DNA of 36,852 bases from a virus. The notes under the pieces were generated by a model. That model worked only from the letters and a program-made list of their open reading frames with translations. It was not told the DNA's origin and did not search any database. Below, in pieces: positions 1 through 36,852 of this stretch. The stretch spans positions 1-36,852 of the IMG/VR virus record IMGVR_UViG_3300036804_000107; one strand, given 5' to 3'. Every line of letters starts with the position of its first letter. Positions within the stretch are counted from its first letter, which is position 1. A program made the translations under genes and the position numbers.

Positions 1-148
1 CGTTTTCATTGCCAGCGACGCACAGCGGAACCGCGATGCAATCGCACCAGATCACGATTGCAAAACGCATTTCTTTGCAGTGGCCGCGATTGAGCGCGCC
101 GCCGATGGTGTTGATTAGATCGCTTACGATCTCGCGGGTATCGTTCAT
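1..148 (-). CDS. Partial hypothetical protein, runs off left edge
   Basis: The reading frame opens at an ATG at 148, preceded by AAAGGGCC as a weak ribosome site, and stays open to base 1, so only the first 49 codons are seen (MNDTREIVSDLINTIGG...). No family was recognised. A short hydrophobic stretch (FAIVIWCDCIAVPLCVA) could be a membrane segment. Its leader and first codons (MNDTRE) closely resemble an internal site at 265-292 inside the neighbouring upstream gene, which suggests a local duplication. Confidence 0.5.
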   Translation of the reverse strand, partial: MNDTREIVSDLINTIGGALNRGHCKEMRFAIVIWCDCIAVPLCVAGNEN

Positions 149-161
149 GCGTGGCCCTTTA

Positions 162-539
162 TTATTTCAGCAACAAACCAGCGGCACCGAACGCAAAACC
201 GATGATTGCGCCCAGAACCATGCCGGTAAGAAGTCCATCCGCAAAAGTCATGCTTCTCTCCCTTGTGTCGTTCATGCGCGGCCCTTCATTTTCCGGTTGG
301 CCCTCGAACCGCTTGAGTTGTTCCTTGAGCATAATCACAACGTCGTCGCGGTTGGCATTCGAGATATAATTAGCACGGCCACCGTCGCCAAATTTGAACA
401 CCATCAGGCAAAACCCGATTTGTCTCTGTTCTCCCCGCAAATCACCGTTGAAAAATTCATCGATGGCATGGGCAAGCCAATTCATCCTTTCGCGATAGGC
501 TTCCTCTATCGGGCCATCGCCTAGGGTATGTTCTGCCAT
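162..539 (-). CDS. YISN-motif phage protein fused to a C-terminal membrane segment
   Basis: This is a 125-residue protein. The ATG at 539 has AAGGAGC upstream. The middle part (GFCLMVFKFGDGGRANYISNANRDDVV, read in pieces) is the small 'YISNA-R-D' protein common in proteobacterial phages, which normally stands alone. After residue 90 comes MNDTRERSM and then a glycine- and alanine-rich hydrophobic helix (about residues 101-124) that looks like one transmembrane segment. Good internal starts exist at MNDTRE (near 270) and MTFADG (GGGAGAG upstream), so the membrane part may also be made alone. It overlaps the upstream gene by 19 bases. The function is unknown. Confidence 0.65.
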   Translation of the reverse strand: MAEHTLGDGPIEEAYRERMNWLAHAIDEFFNGDLRGEQRQIGFCLMVFKFGDGGRANYISNANRDDVVIMLKEQLKRFEGQPENEGPRMNDTRERSMTFADGLLTGMVLGAIIGFAFGAAGLLLK

Positions 540-745
540 CGGTTGCTCCTTCGTATTCGCTCGCGCAAGCTCGCTTGAGCGCAGAACAGGCCGCCATTGA
601 GCAAGACGCAGGCCGCGTCAATCGATGCGGCGATGAAGTGGCCCTCCGCGACGGCGGCCCATAAGGTCCAGAGGCCGAACGCACCAAAGAAGGCCGCCCA
701 AGCCTGTGCGCCATAGGTTGAGCGAATGATGGTCTTGAGTGTCAT
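521..745 (-). CDS. Small membrane protein, two hydrophobic segments
   Basis: This 74-residue protein of unknown function starts at an ATG overlapping the previous stop as ATGA (743-745), so it is translationally coupled. Two hydrophobic stretches (about residues 15-33 and 38-54) separated by a short EGH turn suggest a helical hairpin in the inner membrane. The C-terminus is arginine-rich (RERIRRSNRW), which would place both ends in the cytoplasm. It lies in a run of minus-strand accessory genes. A holin role cannot be excluded, but no endolysin lies beside it. Confidence 0.55.
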   Translation of the reverse strand: MTLKTIIRSTYGAQAWAAFFGAFGLWTLWAAVAEGHFIAASIDAACVLLNGGLFCAQASLRERIRRSNRWQNIP

Positions 746-951
746 CGCTTACGCTCGAATATCGCGGCGAAACTTAGGCCGGGGCTGACTTGCATGATTT
801 CGATCACTTTCCACAATGGCATGTCCGGCGTGTCGGCGGCGACCTCGAAATGACAGCCGGGGTTTGCGGTGTCGAAATCGCGAAGGTGTTGCAGCCATTT
901 TTGTTCAAGGCCGTCGCGGACGTGCGCGATGGTGAAAATCTTGGTCGTCAT
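742..951 (-). CDS. Hypothetical phage protein
   Basis: This 69-residue soluble protein (MTTKIFTIAHVRDGLEQKW...) is linked to both neighbours by ATGA overlaps, at 742-745 and 948-951. I recognise no domain. It is acidic to neutral, with no membrane segment or cysteine motif. The coupling on both sides is the main evidence that it is real. Confidence 0.55.
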   Translation of the reverse strand: MTTKIFTIAHVRDGLEQKWLQHLRDFDTANPGCHFEVAADTPDMPLWKVIEIMQVSPGLSFAAIFERKR

Positions 952-1160
952 GCCAACGCCTCCTTCGCAATTTTCCCGACGCCTTCAACGACGTGGCGCA
1001 TGCAATGGGCGCTGACTGCATCAAGGCTGATGCCGCCAGCGTGCAGCAATGCGGCGGCTTTTTTCCAGTCCGGCTCGGGGAAAACCGCGAGCGGATAGGC
1101 TTCGCTCCATTGCACGATCCGCTGTAGCGCTTCCTCATATTGTTCGGTTTTTTCGGTCAT
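948..1160 (-). CDS. Hypothetical phage protein
   Basis: This 70-residue, mostly helical soluble protein (MTEKTEQYEEALQRIVQWSEAY...) starts with ATG at 1160, overlapping the end of the upstream gene as ATGA. It has no recognised domain and is one link of a chain of stop/start overlaps running from 1545 down to 521. Shadow frames in the same interval lack start signals. Confidence 0.55.
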   Translation of the reverse strand: MTEKTEQYEEALQRIVQWSEAYPLAVFPEPDWKKAAALLHAGGISLDAVSAHCMRHVVEGVGKIAKEALA

Positions 1161-1330
1161 GTTCCCGACCTTTCCCGATCCAGCAATTCGCCAAACTGCC
1201 GGTTGGTTTCAATGAAGCCGCGCAGCGTGGCGTTCATGAACAGCATCATGCGCCAGAACCGAATTAGCGCGATGGCGTTCAACACCATCAGCACGGAGAA
1301 CACGATCATCAGGCCGGTTTGCAATGTCAT
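1157..1330 (-). CDS. Small single-pass membrane protein
   Basis: This 57-residue protein starts at the ATG at 1330 with GGAGGTG upstream, a strong ribosome site. Residues 6-27 form one hydrophobic helix, followed by a charged tail (ETNRQFGELLDRER) predicted to be helical and cytoplasmic. A longer in-frame reading upstream is rejected because it runs antisense through the next gene and has no ribosome site. The function is unknown. Confidence 0.6.
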   Translation of the reverse strand: MTLQTGLMIVFSVLMVLNAIALIRFWRMMLFMNATLRGFIETNRQFGELLDRERSGT

Positions 1331-1545
1331 CGTCGGCACCTCCAATATCGCCAGTGATTGCGCGTGTACCAGACGCGGTGACAAGTGAAATGATGCCGCC
1401 GATGGTGATGCACGCGAGCGTGAGGCTTGATCGTCGGTGCCGCGATCTCGACGGCAGGCGGCGGGCTGATTGCGTTCCAGCGCTCGCCGAAATCGGCGGC
1501 GGCGCAAGGGGCGGCAGCGATCAATGCGAGCGCGACGGCTTTCAT
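1327..1545 (-). CDS. Small secreted histidine- and arginine-rich protein
   Basis: This 72-residue protein starts at the ATG at 1545 (ATGA overlap with the preceding gene); a GTG two codons upstream is an alternative. Residues 1-17 (MKAVALALIAAAPCAAA) look like a Sec signal peptide with an Ala-X-Ala-type cleavage site. The mature part ends in a basic, aromatic tail with clustered histidines (HHHRRHH). Such a tail could bind metal or anionic surfaces. I know of no matching family, so the role is open. Confidence 0.5.
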   Translation of the reverse strand: MKAVALALIAAAPCAAADFGERWNAISPPPAVEIAAPTIKPHARVHHHRRHHFTCHRVWYTRNHWRYWRCRR

Positions 1546-1820
1546 AGCCACGTTTCCACGATGTTCGGATCATCGCCTTCATTGCGGTCAAGGCAGGTCA
1601 GGCCACAGTGCCGGAAGCTTTCGCGAATGATCGATAGCTCGCCCTGTACAATGTCCGTGGTGGCGACGGGTCCGCCTTTGCCGCCGCCGACCTCGAAGCG
1701 CCGCGCCACATAGCTGTGCGGGAAGTCTGTTGGGTGGTCGTACACCGTCCACATATTGAGGGTGCCTTGCGTCGCGGCCTCGCGCTGGCCTTCCAGAATT
1801 TTCAGGATGTTGGAGCGCAT
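1542..1820 (-). CDS. Conserved hypothetical phage protein
   Basis: This 92-residue protein starts with ATG at 1820, with GTGAGG upstream formed by the tail of the previous gene. It contains the segments MWTVYDHPTDFPHSYVARRF and DIVQGELSIIRESFRHCGL, which I recall as typical of small uncharacterised proteins in alphaproteobacterial phages. It has no membrane segment. It is coupled to the downstream signal-peptide protein by ATGA. The function is unknown. Confidence 0.65.
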   Translation of the reverse strand: MRSNILKILEGQREAATQGTLNMWTVYDHPTDFPHSYVARRFEVGGGKGGPVATTDIVQGELSIIRESFRHCGLTCLDRNEGDDPNIVETWL

Positions 1821-1827
1821 GGCGGCC

Positions 1828-2466
1828 TCACGCGGGCAAGAGTTTCAGGGCGCGGTTGATCTGGTCCTGTAGCGCTTGCTCGGCGTCGCCGCCCTCCTTG
1901 GCCGCGACCTCGCGCAGAAACGGCAAGCCCTTGTCAAAGGCGGCCTCGATCTCGGCGCGGGTCGCCGTGCGGCCTTCGGCAAACCACAACAGATCATGCG
2001 GCTCGCCGATCTGAAACAGCACGCCGCCTTTGCCGTCCTTGAACGCGTGGTAAGCCTTGGTGATCCAGATCAGGGTTGCGCCGGGGTTGTGTTCAAGCGA
2101 AATCCCGGCGGTCTTGCCGTCCGGCATATCAACTTCGTTGCGGCGTGCGCGCGGGCGGGTCAGGAACGGACAAGCCCTGACCGCGTATTGAGCGCATTCC
2201 AGATGCGACGGCGGCTCGCTGGAAACGCGATTGACCGAACACATGGGGCCGATGACGAAAGCCACGTAACGGCCCAGCGGCTCGCCGCACAGCCAGCACA
2301 GCCGCCTGCGATAGCAGGCGAAAAACTTTGCGCCGTCGAAGGCGCGGAAGTCCCAATCATTGCCAACCTTGGCGACGAAAAACGGCACCGGGAAACCACG
2401 TTCGTTGACGGGTAGTCGCGCCATCCGGCACGGGAGCGGAATGTCCTTGATTGCAGCATTGAGCAT
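1828..2466 (-). CDS. Cysteine-containing conserved phage protein
   Basis: This 212-residue protein starts with ATG at 2466 (AGAGGCG upstream). It has a CxxC pair (LCWLCGEPLGRYVAFVIGPM) near residues 57-60, more cysteines in SVNRVSSEPPSHLECAQYA and ACPFLTRP, and a C-terminal helical segment. The pattern fits a small structural zinc site of the type found in uncharacterised proteins of alphaproteobacterial phages and mobile elements. No catalytic motif was seen. It heads the chain of coupled small genes that follows. Confidence 0.65.
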   Translation of the reverse strand: MLNAAIKDIPLPCRMARLPVNERGFPVPFFVAKVGNDWDFRAFDGAKFFACYRRRLCWLCGEPLGRYVAFVIGPMCSVNRVSSEPPSHLECAQYAVRACPFLTRPRARRNEVDMPDGKTAGISLEHNPGATLIWITKAYHAFKDGKGGVLFQIGEPHDLLWFAEGRTATRAEIEAAFDKGLPFLREVAAKEGGDAEQALQDQINRALKLLPA

Positions 2467-2512
2467 GTACGCCTCTGGCCCCCAAGCCCGGCGTTAGTTG
2501 ATGTCCTCCCGG

Positions 2513-2605
2513 TTAAAATCCTAAAACCATCACATAAAAAAGCAGGGCGAGCGATCCCGCGCCCAAGGTGGCAACAGCCGCCATCAACACGCGATCTACG
2601 ATCAT
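2513..2605 (-). CDS. 30-residue membrane peptide
   Basis: This short gene lies between 2466 and 2611: the ATG at 2605 opens a 30-codon frame (MIVDRVLMAAVATLGAGSLA...). Almost the entire peptide after residue 6 is one hydrophobic helix ending GF. The start lies five bases beyond the stop of the regulator gene, whose last codons supply GGGG as a ribosome site, so it is probably translated by coupling. The function is unknown, and it could be chance coding. Confidence 0.4.
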   Translation of the reverse strand: MIVDRVLMAAVATLGAGSLALLFYVMVLGF

Positions 2606-2610
2606 GGCTT

Positions 2611-3009
2611 TTACCCCGACGATGTTATCAACGAATTTATCAGGCTGCGGATCGCGGGCTTGGTGCGGTCCGGTAGCTGCACAAAAATTCTCGCCAGCTT
2701 GTAGCTTTCGGTGTCGAACTCGGTGGTGTCCCCGCTGATCTTGGCCAATCCGTCCCAGCCCAATATTTCGTGCGGGTTGGTGTTGAGCGCCAAGGCGATC
2801 TTGATGAGCCGCGCCGCCGAAATCCGGTTGGTGCCTTTTTCATATTTTTGGACTTGCTGGAACGAGACATTGAGCAACTTGCCAAGTTCGTCCTGACTGA
2901 CGCCTTGATCGTTGCGCATGGCCCGTATCCGCAGGCCGATCTCCTTGTCGGTGATAGTGTTGGACCGTGCATTCTTTATCGCGACTTGCTTGGCCGCTCG
3001 CCTTGTCAT
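2611..3009 (-). CDS. XRE-family HTH transcriptional regulator
   Basis: This 132-residue DNA-binding protein starts with ATG at 3009, with AAGGAAGGTGG upstream. Residues about 25-82 form a Cro/CI-type helix-turn-helix domain (IGLRIRAMRNDQGVSQDELG, then VSFQQVQKYEKGTNRISAAR, then LNTNPHEILGW). The tail is a short helical extension ending in LINSLITSSG; there is no peptidase domain, so it is not a self-cleaving CI. This architecture is common in alphaproteobacterial chromosomes and prophages. It is followed directly by a 30-residue membrane peptide and preceded by two other small regulator-like genes. Its operator is unknown. Confidence 0.85.
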   Translation of the reverse strand: MTRRAAKQVAIKNARSNTITDKEIGLRIRAMRNDQGVSQDELGKLLNVSFQQVQKYEKGTNRISAARLIKIALALNTNPHEILGWDGLAKISGDTTEFDTESYKLARIFVQLPDRTKPAIRSLINSLITSSG

Positions 3010-3030
3010 TTGCCACCTTCCTTGTGTGTA

Positions 3031-3384
3031 TTAGCTGCCCGCACGCCTCGCCGCGCGCTCCCGCTTCTTGCGCAGGGCCTCTTTGTGCGCCTTGAATTCG
3101 TCGCGCGCTTTCGGGATTTCGCGTTCGTAATTTGGCTTCAACTCACGGTGCAGGCCATACTGGTAGCCCATTGCGCCCGCCATCTTGGCGAACGTTGCGT
3201 GTTGCGGCTTGCGGGTTTTGCCGCCGAACATATTTTTGACAGTGGCTAGCGCCAGCCCGGCCAACACCGCCAGATCACTCTCCTTGATATGCTCTTTTTC
3301 GTAGAGCGTGCGAAACACATCGCACTCGGGGTCCTTATCGACGAAATTATAGCTGCGGGTGATCCATGATCCGTTCTTAGCCAT
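3031..3384 (-). CDS. HTH-containing phage protein with basic tail
   Basis: This 117-residue protein starts at the ATG at 3384 (GGAGC upstream), overlapping the previous gene by eight bases. Residues 30-75 (IKESDLAVLAGLALATVKNM, GGKTRKPQHATFAKMAGAM) have the layout of a degenerate XRE helix-turn-helix. The C-terminal 30 residues are rich in Lys, Arg and Glu and likely form a charged helix. This type recurs in rhizobial prophages. A DNA-binding role is inferred from the fold pattern only. Confidence 0.65.
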   Translation of the reverse strand: MAKNGSWITRSYNFVDKDPECDVFRTLYEKEHIKESDLAVLAGLALATVKNMFGGKTRKPQHATFAKMAGAMGYQYGLHRELKPNYEREIPKARDEFKAHKEALRKKRERAARRAGS

Positions 3385-3946
3385 GATCTTGCTCCGCAGC
3401 TACCGGCTCGACGGGGGCGGGCTTCTTGGCTGCGGGCTTTTTGGGAACGGCCTTTTTCTTGGCCTTGGCTTTGCGGCTTTTGCCAATCACGGGGATATTG
3501 CGCCGCTCGCATTCGTGAATGCCATTTGCTGTCAGGCCATAGATACCGTCACTGATGCGCCGGGCATGGCCGCGCTGGCGCATGAGGCTGACTTGCGAGC
3601 TTGCGGTGGATGGCGTTAGCCCAAGGGCGGCGACGATGGGGCGTAACTTGTCTATCGGCATCGCGTAGTCGGGTGCTTTCGCCATCGCTTCAAGCATCGC
3701 CTGATAGCCGGTCTTGGCGTGGCCGTTGGCATCCTGCCCGCGTGCGCGCGACTTTCCGGTGTTGCCGTGCTTGGGGCCTTCCAGAAGTTTCATGGCGGGA
3801 TGTGCGCCGTTCAACAGCTTCGCCATTGGATGCGGTCTGTCATCGCCGACAACATCGATCTTGAGGCCGCTGTTGCCGGTGGCGATCAGCCCTAGCAGTT
3901 GGGTGATCGGCACCTCGAATGAGAACGTCAATTTCTTGATTGCCAT
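3377..3946 (-). CDS. Winged-helix-like protein with lysine/proline tail
   Basis: This 189-residue protein begins at the ATG at 3946 (MAIKKLTFSFEV); GCAAGGGGACC lies just upstream, which favours this start over the longer frame. Residues about 85-150 (YQAMLEAMAKAPDYAMPIDK, LGLTPSTASSQVSLMRQRGH, GIYGLTANG) look like a winged helix. The tail is a histone-like run of Lys, Pro and Ala (KAKKKAVPKKPAAKKPAP) that should bind nucleic acid without sequence preference. It is the first gene of the left minus-strand operon and faces a plus-strand regulator across 353 bases. Confidence 0.65.
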   Translation of the reverse strand: MAIKKLTFSFEVPITQLLGLIATGNSGLKIDVVGDDRPHPMAKLLNGAHPAMKLLEGPKHGNTGKSRARGQDANGHAKTGYQAMLEAMAKAPDYAMPIDKLRPIVAALGLTPSTASSQVSLMRQRGHARRISDGIYGLTANGIHECERRNIPVIGKSRKAKAKKKAVPKKPAAKKPAPVEPVAAEQDHG

Positions 3947-4299
3947 TGCAGGTCCCCTTGCGTTGGTAAGGCTAACACTCACGCCTTGATCTTATTCCCG
4001 TGCAGGTTGGAACGCAGGTTGTGGCCCAATCAAGGCGTAATAAATCGGACGAAGGCTAATCCTCCTATTTTTTCTGTCTAGCGAAATTGCAAAAACTCCC
4101 CGACGTGCATGGGCACAACCGCGCAACCATGCTATCCTAGCGGCGCTTCGCAGTCGTATTTTTTCGCAGGTTTGGCATTTTTTGCGGAAGTCCGATAACG
4201 CAACATCGGGTTGTTTCGTTCCAAAAAAAACGCATGACCAAATTGGTCATAAAAAAATAAGCAAAAACAATCCGTGCATTTGGGCGAGGGGATTGTTTG
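3947..4299. promoter_or_regulatory. Divergent control region between two regulator genes
   Basis: This 353-base, comparatively AT-rich gap separates a minus-strand operon (start 3946) from a plus-strand regulator (start 4300). It contains an exact 10-bp inverted pair (ACGCCTTGAT at 3981-3990, ATCAAGGCGT at 4029-4038), a half-match to the phage-wide site (GGCGTAAT, 4034-4041), several A-tracts and a perfect 17-bp palindrome at 4234-4250. No convincing gene is present. Promoters in both directions are expected here; no hexamer pair was clear enough to assign. Confidence 0.6.
4234..4250. promoter_or_regulatory. Perfect 17-bp palindrome, likely operator
   Basis: The sequence ATGACCAAATTGGTCAT has exact 8-base arms around a central A, 50 bases upstream of the winged-helix gene at 4300. 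Size and symmetry suit a homodimeric regulator. Autoregulation by the adjacent protein is the simplest inference. Confidence 0.55.
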
Positions 4300-4680
4300 A
4301 TGCCTACAAGGCTCGCGGCCCGACGCAAGCAGGGCGCTATCGTGGCGCGGCTGTTGGTCGTGATCTCAACGACGCTTGCCCGCGAATATCGCCGCAAGCA
4401 CGTCGGGGCCGTGTTCGGGGAAATTCTTGTCGCGATGGCAATTCGACAAAATGACTATGAAAGCGGCAAGCCGCTCACGATTTCTTGCATCGCAAAAATT
4501 CTGAATATGCCGCGTTCCAATGTGAAGCGCGCCACCACGATCCTGATGGCGCGGGGCGTGATCGTTGAGAATAACGGAACCTTTACCGAAAACCCTGCTT
4601 TCGTGGCCGGGCGCATGGATACGGAATGCGCCCGGACGATCATAGCCGCGATCCTCAAAGCGGCGGCCGATCTGGCCTAG
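4300..4680 (+). CDS. Winged-helix (MarR-like) transcriptional regulator
   Basis: This 126-residue protein starts with ATG at 4300; GAGGGG lies ten bases upstream, and a TTG codon directly precedes the ATG. Residues about 60-95 (LTISCIAKILNMPRSNVKRA, ARGVIVENNG) make a clear helix-turn-helix plus wing of MarR-like type. The N-terminus is basic and hydrophobic and may form the dimer interface. It is a lone plus-strand gene between two minus-strand blocks and ends four bases inside the convergent membrane-protein gene. The perfect palindrome at 4234-4250 is its probable operator. Confidence 0.7.
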   Translation: MPTRLAARRKQGAIVARLLVVISTTLAREYRRKHVGAVFGEILVAMAIRQNDYESGKPLTISCIAKILNMPRSNVKRATTILMARGVIVENNGTFTENPAFVAGRMDTECARTIIAAILKAAADLA

Positions 4681-5507
4681 TGCTGCCGCGCCAGCATCAG
4701 CAGCACGCCGCCGATCTGCGGCAACAGCGCCAGCAGCACCAGCCGCAGCATCGCGAAATCGTCCGCGCTTGGCTGCAACAGGCCGTGGCTTACCCATGCC
4801 ACGATCCGCATGGCGGCTTGGGTTTGCGGATCGGCGGCCTGTTCGACAATGCGGGTGGCATCATCAAGCGAGGCGCGGCGCTCGTTGACGGTGGCTTCGC
4901 GCTCGCGGCAGAATTTGCCGACACCGCCTTTGCACTCGCGATCCCGCGTCGCCATTGCGTCGCTCAAGGCCTCTTGTGCCGCCGTCACGGCAGGCGTCAC
5001 GCGTGATGCACGGGCCAGCGTCACGTCACTGATGTTGACCGATGCAAAGCCGATCCCGGCGGTGATCGCAAAGGCGAAGGTCGCGAGCCAGATCAGGCAG
5101 GCGATGGCGGCCCGGCCGCGCTTGCGGCTTTCCCACAGCCGGGCGGCACTCGATGGCAGCGCGAGCGCAGTCAGATCGGCGGCGACGCCAACGGCGAGGA
5201 ACAGCAAGCCAGCGCTATCGGTCGATCCCAGCGAGCGCGCAAACCATGCGTTCATGGTTAGCCCAACCGTGGCGAGGCCGCAGGCGGCGAGCGTCAACAG
5301 GATCGATGTCAGCGGCGCGCGCGGCGTCGCAGCGACGGGCCGCCGGGCGCGTTTCAGTGTGAGGGTAGGGGTTACACTCGGGGCGGGCGGCTGTGCGGCC
5401 TTGGCGGCCTCGCGCTTGCGGTCGCGATAGGCTTTGGCGCGCTCCGCGCCGGTCTTGGGGCGGGGTTGATGCAGCGGGACAATCGTTGCAGAAATGGTGT
5501 CAGCCAT
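4677..5507 (-). CDS. Four-helix membrane protein with coiled periplasmic loop
   Basis: This 276-residue protein starts with ATG at 5507 (GGAGAGA upstream). The N-terminus carries KTGAERAKAYRDRKR, a basic segment recurring in proteins from rhizobial prophages and integrative elements. Hydrophobic helices lie at about 66-86, 99-118, 133-155 and 254-273. Between helices 3 and 4 is a roughly 95-residue soluble, heptad-like loop with two cysteines (ECKGGVGKFC), which could form a disulfide in the periplasm. The function is unknown; superinfection exclusion or lysogenic conversion would suit a membrane protein next to the integrase, but that is inference. Confidence 0.7.
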   Translation of the reverse strand: MADTISATIVPLHQPRPKTGAERAKAYRDRKREAAKAAQPPAPSVTPTLTLKRARRPVAATPRAPLTSILLTLAACGLATVGLTMNAWFARSLGSTDSAGLLFLAVGVAADLTALALPSSAARLWESRKRGRAAIACLIWLATFAFAITAGIGFASVNISDVTLARASRVTPAVTAAQEALSDAMATRDRECKGGVGKFCREREATVNERRASLDDATRIVEQAADPQTQAAMRIVAWVSHGLLQPSADDFAMLRLVLLALLPQIGGVLLMLARQH

Positions 5508-5838
5508 TGAAATCTCTCCGGGGTGTCGGTGGTTAGAGCGCGGCGTCGTGTTTCAGCACGGCGTCGCGTTTGCATTTTCAGGGTTGAAGGTTAGGGCGGG
5601 GCGATCACGAACAGGGCGGGAACAGTGAGGGCAATTTTGAGGGCAATTTTAGTTGCCCCAAGGTGTAAAAACTTGCCCCAAGATGTCTTTAGGCTCGGTT
5701 CGTTCTTTTCCCGGTTTTTGCAAAAAGCCCTTGTAAATAAGGGGTTTCCGCGATTTTGCGCAGGCGCGTCAATTCTATGAGTGGATTGGTTCCTTTCCGT
5801 GTTTCATTTTTCGTGATTTTCCATAAAATATCAGTCAG
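5508..5838. other. Intergenic region downstream of integrase, candidate attP
   Basis: These 331 bases hold no gene. Four copies of the hexamer GGGCAA occur within 50 bases, two forward (5629-5634, 5641-5646) and two inverted (5653-5658, 5673-5678). A palindromic TTTTTGCAAAAA and a CCCTT/AAGGG inverted pair follow near 5715-5745. Clustered short repeats next to a tyrosine integrase are typical of arm-type sites in attP. No tRNA 3' end was recognised, so the core cannot be placed. Confidence 0.45.
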
Positions 5839-7062
5839 TTACGCGGTTTTTACAATCGGCGGGGCAACCAGCGGGGCAATATTGCCCTGTTCGGCCTCCA
5901 AAGGCATCGGCATCGCCGCGCTGTCAAGCGCCGCGCGGATCGCCTCATCATCGACCGTGACATAACCCAGCGTCGTCTCGACCTTGGAATGATCCATCAT
6001 CGTCTGTAGGTCAACAACCGAGACCTTCTTGGCCATCCGGGTCGCGAAGGTGTGCCGCCAGTCGTGAATGCGGACCTTGCCATGCAGCCCCAGCTTCTCC
6101 TTGCAGCGGTCCCACGCCGCGTTCCAGCCGCTATAGGTGATGGGGTAGCGGCACCCCTTGATAATCCGCCGCTCGACCGCGCCAGCCCGGCCAACGTGCA
6201 TCCGCTTGCTCTTGGTGCAGAGGTAGCCGAACACAAAAACCGCGTGACGGTCGTGACGGTTATATTCGGCCTGTAACACCGCCATGGCGGCTGCCCCCAG
6301 CCGAACGTCACGGCCGACCTCCTGACGATTTTTGCCGCGAACGTCACGCGCCATTTTGGCGTCCCAATCGACCTGATCCCAGCGCAACAGGTTCTCGTTG
6401 GCCCGCAAGCCCGACAACAGCGCAAAGCGCGAAACCTGCAAATAGTTCGGGTGGATGGTGGACAACAGGACTTGTTCGGTCGGCGTCTGGATCGCCCGCT
6501 TGGCCTTGTCGCCGCGCCGCACCTTCTGCACCTTGGCCTTGAAGGCACTCCATTTGTAATGCCGGATCGTAGCCCCGTGCGCGTCGTGGGCATGGGTCAG
6601 GATGCGCTTGAACAACTCGACGCTCTGATTGACGGTCGAAGCCTTGACCCGCACCCATACCCCGCCACGGCCCTTGCGCAGACACTCTGCGCGCGCCTGC
6701 GACATCTTCTGAATATCGGAGGCCGGGATTTCGTGGATCAAAAGCCCCGGCTTGACGTATTTCTGGAAAAAATCGATTTGGGTCCGGGCGTCGTCCTCGC
6801 TCATTGAGCGGAACGTGGGCACCTTCTCGGCGATATAGATTTCACAGGCCCGGCCAAACGACATCGGCCCGCGCCCAAGTTTCTTTTCGCCCGCAATTAA
6901 TGCGATGACTTCGGCCCGCTTGTTCGCCGCGAAGGTTTCGGCTTTCGCCTTGTCAAAGGTTCCGGTGCCGTCTTTATAGGTTTTCCCGTCAACGTTAAAA
7001 CGGTAGCTCCAAATGGCATCGGCCCGCGCTCTGGTGACGTATTTGCCGGACAACTCTGACAA
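5839..7062 (-). CDS. int: Tyrosine recombinase (phage integrase)
   Basis: This 407-residue enzyme integrates and excises the phage at the att sites. The catalytic set is complete: Arg220 (LLSGLRANE), Lys244 region (VRGKNRQ), His333-Asp-Trp-Arg336 (HDWRHTFATRM), His358 (MMDHSKVETT) and the nucleophile Tyr367 (LGYVTVDD). The N-terminal part has an arm-binding beta segment (WSYRFNVDGKTYKDGTG) and a core-binding SAM-like domain. I chose the TTG at 7062 because GCAAGGGGAAA stands just upstream and matches ribosome sites of other genes here; no ATG lies near the true N-terminus, and the longer frame reads antisense-style residues. It overlaps the upstream HTH gene by about 166 bases. Confidence 0.93.
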   Translation of the reverse strand: MSELSGKYVTRARADAIWSYRFNVDGKTYKDGTGTFDKAKAETFAANKRAEVIALIAGEKKLGRGPMSFGRACEIYIAEKVPTFRSMSEDDARTQIDFFQKYVKPGLLIHEIPASDIQKMSQARAECLRKGRGGVWVRVKASTVNQSVELFKRILTHAHDAHGATIRHYKWSAFKAKVQKVRRGDKAKRAIQTPTEQVLLSTIHPNYLQVSRFALLSGLRANENLLRWDQVDWDAKMARDVRGKNRQEVGRDVRLGAAAMAVLQAEYNRHDRHAVFVFGYLCTKSKRMHVGRAGAVERRIIKGCRYPITYSGWNAAWDRCKEKLGLHGKVRIHDWRHTFATRMAKKVSVVDLQTMMDHSKVETTLGYVTVDDEAIRAALDSAAMPMPLEAEQGNIAPLVAPPIVKTA

Positions 7063-7316
7063 TGTTTTTCCCCTTGCTTCCAGATCAATTCCACATCGGA
7101 CAGCGTAAACACCCGGCGCGGACGCTTGGCGCTTGGCCCCTTCTGCCGCCACGGCAAATCCTCGATCAGCGCGATCAGGGCAAGCAGCGTGCGCTTGTCC
7201 ATTTCGAGAAGCCCGGCAAGTTCGGGCAGCGACAGATAAAGCCTGCCCTCATATGCCGCCAATATCCGCGCTGGCAGCGACGGCCTTTCAAAGTCCCGTG
7301 GGTCCATGATCGGCAT
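6897..7316 (-). CDS. HTH excisionase-like protein
   Basis: This frame begins at MPIMDPRDF (ATG 7316; a second ATG lies at 7307) and is 139 codons long. The N-terminal half (LYLSLPELAGLLEMDKRTLL, then RRVFTLSDVELIWKQG) fits a MerR/excisionase-like winged helix of the kind encoded directly before integrases, where it bends DNA and sets recombination direction. The C-terminal 55 residues overlap the integrase start and are basic and low in complexity (TRRKPKPSRRTSGPKSS), so the real functional part may be only the first 85 residues. Confidence 0.6.
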   Translation of the reverse strand: MPIMDPRDFERPSLPARILAAYEGRLYLSLPELAGLLEMDKRTLLALIALIEDLPWRQKGPSAKRPRRVFTLSDVELIWKQGEKHCQSCPANTSPERGPMPFGATVLTLTGKPIKTAPEPLTRRKPKPSRRTSGPKSSH

Positions 7317-7356
7317 GCGAAGATTACTCCGATTGCCCCAACGCGTGCAAGCCCAA

Positions 7357-7373
7357 TTCGTAATTATTACGAA
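7357..7373. promoter_or_regulatory. Palindromic operator candidate, CGTAA-N3-TTACG family
   Basis: TTCGTAATTATTACGAA is a perfect palindrome with 8-base arms, 41 bases upstream of the excisionase-like start at 7316 and just at the end of the upstream gene. It matches the site family in the repressor/Cro region and would let the repressor control the excision/integration genes. Confidence 0.6.
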
Positions 7374-7933
7374 CCGGGCAACCATCCCTCGGAAACCCCG
7401 ATCTGCTTGGCGCTGTGAATGAACAGGCGGCGGTTATCGTCCTCGATGATATAGCGCACCGCACCGGACACCTTGACCGCGATCCCGCGCAGCGTGCCGT
7501 CATATTCATAATCACTGCCGATGACGTGCAGCGGCATCACCGACACCGGGGCAAGACCCTTGGCGGCGAGCGCCGGATCGTTGAAGCGGTTTTCTTCGGC
7601 CACGCGGCCAATCCGCCCGTTCATGCCAGCCATCAGGACATCCAGTCCGCAGCCCTTGCGGATCAGGGTTGCGGGCGGCAGCATCACGTCGCAGGGCAGG
7701 ATGTAGAGGCTTTCAATCGGCTCTTGCGTGAGCATGGCCGGGTGCGCCCAATCCTGCCGGTAGTCGCAGTGTGGGCAGCGCCAGCCGTCTAGGGTGGCGT
7801 ATAGCGTGCGGTCCGCGCCGTCATGCGGATCGGGACAGGTGAATTCGTGGACATGGCCCAACCGCTGAAACCGATTGAGGGCGTCAACCTGTTTGGAAGT
7901 CCACGGCGCGCGCAAAAACTCATAGTCGCTCAT
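7367..7933 (-). CDS. Conserved phage protein with zinc-ribbon module, two-part
   Basis: This 188-residue protein starts with ATG at 7933, overlapping the upstream stop as ATGA. Residues 1-75 (MSDYEFLRAPWTSKQVDALN ... CPHCDYRQDWAH) are a well-conserved small phage module with CxxC pairs at about 33 and 54-57, probably a zinc site. Residues 80-120 (LPCDVMLPPATLIRKGCGLD) resemble a second small phage protein that I recall as usually separate. The tail (AVRYIIEDDNRRLFIHSAKQ) is a further beta-rich module. It looks like a fusion of small early-gene modules. The function is unknown. Confidence 0.7.
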   Translation of the reverse strand: MSDYEFLRAPWTSKQVDALNRFQRLGHVHEFTCPDPHDGADRTLYATLDGWRCPHCDYRQDWAHPAMLTQEPIESLYILPCDVMLPPATLIRKGCGLDVLMAGMNGRIGRVAEENRFNDPALAAKGLAPVSVMPLHVIGSDYEYDGTLRGIAVKVSGAVRYIIEDDNRRLFIHSAKQIGVSEGWLPGS

Positions 7934-8166
7934 TGCAAGGCCTCCTTGCCCGATGCTGTCAGGCTGTAGACCGGCGGATCAAAGCGCTTGCGGCCCGGCC
8001 AGAAATGGATCAGGCCGCGTTGCATCAGATGCACGCGCATTTTCATTTCGGGAGCGCCGGGAGCATCGGGCGAGGCCGGTTCATTGGTGCGAAACCAAAC
8101 CAGCGCCTTGCGTTCCTCAAGATTGAGCGACGGCGGCGGTGTCAGGCCGTAATTGTTCTGTGTCAT
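7930..8166 (-). CDS. Small conserved phage protein
   Basis: This 78-residue protein starts with ATG at 8166, with GAGGCG upstream. It contains a likely winged-helix core (LNLEERKALVWFRTNEP, VHLMQRGLIHFWPGRKR, VYSLTASGKEAL), a layout of small phage DNA-binding proteins whose wing ends in 'LTASG'. It is coupled by ATGA to the next gene. The DNA-binding role is inferred from the helix/wing pattern. Confidence 0.6.
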   Translation of the reverse strand: MTQNNYGLTPPPSLNLEERKALVWFRTNEPASPDAPGAPEMKMRVHLMQRGLIHFWPGRKRFDPPVYSLTASGKEALQ

Positions 8167-8175
8167 GGCCGCGCC

Positions 8176-8502
8176 TCAAATCATCGCCTTGCCGCGTTCC
8201 TTGATGTCGGCGACGACACGCTGCATGTGCGTGATTTCGTCTTTGACACAGACGCAGATTTGAACCTGATCGGCGAGGTGATGCTTGGAGGTGGCCGCGC
8301 CCTCCAAAACCTGTTGCTCGATGTCGTCAAGCGTGCGCCGCAGATCGGCGATGTCGCGGCAGATATCCGACACCAGCCCGTCGATCACCGAATTGATGGC
8401 GTCGCGTTGCGGGCCGCCATAGCCGGGCGGCGTGAATTCGTTGGCGGGCAGTTTGGTTGGCTGGTCGTTTTCAGTTTCGGCGAGATAGCGAACCGTGGTC
8501 AT
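8176..8502 (-). CDS. Coiled-coil phage protein
   Basis: This 108-residue protein begins at the ATG at 8502 (MTTVRYLAETEND), preceded by GCAAAGGGGAAG; the longer frame upstream crosses the operator region and is rejected. Residues about 35-105 form one or two amphipathic helices (DICRDIADLRRTLDDIEQQV, DEITHMQRVVADIKERGK), suggesting a dimeric coiled coil. It is the first gene of the integrase-side minus operon, directly under the operator at 8537-8556. The function is unknown. Confidence 0.65.
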   Translation of the reverse strand: MTTVRYLAETENDQPTKLPANEFTPPGYGGPQRDAINSVIDGLVSDICRDIADLRRTLDDIEQQVLEGAATSKHHLADQVQICVCVKDEITHMQRVVADIKERGKAMI

Positions 8503-8739
8503 GGCGCTTCCCCTTTGCAAAAGTGAAAGGGCAAGCTTAGGCGTAATAGTTACGAATGGAAATCCTAAAAAAAGAAAATTTGCGAATTGCGGGGGCAAAA
8601 CGATTGCCTGCCACAAAATTGATGCAAGTTAATACGCCTTTGGGATAAGCTGTTAATTTCCGGCCGGAGGGATTGACCGGGAACCGGAAACACGCCTTGG
8701 GCGTCAAAAAAAGGAACAGACCAATCACGAGGAAGTGCC
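8503..8739. promoter_or_regulatory. Divergent promoter region with repressor-type site
   Basis: This gap between a minus operon (start 8502) and a small plus gene (start 8740) carries TTAGGCGTAATAGTTACGAA at 8537-8556, the best match to the site next to the Cro-like gene. The rest is AT-rich near 8565-8650, then GC-rich with a weak ACGCC/GGCGT hairpin before a run of A (about 8694-8714). No tRNA or further gene was seen. Confidence 0.55.
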
Positions 8740-8928
8740 ATGTCAGTGCAGTGCGATAGCGAATATGACCGCGAACAGCTAGCCCTTTACCTCACCGGGT
8801 TACTGCCAATCGATCCCAACGAAGGGCAGGCCGTGCTTGATCTCTGCGGGCAATTGCTGCCCGTGCTGATCGCCAGCCGCAACCAGCACCCGCCGGAACA
8901 TCAGCGCGACCGTGATGACGCGGGATAG
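8740..8928 (+). CDS. Small acidic protein
   Basis: This 62-residue protein starts with ATG at 8740, with GAGGAAG well placed upstream. It is leucine-rich and helical in the middle (EQLALYLTGLLPIDPNEGQA, LCGQLLPVLIASR) with a polar tail. It runs toward the repressor gene and overlaps its last 28 bases, so each transcript is antisense to the other's end. I do not recognise the family. Confidence 0.5.
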   Translation: MSVQCDSEYDREQLALYLTGLLPIDPNEGQAVLDLCGQLLPVLIASRNQHPPEHQRDRDDAG

Positions 8929-9293
8929 ATCGCCCGCCTGCGCTTGCTGGTGACCTCTTTCAGCTTCGCCGCCGCCTTGGTTGCGGCCTTCTCGGCGGCG
9001 GCCCGCTCTTTCTCGAACCCTTCGGCGACCCGGATTTTGTCTTGATAGAATTGTGACAGGTTCCCGGTCATGCCGAACCAAAGCCACTCGACCGAAATAC
9101 CGGGAAATTTTCTCATTAGCAGAAATGCGGTCTCGCGCGGGACCGGATAGCCCCGTTCGTAATTACTCCATCGCTTGAACGGGATGCCTAACCGCTGCGC
9201 AAAATCGCTTTGGTTCTCGCCGGATACGATCTCGCGAAGCAGCCGCAGCCGCGTTTTATAAGCCCCAACGTCGAAGCCATCGATCTTTGCCAA
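8901..9293 (-). CDS. XRE-family phage repressor (CI-like)
   Basis: This 130-residue protein is probably the lysogeny repressor. The start is TTG at 9293 with GGGAGG six bases upstream. Residues about 14-75 form a Cro/CI helix-turn-helix (RLRLLREIVSGENQSDFAQR, LGIPFKRWSNYERGYPVPRE, ISVEWLWFGMTG). The C-terminal half is a Lys/Ala/Glu-rich helix (FEKERAAAEKAATKAAAKLK) that could form a dimer coil; there is no LexA-type peptidase, so induction cannot work by RecA-driven self-cleavage. It faces the Cro-like gene across 201 bases containing two members of the CGTAA/TTACG site family. Confidence 0.8.
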   Translation of the reverse strand: MAKIDGFDVGAYKTRLRLLREIVSGENQSDFAQRLGIPFKRWSNYERGYPVPRETAFLLMRKFPGISVEWLWFGMTGNLSQFYQDKIRVAEGFEKERAAAEKAATKAAAKLKEVTSKRRRAIYPASSRSR

Positions 9294-9321
9294 TCGCGAC
9301 CTCCCTGCCTGTTAATGTAAG

Positions 9322-9339
9322 CTAGGCGTAATATTTAGG
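9322..9339. promoter_or_regulatory. Operator candidate O1, repressor side
   Basis: CTAGGCGTAATATTTAGG lies 29 bases upstream of the repressor start. The left half GGCGTAAT is exact for the family; the right half (TTAGG) matches a distant site at 28180-28194 better than the canonical TTACG. Position suits autoregulation of the repressor. Confidence 0.5.
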
Positions 9340-9463
9340 TGCATACAAGATTTCCTACACCCGCCAGTTTCAAAACCCTAGCATGAAATACGCATGGAGT
9401 AGGTCCAAGGTTGCACATATTCAAAAAAATTTCGCACGCTATCAACAGGCGGATGGCTTGCCA

Positions 9464-9482
9464 GTCGTAACTATTACTCCTA
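9464..9482. promoter_or_regulatory. Operator candidate O2, Cro side
   Basis: Read on the minus strand this site is TTAGGAGTAATAGTTACGA, nearly identical to the one at 8537-8556. It ends 12 bases before the start of the Cro-like gene, where a bound repressor would block transcription or translation initiation. Confidence 0.6.
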
Positions 9483-9494
9483 ACCTCTGCCGCC

Positions 9495-9719
9495 ATGAAA
9501 CGATTACGCACAGTCGATCAGGTGGTGGAAGTCCTCGGCGGCCTAGGAGGCCTTTGCAGGCTTACCGGAGCCAATTTCAAGCAAGCTTGGCATTGGACCG
9601 GCCGCGCCGGACAGTTTCCCGCTCAATATTACGTCGTGATGACGCGCGCGTTGCGCCGTCGCGGCTATGAAGCGCCCGCGCGCCTTTGGGCCATGAAGGG
9701 CGTCAAGGACGCGGCCTGA
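9495..9719 (+). CDS. Cro-like HTH regulator
   Basis: This 74-residue protein starts with ATG at 9495. It has a short Cro-type helix-turn-helix (VDQVVEVLGGLGGLCRLTGA, FKQAWHWTGRAGQFPAQYYV) in which the 'W-W-GRFPA' pattern is typical of small phage Cro/YdaS-like proteins. No ribosome site is visible and the operator O2 ends only 12 bases before the ATG, so the message may have a very short leader. It is the first gene of the rightward early operon, opposite the repressor. Confidence 0.75.
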   Translation: MKRLRTVDQVVEVLGGLGGLCRLTGANFKQAWHWTGRAGQFPAQYYVVMTRALRRRGYEAPARLWAMKGVKDAA

Positions 9720-9737
9720 CCCTCGAAAGGGGTGCCG

Positions 9738-10115
9738 ATGAATTTTTTCGTCACCGTCCCTGATGACGGGTGCCTGATGCAAAGCTTTGGCGCATTCATG
9801 CGCGAGCCGGGCCACCGTCCGACCCTTGCCGACATCCTCGGGGCGGCGTGCGAACTGTATCGGACCGATCCCGACAGCATTGCAAGCCCCGGCGCTGCGC
9901 TGGCAACGCGGACCTATTGCTATTTCGCGACGCGCTGGTCGGGCGAGCCGTTCAACGCCATCGGCGCGCTGGTCGGCGTCGATCATCACGCGGTCGCCAA
10001 GTTGTCGCGCGGCGTCATGAATGCGCGGAAGCAGGACAGTCTGTTGCGCGACGATCTCGATTTGCTGGCGGTGCGGATCGCCGAACGCGTCCTGACCAAA
10101 AAGAGGGCGCGATGA
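9738..10115 (+). CDS. DnaA domain IV-like DNA-binding protein
   Basis: This 125-residue protein uses the ATG at 9738 (AAAGGGG five bases upstream); GTG at 9732 is an alternative. Residues about 28-120 follow the C-terminal DnaA DNA-binding domain: ADILGAACELYRTDPDSI, then ALATRTYCYFATRWS, then IGALVGVDHHAVAKLSRG, the last matching the DnaA signature around 'G-DH-TV'. The ATPase domain is absent. Such stand-alone domains occur in alphaproteobacterial phages and may bind DnaA boxes or the phage origin. No clear cluster of DnaA boxes was seen in the window. It is coupled to the next gene by ATGA. Confidence 0.75.
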   Translation: MNFFVTVPDDGCLMQSFGAFMREPGHRPTLADILGAACELYRTDPDSIASPGAALATRTYCYFATRWSGEPFNAIGALVGVDHHAVAKLSRGVMNARKQDSLLRDDLDLLAVRIAERVLTKKRAR

Positions 10116-10342
10116 AAAACATGACGCTTGAGGAATGGGATGACCTCGTTGGTCGCCACCTTCAAATGATCGAAGCGGGCGCGGAGATTTGTGAAAGCCA
10201 TGCACGACAATTATTCGCCGTCCCCGATTGGGAAACCCGCGCGTCCGAAAAGCTTGTGCTGGTGGAAAAGCTTTTGGGCAGCGCTCTCACGCGCATTGCA
10301 AGGTCGCGGCAGGAAATGGAGCGCAAGCCCCGTGTCAGTTGA
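10112..10342 (+). CDS. Hypothetical early protein
   Basis: This 76-residue, mainly helical protein (MKNMTLEEWDDLVGRHLQMI...) starts at an ATGA overlap with the DnaA-like gene. It has no membrane segment or recognised domain. It belongs to the unbroken early operon 9495-13643, in which nearly every stop overlaps the next start. Confidence 0.6.
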   Translation: MKNMTLEEWDDLVGRHLQMIEAGAEICESHARQLFAVPDWETRASEKLVLVEKLLGSALTRIARSRQEMERKPRVS

Positions 10343-10520
10343 ACTTGTCCACACGCAGCCCTCGGAGGACACCGAACGGCGCTGCATTCGGATCATGGGC
10401 GATGCGCTGGCGTTGACGCGCATTTCGCGCGCCGAAACCCGCGCCGTCTACGATCAAATTGAACGGGCGCGCGATGCTCTGTCTCGACTACTGGATCATG
10501 CGGACGGCAAAGATGCTTGA
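10332..10520 (+). CDS. Hypothetical early protein, GTG start
   Basis: This 62-residue helical protein starts at the GTG at 10332, with GGAG nine bases upstream, inside the end of the preceding gene. The longer frame from 10191 is out of context, as it crosses the previous gene. Helices such as MGDALALTRISRAETRAVYD and IERARDALSRLLDH suggest a small bundle. The function is unknown. It overlaps the next gene by eight bases. Confidence 0.5.
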   Translation: MSVELVHTQPSEDTERRCIRIMGDALALTRISRAETRAVYDQIERARDALSRLLDHADGKDA

Positions 10521-11013
10521 GACGCAAACCAATCAATTGCGCATTCAGATTGAAGCGCTGTTGCGGGATTATCCCGAACTCGCCACCGACGATTTTCTGC
10601 GCGCTGATATGCTGGAAGGCGAAACCGATCTCGGCGAAATCATCACCTCAATTAACCGCATGATAGAGGACGCCAAGGCGCTGCGCGACGGCACGCAAGG
10701 CCGCCTGGACGATCTCCTGACACGGCGAACGCGGTTTCAGAAGCGCGTCGATTTTGGCCGCGATCTCATTTTGAAGATCATGGAAGCGGGCCAGATCAAG
10801 AAGCTTGAATTGCCGGAAGTCACGGCATCCCTGAAAAACAATCCCCGGCAGTTGGTCGGCGATCCCGATCCCGACACGCTGCCAATGGAATTCATCAAGA
10901 TCACGCGCACCGTGGACCGCAAGGCGATCCGCGAAGCGCTGGAAAAGGGGCAGGACGTGTTTGGCTGCTTCCTGTCCAACGCGCCGCCGTCGCTGACACT
11001 GAGGCCGAAATGA
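10513..11013 (+). CDS. Siphovirus Gp157-family protein
   Basis: This 166-residue protein starts with ATG at 10513. It follows the Gp157 family throughout: an N-terminal helical coiled region (LRIQIEALLRDYPEL, INRMIEDAKALRDGTQGRLD), the basic segment LLTRRTRFQKRVDFGRDLIL, then the beta-rich end (KKLELPEVTASLKNNPRQL and DPDTLPMEFIKITRTVDRKA). In Streptococcus phage Sfi21 the family member was linked to phage resistance; in most phages it sits beside annealing proteins and probably helps recombination or replication. Here it precedes the Rad52-like gene by one gene. Confidence 0.85.
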   Translation: MLETQTNQLRIQIEALLRDYPELATDDFLRADMLEGETDLGEIITSINRMIEDAKALRDGTQGRLDDLLTRRTRFQKRVDFGRDLILKIMEAGQIKKLELPEVTASLKNNPRQLVGDPDPDTLPMEFIKITRTVDRKAIREALEKGQDVFGCFLSNAPPSLTLRPK

Positions 11014-11333
11014 GCAAGGTAGATTTTGGCACACCGGCATCAATGCTGCACCGGACGGAAGGCCCGGAAACCAGCGTTGAAGCGGCTTACTCAATCGATA
11101 CGACGCGCATGGAGCAAATCGTATTCAATGCGATTTGCGGCTACGGGGCGGGTGGCTGTATCGCCGATGATCTGGTGACTCAATTCAAAAACATCTTCAC
11201 CTATTCCAGCATTACCGCGCGACCGTCCGCGCTGGAACGCAAGGGGCTGATTGTTCGCGGCCCCGACAAGCGCCGGGGTCACAGCAATCGCCAGCAGTTT
11301 GTCATGCGAGAAACCAAATGGGCGACGCGATGA
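11010..11333 (+). CDS. Winged-helix phage protein
   Basis: This 107-residue protein starts at an ATGA overlap with Gp157. The core (RMEQIVFNAICGYGAGGCIA, FTYSSITARPSALERKGLIV, RRGHSNRQQFVM) is a winged-helix layout frequent in early operons of proteobacterial phages. It probably binds DNA, perhaps as a replication or recombination accessory. The assignment rests on pattern only. Confidence 0.6.
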   Translation: MSKVDFGTPASMLHRTEGPETSVEAAYSIDTTRMEQIVFNAICGYGAGGCIADDLVTQFKNIFTYSSITARPSALERKGLIVRGPDKRRGHSNRQQFVMRETKWATR

Positions 11334-11983
11334 GCATACAGGAAATCTATGACGCGCTCGCAGCACCTTTCCCGGTGGAGGAAATTTCGTGGCGGGTTGG
11401 CCCGACCAACGAGCGTTCCCGGCGCGAGGATCAACCGTTGCGCGGGCAACCGCTTTGCTATGTTGACGCGCGGACCGTGATGGATCGGCTGGATAGCGTG
11501 GTCGGTTTCGACAATTGGCAATGCAGCTACACGCCGGGCGTCGCGACCTCGATTGTCTGCAACATCGGCGTCCGCTTGCTCAATGACTGGATTTGGAAAG
11601 CGGATGGCGCGGGCGCAACCGACATGGAAGCCGACAAGGGCGCGTTGTCCGATGCGTTCAAGCGCGCGGCGGTGCGTTGGGGTGTCGGTCGGTATTTATA
11701 CGAACTGAAAGCGCCGTGGATCGCGCTGGAACAGCGCGGCAAGTCGTCATTCATTCCAGAGGCGACCTACAACGATCTTAACAAACTGCACGATGACTTT
11801 GCGCGCCGCGCCGGTTGGGGCGATGCGGCTGGCGTCGCAGCCTATCGATTGCTGACGGCCGATCTTGAACGGCAGAGTGTAGAAGCCCGCGTCACCTTTG
11901 TAGAGCGGCACGCGGACAGGATCGCGGCACTGCCGCCAGCGATGCGCAAGCATCTGCTTAACAAACTGGAAGCCGCAGCATGA
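11330..11983 (+). CDS. Rad52-family single-strand annealing protein
   Basis: This 217-residue recombinase anneals complementary single strands during phage recombination and repair. Residues about 1-125 carry the Rad52/22 hallmarks: IQEIYDALAAPFPVEEISWR at the N-terminus, VDARTVMDRLDSVVGFDNWQ, the beta strands before GATDMEADKGALSDAFKRAA, and RWGVGRYLYEL, the most conserved motif of the family. The C-terminal 90 residues are a helical extension. The ATG at 11330 (ATGA with the previous stop) is preferred to the ATG at 11318. No exonuclease partner was found nearby. Confidence 0.9.
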   Translation: MSIQEIYDALAAPFPVEEISWRVGPTNERSRREDQPLRGQPLCYVDARTVMDRLDSVVGFDNWQCSYTPGVATSIVCNIGVRLLNDWIWKADGAGATDMEADKGALSDAFKRAAVRWGVGRYLYELKAPWIALEQRGKSSFIPEATYNDLNKLHDDFARRAGWGDAAGVAAYRLLTADLERQSVEARVTFVERHADRIAALPPAMRKHLLNKLEAAA

Positions 11984-12180
11984 GCGATCCACACGGCGCG
12001 ATCTTCTTCTGGAAAGATGAACCTTACATCACCGGCTTTTTGACCATCGGCAAGGATCATTACGAGCTTGTCGGCGTGCGGCGCTCGGCGATCCGCACCG
12101 ATTTTACCGGGCGCAAGAGAAGCCCGGAGGAACAGCAGACGGATATGTTCGATGAACGAAGCGGAGACGGCGGTTCATAA
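11980..12180 (+). CDS. Small hypothetical early protein
   Basis: This 66-residue protein (MSDPHGAIFFWKDEPYITGF...) starts at an ATGA overlap with the annealing protein. It has a beta-rich core with basic residues (YELVGVRRSAIRTDFTGRKR) and an acidic end. Its last 29 bases overlap the next gene. No family was recognised, but tight coupling supports it. Confidence 0.55.
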   Translation: MSDPHGAIFFWKDEPYITGFLTIGKDHYELVGVRRSAIRTDFTGRKRSPEEQQTDMFDERSGDGGS

Positions 12181-12628
12181 TGCGATCTCCTTTGAAGTCA
12201 AAAAGGACGGATTGCAGCAACGCCAATCGGGAGACTGGCAATTGCGCTTTACCGTGTCCGCCGTCGATATGGATCAACGTTTGTCGGTCGCGCCGATGGG
12301 GACGCGTTTCGCGTGCGTTCTGGTTGAAGTCAATGACGACGAAACCCCGGTCAATCATCGCGCCGTAGAGCGCGACAAGTGGCGCGATCTCGGCCCGGCC
12401 AAGCAGGCGGGCATCCGCTGCAAAGACCCGATGTTTTGGGCGTTCCTCGAAGAAGAATTACACTTTGGCAGCGTGCGCAGCGAGCCGTTCGCCGCACAGA
12501 TCGTCCGCGAACATTGCCAAGTGACATCGCGTAGCGAGCTTTCGCAGCCGGGCAATCACTATCCGCGCGAGCGCTGGCACCAGATGGACAGCGCCTTTCA
12601 AGCTTGGAAGGCGCGGGAAAATGGCTGA
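12152..12628 (+). CDS. Conserved phage protein next to annealing protein
   Basis: This 158-residue protein starts at MNEAETAV (ATG 12152), where the codons match the coupled arrangement; the longer frame is antisense-like. The segments HNAISFEVKKDGLQQRQSGD, LRFTVSAVDMDQRLSVAPMG and TRFACVLVEVNDDE, followed by KDPMFWAFLEEE, belong to a protein type I recall from many proteobacterial phage recombination/replication clusters. No enzymatic motif is visible. Its position suggests a part in DNA metabolism, which is inference. Confidence 0.65.
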   Translation: MNEAETAVHNAISFEVKKDGLQQRQSGDWQLRFTVSAVDMDQRLSVAPMGTRFACVLVEVNDDETPVNHRAVERDKWRDLGPAKQAGIRCKDPMFWAFLEEELHFGSVRSEPFAAQIVREHCQVTSRSELSQPGNHYPRERWHQMDSAFQAWKARENG

Positions 12629-12920
12629 CCCGATCCGCCAACCGCGCGAGCGTGACGAAAAATATCTGGCCTATATCCGGCAACAGCCGTGCTGCCTCTG
12701 CGGCGACAACACCACGGTTGAAGCGGCGCATTTGCGGGTCGGCTCGATTGGTGACGACAAGCGCGACACCGGCATGGGCGAGAAATCATCGGACAGATGG
12801 GCGCTGCCGCTGTGCGCGCAGCACCATCGGCAACAGCACCGGATGAACGAACGGGAATTTTGGGCGAGCTACGGCATCAACCCGTTTGCGCTCGCGATGC
12901 GTTACCGGGTGCCGCGATGA
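12621..12920 (+). CDS. HNH-like nuclease, DUF968/YbcO type
   Basis: This 99-residue protein has the zinc and catalytic layout of small phage HNH nucleases: CCLCGD near residues 18-22, AAHLRVGS with His at about 35, GMGEKSSDRWALPLCAQHHR around 52-72, then HRMNEREFW. DUF968/YbcO-like proteins are thought to process recombination intermediates, like NinG/Rap in lambda. It overlaps the preceding gene by eight bases and the next by four, in the recombination part of the early operon. Confidence 0.8.
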   Translation: MADPIRQPRERDEKYLAYIRQQPCCLCGDNTTVEAAHLRVGSIGDDKRDTGMGEKSSDRWALPLCAQHHRQQHRMNEREFWASYGINPFALAMRYRVPR

Positions 12921-13096
12921 CGTTCCTCCAAATCATGCGCGAGGCGTATCTAGCGCGGCGCGCGGGAGTGTCGGCGCAAGTCGCGCTGATGTCGGCATGC
13001 GGCAATGATGACGATTGTTGGCGCGTGATTTGGGAACGGCTGATGAAATCCGCGATCTTGGAACGCAGTCTAAAACGGTTTGAGAAAAAACGATGA
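12917..13096 (+). CDS. Small hypothetical protein
   Basis: This 59-residue helical, basic protein (MTFLQIMREAYLARRAGVSA...) starts at an ATGA overlap with the HNH-like nuclease. The end is rich in Lys and Arg (ERSLKRFEKKR). Small size and charge would allow a nucleic-acid-binding accessory role. No family was recognised. Confidence 0.5.
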   Translation: MTFLQIMREAYLARRAGVSAQVALMSACGNDDDCWRVIWERLMKSAILERSLKRFEKKR

Positions 13097-13302
13097 CGGC
13101 GCGTTATTCCATCATGGTTCGCGAGCATGGTTCCGACCATGATGTTGAACTGTTGCAGGTCAACAGTAATCCCGACGCCATCGTTGCCGGGCTGCGCGCC
13201 AAAACATTGAAGCTTCACACCTCGATTTTTCAACCGGGCAAGCGCGTCTTAAAAGTTCCGAAATATACCTATGTTCGCGTGGTCGATCATGAGGCAATGT
13301 AA
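13093..13302 (+). CDS. Small conserved phage protein
   Basis: This 69-residue protein (MTARYSIMVREHGSDHDVEL...) starts at an ATGA overlap and ends TAATG with the next gene. It has an alternating beta/alpha pattern (VELLQVNSNPDAIVAGLRAK) and a basic C-terminal strand (KVPKYTYVRVV). I recall similar small proteins in alphaproteobacterial phages but know no function. Confidence 0.6.
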   Translation: MTARYSIMVREHGSDHDVELLQVNSNPDAIVAGLRAKTLKLHTSIFQPGKRVLKVPKYTYVRVVDHEAM

Positions 13303-13643
13303 TGCCGCGCCCGTGGATGCCATTTTATTGGGGCGATTATTTCCGCGACACGCGGCATCTTAGCAAGGGACAACATGCGTCATACCTGATGTTGATCGGA
13401 CATTATTGGACGCATGGCGGCCTACCCGACGATGACAGACAACTTGCCAACATCACGCTATCGACAATCGAGGAATGGCAAGCCGACAAGCCGGTCCTGC
13501 AAGCGTTTTTTTATGACGGATGGACGCACAAGCGCATTGAGTACGAGATACACCGCACCGATGAGCTAAGAACCAAACGGGCGGCGGCCGGACAAAAGGG
13601 CGGCATCATCGCCTCTATCAATCGGTTCAAGCGGCGGCCCTAG
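13302..13643 (+). CDS. DUF1376 (YdaU-like) protein, apparently truncated
   Basis: This 113-residue protein begins at the TAATG junction (ATG 13302). MPRPWMPFYWGDYFRDTRHL, ASYLMLIGHYWTHGGLPDDD and LQAFFYDGWTHKRIEYE are diagnostic of DUF1376, the winged-helix N-terminal domain of phage replication-initiation proteins. Family members usually continue well beyond the basic segment KRAAAGQKGG; here the frame ends 14 residues later, inside the overlap with an antisense HNH gene. No helicase or loader follows, so the usual second half of the replication module appears lost or displaced. Confidence 0.85.
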   Translation: MPRPWMPFYWGDYFRDTRHLSKGQHASYLMLIGHYWTHGGLPDDDRQLANITLSTIEEWQADKPVLQAFFYDGWTHKRIEYEIHRTDELRTKRAAAGQKGGIIASINRFKRRP

Positions 13644-13916
13644 TGCCAGCGTCAATTGATTTTCGTTCGCCACCGTTTGCGCGATGTGATGCAGGCGACG
13701 ATGGCAATCGCGGCAAACCGCCGTCAAGTCCTCGGGGCGTTCGTGATAGACGCGCCGATAATTATTATGATGGACCTCGGCCGCGCGATTGCGGCAGCGA
13801 ACGCCGTTCCAAGTGATTTCGCACTGGAAACCCGCTGCGGCTTTCGCGCGATCAGCTTTCAGCTTCCAATCGTCGGTTCGCAAATATTCATGATACCGCT
13901 TTTGAGTGTTGGACAT
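13566..13916 (-). CDS. HNH endonuclease
   Basis: This 116-residue nuclease carries a full HNH/zinc module: Cys32 and Cys41 (FQCEITWNGVRCRN), His49-His50 (AEVHHNNYRRVYHE), Cys68 and Cys71-His72 (DLTAVCRDCHRRLHH). It starts with ATG at 13916 with GGAGG upstream. It lies antisense to the early operon and its last 78 bases overlap the DUF1376 gene, as if inserted there. The ribosome site sits inside an 8-bp stem at 13920-13943. Free-standing homing endonuclease, packaging-associated HNH and anti-host nuclease are all possible; the isolated position favours the first. Confidence 0.85.
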   Translation of the reverse strand: MSNTQKRYHEYLRTDDWKLKADRAKAAAGFQCEITWNGVRCRNRAAEVHHNNYRRVYHERPEDLTAVCRDCHRRLHHIAQTVANENQLTLALGPPLEPIDRGDDAALLSGRRPFGS

Positions 13917-14251
13917 GATCGATCCTCCAATTCGAGAGGATCGCTATAATTGTCACCACGAACGGGTTGTCAAACAAGCGGCGGCGCACTTCAGCACGCT
14001 TCCGCGCGCTCCGGCGCACTCGCGCAACACAAAAGCACCTATCGGAACACACTGAAACACGCTGCGGGCCAACCTCAAATTTCGGTGATTGATAGCAATT
14101 GCTACTCGTTTGCTATCGGTTTGCTTTAGCCGAACTGTACTAATCACAATCACATATCTTTCTCTTACTTTCTTCTGTGTGTGTAGCTGCGCGCGAGGGG
14201 CTTGCCAGTGGGCTTGGGGCAGGAGTAATTTTCTGGCATCAGGGTTCCGTG
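13917..14251. promoter_or_regulatory. Intergenic control region between early block and DUF6456-like gene
   Basis: These 335 bases contain the HNH leader hairpin (13920-13943), a minus-strand TTGACA (13969-13974), a stretch of repeated GCGCACT/CGCGC elements (13980-14060), the palindrome TAGCAATTGCTA (14093-14104) inside a wider GATAGCAA/TTGCTATC inverted pair (14091-14117), and a pyrimidine-rich tract (14157-14180). A half site GGAGTAAT lies at about 14221. No additional gene was supported. Confidence 0.5.
13920..13943 (-). promoter_or_regulatory. RBS-sequestering hairpin of the HNH gene
   Basis: On the minus strand CGATCCTC pairs exactly with GAGGATCG across an 8-base loop; the second arm includes the GGAGG ribosome site of the HNH gene, which begins three bases beyond the stem. 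Any transcript starting upstream should fold this way and hide the site. Confidence 0.6.
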
Positions 14252-14773
14252 ATGCCACAAATTTACGACGACAACGCTGGACCAACAGCGGAGCGTCTTG
14301 CTCACGCTCACGGTTGCTACACCGTTGCCGGTCGTGCCCGATCCTCCCGCCGAATTACTCTGTTGGACGATGCCCTAGGGCGGGCGTGGATGCGTCAAAA
14401 AATTTCGGCCGCCGAATACTCCGCGCTGAAAAAATACGCGCTACATTGGCTCGCTGGCGGCTTGCAGGGCCATTTGGGCAGCATCGATCTAAACCGTATC
14501 CTCGCCTTTGATCCCGGCTCGATGACGGGGCTGGCCAAGACCGAAGCGCAGGCCGATCACCGCAGGCTGTATCACGCGGCGCGCGATCAACTCGGAACAC
14601 GGCCCGCGATGGTCGCCGATCACATCGCCTGTTTCGATATGTCGCTGATGACGGTTGGCGCGTTGCTCGGCTATCGTTCGGCCTACAGGGCGCGGACCAA
14701 GGCCGCCGAAATCCTCTCGGATGCTGGCTATCGGCTCGGAAAATTTTGGGATGACATCGCCAAGGCCCATTGA
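14252..14773 (+). CDS. DUF6456-like regulatory protein
   Basis: This 173-residue protein starts at MPQIYDD (ATG 14252); the longer frame upstream crosses the pyrimidine tract and is rejected. The segment LLDDALGRAWMRQKISAAEY, then HRRLYHAARDQLGTRPAMVA, then MTVGALLGYRSAYRARTKAA and YRLGKFW match the pattern of DUF6456, an alphaproteobacterial domain with a sigma-4-like HTH at its end. Its place at the end of the early region, before the late genes, suggests a late regulator or antiterminator; that role is inferred from position. Confidence 0.6.
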   Translation: MPQIYDDNAGPTAERLAHAHGCYTVAGRARSSRRITLLDDALGRAWMRQKISAAEYSALKKYALHWLAGGLQGHLGSIDLNRILAFDPGSMTGLAKTEAQADHRRLYHAARDQLGTRPAMVADHIACFDMSLMTVGALLGYRSAYRARTKAAEILSDAGYRLGKFWDDIAKAH

Positions 14774-14802
14774 CAAAGGGGCGTTTTGGGCCAGAAATCG
14801 GT

Positions 14803-14896
14803 CAGTCTCGCGATCTGCGCCGGATAGCGAGTTTCCCCTTGCGATCTACTGCACTAGCGAGACTGAAAAAGCCGGGAGCGATCCCGGCTTTTTCTA
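14803..14896 (+). ncRNA. Candidate phage small RNA
   Basis: TTGACA (14770-14775) and AGAAAT (14793-14798), 17 bases apart, would place transcription start near 14805. There begins CAGTCTCGC, exactly complementary to GCGAGACTG at 14857-14865. The closing arm runs straight into a rho-independent terminator. The enclosed loop carries TTTCCCCTTGC, the complement of the GCAAGGGGAA ribosome site used by several minus-strand genes in the window, so base-pairing to those leaders is possible. The -10 match is weak. Confidence 0.4.
14866..14896. terminator. Strong, probably bidirectional terminator
   Basis: AAAAGCCGGGA and TCCCGGCTTTT pair perfectly around a four-base loop (GCGA) and are flanked by A-run on the left and T-run on the right. 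It separates the plus-strand DUF6456-like gene from the minus-strand accessory island and can act in both directions. Confidence 0.85.
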
Positions 14897-14951
14897 TTGC
14901 ACTCCCTATGCACGCAACAGACTTGGCGCGGCGTTCACGCGTCGCGCTTTT

Positions 14952-15104
14952 TCAGTGAAGGTGCATTGAAAGCCAATAAAATAGAGCGCCGCCAGCGATA
15001 ATAAGCTGCCATTCCTCCGGCAGATTAAAAAAGCCAACGAATACGATCAGGGCACCGACAATTTCGGCGAGTTGGATTAGACCCCAAGCGATAATCCCGC
15101 TCAT
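14952..15104 (-). CDS. 50-residue membrane protein
   Basis: The ATG at 15104 overlaps the upstream stop as ATGA and opens a 50-codon frame ([20 protein letters not shown]...). Two hydrophobic helices (about residues 3-26 and 32-47) are separated by NLPEEWQ, suggesting a hairpin in the inner membrane. It is the last gene of the serine-recombinase operon and is followed by the terminator at 14866-14896. The function is unknown. Confidence 0.55.
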   Translation of the reverse strand: MSGIIAWGLIQLAEIVGALIVFVGFFNLPEEWQLIIAGGALFYWLSMHLH

Positions 15105-15337
15105 GCCTTCAAGTCCTCTGCGGTCGATTTGGTTTTCAGCATCAGGTTAATCAGCATCGCGATCACGGTTGGCACCGGATAGACATCAGCGATCCAGTTT
15201 CGCACGCTGCGACCTCCGACATTGATGGTGCGGGCAAAGCCCATTTGCGTGAAACCAAGCTTTTGCAGCTTGGCCCAGAATTCCGCGCCGGTCATGCCGC
15301 TAGCGTCAACCGGCTTTTTTTTCACTGACTTTTTCAT
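15101..15337 (-). CDS. Small HTH protein
   Basis: This 78-residue protein starts with ATG at 15337, inside the end of the recombinase gene (32-base overlap). After a lysine-rich start ([15 protein letters not shown]) comes an XRE-like helix-turn-helix ([40 protein letters not shown]). It is the only evident DNA-binding regulator in the accessory island, and therefore a candidate for the factor binding the CCTAGG-centred operators. Co-expression with the recombinase is clear from the overlap. Confidence 0.7.
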
Positions 15338-15983
15338 TTGCGTTCCTAATTAAACGATCCACCAGCCGGGCGGTATTGCCGGGCTTCCAGCTTTTGCCTT
15401 GCGGCGTTTTGATGCCTTTCATGTTGAGCAACGCGGCCAGCCGCCGCGATGACAAATTGCGATAGGGCCATACGGTTTCGCGTAAGCCTTCCGCGAATTC
15501 GCTCGCGACATCGTAATTAATGCGAGCCTGTTGCGGATTGCCAAGCTTGACACCGCGCCGCTTGGCAGCGGCGAGGGCGTCAATGGTGCGCTGTGCGATC
15601 ATGCGCCGCTCTTTCTCGGCGACGGCCGCGTAAATATGCAGCATGAACGGGTCAACGTTTGGCCCTAGCTCGCAAACGATGAACGGCACCCGCTTTGACA
15701 TCAGGCCCGCGATAAACGCGACATCGCGCGACAGCCGATCAAGCTTGGCGATGATGACCGGCGCTTTAAGTTTGGCAGCGGCTTTTAAGGCCGCGTCCAA
15801 TTCCGGGCGACGTTCCAACGCGTCGTAACCCTTGCCGGTTTCGATCTCGACAAAACCGCCCGCGATCTCATAGCCTTCATTTTCGCAAAAGGCGTCAATC
15901 GCCGCCTGTTGCGCGTCAAGGCCAAACGGGATTTTGCCTTTCCGCTCTTTCGACAAGCGGCGGTAGATAATGGCGGGTTTCAT
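15306..15983 (-). CDS. Serine recombinase (resolvase/invertase type)
   Basis: This 225-residue protein starts at [11 protein letters not shown] (ATG 15983, ATGA overlap); a longer start is unsupported. The N-terminal catalytic domain has YRRLS with the nucleophile Ser11, the Gly-Leu-Asp-Ala-Gln-Gln segment, [10 protein letters not shown] with the two active-site arginines, and [11 protein letters not shown] at the start of the long helix. The C-terminal part ([35 protein letters not shown]) is a short Recombinase-type DNA-binding domain. It is too small for a large serine integrase. DNA inversion, resolution or mobility of this island are possible roles. Confidence 0.88.
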
Positions 15984-16399
15984 TGCACGGTTTCCGGTGG
16001 CGTCCAAGGCGTGTCGGTCCGCACCATGCCGCGCGGCGTCTGTTCCAGAAAAATCGTGTTGGCGCGAATACGTTCGATATCGGTCGCGGCGCTAATGGTG
16101 CCGCCGCGTTGATCCGCGCCAATAACAAGGCCTTTGCCTAAAATCGGGGTTCGCGCGTCCCGCAGCAAAAAACCGCGCTCGCAAAGCTTGAATAGCCCTT
16201 CCTCATCAAAAAACAGCGCGTCGCGTTCGGCCAAAAGGCCTTCATGCCGTGCGACCTCAAAGGTCCGTACCGGCATGCTTTCGTGAGACAGCGCCGCATA
16301 ATAGGTTTCCAGATCGTCCCGTGTGATCTCGACTTGCGAGATTTGGCAGGCAAACGGATCGATCAGAATAGCGGTCGCAATTTTAGATTTCTTTGTCAT
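15980..16399 (-). CDS. DUF3846-like phage protein
   Basis: This 139-residue protein starts at [10 protein letters not shown] (ATG 16399) with AAGGGGA upstream. [56 protein letters not shown] and [11 protein letters not shown] follow a conserved small phage protein pattern (DUF3846-like, 'vDEeGL ... GkglvlG'). Its biochemical role is unknown. It is the first gene after promoter cassette C and is coupled to the serine recombinase. Confidence 0.65.
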
Positions 16400-16437
16400 A
16401 GGTTCCCCTTGCTGCGCTCGATTGCGCTGCGCGACTA

Positions 16438-16467
16438 TAGGCCGTAAATTCCTAGGCCGCAATAGCC
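16438..16467 (-). promoter_or_regulatory. Promoter/operator cassette C
   Basis: On the minus strand, TTGCGG and TATAGT are 17 bases apart with CCTAGG inside the spacer. About 21 of 30 bases match cassettes A and B. The leader after it shares GCGCAAT..AGCGCAGCAAGGGGAACC with cassette A. It drives the DUF3846-like gene, recombinase, HTH and membrane genes. Confidence 0.6.
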
Positions 16468-16472
16468 CAAAC

Positions 16473-16499
16473 AAAAAGCCCGGCACGATGGCCGGGCTT
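16473..16499 (-). terminator. Rho-independent terminator
   Basis: AAGCCCGGC and GCCGGGCTT (16476-16484 and 16491-16499) pair perfectly around a six-base loop, followed on the minus strand by a T run. It ends the transcript of the zinc-finger gene immediately before cassette C. Confidence 0.85.
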
Positions 16500-16521
16500 C
16501 CTGACTTGATTGTAAGGCCGT

Positions 16522-16734
16522 CTAGAGCCGGGCAATGGTTGCGATCTTATGCCGGTTATAGGTTTCGTTGCGCATGATCTGGCGGGTCGATTGCTTGCCG
16601 GTGCCACGGCAGGAAAAGCACGTTCCAGAATTGGACATCTTGCCGTTGACGCAAGCGCCCCAACCATAAACGCCGGAACCTTTGCACTTGCGGCAGATGC
16701 CCGGCCGGTCATTGGGCTGGCTTAAATCATACAT
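16522..16734 (-). CDS. DnaJ-type zinc-finger protein
   Basis: This 70-residue protein contains CRKCKGSGVYGWG at residues 14-26 and CFSCRGTGK at about 39-47, the CxxCxGxG repeats of the DnaJ cysteine-rich domain, enough for one zinc ion. It starts at TAATG with the upstream stop; GCAAGGGGAA is nine bases away. Small stand-alone versions are common in phages, where they may bind unfolded proteins or nucleic acid. The role here is unknown. Confidence 0.75.
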   Translation of the reverse strand: MYDLSQPNDRPGICRKCKGSGVYGWGACVNGKMSNSGTCFSCRGTGKQSTRQIMRNETYNRHKIATIARL

Positions 16735-16916
16735 TAGAACATTTCCCCTTGCTTTGATTGATCGGAAAACAAACCGGCATCACACGCGGCTTGCGGCTTG
16801 GATGGTTTCAGTGGCGCGGCGGCTTTGATCTTGAGCAAGCCGCCGACATTGGGCGCGGTGCCCGCGATCTCAATTTGACTAGAACGGGATATTTGCGAGC
16901 GCGACATTGCGGACAT
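16734..16916 (-). CDS. Small hypothetical protein
   Basis: This 60-residue protein overlaps the upstream gene by 38 bases and shares TAATG with the zinc-finger gene. It is low in complexity and has a basic, Lys/Pro-rich middle (LKIKAAAPLKPSKPQAA) and an acidic-aromatic end (GLFSDQSKQGEMF) like a peptide docking tail. The start is uncertain (ATG at 16916 or 16907) and no good ribosome site is visible. Confidence 0.45.
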   Translation of the reverse strand: MSAMSRSQISRSSQIEIAGTAPNVGGLLKIKAAAPLKPSKPQAACDAGLFSDQSKQGEMF

Positions 16917-17172
16917 CCCTACGCTCGCAAAGCATCAAATCGTAATCGTTCCCGGCGCTGCGAAAATCGGACCGGGCAGTTTCGCAAACGCCGCGAAACA
17001 TCACAGCGGCCTCATAGGCAGCGCGGCGGAAAGGCGACATTTCCTTTATGCCGCGCGCGTCATGATAGGCCTTGGCAGTGTTATAGACCTTGGCGGCACC
17101 GCCGCCGCCGTTGCGCTGGTATCGGTCGGCAGAGATTGCCGCCAACTCCCGCATTGCGTTGTGATCGAACAT
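16879..17172 (-). CDS. Hypothetical accessory-island protein
   Basis: This 97-residue protein starts at MFDHNAMREL (ATG 17172) with AAGGGGAACC upstream; the longer frame would read the leader. It is helical and basic (ADRYQRNGGGGAAKVYNTAK, YEAAVMFRGVCETARSDFRS). No domain was recognised. It is the first gene after cassette A, so it is probably the most highly expressed of its three-gene unit. Confidence 0.6.
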   Translation of the reverse strand: MFDHNAMRELAAISADRYQRNGGGGAAKVYNTAKAYHDARGIKEMSPFRRAAYEAAVMFRGVCETARSDFRSAGNDYDLMLCERRDVRNVALANIPF

Positions 17173-17191
17173 TGGTTCCCCTTGCTGCGCT

Positions 17192-17205
17192 GAATTGCGC
17201 AATTC
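17192..17205. promoter_or_regulatory. 14-bp palindrome in the cassette A leader
   Basis: GAATTGCGCAATTC is a perfect palindrome lying between the -10 element and the ribosome site of the 17172 gene. It could be a second operator or a short RNA hairpin. The corresponding place in cassette C retains only one half. Confidence 0.45.
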
Positions 17206-17210
17206 CAATA

Positions 17211-17262
17211 TAGGCAGTAACGGCCTAGGCAGTCAAGGCCTATAAGGAATTTATTTTCAGCC
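17211..17262 (-). promoter_or_regulatory. Promoter/operator cassette A
   Basis: On the minus strand TTGACT and TATATT are separated by 18 bases containing GCCTAGGC, and CTGCCTA occurs twice, one copy over the -10. An AT-rich AAAATAAAT stretch upstream resembles an UP element. The 52 bases match cassette B at 45 positions. Confidence 0.75.
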
Positions 17263-17265
17263 AAG

Positions 17266-17289
17266 AAAAAACCCGGCGTTTCCGCCGGG
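17266..17289 (-). terminator. Rho-independent terminator after the ardC operon
   Basis: CCCGGCG and CGCCGGG (17272-17278, 17283-17289) pair around a GAAA loop, followed on the minus strand by six T. It separates the ardC unit from cassette A. Confidence 0.85.
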
Positions 17290-17297
17290 CTGTTTCG

Positions 17298-17408
17298 CTA
17301 GTGCAGGGTTTTGCCGGGTGGCCGGGATATTGAGCTAAGGAAGGCTTCAAGCCATTTCCGCATGCGCTCTAGCTCGGCAAGGCGTTCGCGCGTTTGCTGT
17401 TCCGTCAT
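17298..17408 (-). CDS. 36-residue helical peptide
   Basis: The ATG at 17408 overlaps the ardC stop as ATGA and opens a 36-codon frame (MTEQQTRERLAELERMRKWL...). It forms one charged amphipathic helix with a proline-containing end. Its stop lies nine bases before the terminator stem, so it fills the operon exactly. It is similar in size to small co-translated partners of anti-defence proteins; function unknown. Confidence 0.5.
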   Translation of the reverse strand: MTEQQTRERLAELERMRKWLEAFLSSISRPPGKTLH

Positions 17409-18286
17409 GCCGCCACCTTGAGAGGTTCGGCGATGACAGCGGCGCGCAGGAAGTCTGCGGCCTTTTGCGCGGCGCTTGCGGCAGTAAAGAACGCCTTCGC
17501 GTCATCCTTTAGTAGCTCAATCCAATTGCCAATGTAGCTCGCGTGACGCAATTCACCATCAAGGTTGAATTCAGCGCAAAGGAAAGCCGATGCCAACTCG
17601 GCGACCAATTCCTCTGCGGCATAGGCGCGATCCCCAAAGCGCTTGCCGAATTCGCGATCAAGGCGCGGCTTGCCGCCGGTCCAATGCGCCAATTCGTGAA
17701 ACGCGGTCGCGTAATAATTCGCAGCCGATTTGAAGCTTGCAAAGGTCGGCATGCAAACCTTGTCATGGCCGGGAGAGTAGAACGCGCGATCCCCGCCGGT
17801 TTCGGAATAATTGCAACCCGTCGCGCCGATAAATTCTTCTATGGTGGCGTCACGTTCATCGGCATGGCGCGATTTGATCGGTTCCGGCGTCAAGATTTTT
17901 TCGGGCAGGTTTTCGCATTGATCGACGTTAAAGACAGTGTATTCGCGCAACATGGTGTAGCCGCGCTTGTCGTCCTCGCCCTCTGACTTGCCTTTGGTCC
18001 CGGCAACGGTCTTGACGAAATAGACCTTGAAACCGTGTTCACCCTTTTTGACGTTGCCGCCCAAATCAAGCGCTTGCTTGAATGTCAGGAAGCGCGGCGC
18101 GCTGTATGCGCCTTGCGCCATCCAAAGCAAAACGACGTTGCAGCCGGAATAGGGCCGATTGGTCGCGGCGTTGTGCGGCATGTTTTTGCCGGGTGTCGCG
18201 GACCATGGCTTAACCCATGGTGCCGATCCGGTTTCGAGTTGAACGAGAATTCGGGCGGTGACGTTTGCGTAAAGGTTGTTTGCCAT
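17405..18286 (-). CDS. ardC: ArdC-type antirestriction protein
   Basis: This 293-residue protein protects incoming DNA from host restriction. Residues 1-120 are the ArdC N-terminal ssDNA-binding domain (YANVTARILVQLETGSAPWV, KPWSA, NRPYSGCNVVLLWM, FLTFKQALDLGGNVKKGEHG). Residues about 150-290 are a zincin-like metallopeptidase with His197-Glu-Leu-Ala-His201 (AFHELAHWTGG) and a downstream glutamate helix (AAEELVAELASAF) supplying the third ligand. Length and motifs are complete. It starts at ATG 18286 with GCAAGGGGAAAA upstream and is driven by cassette B. It is usually plasmid-borne, so presence in a phage marks an anti-defence cargo. Confidence 0.93.
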   Translation of the reverse strand: MANNLYANVTARILVQLETGSAPWVKPWSATPGKNMPHNAATNRPYSGCNVVLLWMAQGAYSAPRFLTFKQALDLGGNVKKGEHGFKVYFVKTVAGTKGKSEGEDDKRGYTMLREYTVFNVDQCENLPEKILTPEPIKSRHADERDATIEEFIGATGCNYSETGGDRAFYSPGHDKVCMPTFASFKSAANYYATAFHELAHWTGGKPRLDREFGKRFGDRAYAAEELVAELASAFLCAEFNLDGELRHASYIGNWIELLKDDAKAFFTAASAAQKAADFLRAAVIAEPLKVAA

Positions 18287-18332
18287 TTGAAGTTTTCCCC
18301 TTGCGATGGCGTTGCGGTAAGCAAGGGGACAG

Positions 18333-18384
18333 TAGGCAGTAACAGCCTAGGCCGTCAAGGCCTAAGAGATATTTATTTTCGGCC
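18333..18384 (-). promoter_or_regulatory. Promoter/operator cassette B (ardC promoter)
   Basis: On the minus strand TTGACG and TACTGT lie 18 bases apart, with GCCTAGGC in the spacer and an AT-rich AAAATAAAT upstream. The 52 bases equal cassette A except for seven positions, clustered between the -35 box and the AT-rich part. Confidence 0.75.
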
Positions 18385-18405
18385 ATCAATCGAGAGGTAA
18401 CAGCG

Positions 18406-18603
18406 ATGTCGGGAACGGCGCGAAGGCGAGGCCATCGGGAACGCTTCTATAGGGATTTTGCGCGCCGGACAGACAAGCGAGCGCGCAACGGCCGCAGATA
18501 CCTAGACCGGCAATTGACGCGCGCCGTGGCATCCCTTGCGCGGTACGATCTCGCCCCATGTTCCCATTGCCAAGCCAATCAGCCGCAGGACAGGCAAGGC
18601 TAA
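18406..18603 (+). CDS. Small arginine-rich protein before terminase
   Basis: This 65-residue protein starts with ATG at 18406, with GAGAGG upstream. It is very basic (ARRRGHRERFYRDFARRTDK, RARNGRRYLDRQLTRAV) and ends with a CSHC pair, which suggests nucleic-acid binding. It is divergent from ardC and stands seven bases before the small terminase gene. A packaging accessory role is possible but not shown. Confidence 0.55.
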   Translation: MSGTARRRGHRERFYRDFARRTDKRARNGRRYLDRQLTRAVASLARYDLAPCSHCQANQPQDRQG

Positions 18604-18609
18604 CGCGTC

Positions 18610-19080
18610 ATGGCACCATTTCCCCAAACCACGGTTCCGGCGCATTGGCGTGATGCCAGCGCACGCGGGAGGCCTTCCGAGTATCGGCAGGAACACTGCG
18701 AAGCGGTGATTTCATTCATGGCACAGGGATACAGTCTAACGGCCTTTGCCGGATCGATCCGGGTTGCGAGGGATACGGTTTACGAATGGATCAAATGCCA
18801 CAGCGAATTCTCCGACGCTGTATCCCGCGCGCGCGGCGCAAGAGTTACAGCGCTAGAAGCCAAGCTTTTGCGATCTCGGAAAGGCGCGGAAACGACAGCG
18901 GCGATCTTTGCCTTGCGCAATGCCGATCCGACCGAATGGCGCGATGTCAAGCATACCCAGCACGTCCACACGCTAGACGCTGCAACGCTTACGGACGCGC
19001 AGCTATACGCCATTGCGAGCGGCACGCATGCTGGTGACGCGTCTATCGTTGATGCTGAATTCGAGCGCGTTAAGGGTTGA
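18610..19080 (+). CDS. terS: Terminase small subunit-like protein
   Basis: This 156-residue protein starts with ATG at 18610. Residues 18-75 (RGRPSEYRQEHCEAVISFMA, GYSLTAFAGSIRVARDTVYE, WIKCHSEFSDAVSRARGARV) form a helix-turn-helix of the kind found in phage small terminases, which recognise the packaging site. The middle (LEAKLLRSRKGAETTAAIFA, LRNADPTEWRDVKHTQHVH) is the usual oligomerisation helix followed by the conserved 'ADPxEWRD' strand. The large subunit lies 2.8 kb downstream, separated by ten small genes, which is unusual. Confidence 0.85.
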   Translation: MAPFPQTTVPAHWRDASARGRPSEYRQEHCEAVISFMAQGYSLTAFAGSIRVARDTVYEWIKCHSEFSDAVSRARGARVTALEAKLLRSRKGAETTAAIFALRNADPTEWRDVKHTQHVHTLDAATLTDAQLYAIASGTHAGDASIVDAEFERVKG

Positions 19081-19169
19081 AACGTCACACGCTAACGAGC
19101 GATTGCGTGTGGCAGGGGCAGCGCGACGGCCCCGACCCCACCGGGAGGGGAAAAATTCGCGGCGGAAGC

Positions 19170-19298
19170 ATGCTTAAATTTACAAACCCCTCCGACTTTT
19201 CGCCACCTCCCCCAACTCCACCCCGTCAATTCCGAAAGGGTGGTCATCACCGCAAATCGGAACCGCCGAAAAAATGCGACTGTGCATTGCGGGAGTAA
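19170..19298 (+). CDS. Doubtful small proline-rich ORF
   Basis: This 42-codon frame starts at an ATG with GGCGGAAG upstream; a TTG start at 19077 would give 73 codons. It is Pro-rich (SDFSPPPPTPPRQFRKGG) and ends in PPKKCDCALRE, faintly like the tail of the next gene. It may be a decayed relative of it or chance. The operator-like site at 19292-19308 overlaps its end. Confidence 0.25.
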   Translation: MLKFTNPSDFSPPPPTPPRQFRKGGHHRKSEPPKKCDCALRE

Positions 19299-19308
19299 TA
19301 ATTACGCC
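19292..19308. promoter_or_regulatory. Operator candidate in the late region
   Basis: GGAGTAATAATTACGCC matches the repressor-type site family (both halves, centre TAA). It lies 18 bases upstream of the first ATG of the following gene, suggesting repressor control within the late operon. Confidence 0.5.
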
Positions 19309-19349
19309 TCAATTAAAGGTCTCAAATGATCTCAAGGATCGTTCCCATG

Positions 19350-19745
19350 TCGCGGTCGGAATGGCTGCACAAGATGGGGTCGAAAGAAGCGCAGTTGCGG
19401 GCGCTCCGCGAACAACGCAGCGACCGCGCGAGTGAGGCGAACCCGACCGTTGATAGCGGCCCCGACCGGGCAAGCCTCGCTGGTCCCCTTGCCGATCCGA
19501 CCGGGCGGGGAGAGGGGACCGGCACAAAACAATTGGTCCGGGTAGCGCCGGAAACAATCGGCGGGTCGGATGACGCAGCGTCCGATGTCCCTCGCGGTCA
19601 GGCCCTCCCGCCTCGGCCGCGAGGGCGTCCGCTGAAAGCCGAACGCGACAAGACCCTCAAAGCGACCGAACCGTGGAAAAAATGCGATCCCCCGGTTTCA
19701 AGGCCGACGTGGTTTCGGAGGCAGAAGAATGTCAAAGCTGTTTGA
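19350..19745 (+). CDS. Conserved phage protein of the terminase region
   Basis: This 131-residue protein starts at MSRSEWLHKMGSKEAQLRAL (ATG 19350, AAGGAT upstream); an ATG at 19326 is an alternative. The N-terminal segment and the C-terminal RPRGRPLKAERDKTLKATEP plus VSRPTWFRRQK recur in alphaproteobacterial phages as a small protein with a Pro/Gly-rich linker. The end resembles a DNA-binding recombinase-like tail ('RPTWFRR'). The function is unknown. Confidence 0.6.
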   Translation, partial: SRSEWLHKMGSKEAQLRALREQRSDRASEANPTVDSGPDRASLAGPLADPTGRGEGTGTKQLVRVAPETIGGSDDAASDVPRGQALPPRPRGRPLKAERDKTLKATEPWKKCDPPVSRPTWFRRQKNVKAV

Positions 19746-19932
19746 GCGCATGGGCAACACCATCGTTCTGGATCGCCGCCAGCCGTTTCCCGGCAATTGC
19801 CAGATGTGCGGCCATTTCAACGACCTTCGGCCCTACGGCCCGAACAATGAGAACATCTGTTTCGATTGCGCCATGAAGGATGAGCCGACCACGCGCCGCA
19901 AGTTCTATGAATTGCTCAACGGACAAGCCTGA
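19729..19932 (+). CDS. Small zinc-ribbon protein
   Basis: This 67-residue protein starts with ATG at 19729 (CGGAGG upstream). It has CQMCGH and CFDCAM, two CxxC pairs 20 residues apart, fitting a single zinc-ribbon. It is the first of four Cys-pair proteins in a row (19729-20943). The role is unknown; a structural or nucleic-acid-binding function is the usual inference. Confidence 0.65.
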   Translation: MSKLFERMGNTIVLDRRQPFPGNCQMCGHFNDLRPYGPNNENICFDCAMKDEPTTRRKFYELLNGQA

Positions 19933-20156
19933 TGTTCCGCGATCAACCCTTCGCCGACTGTGCCGCCAAAGCCGAAACGCTCGCCGCCGCCGGTCATGAA
20001 GTGTTTCAGAAATTCACCTGCGACGGCTGCGGCTCGCGGCTGATGATCGCAGAGCCGAACGTGTTCCACGAAACCGGCACCTGCGACAAATGTGAAACCA
20101 TCACCGACATCAAGCGCAAGGGCTGCGGTTTTATGCTGCACTTGAGGCTGCGATGA
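19932..20156 (+). CDS. Small zinc-ribbon protein
   Basis: This 74-residue protein starts at a TGATG junction. CDGCGS and CDKCET form a standard zinc ribbon, and RKGCGF adds a further Cys. The N-terminal half is an Ala-rich helix (DCAAKAETLAAAGHEVFQ). It is the second protein of the zinc-ribbon run and is coupled to the third by ATGA. Confidence 0.65.
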   Translation: MFRDQPFADCAAKAETLAAAGHEVFQKFTCDGCGSRLMIAEPNVFHETGTCDKCETITDIKRKGCGFMLHLRLR

Positions 20157-20401
20157 AAAAGTCGCCGCTCAAGACCGCTTGCCCGTTCTGCTATGGCGCG
20201 ACCGCGACCGCCAATGATGTGTGGGGCGAGCGCGTCCCGAAAAACGGCGACTTCGCGCTGTGCCAGTTTTGCGGCGAAATCTCGGTGTTCGTTGATAGAG
20301 GCCAGCGTCTTAGAAAGCCCAACATCAAGGAACGCTCCGAAATCGCCAATCATCCCCCGGCGCAACTCTTGAAAAGATCGTGGGCACAGGCACGCGCATG
20401 A
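20153..20401 (+). CDS. Small zinc-ribbon protein
   Basis: This 82-residue protein starts at an ATGA overlap. CPFCYG and CQFCGE are the zinc ligands, with a beta segment between them (ERVPKNGDFAL). The C-terminal part (RQRLRKPNIKERSEIANHPP-like) is helical and basic. A similar arrangement occurs in many phage small proteins described only as hypothetical. Confidence 0.65.
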   Translation: MKKSPLKTACPFCYGATATANDVWGERVPKNGDFALCQFCGEISVFVDRGQRLRKPNIKERSEIANHPPAQLLKRSWAQARA

Positions 20402-20625
20402 CGACGCCAGCCGAAAAAGTCGCGCTCGATGTCATCCGGGTTGCTCTTACCAGCGCCACCGCTGGCGACAAAAAGCCGATCATCGCCCAACTCGCGATGC
20501 TGACCGGGTTGACAGTGTGGATTTGCCAAGATCACGGCATCAGCAAAAATATTCTGGATCAGCTTGTCGATCATCGGTGGAACGATTACCGGGAGACGTT
20601 CGGTGACGCGCGAAACCATCATTGA
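20398..20625 (+). CDS. Hypothetical phage protein
   Basis: This 75-residue helical protein starts at MTTPAEKVAL (ATGA overlap with the zinc-ribbon gene). The predicted helices (ALDVIRVALTSATAGDKKPI, IAQLAMLTGLTVWICQDHGI) suggest a small all-alpha fold. It has no recognised family and overlaps the next gene by 23 bases. Confidence 0.55.
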   Translation: MTTPAEKVALDVIRVALTSATAGDKKPIIAQLAMLTGLTVWICQDHGISKNILDQLVDHRWNDYRETFGDARNHH

Positions 20626-20761
20626 CATCATCCGCCACGAACTGCTGCGGCAGGCCAACCTCAAGCAGTTGAGCCTCGCCAAAGCAGATCGGCCGGACGA
20701 TATCAGGGTGACGGGCACCATTGATTTGCTCGCCATCGCCAACGCGATCAAGGCGCGGTGA
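20603..20761 (+). CDS. Small hypothetical protein, GTG start
   Basis: This 52-residue protein starts with GTG at 20603 (GGGAGA upstream): VTRETIIDIIRHELLRQANL and on to IDLLAIANAIKAR. Two amphipathic helices are joined by a charged strand (KADRPDDIRVTGT). The longer frame upstream lies over the preceding gene. No family was recognised. Confidence 0.5.
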   Translation: MTRETIIDIIRHELLRQANLKQLSLAKADRPDDIRVTGTIDLLAIANAIKAR

Positions 20762-20943
20762 TCTCGCGCCAGCAAATTCTGCGACGGGCCGCCTGCTTCA
20801 AATGCGGAATGCGGTTGAACAAACTCAAATGCCTGTACGGATGCACCGACCGCCAACTAAAAGAACAGCGCGACCTCGCGCTAAAAATCCACCGCGACAT
20901 CAAGGCAGCGGAGAAAAGACCCGTCATATTTCAGATCAGATGA
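20758..20943 (+). CDS. Small cysteine-rich protein, GTG start
   Basis: This 61-residue protein starts at GTG 20758, overlapping the previous stop as GTGA. CFKCGMRLNKLKC and CLYGC-type spacing supply four cysteines in 17 residues, an unusually compact zinc knuckle. The rest is a basic helix. It is the fourth Cys-pair protein of this run. Confidence 0.55.
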   Translation: MISRQQILRRAACFKCGMRLNKLKCLYGCTDRQLKEQRDLALKIHRDIKAAEKRPVIFQIR

Positions 20944-21143
20944 TTAAGGATTTCGTTGGCGGCATGCGCGAATACGCCGCCCGCAACGATCTCGGCAAAC
21001 CGACGCTGATGTTCGCACAGACCGAAGATCATTTCGGTGTTTGCCTCGACTGGCACGACTACCGCCGGGCGTTTTCGTTTCGGCGGCCAAGCTGGACGCC
21101 GGATGATTACGAAAAACTCTGCAATGCGTTGAGGGCGTGGTGA
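20940..21143 (+). CDS. Conserved phage protein
   Basis: This 67-residue protein starts at MIKDFVGGMREY (ATG 20940, ATGA overlap). The segment EDHFGVCLDWHDYRRAFSFR, then RRPSWTPDDYEKLCNALRAW, is compact and aromatic. It probably forms a small alpha/beta domain. The function is unknown. Confidence 0.55.
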   Translation: MIKDFVGGMREYAARNDLGKPTLMFAQTEDHFGVCLDWHDYRRAFSFRRPSWTPDDYEKLCNALRAW

Positions 21144-21499
21144 CGTTCGCACCCCAAGCAAATATGCGGTCGATCATGGGCGAGCGGATGCGATCCACCG
21201 AACGCGAACAGGGTTTTACCATCGTCACTGCCGCGCCTTGGCTCGATCCGAACGATTGGACGCCTGCCACCATCATCGCAGCGGACGGCAAGCGCATTCG
21301 ATTGGTGGCCTTGGAAGCCAAAAACCCCGGCCACGGCGCGTTCACCCGATTGATCGCAAAAATTCAGGCGGCGGGGTTGGTCCCGGTGATCGTTGAACCG
21401 TCAAGGTCGCTGATCGACTGGTGTTTGCGTCACGACTATCGCGAGCGCCGGATCGGCAAGGGCCATCTGGTTCACACTATTTGGTATCCGCGTCGTTGA
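21140..21499 (+). CDS. Possible GNAT-like phage protein
   Basis: This 119-residue protein starts at GTG 21140 (GTGA overlap). TIIAADGKRIRLVALEAKNP, HGAFTRLIAKIQAAGLVPVI, VEPSRSLIDWCLRHDYRERR alternate strands and helices in the order of a GNAT acyltransferase core; the acetyl-CoA pyrophosphate loop is not clear, so an inactive or divergent member is possible. Related proteins lie near terminase genes in alphaproteobacterial phages. Confidence 0.45.
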   Translation: MTFAPQANMRSIMGERMRSTEREQGFTIVTAAPWLDPNDWTPATIIAADGKRIRLVALEAKNPGHGAFTRLIAKIQAAGLVPVIVEPSRSLIDWCLRHDYRERRIGKGHLVHTIWYPRR

Positions 21500-21860
21500 G
21501 CGTTTTCGCACAATCGGCACGCAGCCAAATCATGAAATCAAGTAGTTCGTCCTTGCGGCGACGCTCTTGACGCAAATCCTCAAGCAGATGCAGGGCAAGC
21601 TCTACTTCATCAAGCTTCACGGCTAGTTGCGTTATCAGACCTTTGTTGCGGCTCTTTGCGGCGGCAAAAAAGCCGTCATATAGAGCATCGCGTCGGCGCT
21701 CAATCTTGTCGATTTGCTTGTTAAGCGCTTTCAGGTCGGGGTAGGTGGCAAGCTCCGCCTTGAGTAACGGGTAGGCAAGCGTCGTCAACAACATCGCACG
21801 GATTTCAGGCGAGAGGTTTTCGTCAATGGCTATCGCGCCATCAGGAGGCTTTGCGATCAT
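21477..21860 (-). CDS. Lone antisense helical protein (moron-like)
   Basis: This 127-residue protein starts at MIAKPPDGAIAIDEN (ATG 21860, GGGGAAC upstream). It is dominated by long charged helices (KALNKQIDKIERRRDALYDG, VKLDEVELALHLLEDLRQER) and is probably a coiled coil. It is the only minus-strand gene between the small and large terminase genes and it overlaps the end of the convergent gene by 23 bases. An 11-bp palindrome lies just upstream (GGAATAATTCC, 21882-21892). Such reversed single genes in late operons are often expressed from the prophage. Confidence 0.65.
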   Translation of the reverse strand: MIAKPPDGAIAIDENLSPEIRAMLLTTLAYPLLKAELATYPDLKALNKQIDKIERRRDALYDGFFAAAKSRNKGLITQLAVKLDEVELALHLLEDLRQERRRKDELLDFMIWLRADCAKTLNDADTK

Positions 21861-21913
21861 TCCGTCCGTTCCCCAAATATCGGAATAATTCCGAATAAGG
21901 AAGCTTACCACAT

Positions 21914-23359
21914 ATGCACCTCTCGGCGGAAGATGCTGCATCGGAAATCATCCGACGCAAGCAACTCCGCTCGCGCTTGCAATTGTGGTGCGAAAGCCAA
22001 GGCTACATCCCGGCCAAGCACCATCGGCTGTTGATCGAAAAGCTTGAAGCGGTCGCACGCGGCGACATCACCCGGTTGGCGGTGTTCATGCCGCCCGGCT
22101 CGGCGAAGTCCACCTACACCTCGATCCTGTTTCCGCCGTGGCTGATGAGCCAGCATCCGAAAGCCTTGGTGCTTGGGGCCTCGCACACCACGGAGCTAGC
22201 GGAGCGCTGGGGCAGGCGGGTTAGAAACCTGATCGCCGAGAATGCCCTGACCCTCGGAATTAATCTGGTTGAGGACAATCAGGCCGCCTATCGCTGGGCG
22301 CTACAGCAGGGCGGCGAATATCTCGCGGCCGGTGCCAATGTCGGCATCGCCGGTTTCCGGGCGCTCTATGGATTGATTGATGACCCTATTCGGTCCCGGC
22401 AAGACGCCGATAGCCAGTTGGTGCGTGATCGCACTTGGGATTGGTATCTCAATGATTTTCGTCCTCGTCTTGTACCACATGCTCGTCAGGTGTTGATCCA
22501 GACCCGCTGGCATGAAGATGATCTGGCGGGCCGCGCGCTCAATCATGAACAATGGGAAGTGCTTTCGCTGCCCGCGATGGCCAAACAGGATGATCCGCTC
22601 GGCCGCGCTCCCGATGAACCGCTATGGTCGGATGACGATTACGGTTATGGCGCGCAATTGCTCTATCTCCGCGACACCACACCGCCGCGCGTCTGGTCGG
22701 CGCTCTATCAGCAATCTCCCGCGCCAGAGGAAGGCGATTATTTCAAAGAGGAATGGCTCAAGCCGCGCGACATCGTTCCGCACGCCTCGACCTTGCGGGT
22801 CTATGGCGGCTCTGATTACGCGGTGACGGCCGATGGCGGTGACTACACCGTGCATGCGGTGGTCGGCATCGATCATCTGAATAATATGTTTCTGTTGGAC
22901 ATCTGGCGTCGTCAAACGACATCGGATGTGTGGGTCGATGCGTTCTGCGATCTGGTGCAGAAATATCGCCCGCTCGAATGGGCAGAGGAAGTTGGGCAGA
23001 TCAGGTCCGGCGTTGGCCCGTTCCTCGAAAAGCGCATGCGGCAACGGCGGCTCTACGTCAACCGGACACAGTTTCCGACACGCGGAGACAAAGGCGTGCG
23101 CGCCCGTTCGATCCAAGGCCGCATGGCGCTTGATGGTCTTTACTATCCGAAAAATGCCAATTGGGTTGCCGATTGGCTCGCAGAAATTCTGAATTTCCCG
23201 GCATCCAAGCATGATGACCAAGTGGACGCGTTGTCGCTGGTCGGGCAGTTGCTCGACAAGATGGTGATCGGGAAGCTTGCCGAAAAGAAAACGCCGAAGC
23301 CGCCGGAAGATGGCTACCAGCCCCGCAAACCCAAAACCATCGATCACATGACATTATGA
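21914..23359 (+). CDS. terL: Terminase large subunit
   Basis: This 481-residue packaging motor starts with ATG at 21914. The ATPase domain has Walker A at residues 59-67 (MPPGSAKST), Walker B at about 154-158 (LIDDP), and the motif LVLGASHTTELAERWGRRV. The nuclease domain has Asp301 (YGGSDYAVTADGGDY) and a second acidic cluster at 434-438 (KHDDQVDALS), the usual metal-binding aspartates of the RNase H-like fold. It cleaves and translocates concatemeric DNA into the prohead at the portal. It is coupled to the portal gene by ATGA. Confidence 0.95.
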   Translation: MHLSAEDAASEIIRRKQLRSRLQLWCESQGYIPAKHHRLLIEKLEAVARGDITRLAVFMPPGSAKSTYTSILFPPWLMSQHPKALVLGASHTTELAERWGRRVRNLIAENALTLGINLVEDNQAAYRWALQQGGEYLAAGANVGIAGFRALYGLIDDPIRSRQDADSQLVRDRTWDWYLNDFRPRLVPHARQVLIQTRWHEDDLAGRALNHEQWEVLSLPAMAKQDDPLGRAPDEPLWSDDDYGYGAQLLYLRDTTPPRVWSALYQQSPAPEEGDYFKEEWLKPRDIVPHASTLRVYGGSDYAVTADGGDYTVHAVVGIDHLNNMFLLDIWRRQTTSDVWVDAFCDLVQKYRPLEWAEEVGQIRSGVGPFLEKRMRQRRLYVNRTQFPTRGDKGVRARSIQGRMALDGLYYPKNANWVADWLAEILNFPASKHDDQVDALSLVGQLLDKMVIGKLAEKKTPKPPEDGYQPRKPKTIDHMTL

Positions 23360-25404
23360 TTTCACTCGATGATCTCGGCAACTCCGGTCAGTACGACGGC
23401 GGTTATGACAAATATGACGGCTGGGACGCCAACGGCAATCAACCGCCCTCGACGGTGCGGCGGCGTCGCGAGTTTGAAAACTACGCCTATGCCAAGGGCC
23501 GCGAGATTGATGAACAGCGCTTGTCGTGGCGCTACTACCACATTGACCAATGGACGCAGGACCAACTCCGCATCCTGAAAAAGCGCTCGCAGCCCGCGAT
23601 CACGTTCGACCGCACGGGAAGAAAGATCGACAGCCTAAGCGGCACCATCCGAAGGCTGCGCACCGATCCGAAAGCCTATCCCAACACGCCAAACGGCGAG
23701 AACGGCGCGGAAGTCGCAACCCAAGTCATTCGCACCATCAACGACGCGTCGATGGCGGAAGATTTGGAAGTGGAATGCTGCCGGGATGCTTTGATCCACG
23801 GCATCGGCGTTTCCGAATTGAAGATGACCAAGGGTGACAAGGACGATCCCGATCTGCGCTTTGGCTATTGTGACCCGCGAACATTTTTTTACGATCCGCG
23901 CTCGACCAAGAATGATTTCCACGACACAAGGTTTCACGGCATCTACAAATGGGCCGATGCCGATGAACTCGAAGCGGCCTTTCCCGAACAGCAGGATTTA
24001 ATCCGCCAGTCGATCAACAATGACGGCGGTTACTGGACCGCGTTCGATACGGATCGCGAACCGATGTGGATCGATATCTATCATCGCGTTCGTCTGGTCG
24101 ATCACTGGTACAGGGAAGGCCAACTCTGGAAGTGGTGCCTGCACACGGGCATGGTCGAATTGATGCGCGGCGATAGCCCGTTCGTCGATCCGCGCGGCAA
24201 GTCGATCTCGAAATATCATGCGTTCGCCGCCTATATCGACATTCACGGCGATCATTACGGTTTGATCCGGCGCTTGCGCGGACCGCAGGACGCGATGAAC
24301 CAGCACCGCTCCAAGGCGATGCACATTATGAACACAAGGCAAGTCAAGTTGAAGGAAGGCGCGGTTGACGACATTGAAGTGACGCGGCGCGAGGCCGCGC
24401 GTCCCGATGGCGTCTTGGTCTATCGCGGCGACAGCAAAGACCTTGAGATTGACCAACCGGATCAGGAATTCATTCAGCAAACGAATTATTATCAGGACGC
24501 CAAGACCGAAATCGACAGCTTCGGACCGAACCAGCAATTGATCCAGCAATTCGGCCAGAACGTTTCGGGCCGTGCCGCCAACATGCTGCAACAGGCGGGG
24601 CTTGCCGAACTCGGACCGTTCCTGAAAAATTTCCGAATGTGGAAGCTTGAGCGCTATCAGGCGTGCTGGCTTGCGGCGCAAAAATTCTGGACCGCCGATC
24701 GCTTCCTGCGCGTGACGGAAAATCAGGGCATCGCCCAATTCATGCAGATCAATGGTGTTGGCTTGAACGAATTCGGCCTCCCGACGCTGGTGAATTTTCT
24801 CGGCAATATCGACGTTGAAATCAAGATCGATGAAGGCCCCGACACCGAAACCGTGATGGGTGACATCTTCGATCTGTTGATGGCGCTGTCTCAAAACAAC
24901 GTGCCGGTGCCGCCTGCGGCGATCATTGAAGCTTCTAACCTGCCGATCTCGGAAAAGAAAAAGTTGCAACAGATGGTGTCGCAGCCCGATCCGATGAAAC
25001 AGCAGGCGTCGCAATTGCTGTTGCAGGACAAGCAGGCCGATATCCAAAAGAAAACCGCGGAAGTCGGAAAAATTCAGACGCAGGCGATGCTCAACGCGGC
25101 CAAGGCGCGCACCGAAGGCCAGCCCGGCGCACCGCCGCCTCCGAAAACGCCGCTCGATGTCGCGCAGCAACTCGCCGACATCAACGAGACCAACGCAACC
25201 GCGCTGCACAAACGCGCCAGCGCGACCGGCATGTATCACAAGGCGCTGATAAGCCCCTTGCAACTATTGGCCGATCATGCGCAGCGCGGTTTGGATCGCA
25301 GCGTCGAAAGCGCACACCGCAATGCGGACCGCCTGACCGATACCGCGCACCGCAACGCCGACCGTCAGATGGCGCAACAGCGCGCCAACAGCATTCCTGA
25401 ATAG
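23356..25404 (+). CDS. P22-like portal protein
   Basis: This 682-residue protein forms the dodecameric ring through which DNA enters and leaves the head. FENYAYAKGREIDEQRLSWR, YYHIDQWTQDQLRILKKRSQ, ITFDRTGRKIDSLSGTIRRL, and later GYCDPRTFFYDPRSTKNDFH and RRLRGPQDAMNQHRSKAMHI are the pattern of the P22 gp1 family, and the length is close to gp1 (about 725). The C-terminal region is a long Gln- and Lys-rich helix (barrel-like). It starts inside the terL stop (ATGA). The structural set that follows agrees with a short-tailed phage. Confidence 0.93.
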   Translation: MISLDDLGNSGQYDGGYDKYDGWDANGNQPPSTVRRRREFENYAYAKGREIDEQRLSWRYYHIDQWTQDQLRILKKRSQPAITFDRTGRKIDSLSGTIRRLRTDPKAYPNTPNGENGAEVATQVIRTINDASMAEDLEVECCRDALIHGIGVSELKMTKGDKDDPDLRFGYCDPRTFFYDPRSTKNDFHDTRFHGIYKWADADELEAAFPEQQDLIRQSINNDGGYWTAFDTDREPMWIDIYHRVRLVDHWYREGQLWKWCLHTGMVELMRGDSPFVDPRGKSISKYHAFAAYIDIHGDHYGLIRRLRGPQDAMNQHRSKAMHIMNTRQVKLKEGAVDDIEVTRREAARPDGVLVYRGDSKDLEIDQPDQEFIQQTNYYQDAKTEIDSFGPNQQLIQQFGQNVSGRAANMLQQAGLAELGPFLKNFRMWKLERYQACWLAAQKFWTADRFLRVTENQGIAQFMQINGVGLNEFGLPTLVNFLGNIDVEIKIDEGPDTETVMGDIFDLLMALSQNNVPVPPAAIIEASNLPISEKKKLQQMVSQPDPMKQQASQLLLQDKQADIQKKTAEVGKIQTQAMLNAAKARTEGQPGAPPPPKTPLDVAQQLADINETNATALHKRASATGMYHKALISPLQLLADHAQRGLDRSVESAHRNADRLTDTAHRNADRQMAQQRANSIPE

Positions 25405-25552
25405 CCTTTCGTCCGTCGCGAACGAAATCGCGGCACCACGTCCCGCACCACGACACGATGCGCCCCTGTGAACGGGGAACGGTTCACTACGCCTGCCGTG
25501 CGCGACAGCACGGCCACGTTGCCGGATGACGACACATTCGGGGAGACTGACA
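25405..25552 (+). promoter_or_regulatory. Structured leader of the scaffold gene
   Basis: This gap is the longest within the head operon between portal and gp10-like genes. It holds two exact hairpins: GTGAAC/GTTCAC (25468-25473, 25482-25487) and GCCGTGC/GCACGGC (25495-25501, 25508-25514). Neither has a T run, so they are not terminators. They lie before a TTG start and may set scaffold translation. Confidence 0.45.
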
Positions 25553-26443
25553 TTGACTGACACGACCCAAGGCCAAGACACGCAAGTTACACAGCAGGCC
25601 GATGACGCCTCGCTGTTTCGAGAAGCGCTTGACGCGCCGACGCTCGAAAAATTCGAAAACCCGCAGCCCCAAGAGCCAAAACCCGCCGCGCAGCAACAGC
25701 AGCCAGCGGGGCAACAGCCGGGGCAACAGAAGTCCGACGCGCAACAGCAAGACGCGCCAGTGCCCGCAGGGCGCTTGCGTGAGGAAAGCGAAGCGCGACG
25801 CCGGGCGGAACGGGACAATCAGGATTTACGGGCAAGGCTCGCGGCGTTTGAAGTGCAGCCACGGCAGCAGCCGGGGCAGCAACAGCAGCCGCAAAAACTC
25901 GATGTGTTCGACAATCCATCGGGCTTTGTGAAGCAGGAAGTCCAACCGCTATTCGAGCAATTCCGCCAAGAACTCCAAATGACGCGTGAGGCAATGAGCG
26001 CCGACAACGCGGTCCGGGTTTATGGCGATGAACGGGTAGGGGCCGCGCGTGCCGCTCTTGAACAGGGCATGGCACGGCACGACCCGAACGCTTGGGCGAC
26101 CTACAATCGCGCGATGTCGTCACACGATCCCTATGGTGTCATCACCCGATGGCATCTGGATCGCGAGACCTTGACGCAGATTGGCGGCGATCTCGACACC
26201 TACAAAAAGCGCGTGCTTGAGGATGCGCTGAAAGACCCTGAATTCCACAAACAGGTGATTGCAGCGGCCAAGGGTCAAGCGGCGGCGAATGGTCAACAGA
26301 TCAACCGTCCCGTCACTCAATCGAAAGTCCCCAGCCTTCCATCGCTCTCGGAGATTGGAGCAGCGGGGCCGGACGAACAGCAAATGGAACCGTCCGACGA
26401 AGCGCTTTTCCGGGCAGCCGTTTCAGCCAAGCGGCGCGGCTAA
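25553..26443 (+). CDS. Scaffolding protein
   Basis: This protein is about 296 residues and guides coat assembly around the portal, leaving or being lost before DNA enters. I place the start at the TTG at 25553 (LTDTTQGQDT) because GGGGAGA lies six bases upstream; an ATG at 25526 lacks a ribosome site. The N-terminal half is disordered and rich in Gln, Pro and Ala, followed by a helical coil (REESEARRRAERDNQDLRAR), a compact middle and a short C-terminal helix (DEALFRAAVSAKRR), which in P22-type scaffolds contacts coat. Position between portal and coat agrees. Confidence 0.85.
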   Translation: MTDTTQGQDTQVTQQADDASLFREALDAPTLEKFENPQPQEPKPAAQQQQPAGQQPGQQKSDAQQQDAPVPAGRLREESEARRRAERDNQDLRARLAAFEVQPRQQPGQQQQPQKLDVFDNPSGFVKQEVQPLFEQFRQELQMTREAMSADNAVRVYGDERVGAARAALEQGMARHDPNAWATYNRAMSSHDPYGVITRWHLDRETLTQIGGDLDTYKKRVLEDALKDPEFHKQVIAAAKGQAAANGQQINRPVTQSKVPSLPSLSEIGAAGPDEQQMEPSDEALFRAAVSAKRRG

Positions 26444-26480
26444 GGAGACACGCGCCGCTTAACCCCAAGGGGTTGCGGCA

Positions 26481-27674
26481 ATGCTTACGTCTAATCACGT
26501 CAACAATGAACTAATCAAATTTCGTCGTCAGGTCATTTCGGATTTTCTGCGACGGTCGCGGTTCGACCCGTTCATGGGCGATACCTCGACCTCGGTGATC
26601 GTCCGCATGGCCGATCTCGAAACCAACGGCAAGGAAATCAACATTCCCCTTGTCAACCAGATGACCGGCCCCGGCGTGGGTGTCGGCACGCTGCGCGGCA
26701 ATGAGGAAATGATGGACAGCTACGGCTTTCCGGTGTGGGCGGATTGGGGCCGCAACGCGGTTGCCAACAATCGTGCCGTCAACAAGGAAAGCTCGTTTGA
26801 TGTTCGGTCCACCGCGCGCAATCTGTTGCGCGGCTGGTCGCGTCGTATCGTCCGCGATGACATCACGGATGCGCTGTTGTCGATCCCGACCGCTGCGATC
26901 CAGCCCGGCCGCTTCCAAGTGCCCGGCAACCGCGTCAACGGCATCCGATTTGGTGTCGCGACGGCGGCACAGCAGAACTCTTGGACCGGCGCGAACTTTG
27001 ATCGTTTGCTGTTCGGCAAAGACCTTGGCAACTATTCGTCCACCTTCGCGACCGCGATTGCCAATGTGGACGCGACCAACGATCTGATGACGGCGGCGAA
27101 CGGCTCGCTGATGAAACAGCTTGCCAAGCAGTCCGGCGTCGATCCGGCCAACCCCGGCGTCTACACCGGGCGGCCCAAGATCACGCCTTGGGAAATAGAG
27201 GAACTCGATGAGGAAATGTATGTCTGTTTCCTCGGCGACCGCAATTTCCAGAACCTGCAAAACGACCCGACGATGTTCCAAGCGAACCGCGATGCGCGTG
27301 CGCGTGAGAACAACCCGACCGCAAACAACCCGATCTTCACGGGCGGCGCGTTGCTCTATGACGGCATTCTCTACAAGAACATTCCCGAAATCACTTCGCG
27401 GTTGCTCTTGAAGGGTATCGGTGCGGCTGGCGTCGATGTCGAACCGATCTTCCTCTGCGGTCAGGCGGCGATGGCCTACGCAATGGGCCAGTTGCCGCGC
27501 CCGACGCAGTTGGAAGATGGCGATTACGAATTCGTTTTCGGCATCGGCATTGAAACGCAATATGGTGTCGGAAAAATTGCGAAAGCACCGCAGACGGTGC
27601 AGGGCGCAACGGCTGGCGATCTGGTCGATTGGGGCATGGTGACGGGCTTCATGGCCGCACCGCCTCACACCTAG
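26481..27674 (+). CDS. Major capsid protein, DUF4043/N4 gp56-like family
   Basis: This 397-residue coat protein starts with ATG at 26481, with AAGGGG upstream. INIPLVNQMTGPGVGVGTLR, GNEEMMDSYGFPVWADWGRN and VNKESSFDVRSTARNLLRGW are the pattern of the DUF4043 capsid family; later segments (WEIEELDEEMYVCFLGDRNF, GGALLYDGILYKNIPEI, EDGDYEFVFGIGIETQYGVG) also agree. The family adopts the HK97 fold. P22-type portal and tail genes together with a DUF4043 coat make a mosaic head module. A strong terminator follows. Confidence 0.9.
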   Translation: MLTSNHVNNELIKFRRQVISDFLRRSRFDPFMGDTSTSVIVRMADLETNGKEINIPLVNQMTGPGVGVGTLRGNEEMMDSYGFPVWADWGRNAVANNRAVNKESSFDVRSTARNLLRGWSRRIVRDDITDALLSIPTAAIQPGRFQVPGNRVNGIRFGVATAAQQNSWTGANFDRLLFGKDLGNYSSTFATAIANVDATNDLMTAANGSLMKQLAKQSGVDPANPGVYTGRPKITPWEIEELDEEMYVCFLGDRNFQNLQNDPTMFQANRDARARENNPTANNPIFTGGALLYDGILYKNIPEITSRLLLKGIGAAGVDVEPIFLCGQAAMAYAMGQLPRPTQLEDGDYEFVFGIGIETQYGVGKIAKAPQTVQGATAGDLVDWGMVTGFMAAPPHT

Positions 27675-27681
27675 GACTATC

Positions 27682-27711
27682 AGCGCCGGGGCTTGTCCCC
27701 GGCGCTTTTTG
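27682..27711 (+). terminator. Strong terminator after the capsid gene
   Basis: AGCGCCGGGG and CCCCGGCGCT pair perfectly over 10 bases around a five-base loop, followed by a T-run. Partial termination here would make coat more abundant than downstream tail proteins. Confidence 0.9.
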
Positions 27712-27738
27712 TTTTTCTCAAAACCAAGGATCACAGCA

Positions 27739-28155
27739 ATGGCTATTCGCAAGGCTTACTCGCAGCCGCAGGCGGGCGCGGAAGGTTTCGCCCGAACTAA
27801 GAAAGTGGTCGGCGGCAACTACGCCATCCGCTCCACCGATGTTGTGTTGAACGGTCAGGTGTCGATTGCAATGGTGCCGAAAGATTTCGTCATCCAGTCG
27901 ATCTTTGGCACGTTCCCCGACATGGACACGGGCGCAACGCTCACGGTCTCAATCGGCGATGCGCTCTCGGCTAACCGGCTGGTGAATGCGTCCGCTGGCG
28001 GCCAAACCGGCGCTGCGGTGCCAGCGCTGATCGCTGGCGCGGTGGGCTACCAGTTTCCGGCCGACACCGAAATCCTGATGTCGTTTCCCGCTGGCCCGGT
28101 CGGCGGGCAGGCGGGCAACGGCACCTTCTTTATGGAAGGTTACATCGGGCCGTAA
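27739..28155 (+). CDS. Head decoration-like protein
   Basis: This 138-residue protein starts at MAIRKAYSQP (ATG 27739, AAGGATC upstream). It is Gly-, Ala- and Val-rich and beta-structured (STDVVLNGQVSIAMVPKDF, VIQSIFGTFPDMDTGATLTV), ending in a small fold (FPAGPVGGQAGNGTFFMEGY). The position directly after coat and the composition fit a decoration or head-stabilising protein. No specific family was recognised. Confidence 0.6.
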   Translation: MAIRKAYSQPQAGAEGFARTKKVVGGNYAIRSTDVVLNGQVSIAMVPKDFVIQSIFGTFPDMDTGATLTVSIGDALSANRLVNASAGGQTGAAVPALIAGAVGYQFPADTEILMSFPAGPVGGQAGNGTFFMEGYIGP

Positions 28156-28160
28156 AAAAC

Positions 28161-28176
28161 TGTTTCACATGAAACA
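28161..28176. promoter_or_regulatory. parS-like palindrome
   Basis: TGTTTCACATGAAACA has exact 7-base arms and differs from the bacterial ParB-binding consensus TGTTTCACGTGAAACA at only one central base. It lies in a 59-base gap between two head genes. A minus-strand hairpin followed by T6 is an alternative reading. Confidence 0.4.
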
Positions 28177-28179
28177 CGG

Positions 28180-28194
28180 CCTAACCATTACTCC
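28180..28194. promoter_or_regulatory. Operator-like half site before 28215 gene
   Basis: Read on the minus strand this is GGAGTAATGGTTAGG, matching the repressor-side operator O1 at 12 of 15 bases. It lies 20 bases upstream of the ATG at 28215, in the same gap as the parS-like site. Confidence 0.35.
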
Positions 28195-28214
28195 AACCGA
28201 TCAAGGGGTTATCG

Positions 28215-28448
28215 ATGCCCAAAGAGCTATCCGTCACCTATCACGCGCCGAAGGGCGACAGCAAAGTGGTCGAAGCCTACGGCTCTACATTCCACGACGG
28301 CAAACCGGAAACGGTGGTCGTGGATGATCGCACGCTCGCCAAGCTGCAAGGCAACCGGCACTTTGAATGCGGCGAGGCCAAGGATCACAAGCCCGACAAG
28401 GCCGAACACCACGATCAATCGAACAAGGAAACCCACAAGGGCCGCTAA
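28215..28448 (+). CDS. Small phage structural-region protein
   Basis: This 77-residue protein starts with ATG at 28215 (AAGGGG upstream). The N-terminal half is a beta-type segment (LSVTYHAPKGDSKVVEAYGS, KPETVVVDDRTLAKLQGNRH); the C-terminal 30 residues are charged and His-rich (KDHKPDKAEHHDQSNKETHK). I recall small proteins of this type downstream of capsid in other alphaproteobacterial phages. A virion or assembly role is likely by position. Confidence 0.6.
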   Translation: MPKELSVTYHAPKGDSKVVEAYGSTFHDGKPETVVVDDRTLAKLQGNRHFECGEAKDHKPDKAEHHDQSNKETHKGR

Positions 28449-28466
28449 ACGCGGCCCTTTCCTTTT
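28437..28466 (+). terminator. Terminator-like hairpin
   Basis: AAGGGCCGC and GCGGCCCTT pair exactly over nine bases around a TAAAC loop that contains the stop of the previous gene, with a T-rich run after. It may limit read-through into the tail genes. Confidence 0.7.
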
Positions 28467-28477
28467 GGGAGGCGAGC

Positions 28478-28819
28478 ATGACCGTCAAAATTTACATCGG
28501 CCCGTTCATCCAGCCGGGCGAAAGTTTGTCGGACGCCGCCGACTGCCGCGCTGGTCAACCCGTGCGCCTGACGATGCCGGGCGCATGGGATGATGCGCCG
28601 CTGACGTTTCAGGTCTCGACCGACGATCTGATGTTCAACGATCTCTATGACCATCGGGGCGAGGAAATCGAAATTGTCGTGGTCCCCGGCGCGGGCGTCA
28701 TCGTGCCGCCCGACTGGCTGCGCTCGGCGACCTACATCAAGTTTCGATCCGGCACCAGCGATGCGCCGCGACCGCAAAGCGATCTGCGCGAATTTGCCAT
28801 CGCAGTTGACGTGCCCTGA
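28478..28819 (+). CDS. Conserved structural-region protein
   Basis: This 113-residue protein starts at MTVKIYIGPF (ATG 28478; GGGAGG upstream). The pattern of strands (ESLSDAADCRAGQPVRLTMP, DDAPLTFQVSTDDLMFNDLY, GEEIEIVVVPGAGVIV, LRSATYIKFRSGT) suggests a small beta-sandwich. It lies between decoration-like and adaptor genes and joins the latter by TGATG. Related small proteins recur at this position in rhizobial podovirus-like prophages. The function is unknown, and a virion role is inferred. Confidence 0.6.
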   Translation: MTVKIYIGPFIQPGESLSDAADCRAGQPVRLTMPGAWDDAPLTFQVSTDDLMFNDLYDHRGEEIEIVVVPGAGVIVPPDWLRSATYIKFRSGTSDAPRPQSDLREFAIAVDVP

Positions 28820-29169
28820 TGCCGATCACCTACACGGCCGAACAGGTCATCAACAAAGCCGCTAGCGATCTCGGCAAGTACATCCCCGGCGAAGCACTCG
28901 GCGAAGTCGAACATCAGGTTTTGTCCGACCGGCTCGATAACGTCATTGATGAACTTGGCAAGATCATCGCGATTACGGACCGCGATCTCATTCCCGCCAT
29001 CGCCTTTGAAAGCGTGTCGGTGCTGGTCGCAATTTTTGCGTCGTCGGAATTTTCCAACACCCCGGTTGATTACAGTCCCGGCGGCCCGGTTGATCGCGTC
29101 GAACAGCGCTTGCGATACCTGATCTCGCAAACGCCGACCTACGAAATCCTGCAAACGAATTATTTCTGA
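28819..29169 (+). CDS. Head-tail adaptor, P22 gp4-like
   Basis: This 116-residue protein starts at the TGATG junction (ATG 28819). YTAEQVINKAASDLGKYIPG, DRLDNVIDELGKIIAITDRD, and the helix with VSVLVAIFASSEFSN have the layout of the P22 gp4 / packaged-DNA stabilisation adaptor family, which binds below the portal after packaging. It is shorter than gp4 (166 residues), missing the long C-terminal arm. It directly precedes the gp10-like gene, as gp4 does in P22. Identity is inferred from order and fold pattern. Confidence 0.65.
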   Translation: MPITYTAEQVINKAASDLGKYIPGEALGEVEHQVLSDRLDNVIDELGKIIAITDRDLIPAIAFESVSVLVAIFASSEFSNTPVDYSPGGPVDRVEQRLRYLISQTPTYEILQTNYF

Positions 29170-30585
29170 ATGACCAACGTTCCGTTTCCGATGATCTCCG
29201 CACCGGGGCAACATCCTCAAGTCAGTGGCGGACGGCTGATTAACACCTACCCGGAAACGCTGGCAGCGACCGCAGGGATGCCCTACGCGTATTGGCGCGT
29301 GCCCGGCCTCAATATGTGGGGCACCGTGCCGAACGGCGTCTATCGGGGCGGTGTGCAGGTTGCAGGCACCTTCTATGCGCTGTTCGGCACCACGGTCTAC
29401 AAATTCACGGCGGCGGCCGGGGCAGGCGTGGCATTGCCGGGCGCGATCCCCGGCACGCAATTTTGCTGGTTCGCCGCTAATCAGGCATCGCCGCCCAACA
29501 TCGCCGTGGTGTCGCCGGGTGTCGGCGCGTTCGTCGTCACCGATCCCGGTGGCGTCGCCAATTATCCCGATGCGAATGTCGGGCAACCGAATTGTGTGCT
29601 GTTCTTTTTCGGATTTTTTATTTTCAGCTACGGCAACGGCACCACGATTGCGTCGAACATCAATTCAACGGTCATCAACCCGCTGAATTTTGCCAACGCG
29701 CAAAGCAAGGCCGATGCGCTGTATCGGCCGATCCCGCTCGGCAACGGCCAGCTTTTGCTTTGCGGTGCCAGCACCATTGAAGTGTGGGGCGGCGGCAACC
29801 CGACCGGCTATCCGTTTTCCTATGTCTCGACCATCTATCGCGGCATCCCCGGCCCGCAGGCGATTGCGGGCAGCGAGGACGGTTGGGGCAAGGGGCTGTT
29901 TTTTGTCGGCGACGATAACAAGGTCTCGACGCTGACAACCTACACGCCAACGCCGATCTCGATCCCCGACATCGACCAATTGATTGAGAAAGAACCGGAC
30001 AAGACCAAAATCATTGTCGGGGTCTACGTCTCGCGCGGCCACGGCTTTGTCGTGGTGCAGGGGCCGAATTGGTGCTGGGAATACGACACCACGTTGCAGT
30101 CGTGGCATGAACGGCAATCCTATCTGCAAACCTACTGGCGCGGCTTTCAACCGATCCTTGCATTCGGTAACTGGCTGTGCGGCGATCTGCTTTCATCGTC
30201 GCTGTTGAAGATTGACGGCACGCTGCGCAACGAGGTTGGCAATCCGCTGCGGATGCGGGTTGAAACCGGGCCGCTTGCGGCATTCCCGCACAAGGTTCGC
30301 ATCAATGGCATCGAACTTTATCTGACCAAGGGCGCGAGCAGCGCGCTCGGCCTCGACCCGCAAGAAACAAATGCGATGGTCGAAATCTCGATGTCGCGCA
30401 ACGCCGGGCTTTCGTGGGGCACGCCGCGCCAAGTGCCGGTTGGCGTGCAGCAGACATCCGGTCGCGCGCGGTCCTCGATTTGGGGGCAGGCCGATACTCA
30501 AGGCGTGCGCTGGCGCTTTGACGAAAGCGCGGGCATCAACTTTGCCTTCATGGGTGCCGACATGATCGCGGACCCGCTGCGGTGA
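29170..30585 (+). CDS. Packaged-DNA stabilisation tail protein, P22 gp10-like
   Basis: This 471-residue protein has almost exactly the length of P22 gp10 (472). It starts VPFPMISAPGQHPQVSGGRL followed by INTYPE, the typical beginning, then a repeated beta-propeller-like body (YALFGTTVYKFTAAAG, FFFGFFIFSYGNGT, LLLCGASTIEVWGGG, GLFFVGDDNKVSTLT, HGFVVVQGPNWCWEYD) and the C-terminal fold (EISMSRNAGLSWGTPRQVPV). gp10 forms the hexameric tail section that plugs the portal channel. The gene is GTGA-coupled to the next one. Confidence 0.88.
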   Translation: MTNVPFPMISAPGQHPQVSGGRLINTYPETLAATAGMPYAYWRVPGLNMWGTVPNGVYRGGVQVAGTFYALFGTTVYKFTAAAGAGVALPGAIPGTQFCWFAANQASPPNIAVVSPGVGAFVVTDPGGVANYPDANVGQPNCVLFFFGFFIFSYGNGTTIASNINSTVINPLNFANAQSKADALYRPIPLGNGQLLLCGASTIEVWGGGNPTGYPFSYVSTIYRGIPGPQAIAGSEDGWGKGLFFVGDDNKVSTLTTYTPTPISIPDIDQLIEKEPDKTKIIVGVYVSRGHGFVVVQGPNWCWEYDTTLQSWHERQSYLQTYWRGFQPILAFGNWLCGDLLSSSLLKIDGTLRNEVGNPLRMRVETGPLAAFPHKVRINGIELYLTKGASSALGLDPQETNAMVEISMSRNAGLSWGTPRQVPVGVQQTSGRARSSIWGQADTQGVRWRFDESAGINFAFMGADMIADPLR

Positions 30586-30779
30586 AAATCGTTCTGCCTG
30601 CGCAGAACATCGCGATCCAAACCCCGACAAGTGAAATCAATCCGACTTGGTACGAAAAGCTCAAAGCGCTTGAGGCGTTCGCAAACCTGTTTTCCGAAGT
30701 CGATCCCAACGCGCTCACCAACGGACAAGTCCTGATCTGGAACGCGGCAGCGAAAAAATTCCTGCCGGGCGCGAACTAA
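30582..30779 (+). CDS. Small tail-region protein, GTG start
   Basis: This 65-residue protein begins at GTG 30582 (GTGA overlap with the gp10-like gene). It has a beta start, a helix (EKLKALEAFANLFSEVDPNA), and the ending NGQVLIWNAAAKKFLPGAN, a 'G-x-LIWN...KF-PG' signature seen in phage fibre and tail proteins that dock to other components. It may be a small tail-needle- or fibre-associated adaptor. Role unproven. Confidence 0.6.
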   Translation: MKIVLPAQNIAIQTPTSEINPTWYEKLKALEAFANLFSEVDPNALTNGQVLIWNAAAKKFLPGAN

Positions 30780-30791
30780 CGAGCATCCATC

Positions 30792-31607
30792 ATGGCCAGT
30801 TTTCTCGACACGCTGTTTGGCGGCGGGGCGCAGCAAGAGGCTGCGCAAAAGGACATCGCGGCGGCGAACACCTATCAGGGCCAAGCGCTGCCAGCGCTGC
30901 AACAGGCCTACAACACCGGCACGACGGCAATCAATCAGGGCATCGGTGCCTATACGCCGCTCGCCAATCTCGGCGCGACTTATTCGGGCGGCGCGCCGAC
31001 GCTGATGAACGCGCTCGGCGTCAACGGCCCGCAGGGCAACGCGGCGGCGACCGCAGCTTATCAAAGCTCGCCCGGCTATCAATTCCAACTCGATCAGGGC
31101 GAGCAAGCGATCCAGCGCCAGAACGCCATTGGCGGCATGGGCGCGAGCGGCAACGCGTTGGTGGCGGCCAACAACTATGCGCAAGGCGCGGCCAATCAGG
31201 ATTATCAGCAATGGCTGACCAACCTGCAAAACACTGGCCAGATGGGTTTGAGCGCGACCGGGGCGGCGGCGCAAGGGCAGGCACAGGGCTACGGCGGGCT
31301 TGCTAATCTCGCTTCGCAGTACGGTCAGAACCAAGCCAACGTTTACGGCAACGTTGAAGGCACCACGGTTGGGGCCAACAACCTTGCCGCCGCTGGCCAA
31401 CAGCAGGGCGCTAACAATCTGTTGGGCGCGGGGCTTTCGCTGGCATCGCTGGCGCTCGGCCCGGCTGGCGTGGCTGGCAGTGGCATCTTGGGCGGCCTCG
31501 CAGGCAATAGCGCAGTCGGCAACATGCCCGCGACTGGCGCGGGTTCACCGTCTCCCGCCGTGGCGAATGCCTATGCGTTGTCGCAAGGCATCAATCCTTG
31601 GGGTTGA
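30792..31607 (+). CDS. DNA-ejection protein, P22 gp7-like
   Basis: This 271-residue protein starts with ATG at 30792. MASFLDTLFGGGAQQEAAQK, followed by Ala-, Gln- and Gly-rich helical repeats (YQSSPGYQFQLDQGEQAIQR, QNAIGGMGASGNALVAANNY), is the pattern of P22 gp7-type DNA transfer proteins, which leave the virion ahead of the DNA and form part of a trans-envelope channel. The C-terminal part has a hydrophobic glycine-rich segment (LLGAGLSLASLALGPAGVAG). Residues 54-61 are YTPLANLG, also present in the next two proteins. Confidence 0.8.
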   Translation: MASFLDTLFGGGAQQEAAQKDIAAANTYQGQALPALQQAYNTGTTAINQGIGAYTPLANLGATYSGGAPTLMNALGVNGPQGNAAATAAYQSSPGYQFQLDQGEQAIQRQNAIGGMGASGNALVAANNYAQGAANQDYQQWLTNLQNTGQMGLSATGAAAQGQAQGYGGLANLASQYGQNQANVYGNVEGTTVGANNLAAAGQQQGANNLLGAGLSLASLALGPAGVAGSGILGGLAGNSAVGNMPATGAGSPSPAVANAYALSQGINPWG

Positions 31608-31610
31608 TCC

Positions 31611-32174
31611 GTGGCCATCGATCCGATCCAGTTTCAGACCTCGCAAGTCGCGGGCGCTGATTTCACGCCGCTCGCCAATCTCGGTAAGGCGTGGCAGCAA
31701 CAGCAGACGCTTGACGATCTCGCGCGCGTCTATGGGGCATCCTACGCGCCGACCTCGGCACCGACAGCAGCCGCGCCCGGCAGCGTTGCGCCCGCGCCAT
31801 CCGGTTCATCGGCTTACTCGCGTGCGATCTCGAATATCGAAAGCGGCGGCCGATACGATCTGATGGGGCCAGCCACCGGCAGCGGCGACCGCGCTTATGG
31901 AAAATATCAGGTGATGGGCGCGAACATTCCCGGCTGGACCAAGGAAGCGCTTGGCCAGCCGATGACGGCAGCGCAATTCCTCGCCAGCCCGCAAGCGCAA
32001 GAGGCCGTATTTAATACGAAGTTCGGACAGTACGTTGACAAATACGGGCCGCGCGACGCCGCGAAAGCATGGTTTGCAGGCGAGGGCGGCATGAAAAATC
32101 CGAACGCATCCGATCTCTACGGAACCACGGTGCAAGGTTACGCGGACAAGTTCGTTCGCAACTTGGGTCAATAG
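31611..32174 (+). CDS. Virion lytic transglycosylase, ejection protein
   Basis: This 187-residue protein starts at GTG 31611. After an Ala/Pro/Ser linker (residues 45-66) the C-terminal domain is lysozyme-like: SRAISNIESGGRYDLMG with the catalytic Glu77, AYGKYQVMGANIPGW, FNTKFGQYVDKYGPRDAAKA, then WFAGEGGMKNPNASDLYGTT. It would cut peptidoglycan locally during DNA entry, as P22 gp4 and T7 gp16 do. Residues 18-25 are FTPLANLG, matching its neighbours. It begins three bases after the gp7-like stop. Confidence 0.85.
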   Translation: MAIDPIQFQTSQVAGADFTPLANLGKAWQQQQTLDDLARVYGASYAPTSAPTAAAPGSVAPAPSGSSAYSRAISNIESGGRYDLMGPATGSGDRAYGKYQVMGANIPGWTKEALGQPMTAAQFLASPQAQEAVFNTKFGQYVDKYGPRDAAKAWFAGEGGMKNPNASDLYGTTVQGYADKFVRNLGQ

Positions 32175-32176
32175 GC

Positions 32177-33682
32177 ATGGCGATCAACGCGCTTTCGTTC
32201 CCGGTGCCGCAGCCGTTCAACACTGCGACCGCCGATTTTTCGCCGCTCGCGAACCTCGGCAACGTCTATCAGCAGGCGCAACAGGGCGCGATGCAACAGG
32301 CCGCGCTTGCAAATTTGGGCAACGATCCAACCGCCAACGCGCAGACGCTTATTAAATCAGGCGTGCCGTCGCTCGCGCAACTCGGAATAAATCTGCAAAG
32401 CCAGCAACAGGCCCGCGCCGAACAAATTCGCGAATATGAAGCGCAACAGCGGATCAGGGAGGCTGCGGAAACGCGCGCACAAGAGACTTACGAAAAGAGC
32501 GATGCGGACGAAGCCGCAGCCGCCGCCGCCATTGGAAAGCTTTTTCCTGCCGCACCGCAGGCCGCGCCGCAGACGGCTTTTCCATCGCCCGGTCAACCGA
32601 CGATGCCAGCCAACATTGCCAGTACGCCGACGCAAGCCGACACAATGACCTCTCCGATTGCGCCAAGCCAACTACAAACGACCGGCATCACGGATCGGAT
32701 CGCAAATAATCTGACATCCGCGCAACCGGCCGCCGCCGCTGGCATCAGCCGCGATCAGATCGCGGAACTCTATCGAAACCCGTTGACGCGCCCGCTGGCG
32801 ACCGCGTTCCTGCAAAAGCAATTCGACCCCGGCACTTGGAAATATGAAAAGACCGATGACGGCAGGATCATCGCGACGAACGCGAACAACCCAAGCCTTA
32901 CAAGGGATGTCACGCCGCCGACAACCAGTGGCCAGCCGCCCGCGACGAAGGAACAGCGCGAGCGCGACGCGCGTTATGCCGACGCCAAGACCCGCAATCT
33001 GGATGACACGACCGCGAATTATTACGCGATGACCGGGAAAATGCCGAAAGAAGATTTATCGGCGACCGAAGAAAAGCGGATCGGCACACTAACCGATCAA
33101 GTCAACACTGCGCAAAGGACGCTGACCAATATCGCGCAACTCAAGGAGTTGTCGAAAAATGCGTGGGGCTTTACCGGCGCGGGGCCAGCCTCGCTTGCGG
33201 CTGCAACCGTCTTGCCGGACACGCTGGCGAAAGCATCTGGCGCGGTCGATACCCAAGACCTTATCAACGCGGCGCAAACCAACGTTGCCAGCGTCGCCAA
33301 GACGATCTTTCCGCAGCGTGTGACCAACACCGATCTGCAATTGTTGAAGGAACTGGAAAGCTCGGCGAACCAGCCGGACAGTGTGCGGCAGCGAATTTAT
33401 ACCCGCGCGGAACAGATGTTCACGCGAATGCAGAATGAGGCGACGGCGGAAGCAGAAGGCATCCGCAACAAGACATTTTACAAGCCCGGCGGCGGCCCGC
33501 AGCCAGCCGCAGCCGCACCGGCCGCACAACCGACCGCAGCGCCAGCGGCAGCGCCAGCAGCGCCAGCAGCGCCAGCAGCGAAACCTTCGTTGCAGGAATT
33601 TATGAGCAAGGCACGCGCGGCCAACCCCGGCGCTAAGGACAGCGATTTGGCGCAATACTGGAAACAGAAATACGGTGGCTAA
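32177..33682 (+). CDS. Internal virion / DNA-ejection protein
   Basis: This 501-residue protein starts at MAINALSFPV (ATG 32177, two bases after the previous stop). Residues 21-28 are FSPLANLG, followed by a Gln/Ala-rich helical part, a long charged helix (QQRIREAAETRAQETYEKSD) and a mixed core (DDTTANYYAMTGKMPKED, IGTLTDQVNTAQRTLTNIAQ). Near the end is an Ala/Pro repeat linker (about residues 445-470), and the last 28 residues (LQEFMSKARAANPGAKDSDL, ending YWKQKYGG) form a small conserved tail often seen in phage ejection proteins. Virion location is inferred from order. Confidence 0.7.
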   Translation: MAINALSFPVPQPFNTATADFSPLANLGNVYQQAQQGAMQQAALANLGNDPTANAQTLIKSGVPSLAQLGINLQSQQQARAEQIREYEAQQRIREAAETRAQETYEKSDADEAAAAAAIGKLFPAAPQAAPQTAFPSPGQPTMPANIASTPTQADTMTSPIAPSQLQTTGITDRIANNLTSAQPAAAAGISRDQIAELYRNPLTRPLATAFLQKQFDPGTWKYEKTDDGRIIATNANNPSLTRDVTPPTTSGQPPATKEQRERDARYADAKTRNLDDTTANYYAMTGKMPKEDLSATEEKRIGTLTDQVNTAQRTLTNIAQLKELSKNAWGFTGAGPASLAAATVLPDTLAKASGAVDTQDLINAAQTNVASVAKTIFPQRVTNTDLQLLKELESSANQPDSVRQRIYTRAEQMFTRMQNEATAEAEGIRNKTFYKPGGGPQPAAAAPAAQPTAAPAAAPAAPAAPAAKPSLQEFMSKARAANPGAKDSDLAQYWKQKYGG

Positions 33683-33683
33683 C

Positions 33684-36290
33684 ATGGCCATTGTGGACCC
33701 GTTCGACGCGCCCGCTGCATCAGGTGGGATTGTCGATCCGTTCGACGCTGGCGCGGCTGCACCGGCTGACGATCATGGTTTGGCGCGACGGAAAAAAATG
33801 TCGCAGGCCGAATTGGCTGTTAGCCCGATCACCGAATATCCGAGAAATTACGCGGAAATGCGGACCGAAGCGCAGCAACAGGTCGGGCAGGGTGTCGAAC
33901 AGCTTACCAGCGCACTGCGCAACGCCAAGGGTGGCCTCTACGAGCCGGGCGAGGCCGCTAATCTTTGGCAGGGAGCAAAGGGCGCGGGTAATATCGGACT
34001 TGGCGCGCTTGGCTATTTGTTCTCGCCGGTCGGTGCGGCCTATCGCAGCGTCATCGGCCAGCCTCTTGAGGACGTGACCGGCGTTCCGCGCGAGTACACC
34101 GAATTTGCCGCGCAGTTGGCGACGCCGGGAATTGGCTTCACGGGCAAAGCGCCGGAAGTGGCAGCGGTGCCGCGTGGCTTCCGCACCGAAGCCGAACCGC
34201 CGTCCCCGCCAGCGCCATCGGTGTCGCCTGCGGTTCAACAGGCAATCGAAGGCCAGCCGCGAGCGTTGACGACCGAAAGCCGGACGGCGCAACAGGCCGC
34301 GCAGTTTCTTGCCAAGACGCCGGTTGGCGGCTCTATCGGCCGGGCCATCGAAGCCGTTCCCGGAAAGTTTGGCGAAGCGCGCAACGCTGTGGCCGATGAA
34401 CTCGGCGACTTTCGCACGCCGGGCAATGTCGCGTCCGACATACGCACCGAAATCGGCGGGGCGGCACAGACTGAAACACAGGCGGCGGAAACCGCCGCGC
34501 GCCAAGCCGATGAAGCGGCACAGGCGGAATATGAGCGAACCAATCAGCAGCGCGAGCAAGCCATCGCGCAGCAGGAACAGCGCAGCGCTCAAGCGGCCAA
34601 TCAGCAGATCGGGAGTGTCGCGCCGGTCAACATGGGCGACGCCATCATTGATACCGTGCAGGACAATCATCGGATCGCGCGCAACGCCAAGGATCAGGCT
34701 TATCGCGAGGCCGCCGATACCAACGCAACGGTGCTGGATGAGGCCAACGCCGACGCGCACGGGGCCGTTCAGCAAAGCTTGCGAAGCGATATCGACGGTC
34801 AGGGCCGCGTCGATTTGACGGCGGCGGCGGTGCCCACCGCGCGGGGCATGTTGCGCCGGATACGACAATTTTCCAGCGATGCGCGGACCCGGACAGCGCA
34901 AGCGCAGGCCGAAGCGATTGACGGCGGCGGGACAGTGGCCGATGCCGCGCAAACCGGGCAAAGCATGCGCAATATTGAAGGCGTGCGGCAAGACCTCAAC
35001 TTTGCTGCGAGCGGTGCCGACAATGACGCGGATCGCCGCGCCGCGCAGCGTATCATTCAAGGTTTCGATCAATGGCATGAAAATGCCATGCAACATTCGT
35101 TGATGGACGGCAGCGACCCCGGCGCGCTCGAAGCGTTTCAGCGCGCTCGCGCCGCCAATCGTGATTTTCGCGAACGCTTTGGTTACAACGACCGCAACGA
35201 TGCCGACGCGACCCTTAACAAGATCGTGCAGCCGGGCGATCAGATCGGGCCGGAAGATGTCAGTAAAGCGTTGTTCGCGGGCGGCAATAAGCCGACCCGG
35301 TTGCTCGATGCGATCTATCAGGCGACCGGCGACCACCCAAATCACGCCAATGTGGTGCAGGCCATTCGCGGCGGTTTTTGGCGCAAGCTTTCGGGCACCG
35401 GGCCGGGCGAGACTGCGCGGACGCCGGAAAATATCGCGGGCGGCATCCACGACTTTATGAACCGTCGCGAAACCGCAGGCCGAATTTTTACGCCGCAGGA
35501 TCAGGCATTGGCGCGAGCGCACGCTAACACATTGCGCGATGCGGTCGCGGCACGTCAGGAAGCCACCACAGCCGCGAAAGCCAATCGTCCGGTGCCGACC
35601 GAAGTGACCAAGGGGCCGATGCAGGATTTGGCGGATCGCGTCCTTGGCAGAGGCCAAAAAAGCGATGAAGCGCTGTTCGACACTATTGAAGGCTATGCGA
35701 AGTCAAAGGGCGGCGGCAAAGACATCGCGACGTTAGCGCAGGTCATGCGTAGCTTGCCGGAAGATTTGCGCGGCAATTTTCGCAACACTTTTATCCGTCG
35801 CTTGGGGACGGGGTTGAAGGGTGATTTTTCTCCGGCAAAATTTGCAGATGAGTGGACGACAAAAGTTAATCCGCAGGCCAAAGCGGTCTTGTTTGGCGAT
35901 GGGACGCATGTTCGCGCGCTTGATGAACTCGCCGACGCCTCGAAAACGTTCGATGAGGTGCATCGCCGGTTTGGCAATCCATCCGGCTCTGGTCAGGTGA
36001 TAAACTTCGGCAAGGGTCTTGCGGCGGTCGCGGGGGCGATGGCGGCGGGCACGCTGATTGGTCCGATGAAAATCATCGCGGGCGCATTGGGCGGCTACGG
36101 CACAGCAAAGTTTTTGGCAAGTCCGGCTGGCGCGGCAAGCGCCGCGCGATTTGCGCGACAGATGCAGCGCCTACAGGCTTCGCCGACTGTAACCAACGCG
36201 GCGGCGGTTCGATTGTCGATGCGCAACATGCGCAACACCGCGCTTGCACTTAGCAGCGCGTCAAGACCGCCCAACCGACCTCGACAATAA
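33684..36290 (+). CDS. Large ejection protein, P22 gp16/gp20-like position
   Basis: This 868-residue protein starts with ATG at 33684; a GTG at 33675 would overlap the previous stop. The N-terminus repeats IVDPFDA twice (residues 3-9 and 17-23). Then come long Gln-, Ala- and Glu-rich coiled helices (EQAIAQQEQRSAQAANQQIG) and a globular middle (DQWHENAMQHSLMDGSDPGA). The end has a glycine-rich hydrophobic segment (LAAVAGAMAAGTLIGPMKII, GALGGYG), a likely membrane insertion part. Size, order and composition match the largest P22-type ejection proteins. Confidence 0.75.
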   Translation: MAIVDPFDAPAASGGIVDPFDAGAAAPADDHGLARRKKMSQAELAVSPITEYPRNYAEMRTEAQQQVGQGVEQLTSALRNAKGGLYEPGEAANLWQGAKGAGNIGLGALGYLFSPVGAAYRSVIGQPLEDVTGVPREYTEFAAQLATPGIGFTGKAPEVAAVPRGFRTEAEPPSPPAPSVSPAVQQAIEGQPRALTTESRTAQQAAQFLAKTPVGGSIGRAIEAVPGKFGEARNAVADELGDFRTPGNVASDIRTEIGGAAQTETQAAETAARQADEAAQAEYERTNQQREQAIAQQEQRSAQAANQQIGSVAPVNMGDAIIDTVQDNHRIARNAKDQAYREAADTNATVLDEANADAHGAVQQSLRSDIDGQGRVDLTAAAVPTARGMLRRIRQFSSDARTRTAQAQAEAIDGGGTVADAAQTGQSMRNIEGVRQDLNFAASGADNDADRRAAQRIIQGFDQWHENAMQHSLMDGSDPGALEAFQRARAANRDFRERFGYNDRNDADATLNKIVQPGDQIGPEDVSKALFAGGNKPTRLLDAIYQATGDHPNHANVVQAIRGGFWRKLSGTGPGETARTPENIAGGIHDFMNRRETAGRIFTPQDQALARAHANTLRDAVAARQEATTAAKANRPVPTEVTKGPMQDLADRVLGRGQKSDEALFDTIEGYAKSKGGGKDIATLAQVMRSLPEDLRGNFRNTFIRRLGTGLKGDFSPAKFADEWTTKVNPQAKAVLFGDGTHVRALDELADASKTFDEVHRRFGNPSGSGQVINFGKGLAAVAGAMAAGTLIGPMKIIAGALGGYGTAKFLASPAGAASAARFARQMQRLQASPTVTNAAAVRLSMRNMRNTALALSSASRPPNRPRQ

Positions 36291-36303
36291 GCAACTCACA
36301 ATG

Positions 36304-36326
36304 ACCCGCCTCTGGCGGGTTTTTTA
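36304..36326 (+). terminator. Rho-independent terminator
   Basis: ACCCGCC and GGCGGGT pair exactly around a TCT loop, followed by seven T. It separates the ejection genes from the tail-fibre gene. Confidence 0.9.
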
Positions 36327-36339
36327 TTGGGGCAGCGAA

Positions 36340-36852
36340 ATGGCTGGCACCATCCCACTAAGCTTGACGCAACAGCTAGACGAATTTGGTTCACCGCTGG
36401 GGGGCGGCCTTCTCTATATCATCCAAGCCGGGACGATCTCGACGCCGCAGAACGCTTTTCAGGATGTCGCGCTTTCGATCCCGCTGCCCAATCCGATCCT
36501 GTTGGACGCCGCTGGCCGCGTTCCGCAATTTTTTCTCGCGGACGGTCAGATCAAGGTGCGGCTGCAAAACAGTCTCGGCGTCGTAAAGTTTCAGGCCGAC
36601 AATTTGCTGGTGATTGGGCCGTCCGCTGGCGGTGGTGGCGGCGGTGGCCCTTCGGTCGATCCAACGACGGTCCTGCAAACCGGCGATATCAAGCCGCGCT
36701 ATGACACCGCGATTATCGCGGGCTTTGTTCGTGCCAATGGCAACACGATTGGCAGCGCAGTGTCCGGCGCTTCCGAATTGGCCGACGCCTCGGCGCAGCC
36801 GTTGTTCAATTTTCTCTGGCTAAAAGACCCGGCGTTGGCAGTGACGCCGGGC
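36340..36852 (+). CDS. Tail fibre protein with collar-like domain, partial
   Basis: The ATG at 36340 opens a frame with no stop to the window end (171 codons). It starts MAGTIPLSLTQQLDEFGSPL and has a beta-rich N-terminal docking domain (LLYIIQAGTISTPQNAFQDV, PNPILLDAAGRVPQFFLADG, QIKVRLQNSLGVVKFQAD), then a Gly-rich linker (SAGGGGGGGPS), then TGDIKPRYDTAIIAGFVRAN, GNTIGSAVSGASELADAS, PLFNFLWLKD, the start of a tail-collar-type domain found in fibres of rhizobial phages. It determines attachment to the host and is cut by the window edge. Confidence 0.85.
   Translation, partial: MAGTIPLSLTQQLDEFGSPLGGGLLYIIQAGTISTPQNAFQDVALSIPLPNPILLDAAGRVPQFFLADGQIKVRLQNSLGVVKFQADNLLVIGPSAGGGGGGGPSVDPTTVLQTGDIKPRYDTAIIAGFVRANGNTIGSAVSGASELADASAQPLFNFLWLKDPALAVTPG

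Follow-up and report, generated by a model that had tools for sequence, protein, structure and literature searches.

Acr loci are already known to cluster with anti-restriction genes such as ArdA (PMC7648647), and counter-defence genes in acr-aca operons are subject to autorepression (PMC9410906). On the IncN plasmid pKM101, repeated upstream elements termed CUP precede antirestriction and other genes and answer to one repressor, which also acts on its own promoter (PMC6289460, citing Delver and Belogurov 1997). In plasmid p576 (pLS20 clade II; EGeRS2/Regp576), several establishment operons are controlled by a single repressor and expressed in a transient burst on entry, and measurements on p576 showed that Regp576 represses its own promoter less strictly (PMC8708921). 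Early anti-defence genes in archaeal viruses form many small, single-gene units with one strong regulatory sequence, probably repressed by Aca8 (PMC11065993). In cluster K mycobacteriophages, the SAS/ESAS sequences, a start-site leader repeat together with 17-bp inverted repeats, lie upstream of small genes (PMC3203893). Here, we describe three promoter elements, A, B and C, of an antirestriction island in a viral genome. With a probability that we put at about 0.85, these are the operator-promoters of one regulon under the phage's own Aca1-like repressor, which would produce an early anti-defence pulse followed by shut-off.

Layout of the island and architecture of its promoters

The window, by which we mean the whole stretch of DNA analysed, is an IMG/VR virus record of 36,852 bases. 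It encodes a tyrosine integrase (5839-7152) and a CI/XRE-like regulator (2611-3009), which together point to a temperate tailed phage. The island is bounded on one side by the gene for the terminase small subunit (18610-19080) and on the other by early plus-strand genes; the terminase has 46% similarity to that of a Microcystis phage and gives no pointer to the host. Elsewhere in the window, a 32-nt inverted pair (8534-8565 and 9455-9486, 84%), with GTAATAGTTACGA and TCGTAACTATTAC, flanks a divergent region before a 58-aa Cro-like ORF at 9543, and these repeats are perhaps lysis-lysogeny operators.

The island consists of three units, B, A and C, all on the minus strand and each named for the element at its head. 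Unit B comprises ardC (17405-18286) and, 3' of it, the gene for a 36-aa peptide (family F10, 17298-17408). The ardC product is a 293-aa antirestriction protein with an ArdcN and a zincin-like metallopeptidase domain (Pfam, 2e-35 for one of the pair and 2e-46 for the other; PHROG 7245, 1e-87); a homologue of the 36-aa peptide adjoins ardC in L011 and another lies further along the L016 island. Unit A encodes three small proteins, namely, a first one of 97 aa (family F2, 16879-17172, in 11 islands), one of 57 aa (family F4, 16734-16907, in 9 islands), and a 70-aa CxxCxGxG zinc-finger-like protein (family F3, 16522-16734, in 11 islands) whose match to Pfam DnaJ_CXXCXGXG (E 0.003) falls under the curated cut-off. 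Unit C has four genes. These encode a 139-aa DUF3846-like protein (15980-16399; Pfam E 2e-4, under the curated cut-off; homologue in L019), a 225-aa small serine recombinase (15306-15983; Pfam Resolvase, 1e-21), a 78-aa HTH protein (15101-15337) that we propose as the Aca1-like repressor of A, B and C, and a 50-aa membrane peptide (14952-15104), seen from its translation, whose start overlaps the HTH stop. Minus-strand terminators mark the boundary between the ardC unit and element A (17270-17291, z -5.4) and that between the zinc-finger gene and element C (16473-16503, z -4.4). Since these strong hairpins lie directly upstream of A and C, the three elements head separate units, and the earlier note was right both in describing three adjacent units headed by the elements and in the gene content that it gave them.

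Element B (18333-18364, minus strand TAGGCCTTGACGGCCTAGGCTGTTACTGCCTA) heads ardC and contains sites at 18348-18364 and 18333-18349, with a -35 box TTGACG (18358-18353), a -10 box TACTGT (18334-18329) and a spacer of 18. Element A (17211-17242, TAGGCCTTGACTGCCTAGGCCGTTACTGCCTA), heading the three small genes, has sites at 17226-17242 and 17211-17227 and the boxes TTGACT (17236-17231) and TATATT (17212-17207), again with a spacer of 18. Element C (16438-16469) heads the regulator's own unit; its inner site spans 16438-16454, its outer half-site is degenerate (TGGGC), and its boxes, TTGCGG and TATAGT, are separated by a spacer of 17. All six boxes are on the minus strand, as the earlier note had claimed. 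An A/T-rich, UP-like stretch precedes A (17243-17263, minus strand, TGGCTGAAAATAAATTCCTTA) and has a counterpart upstream of B (18365-18385); stretches resembling that of A occur in relatives (ATAAATCCCCT and ATAATTTCG). A generic promoter scan passes only A, not B or C, and the poor -10 of B and -35 of C make an accessory factor conceivable.

The similarities previously reported among the elements were recovered, with A and B agreeing at 45 of 52 bases, C and A at 21 of 30 (22 of 30 for C and B), and the leader common to A and C at 24 of 27, here up to the start codon. When the window was searched by BLAST with the A region, B (E 1e-13) and C (E 8e-10) were returned and no other match. The leaders of A and C each form a small GCGC hairpin. 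A repeated ribosome-site leader, GCAAGGGGAA, stands before several starts, at 16743 and 14833 of the window as well as in the leaders of A, B and C.

The one claim that did not hold concerns CCTAGG, described as the centre of a single palindrome in the spacer, which is instead the junction of two 17-bp palindromes. The operator consists of two copies of TAGGC-N7-GCCTA (minus-strand unit TAGGCNNTNACNGCCTA) in head-to-tail arrangement, with a period of 15 bp and a TA common to both; the -35 (TTGAC) lies in the outer copy, and the inner copy runs just into the -10, whose first bases form its end. All three island promoters carry the site, in degenerate form in C, and the window has one weak match outside the island, at 27462-27478. 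At up to three mismatches, TAGGCNNTNACTGCCTA occurs 16 times in the window, counting both strands of a palindrome, against 0.95 expected, and none of the shuffles reaches 16. As the DNA helix has 10.5 bp per turn, dimers centred 15 bp from each other would sit on nearly opposite faces.

The element in other viruses and plasmids

Conservation in related islands had been named beforehand as a check on the element, and the element does recur in about 20 other IMG/VR viral contigs, in the same position ahead of genes and in one to six copies per contig. A tandem pattern built on the window alone identified five stretches, which belong to four or five other viral contigs; more loci were found with a looser tandem pattern, and others through ArdC homologues. 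In the fetched loci, the pattern TAG-N3-TTGAC-N3-CTAG-N11-CTA has 62 matches at zero to two mismatches, compared with 0.33 in shuffles; 29 are perfect and 33 near, many of the near matches being reverse-strand readings of the same elements. The site starts 57-85 bp upstream of the gene start (median 71, 45 cases). When 84,980 species genomes of bacteria and archaea were searched with the tandem pattern, the one weak match returned was in Shewanella, and we treat it as chance.

What lies between the elements differs from phage to phage. ArdC is present in most, along with many small proteins of no known identity, but the cargo also includes DUF2958 (L074) and an ArdA-family gene, unrelated to ArdC, in an island cassette of L004 (3976-4536; Pfam, 5e-42) and L007 (3531-4091, called by similarity to the L004 copy). 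The cassettes follow the order promoter, genes, terminator, with ArdC, ArdA and small genes shuffled among contigs. As different genes occupy the same position between the same elements in different phages, the island is a cassette array whose constant part is the promoter-operator.

Such variation in cassette content is also what would be expected if the 32-bp elements were crossover sites at which the island's serine recombinase shuffles or inverts cassettes. The 32 bp of the element form a near-palindrome around a 2-bp centre (TA), and a recombinase of the catalytic type adjoins the HTH gene in most islands. Recombinase homologues are found in most related islands but not all, and the enzyme is dispensable for the elements, as evidenced by L004, L007 and L016, which keep them without it. 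Moreover, all copies have the same orientation and a fixed register with the -35 and the start codon, where relatives have a single palindrome the site is of odd length and lacks the 2-bp centre, and recombinase distance is unrelated to operator type (r -0.20, p 0.92). We therefore consider a role as crossover sites very unlikely.

Identity of 87% between A and B and of 79% between A and C could equally reflect recent promoter duplications with no common regulator. Across divergent phages, however, the half-sites are kept while the flanks differ, and within a phage the letters of all copies change together, which leaves simple duplication an extremely improbable account. Other ArdC phages keep the architecture but with different letters; the half-site reads TAGCG in L015 and L016 and TAGGG in L012 and L019, the variants being largely uniform across the copies within each phage.

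The site extends to a plasmid record, Methylobacterium radiotolerans pNYY1_6 (L077), possibly a phage-plasmid, which encodes an HTH protein 38% identical to that of the window. TAGGC-N7-GCCTA stands there directly after TTGAC in the ardC promoter, and three more sites follow a similar -35; the four promoter-like sites are at 164, 2460, 3587 and 4676. The record has an ardC-like gene, and several of the four sites have a common leader. Promoters in this plasmid and in L018 have one site each, which suggests that the operator in its basic form is probably the inner site, with the outer site as an extra.

The candidate regulator and its operator code

The 78-aa HTH protein is probably related to Aca1 of Pseudomonas phages. 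A profile of 17 members searched against PDB sequences has Aca1 as its best match, a weak one (E 0.007) confined to residues 19-52 (34 residues), and no Pfam or NCBIfam model scores the window protein above its cut-off. The sequence collection was scanned with two subgroups of the HTH alignment, the full alignment being too diverse. The nearest folds to the predicted structure (pLDDT 83) are Aca2 (Z 9.5), HigA2 (9.1), Aca10 (8.6), MqsA and Aca1 (7.9). Homologues occur in 16 of the 23 records examined, mostly in the last unit, at or near the island end alongside ArdC and, in relatives, also ArdA. In most relatives the HTH and the element occur together, and this is also true of contigs identified through the HTH alone; L089 and L090 have the HTH and a single site, which lies near the ribosome site. 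A tblastn search with the HTH gave one weak phage match and two plasmid matches.

The Aca1 operator in the acr promoter of phage JBD30, as printed in PMC9410881, contains TTAGGCACAATGTGCCTAA. The same sequence was read in the JBD30 genome, and it is TAGGC-N7-GCCTA, with the half-sites and spacing of the window element. Because the window operator had been derived without reference to Aca1, the match between the two, in ten bases and in a spacing, constitutes independent support.

Residue 43 is the alignment column most closely tied to operator type. It comes second in the recognition helix as modelled (42-49) and aligns with Arg44 of Aca1, a residue important for binding. Proteins with Arg43 go with G at base 4 of the half-site in 126 of 136 half-sites and those with Gln43, found in only two phages, with C in 16 of 16, whereas Ala43, represented by the single group of L086 (found by the HTH alone), goes with mixed C, G and A. 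Recognition-helix distance tracks operator distance (p 0.02, partial p 0.013), which the rest of the protein does not, and whole-HTH distance is not significant against operator type in a Mantel test (p 0.10); these statistics ignore phylogeny and involve few residue classes. The conserved element, the likeness to Aca1 and this covariation between helix and operator lend support, at the sequence level, to the earlier suggestion that one regulator, probably the small HTH protein, controls the whole island.

In the promoters of HTH units, the outer half-site is usually defective. The outer TAG is kept in 2 of 13 of them, compared with 28 of 34 other promoters, and is thus absent from 11 of 13 as opposed to 6 of 34 (Fisher p 4e-5); the only promoter of L016 was left out of this count and, if included, makes the absence 11 of 14. 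Element C is the HTH-unit promoter of the window, and HTH units headed by the TGGGCTATTGCGGCCTAGG form are also found in L004, L005/L009 and L007. With no good outer half-site in element C, the promoter from which the repressor is itself made should be the one least tightly closed, and self-repression is predicted to be weaker than repression of the other promoters.

Two further operator types were encountered at the equivalent promoter position, ahead of ArdC and other genes. The ArdC islands of L013 (3151, 3925, 4946 and 6577) and L014 (1910, 3103 and 4158) have ATCCAA-N5-TTGGAT directly after TTGAC in each promoter, with no Aca1-like HTH beside the recombinase in the stretches examined, and may represent a second repressor-operator type. 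In L010, a 75-kb phage contig, TAGTAC-N7-GTACTA follows CTTGAC and is perfect at five promoters (1224, 1691, 4251, 7584 and 9293), including that of ardC, and near-perfect at several more, making this regulon roughly equal in size to the largest of the others; the fetched stretch contains no such HTH. These palindromes, in examined stretches that lack the HTH, imply that some relatives use another regulator, which was sought for both types (for L010, in the fetched stretch only) and not found.

If L013 and L014 repeat palindromes with no HTH beside them, the elements in the window might likewise be controlled by a host factor or by the main repressor of the phage, for which the CI/XRE-like protein at 2611-3009 would be a candidate, with the small HTH a bystander. 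We regard this as quite unlikely, as the operator letters track the recognition helix of the small HTH, Aca1 is known to bind the same sequence, and beyond the island the window has only the single weak palindrome match at 27462-27478.

A different question is the sign of the regulation. Controller proteins of restriction-modification systems are small HTH dimers that act on paired palindromes of about 35 bp. They appear in the fold list of the HTH at Z 5-6, and the HTH might activate the promoters, or first activate and then repress them. Both sites, however, lie over the -35 and -10 rather than upstream, and the near-consensus -35 of A and of the best relatives needs no activator. Activation thus seems improbable to us; sites over both boxes point to repression by polymerase exclusion, as shown for Aca families (PMC9410906).

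The proposed regulon and its relation to known systems

Taken as a regulon under the Aca1-like repressor, the island would work as follows. On infection no repressor is yet present, and the promoters, with their TTGAC -35 and UP-like A/T stretch, would fire immediately to give ArdC and the neighbouring small proteins as early products. Unit C, the last, would also make the repressor, which would accumulate until its dimers occupy TAGGC-N7-GCCTA over the -35 and -10 and exclude RNA polymerase. The pulse would then end, and the island would stay silent in the lysogen. That the promoters are active, that the repressor binds and silences them, that a pulse results and that genes beyond ardC have an anti-defence role is what we infer. 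Against Pfam and PHROGs, the island proteins of the window match no anti-CRISPR family, the known cargo being antirestriction. Since every cassette carries the operator, its small genes of no known identity are strong candidates for counter-defence proteins.

An incoming phage whose operator matches that of a resident prophage would have its counter-defence genes silenced by the prophage's repressor. Phages of this group may, for that reason, carry orthogonal anti-defence regulons with switched repressor specificity, a tentative idea that we hold to be doubtful; the switch would lie in residue 43 and half-site base 4 or, elsewhere, in replacement of the whole repressor-operator pair. If true, the operator would be an immunity code for anti-defence and a handle for new anti-defence genes. 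With the code it becomes possible to investigate whether superinfecting phages have their counter-defence blocked by prophages, and in practice the half-site pattern can serve for searches.

The proposed working principle is the same as in acr-aca operons, pKM101 CUP/ArdK, p576 and the archaeal virus early genes, with several promoters (A, B and C) having one operator, including that of the candidate repressor, whose unit C heads. The closest likeness is to JBD30 Aca1 and acr-aca of Pseudomonas phages, in which a small HTH is also last in its unit and TAGGC-N7-GCCTA is in the promoter. Here, however, several separate promoters take the place of one operon, the -35 and -10 are spanned by two sites with a 2-bp overlap, the cargo is antirestriction together with genes of no known identity, and sequence similarity to Aca1 is weak. 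The pKM101 CUP/ArdK system has repeated elements and a single repressor that includes its own promoter, but is on a plasmid, with another repressor and another sequence (a 13-nt consensus). The predicted weaker self-repression at element C matches the Regp576 arrangement, although the p576 repressor is a ribbon-helix-helix protein acting on direct-repeat operators outside the core promoter, in a Gram-positive plasmid. The Aca8 system differs in its archaeal promoters and has no palindrome code. Cluster K ESAS, compared by description, likewise has letters in its repeats that are specific to phage groups, but its sequences and host are different, and its function was not identified in PMC3203893.

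The literature searched contained no description of such an array with a double operator and a residue-base code. Aca-type control would thereby be extended from single acr-aca operons to an array of separately promoted cassettes in temperate phages, with regulator, operator and specificity code all readable from sequence. What is new here is the cassette array in a temperate phage, the overlapping double operator that includes the -35, and the readable residue-base code.
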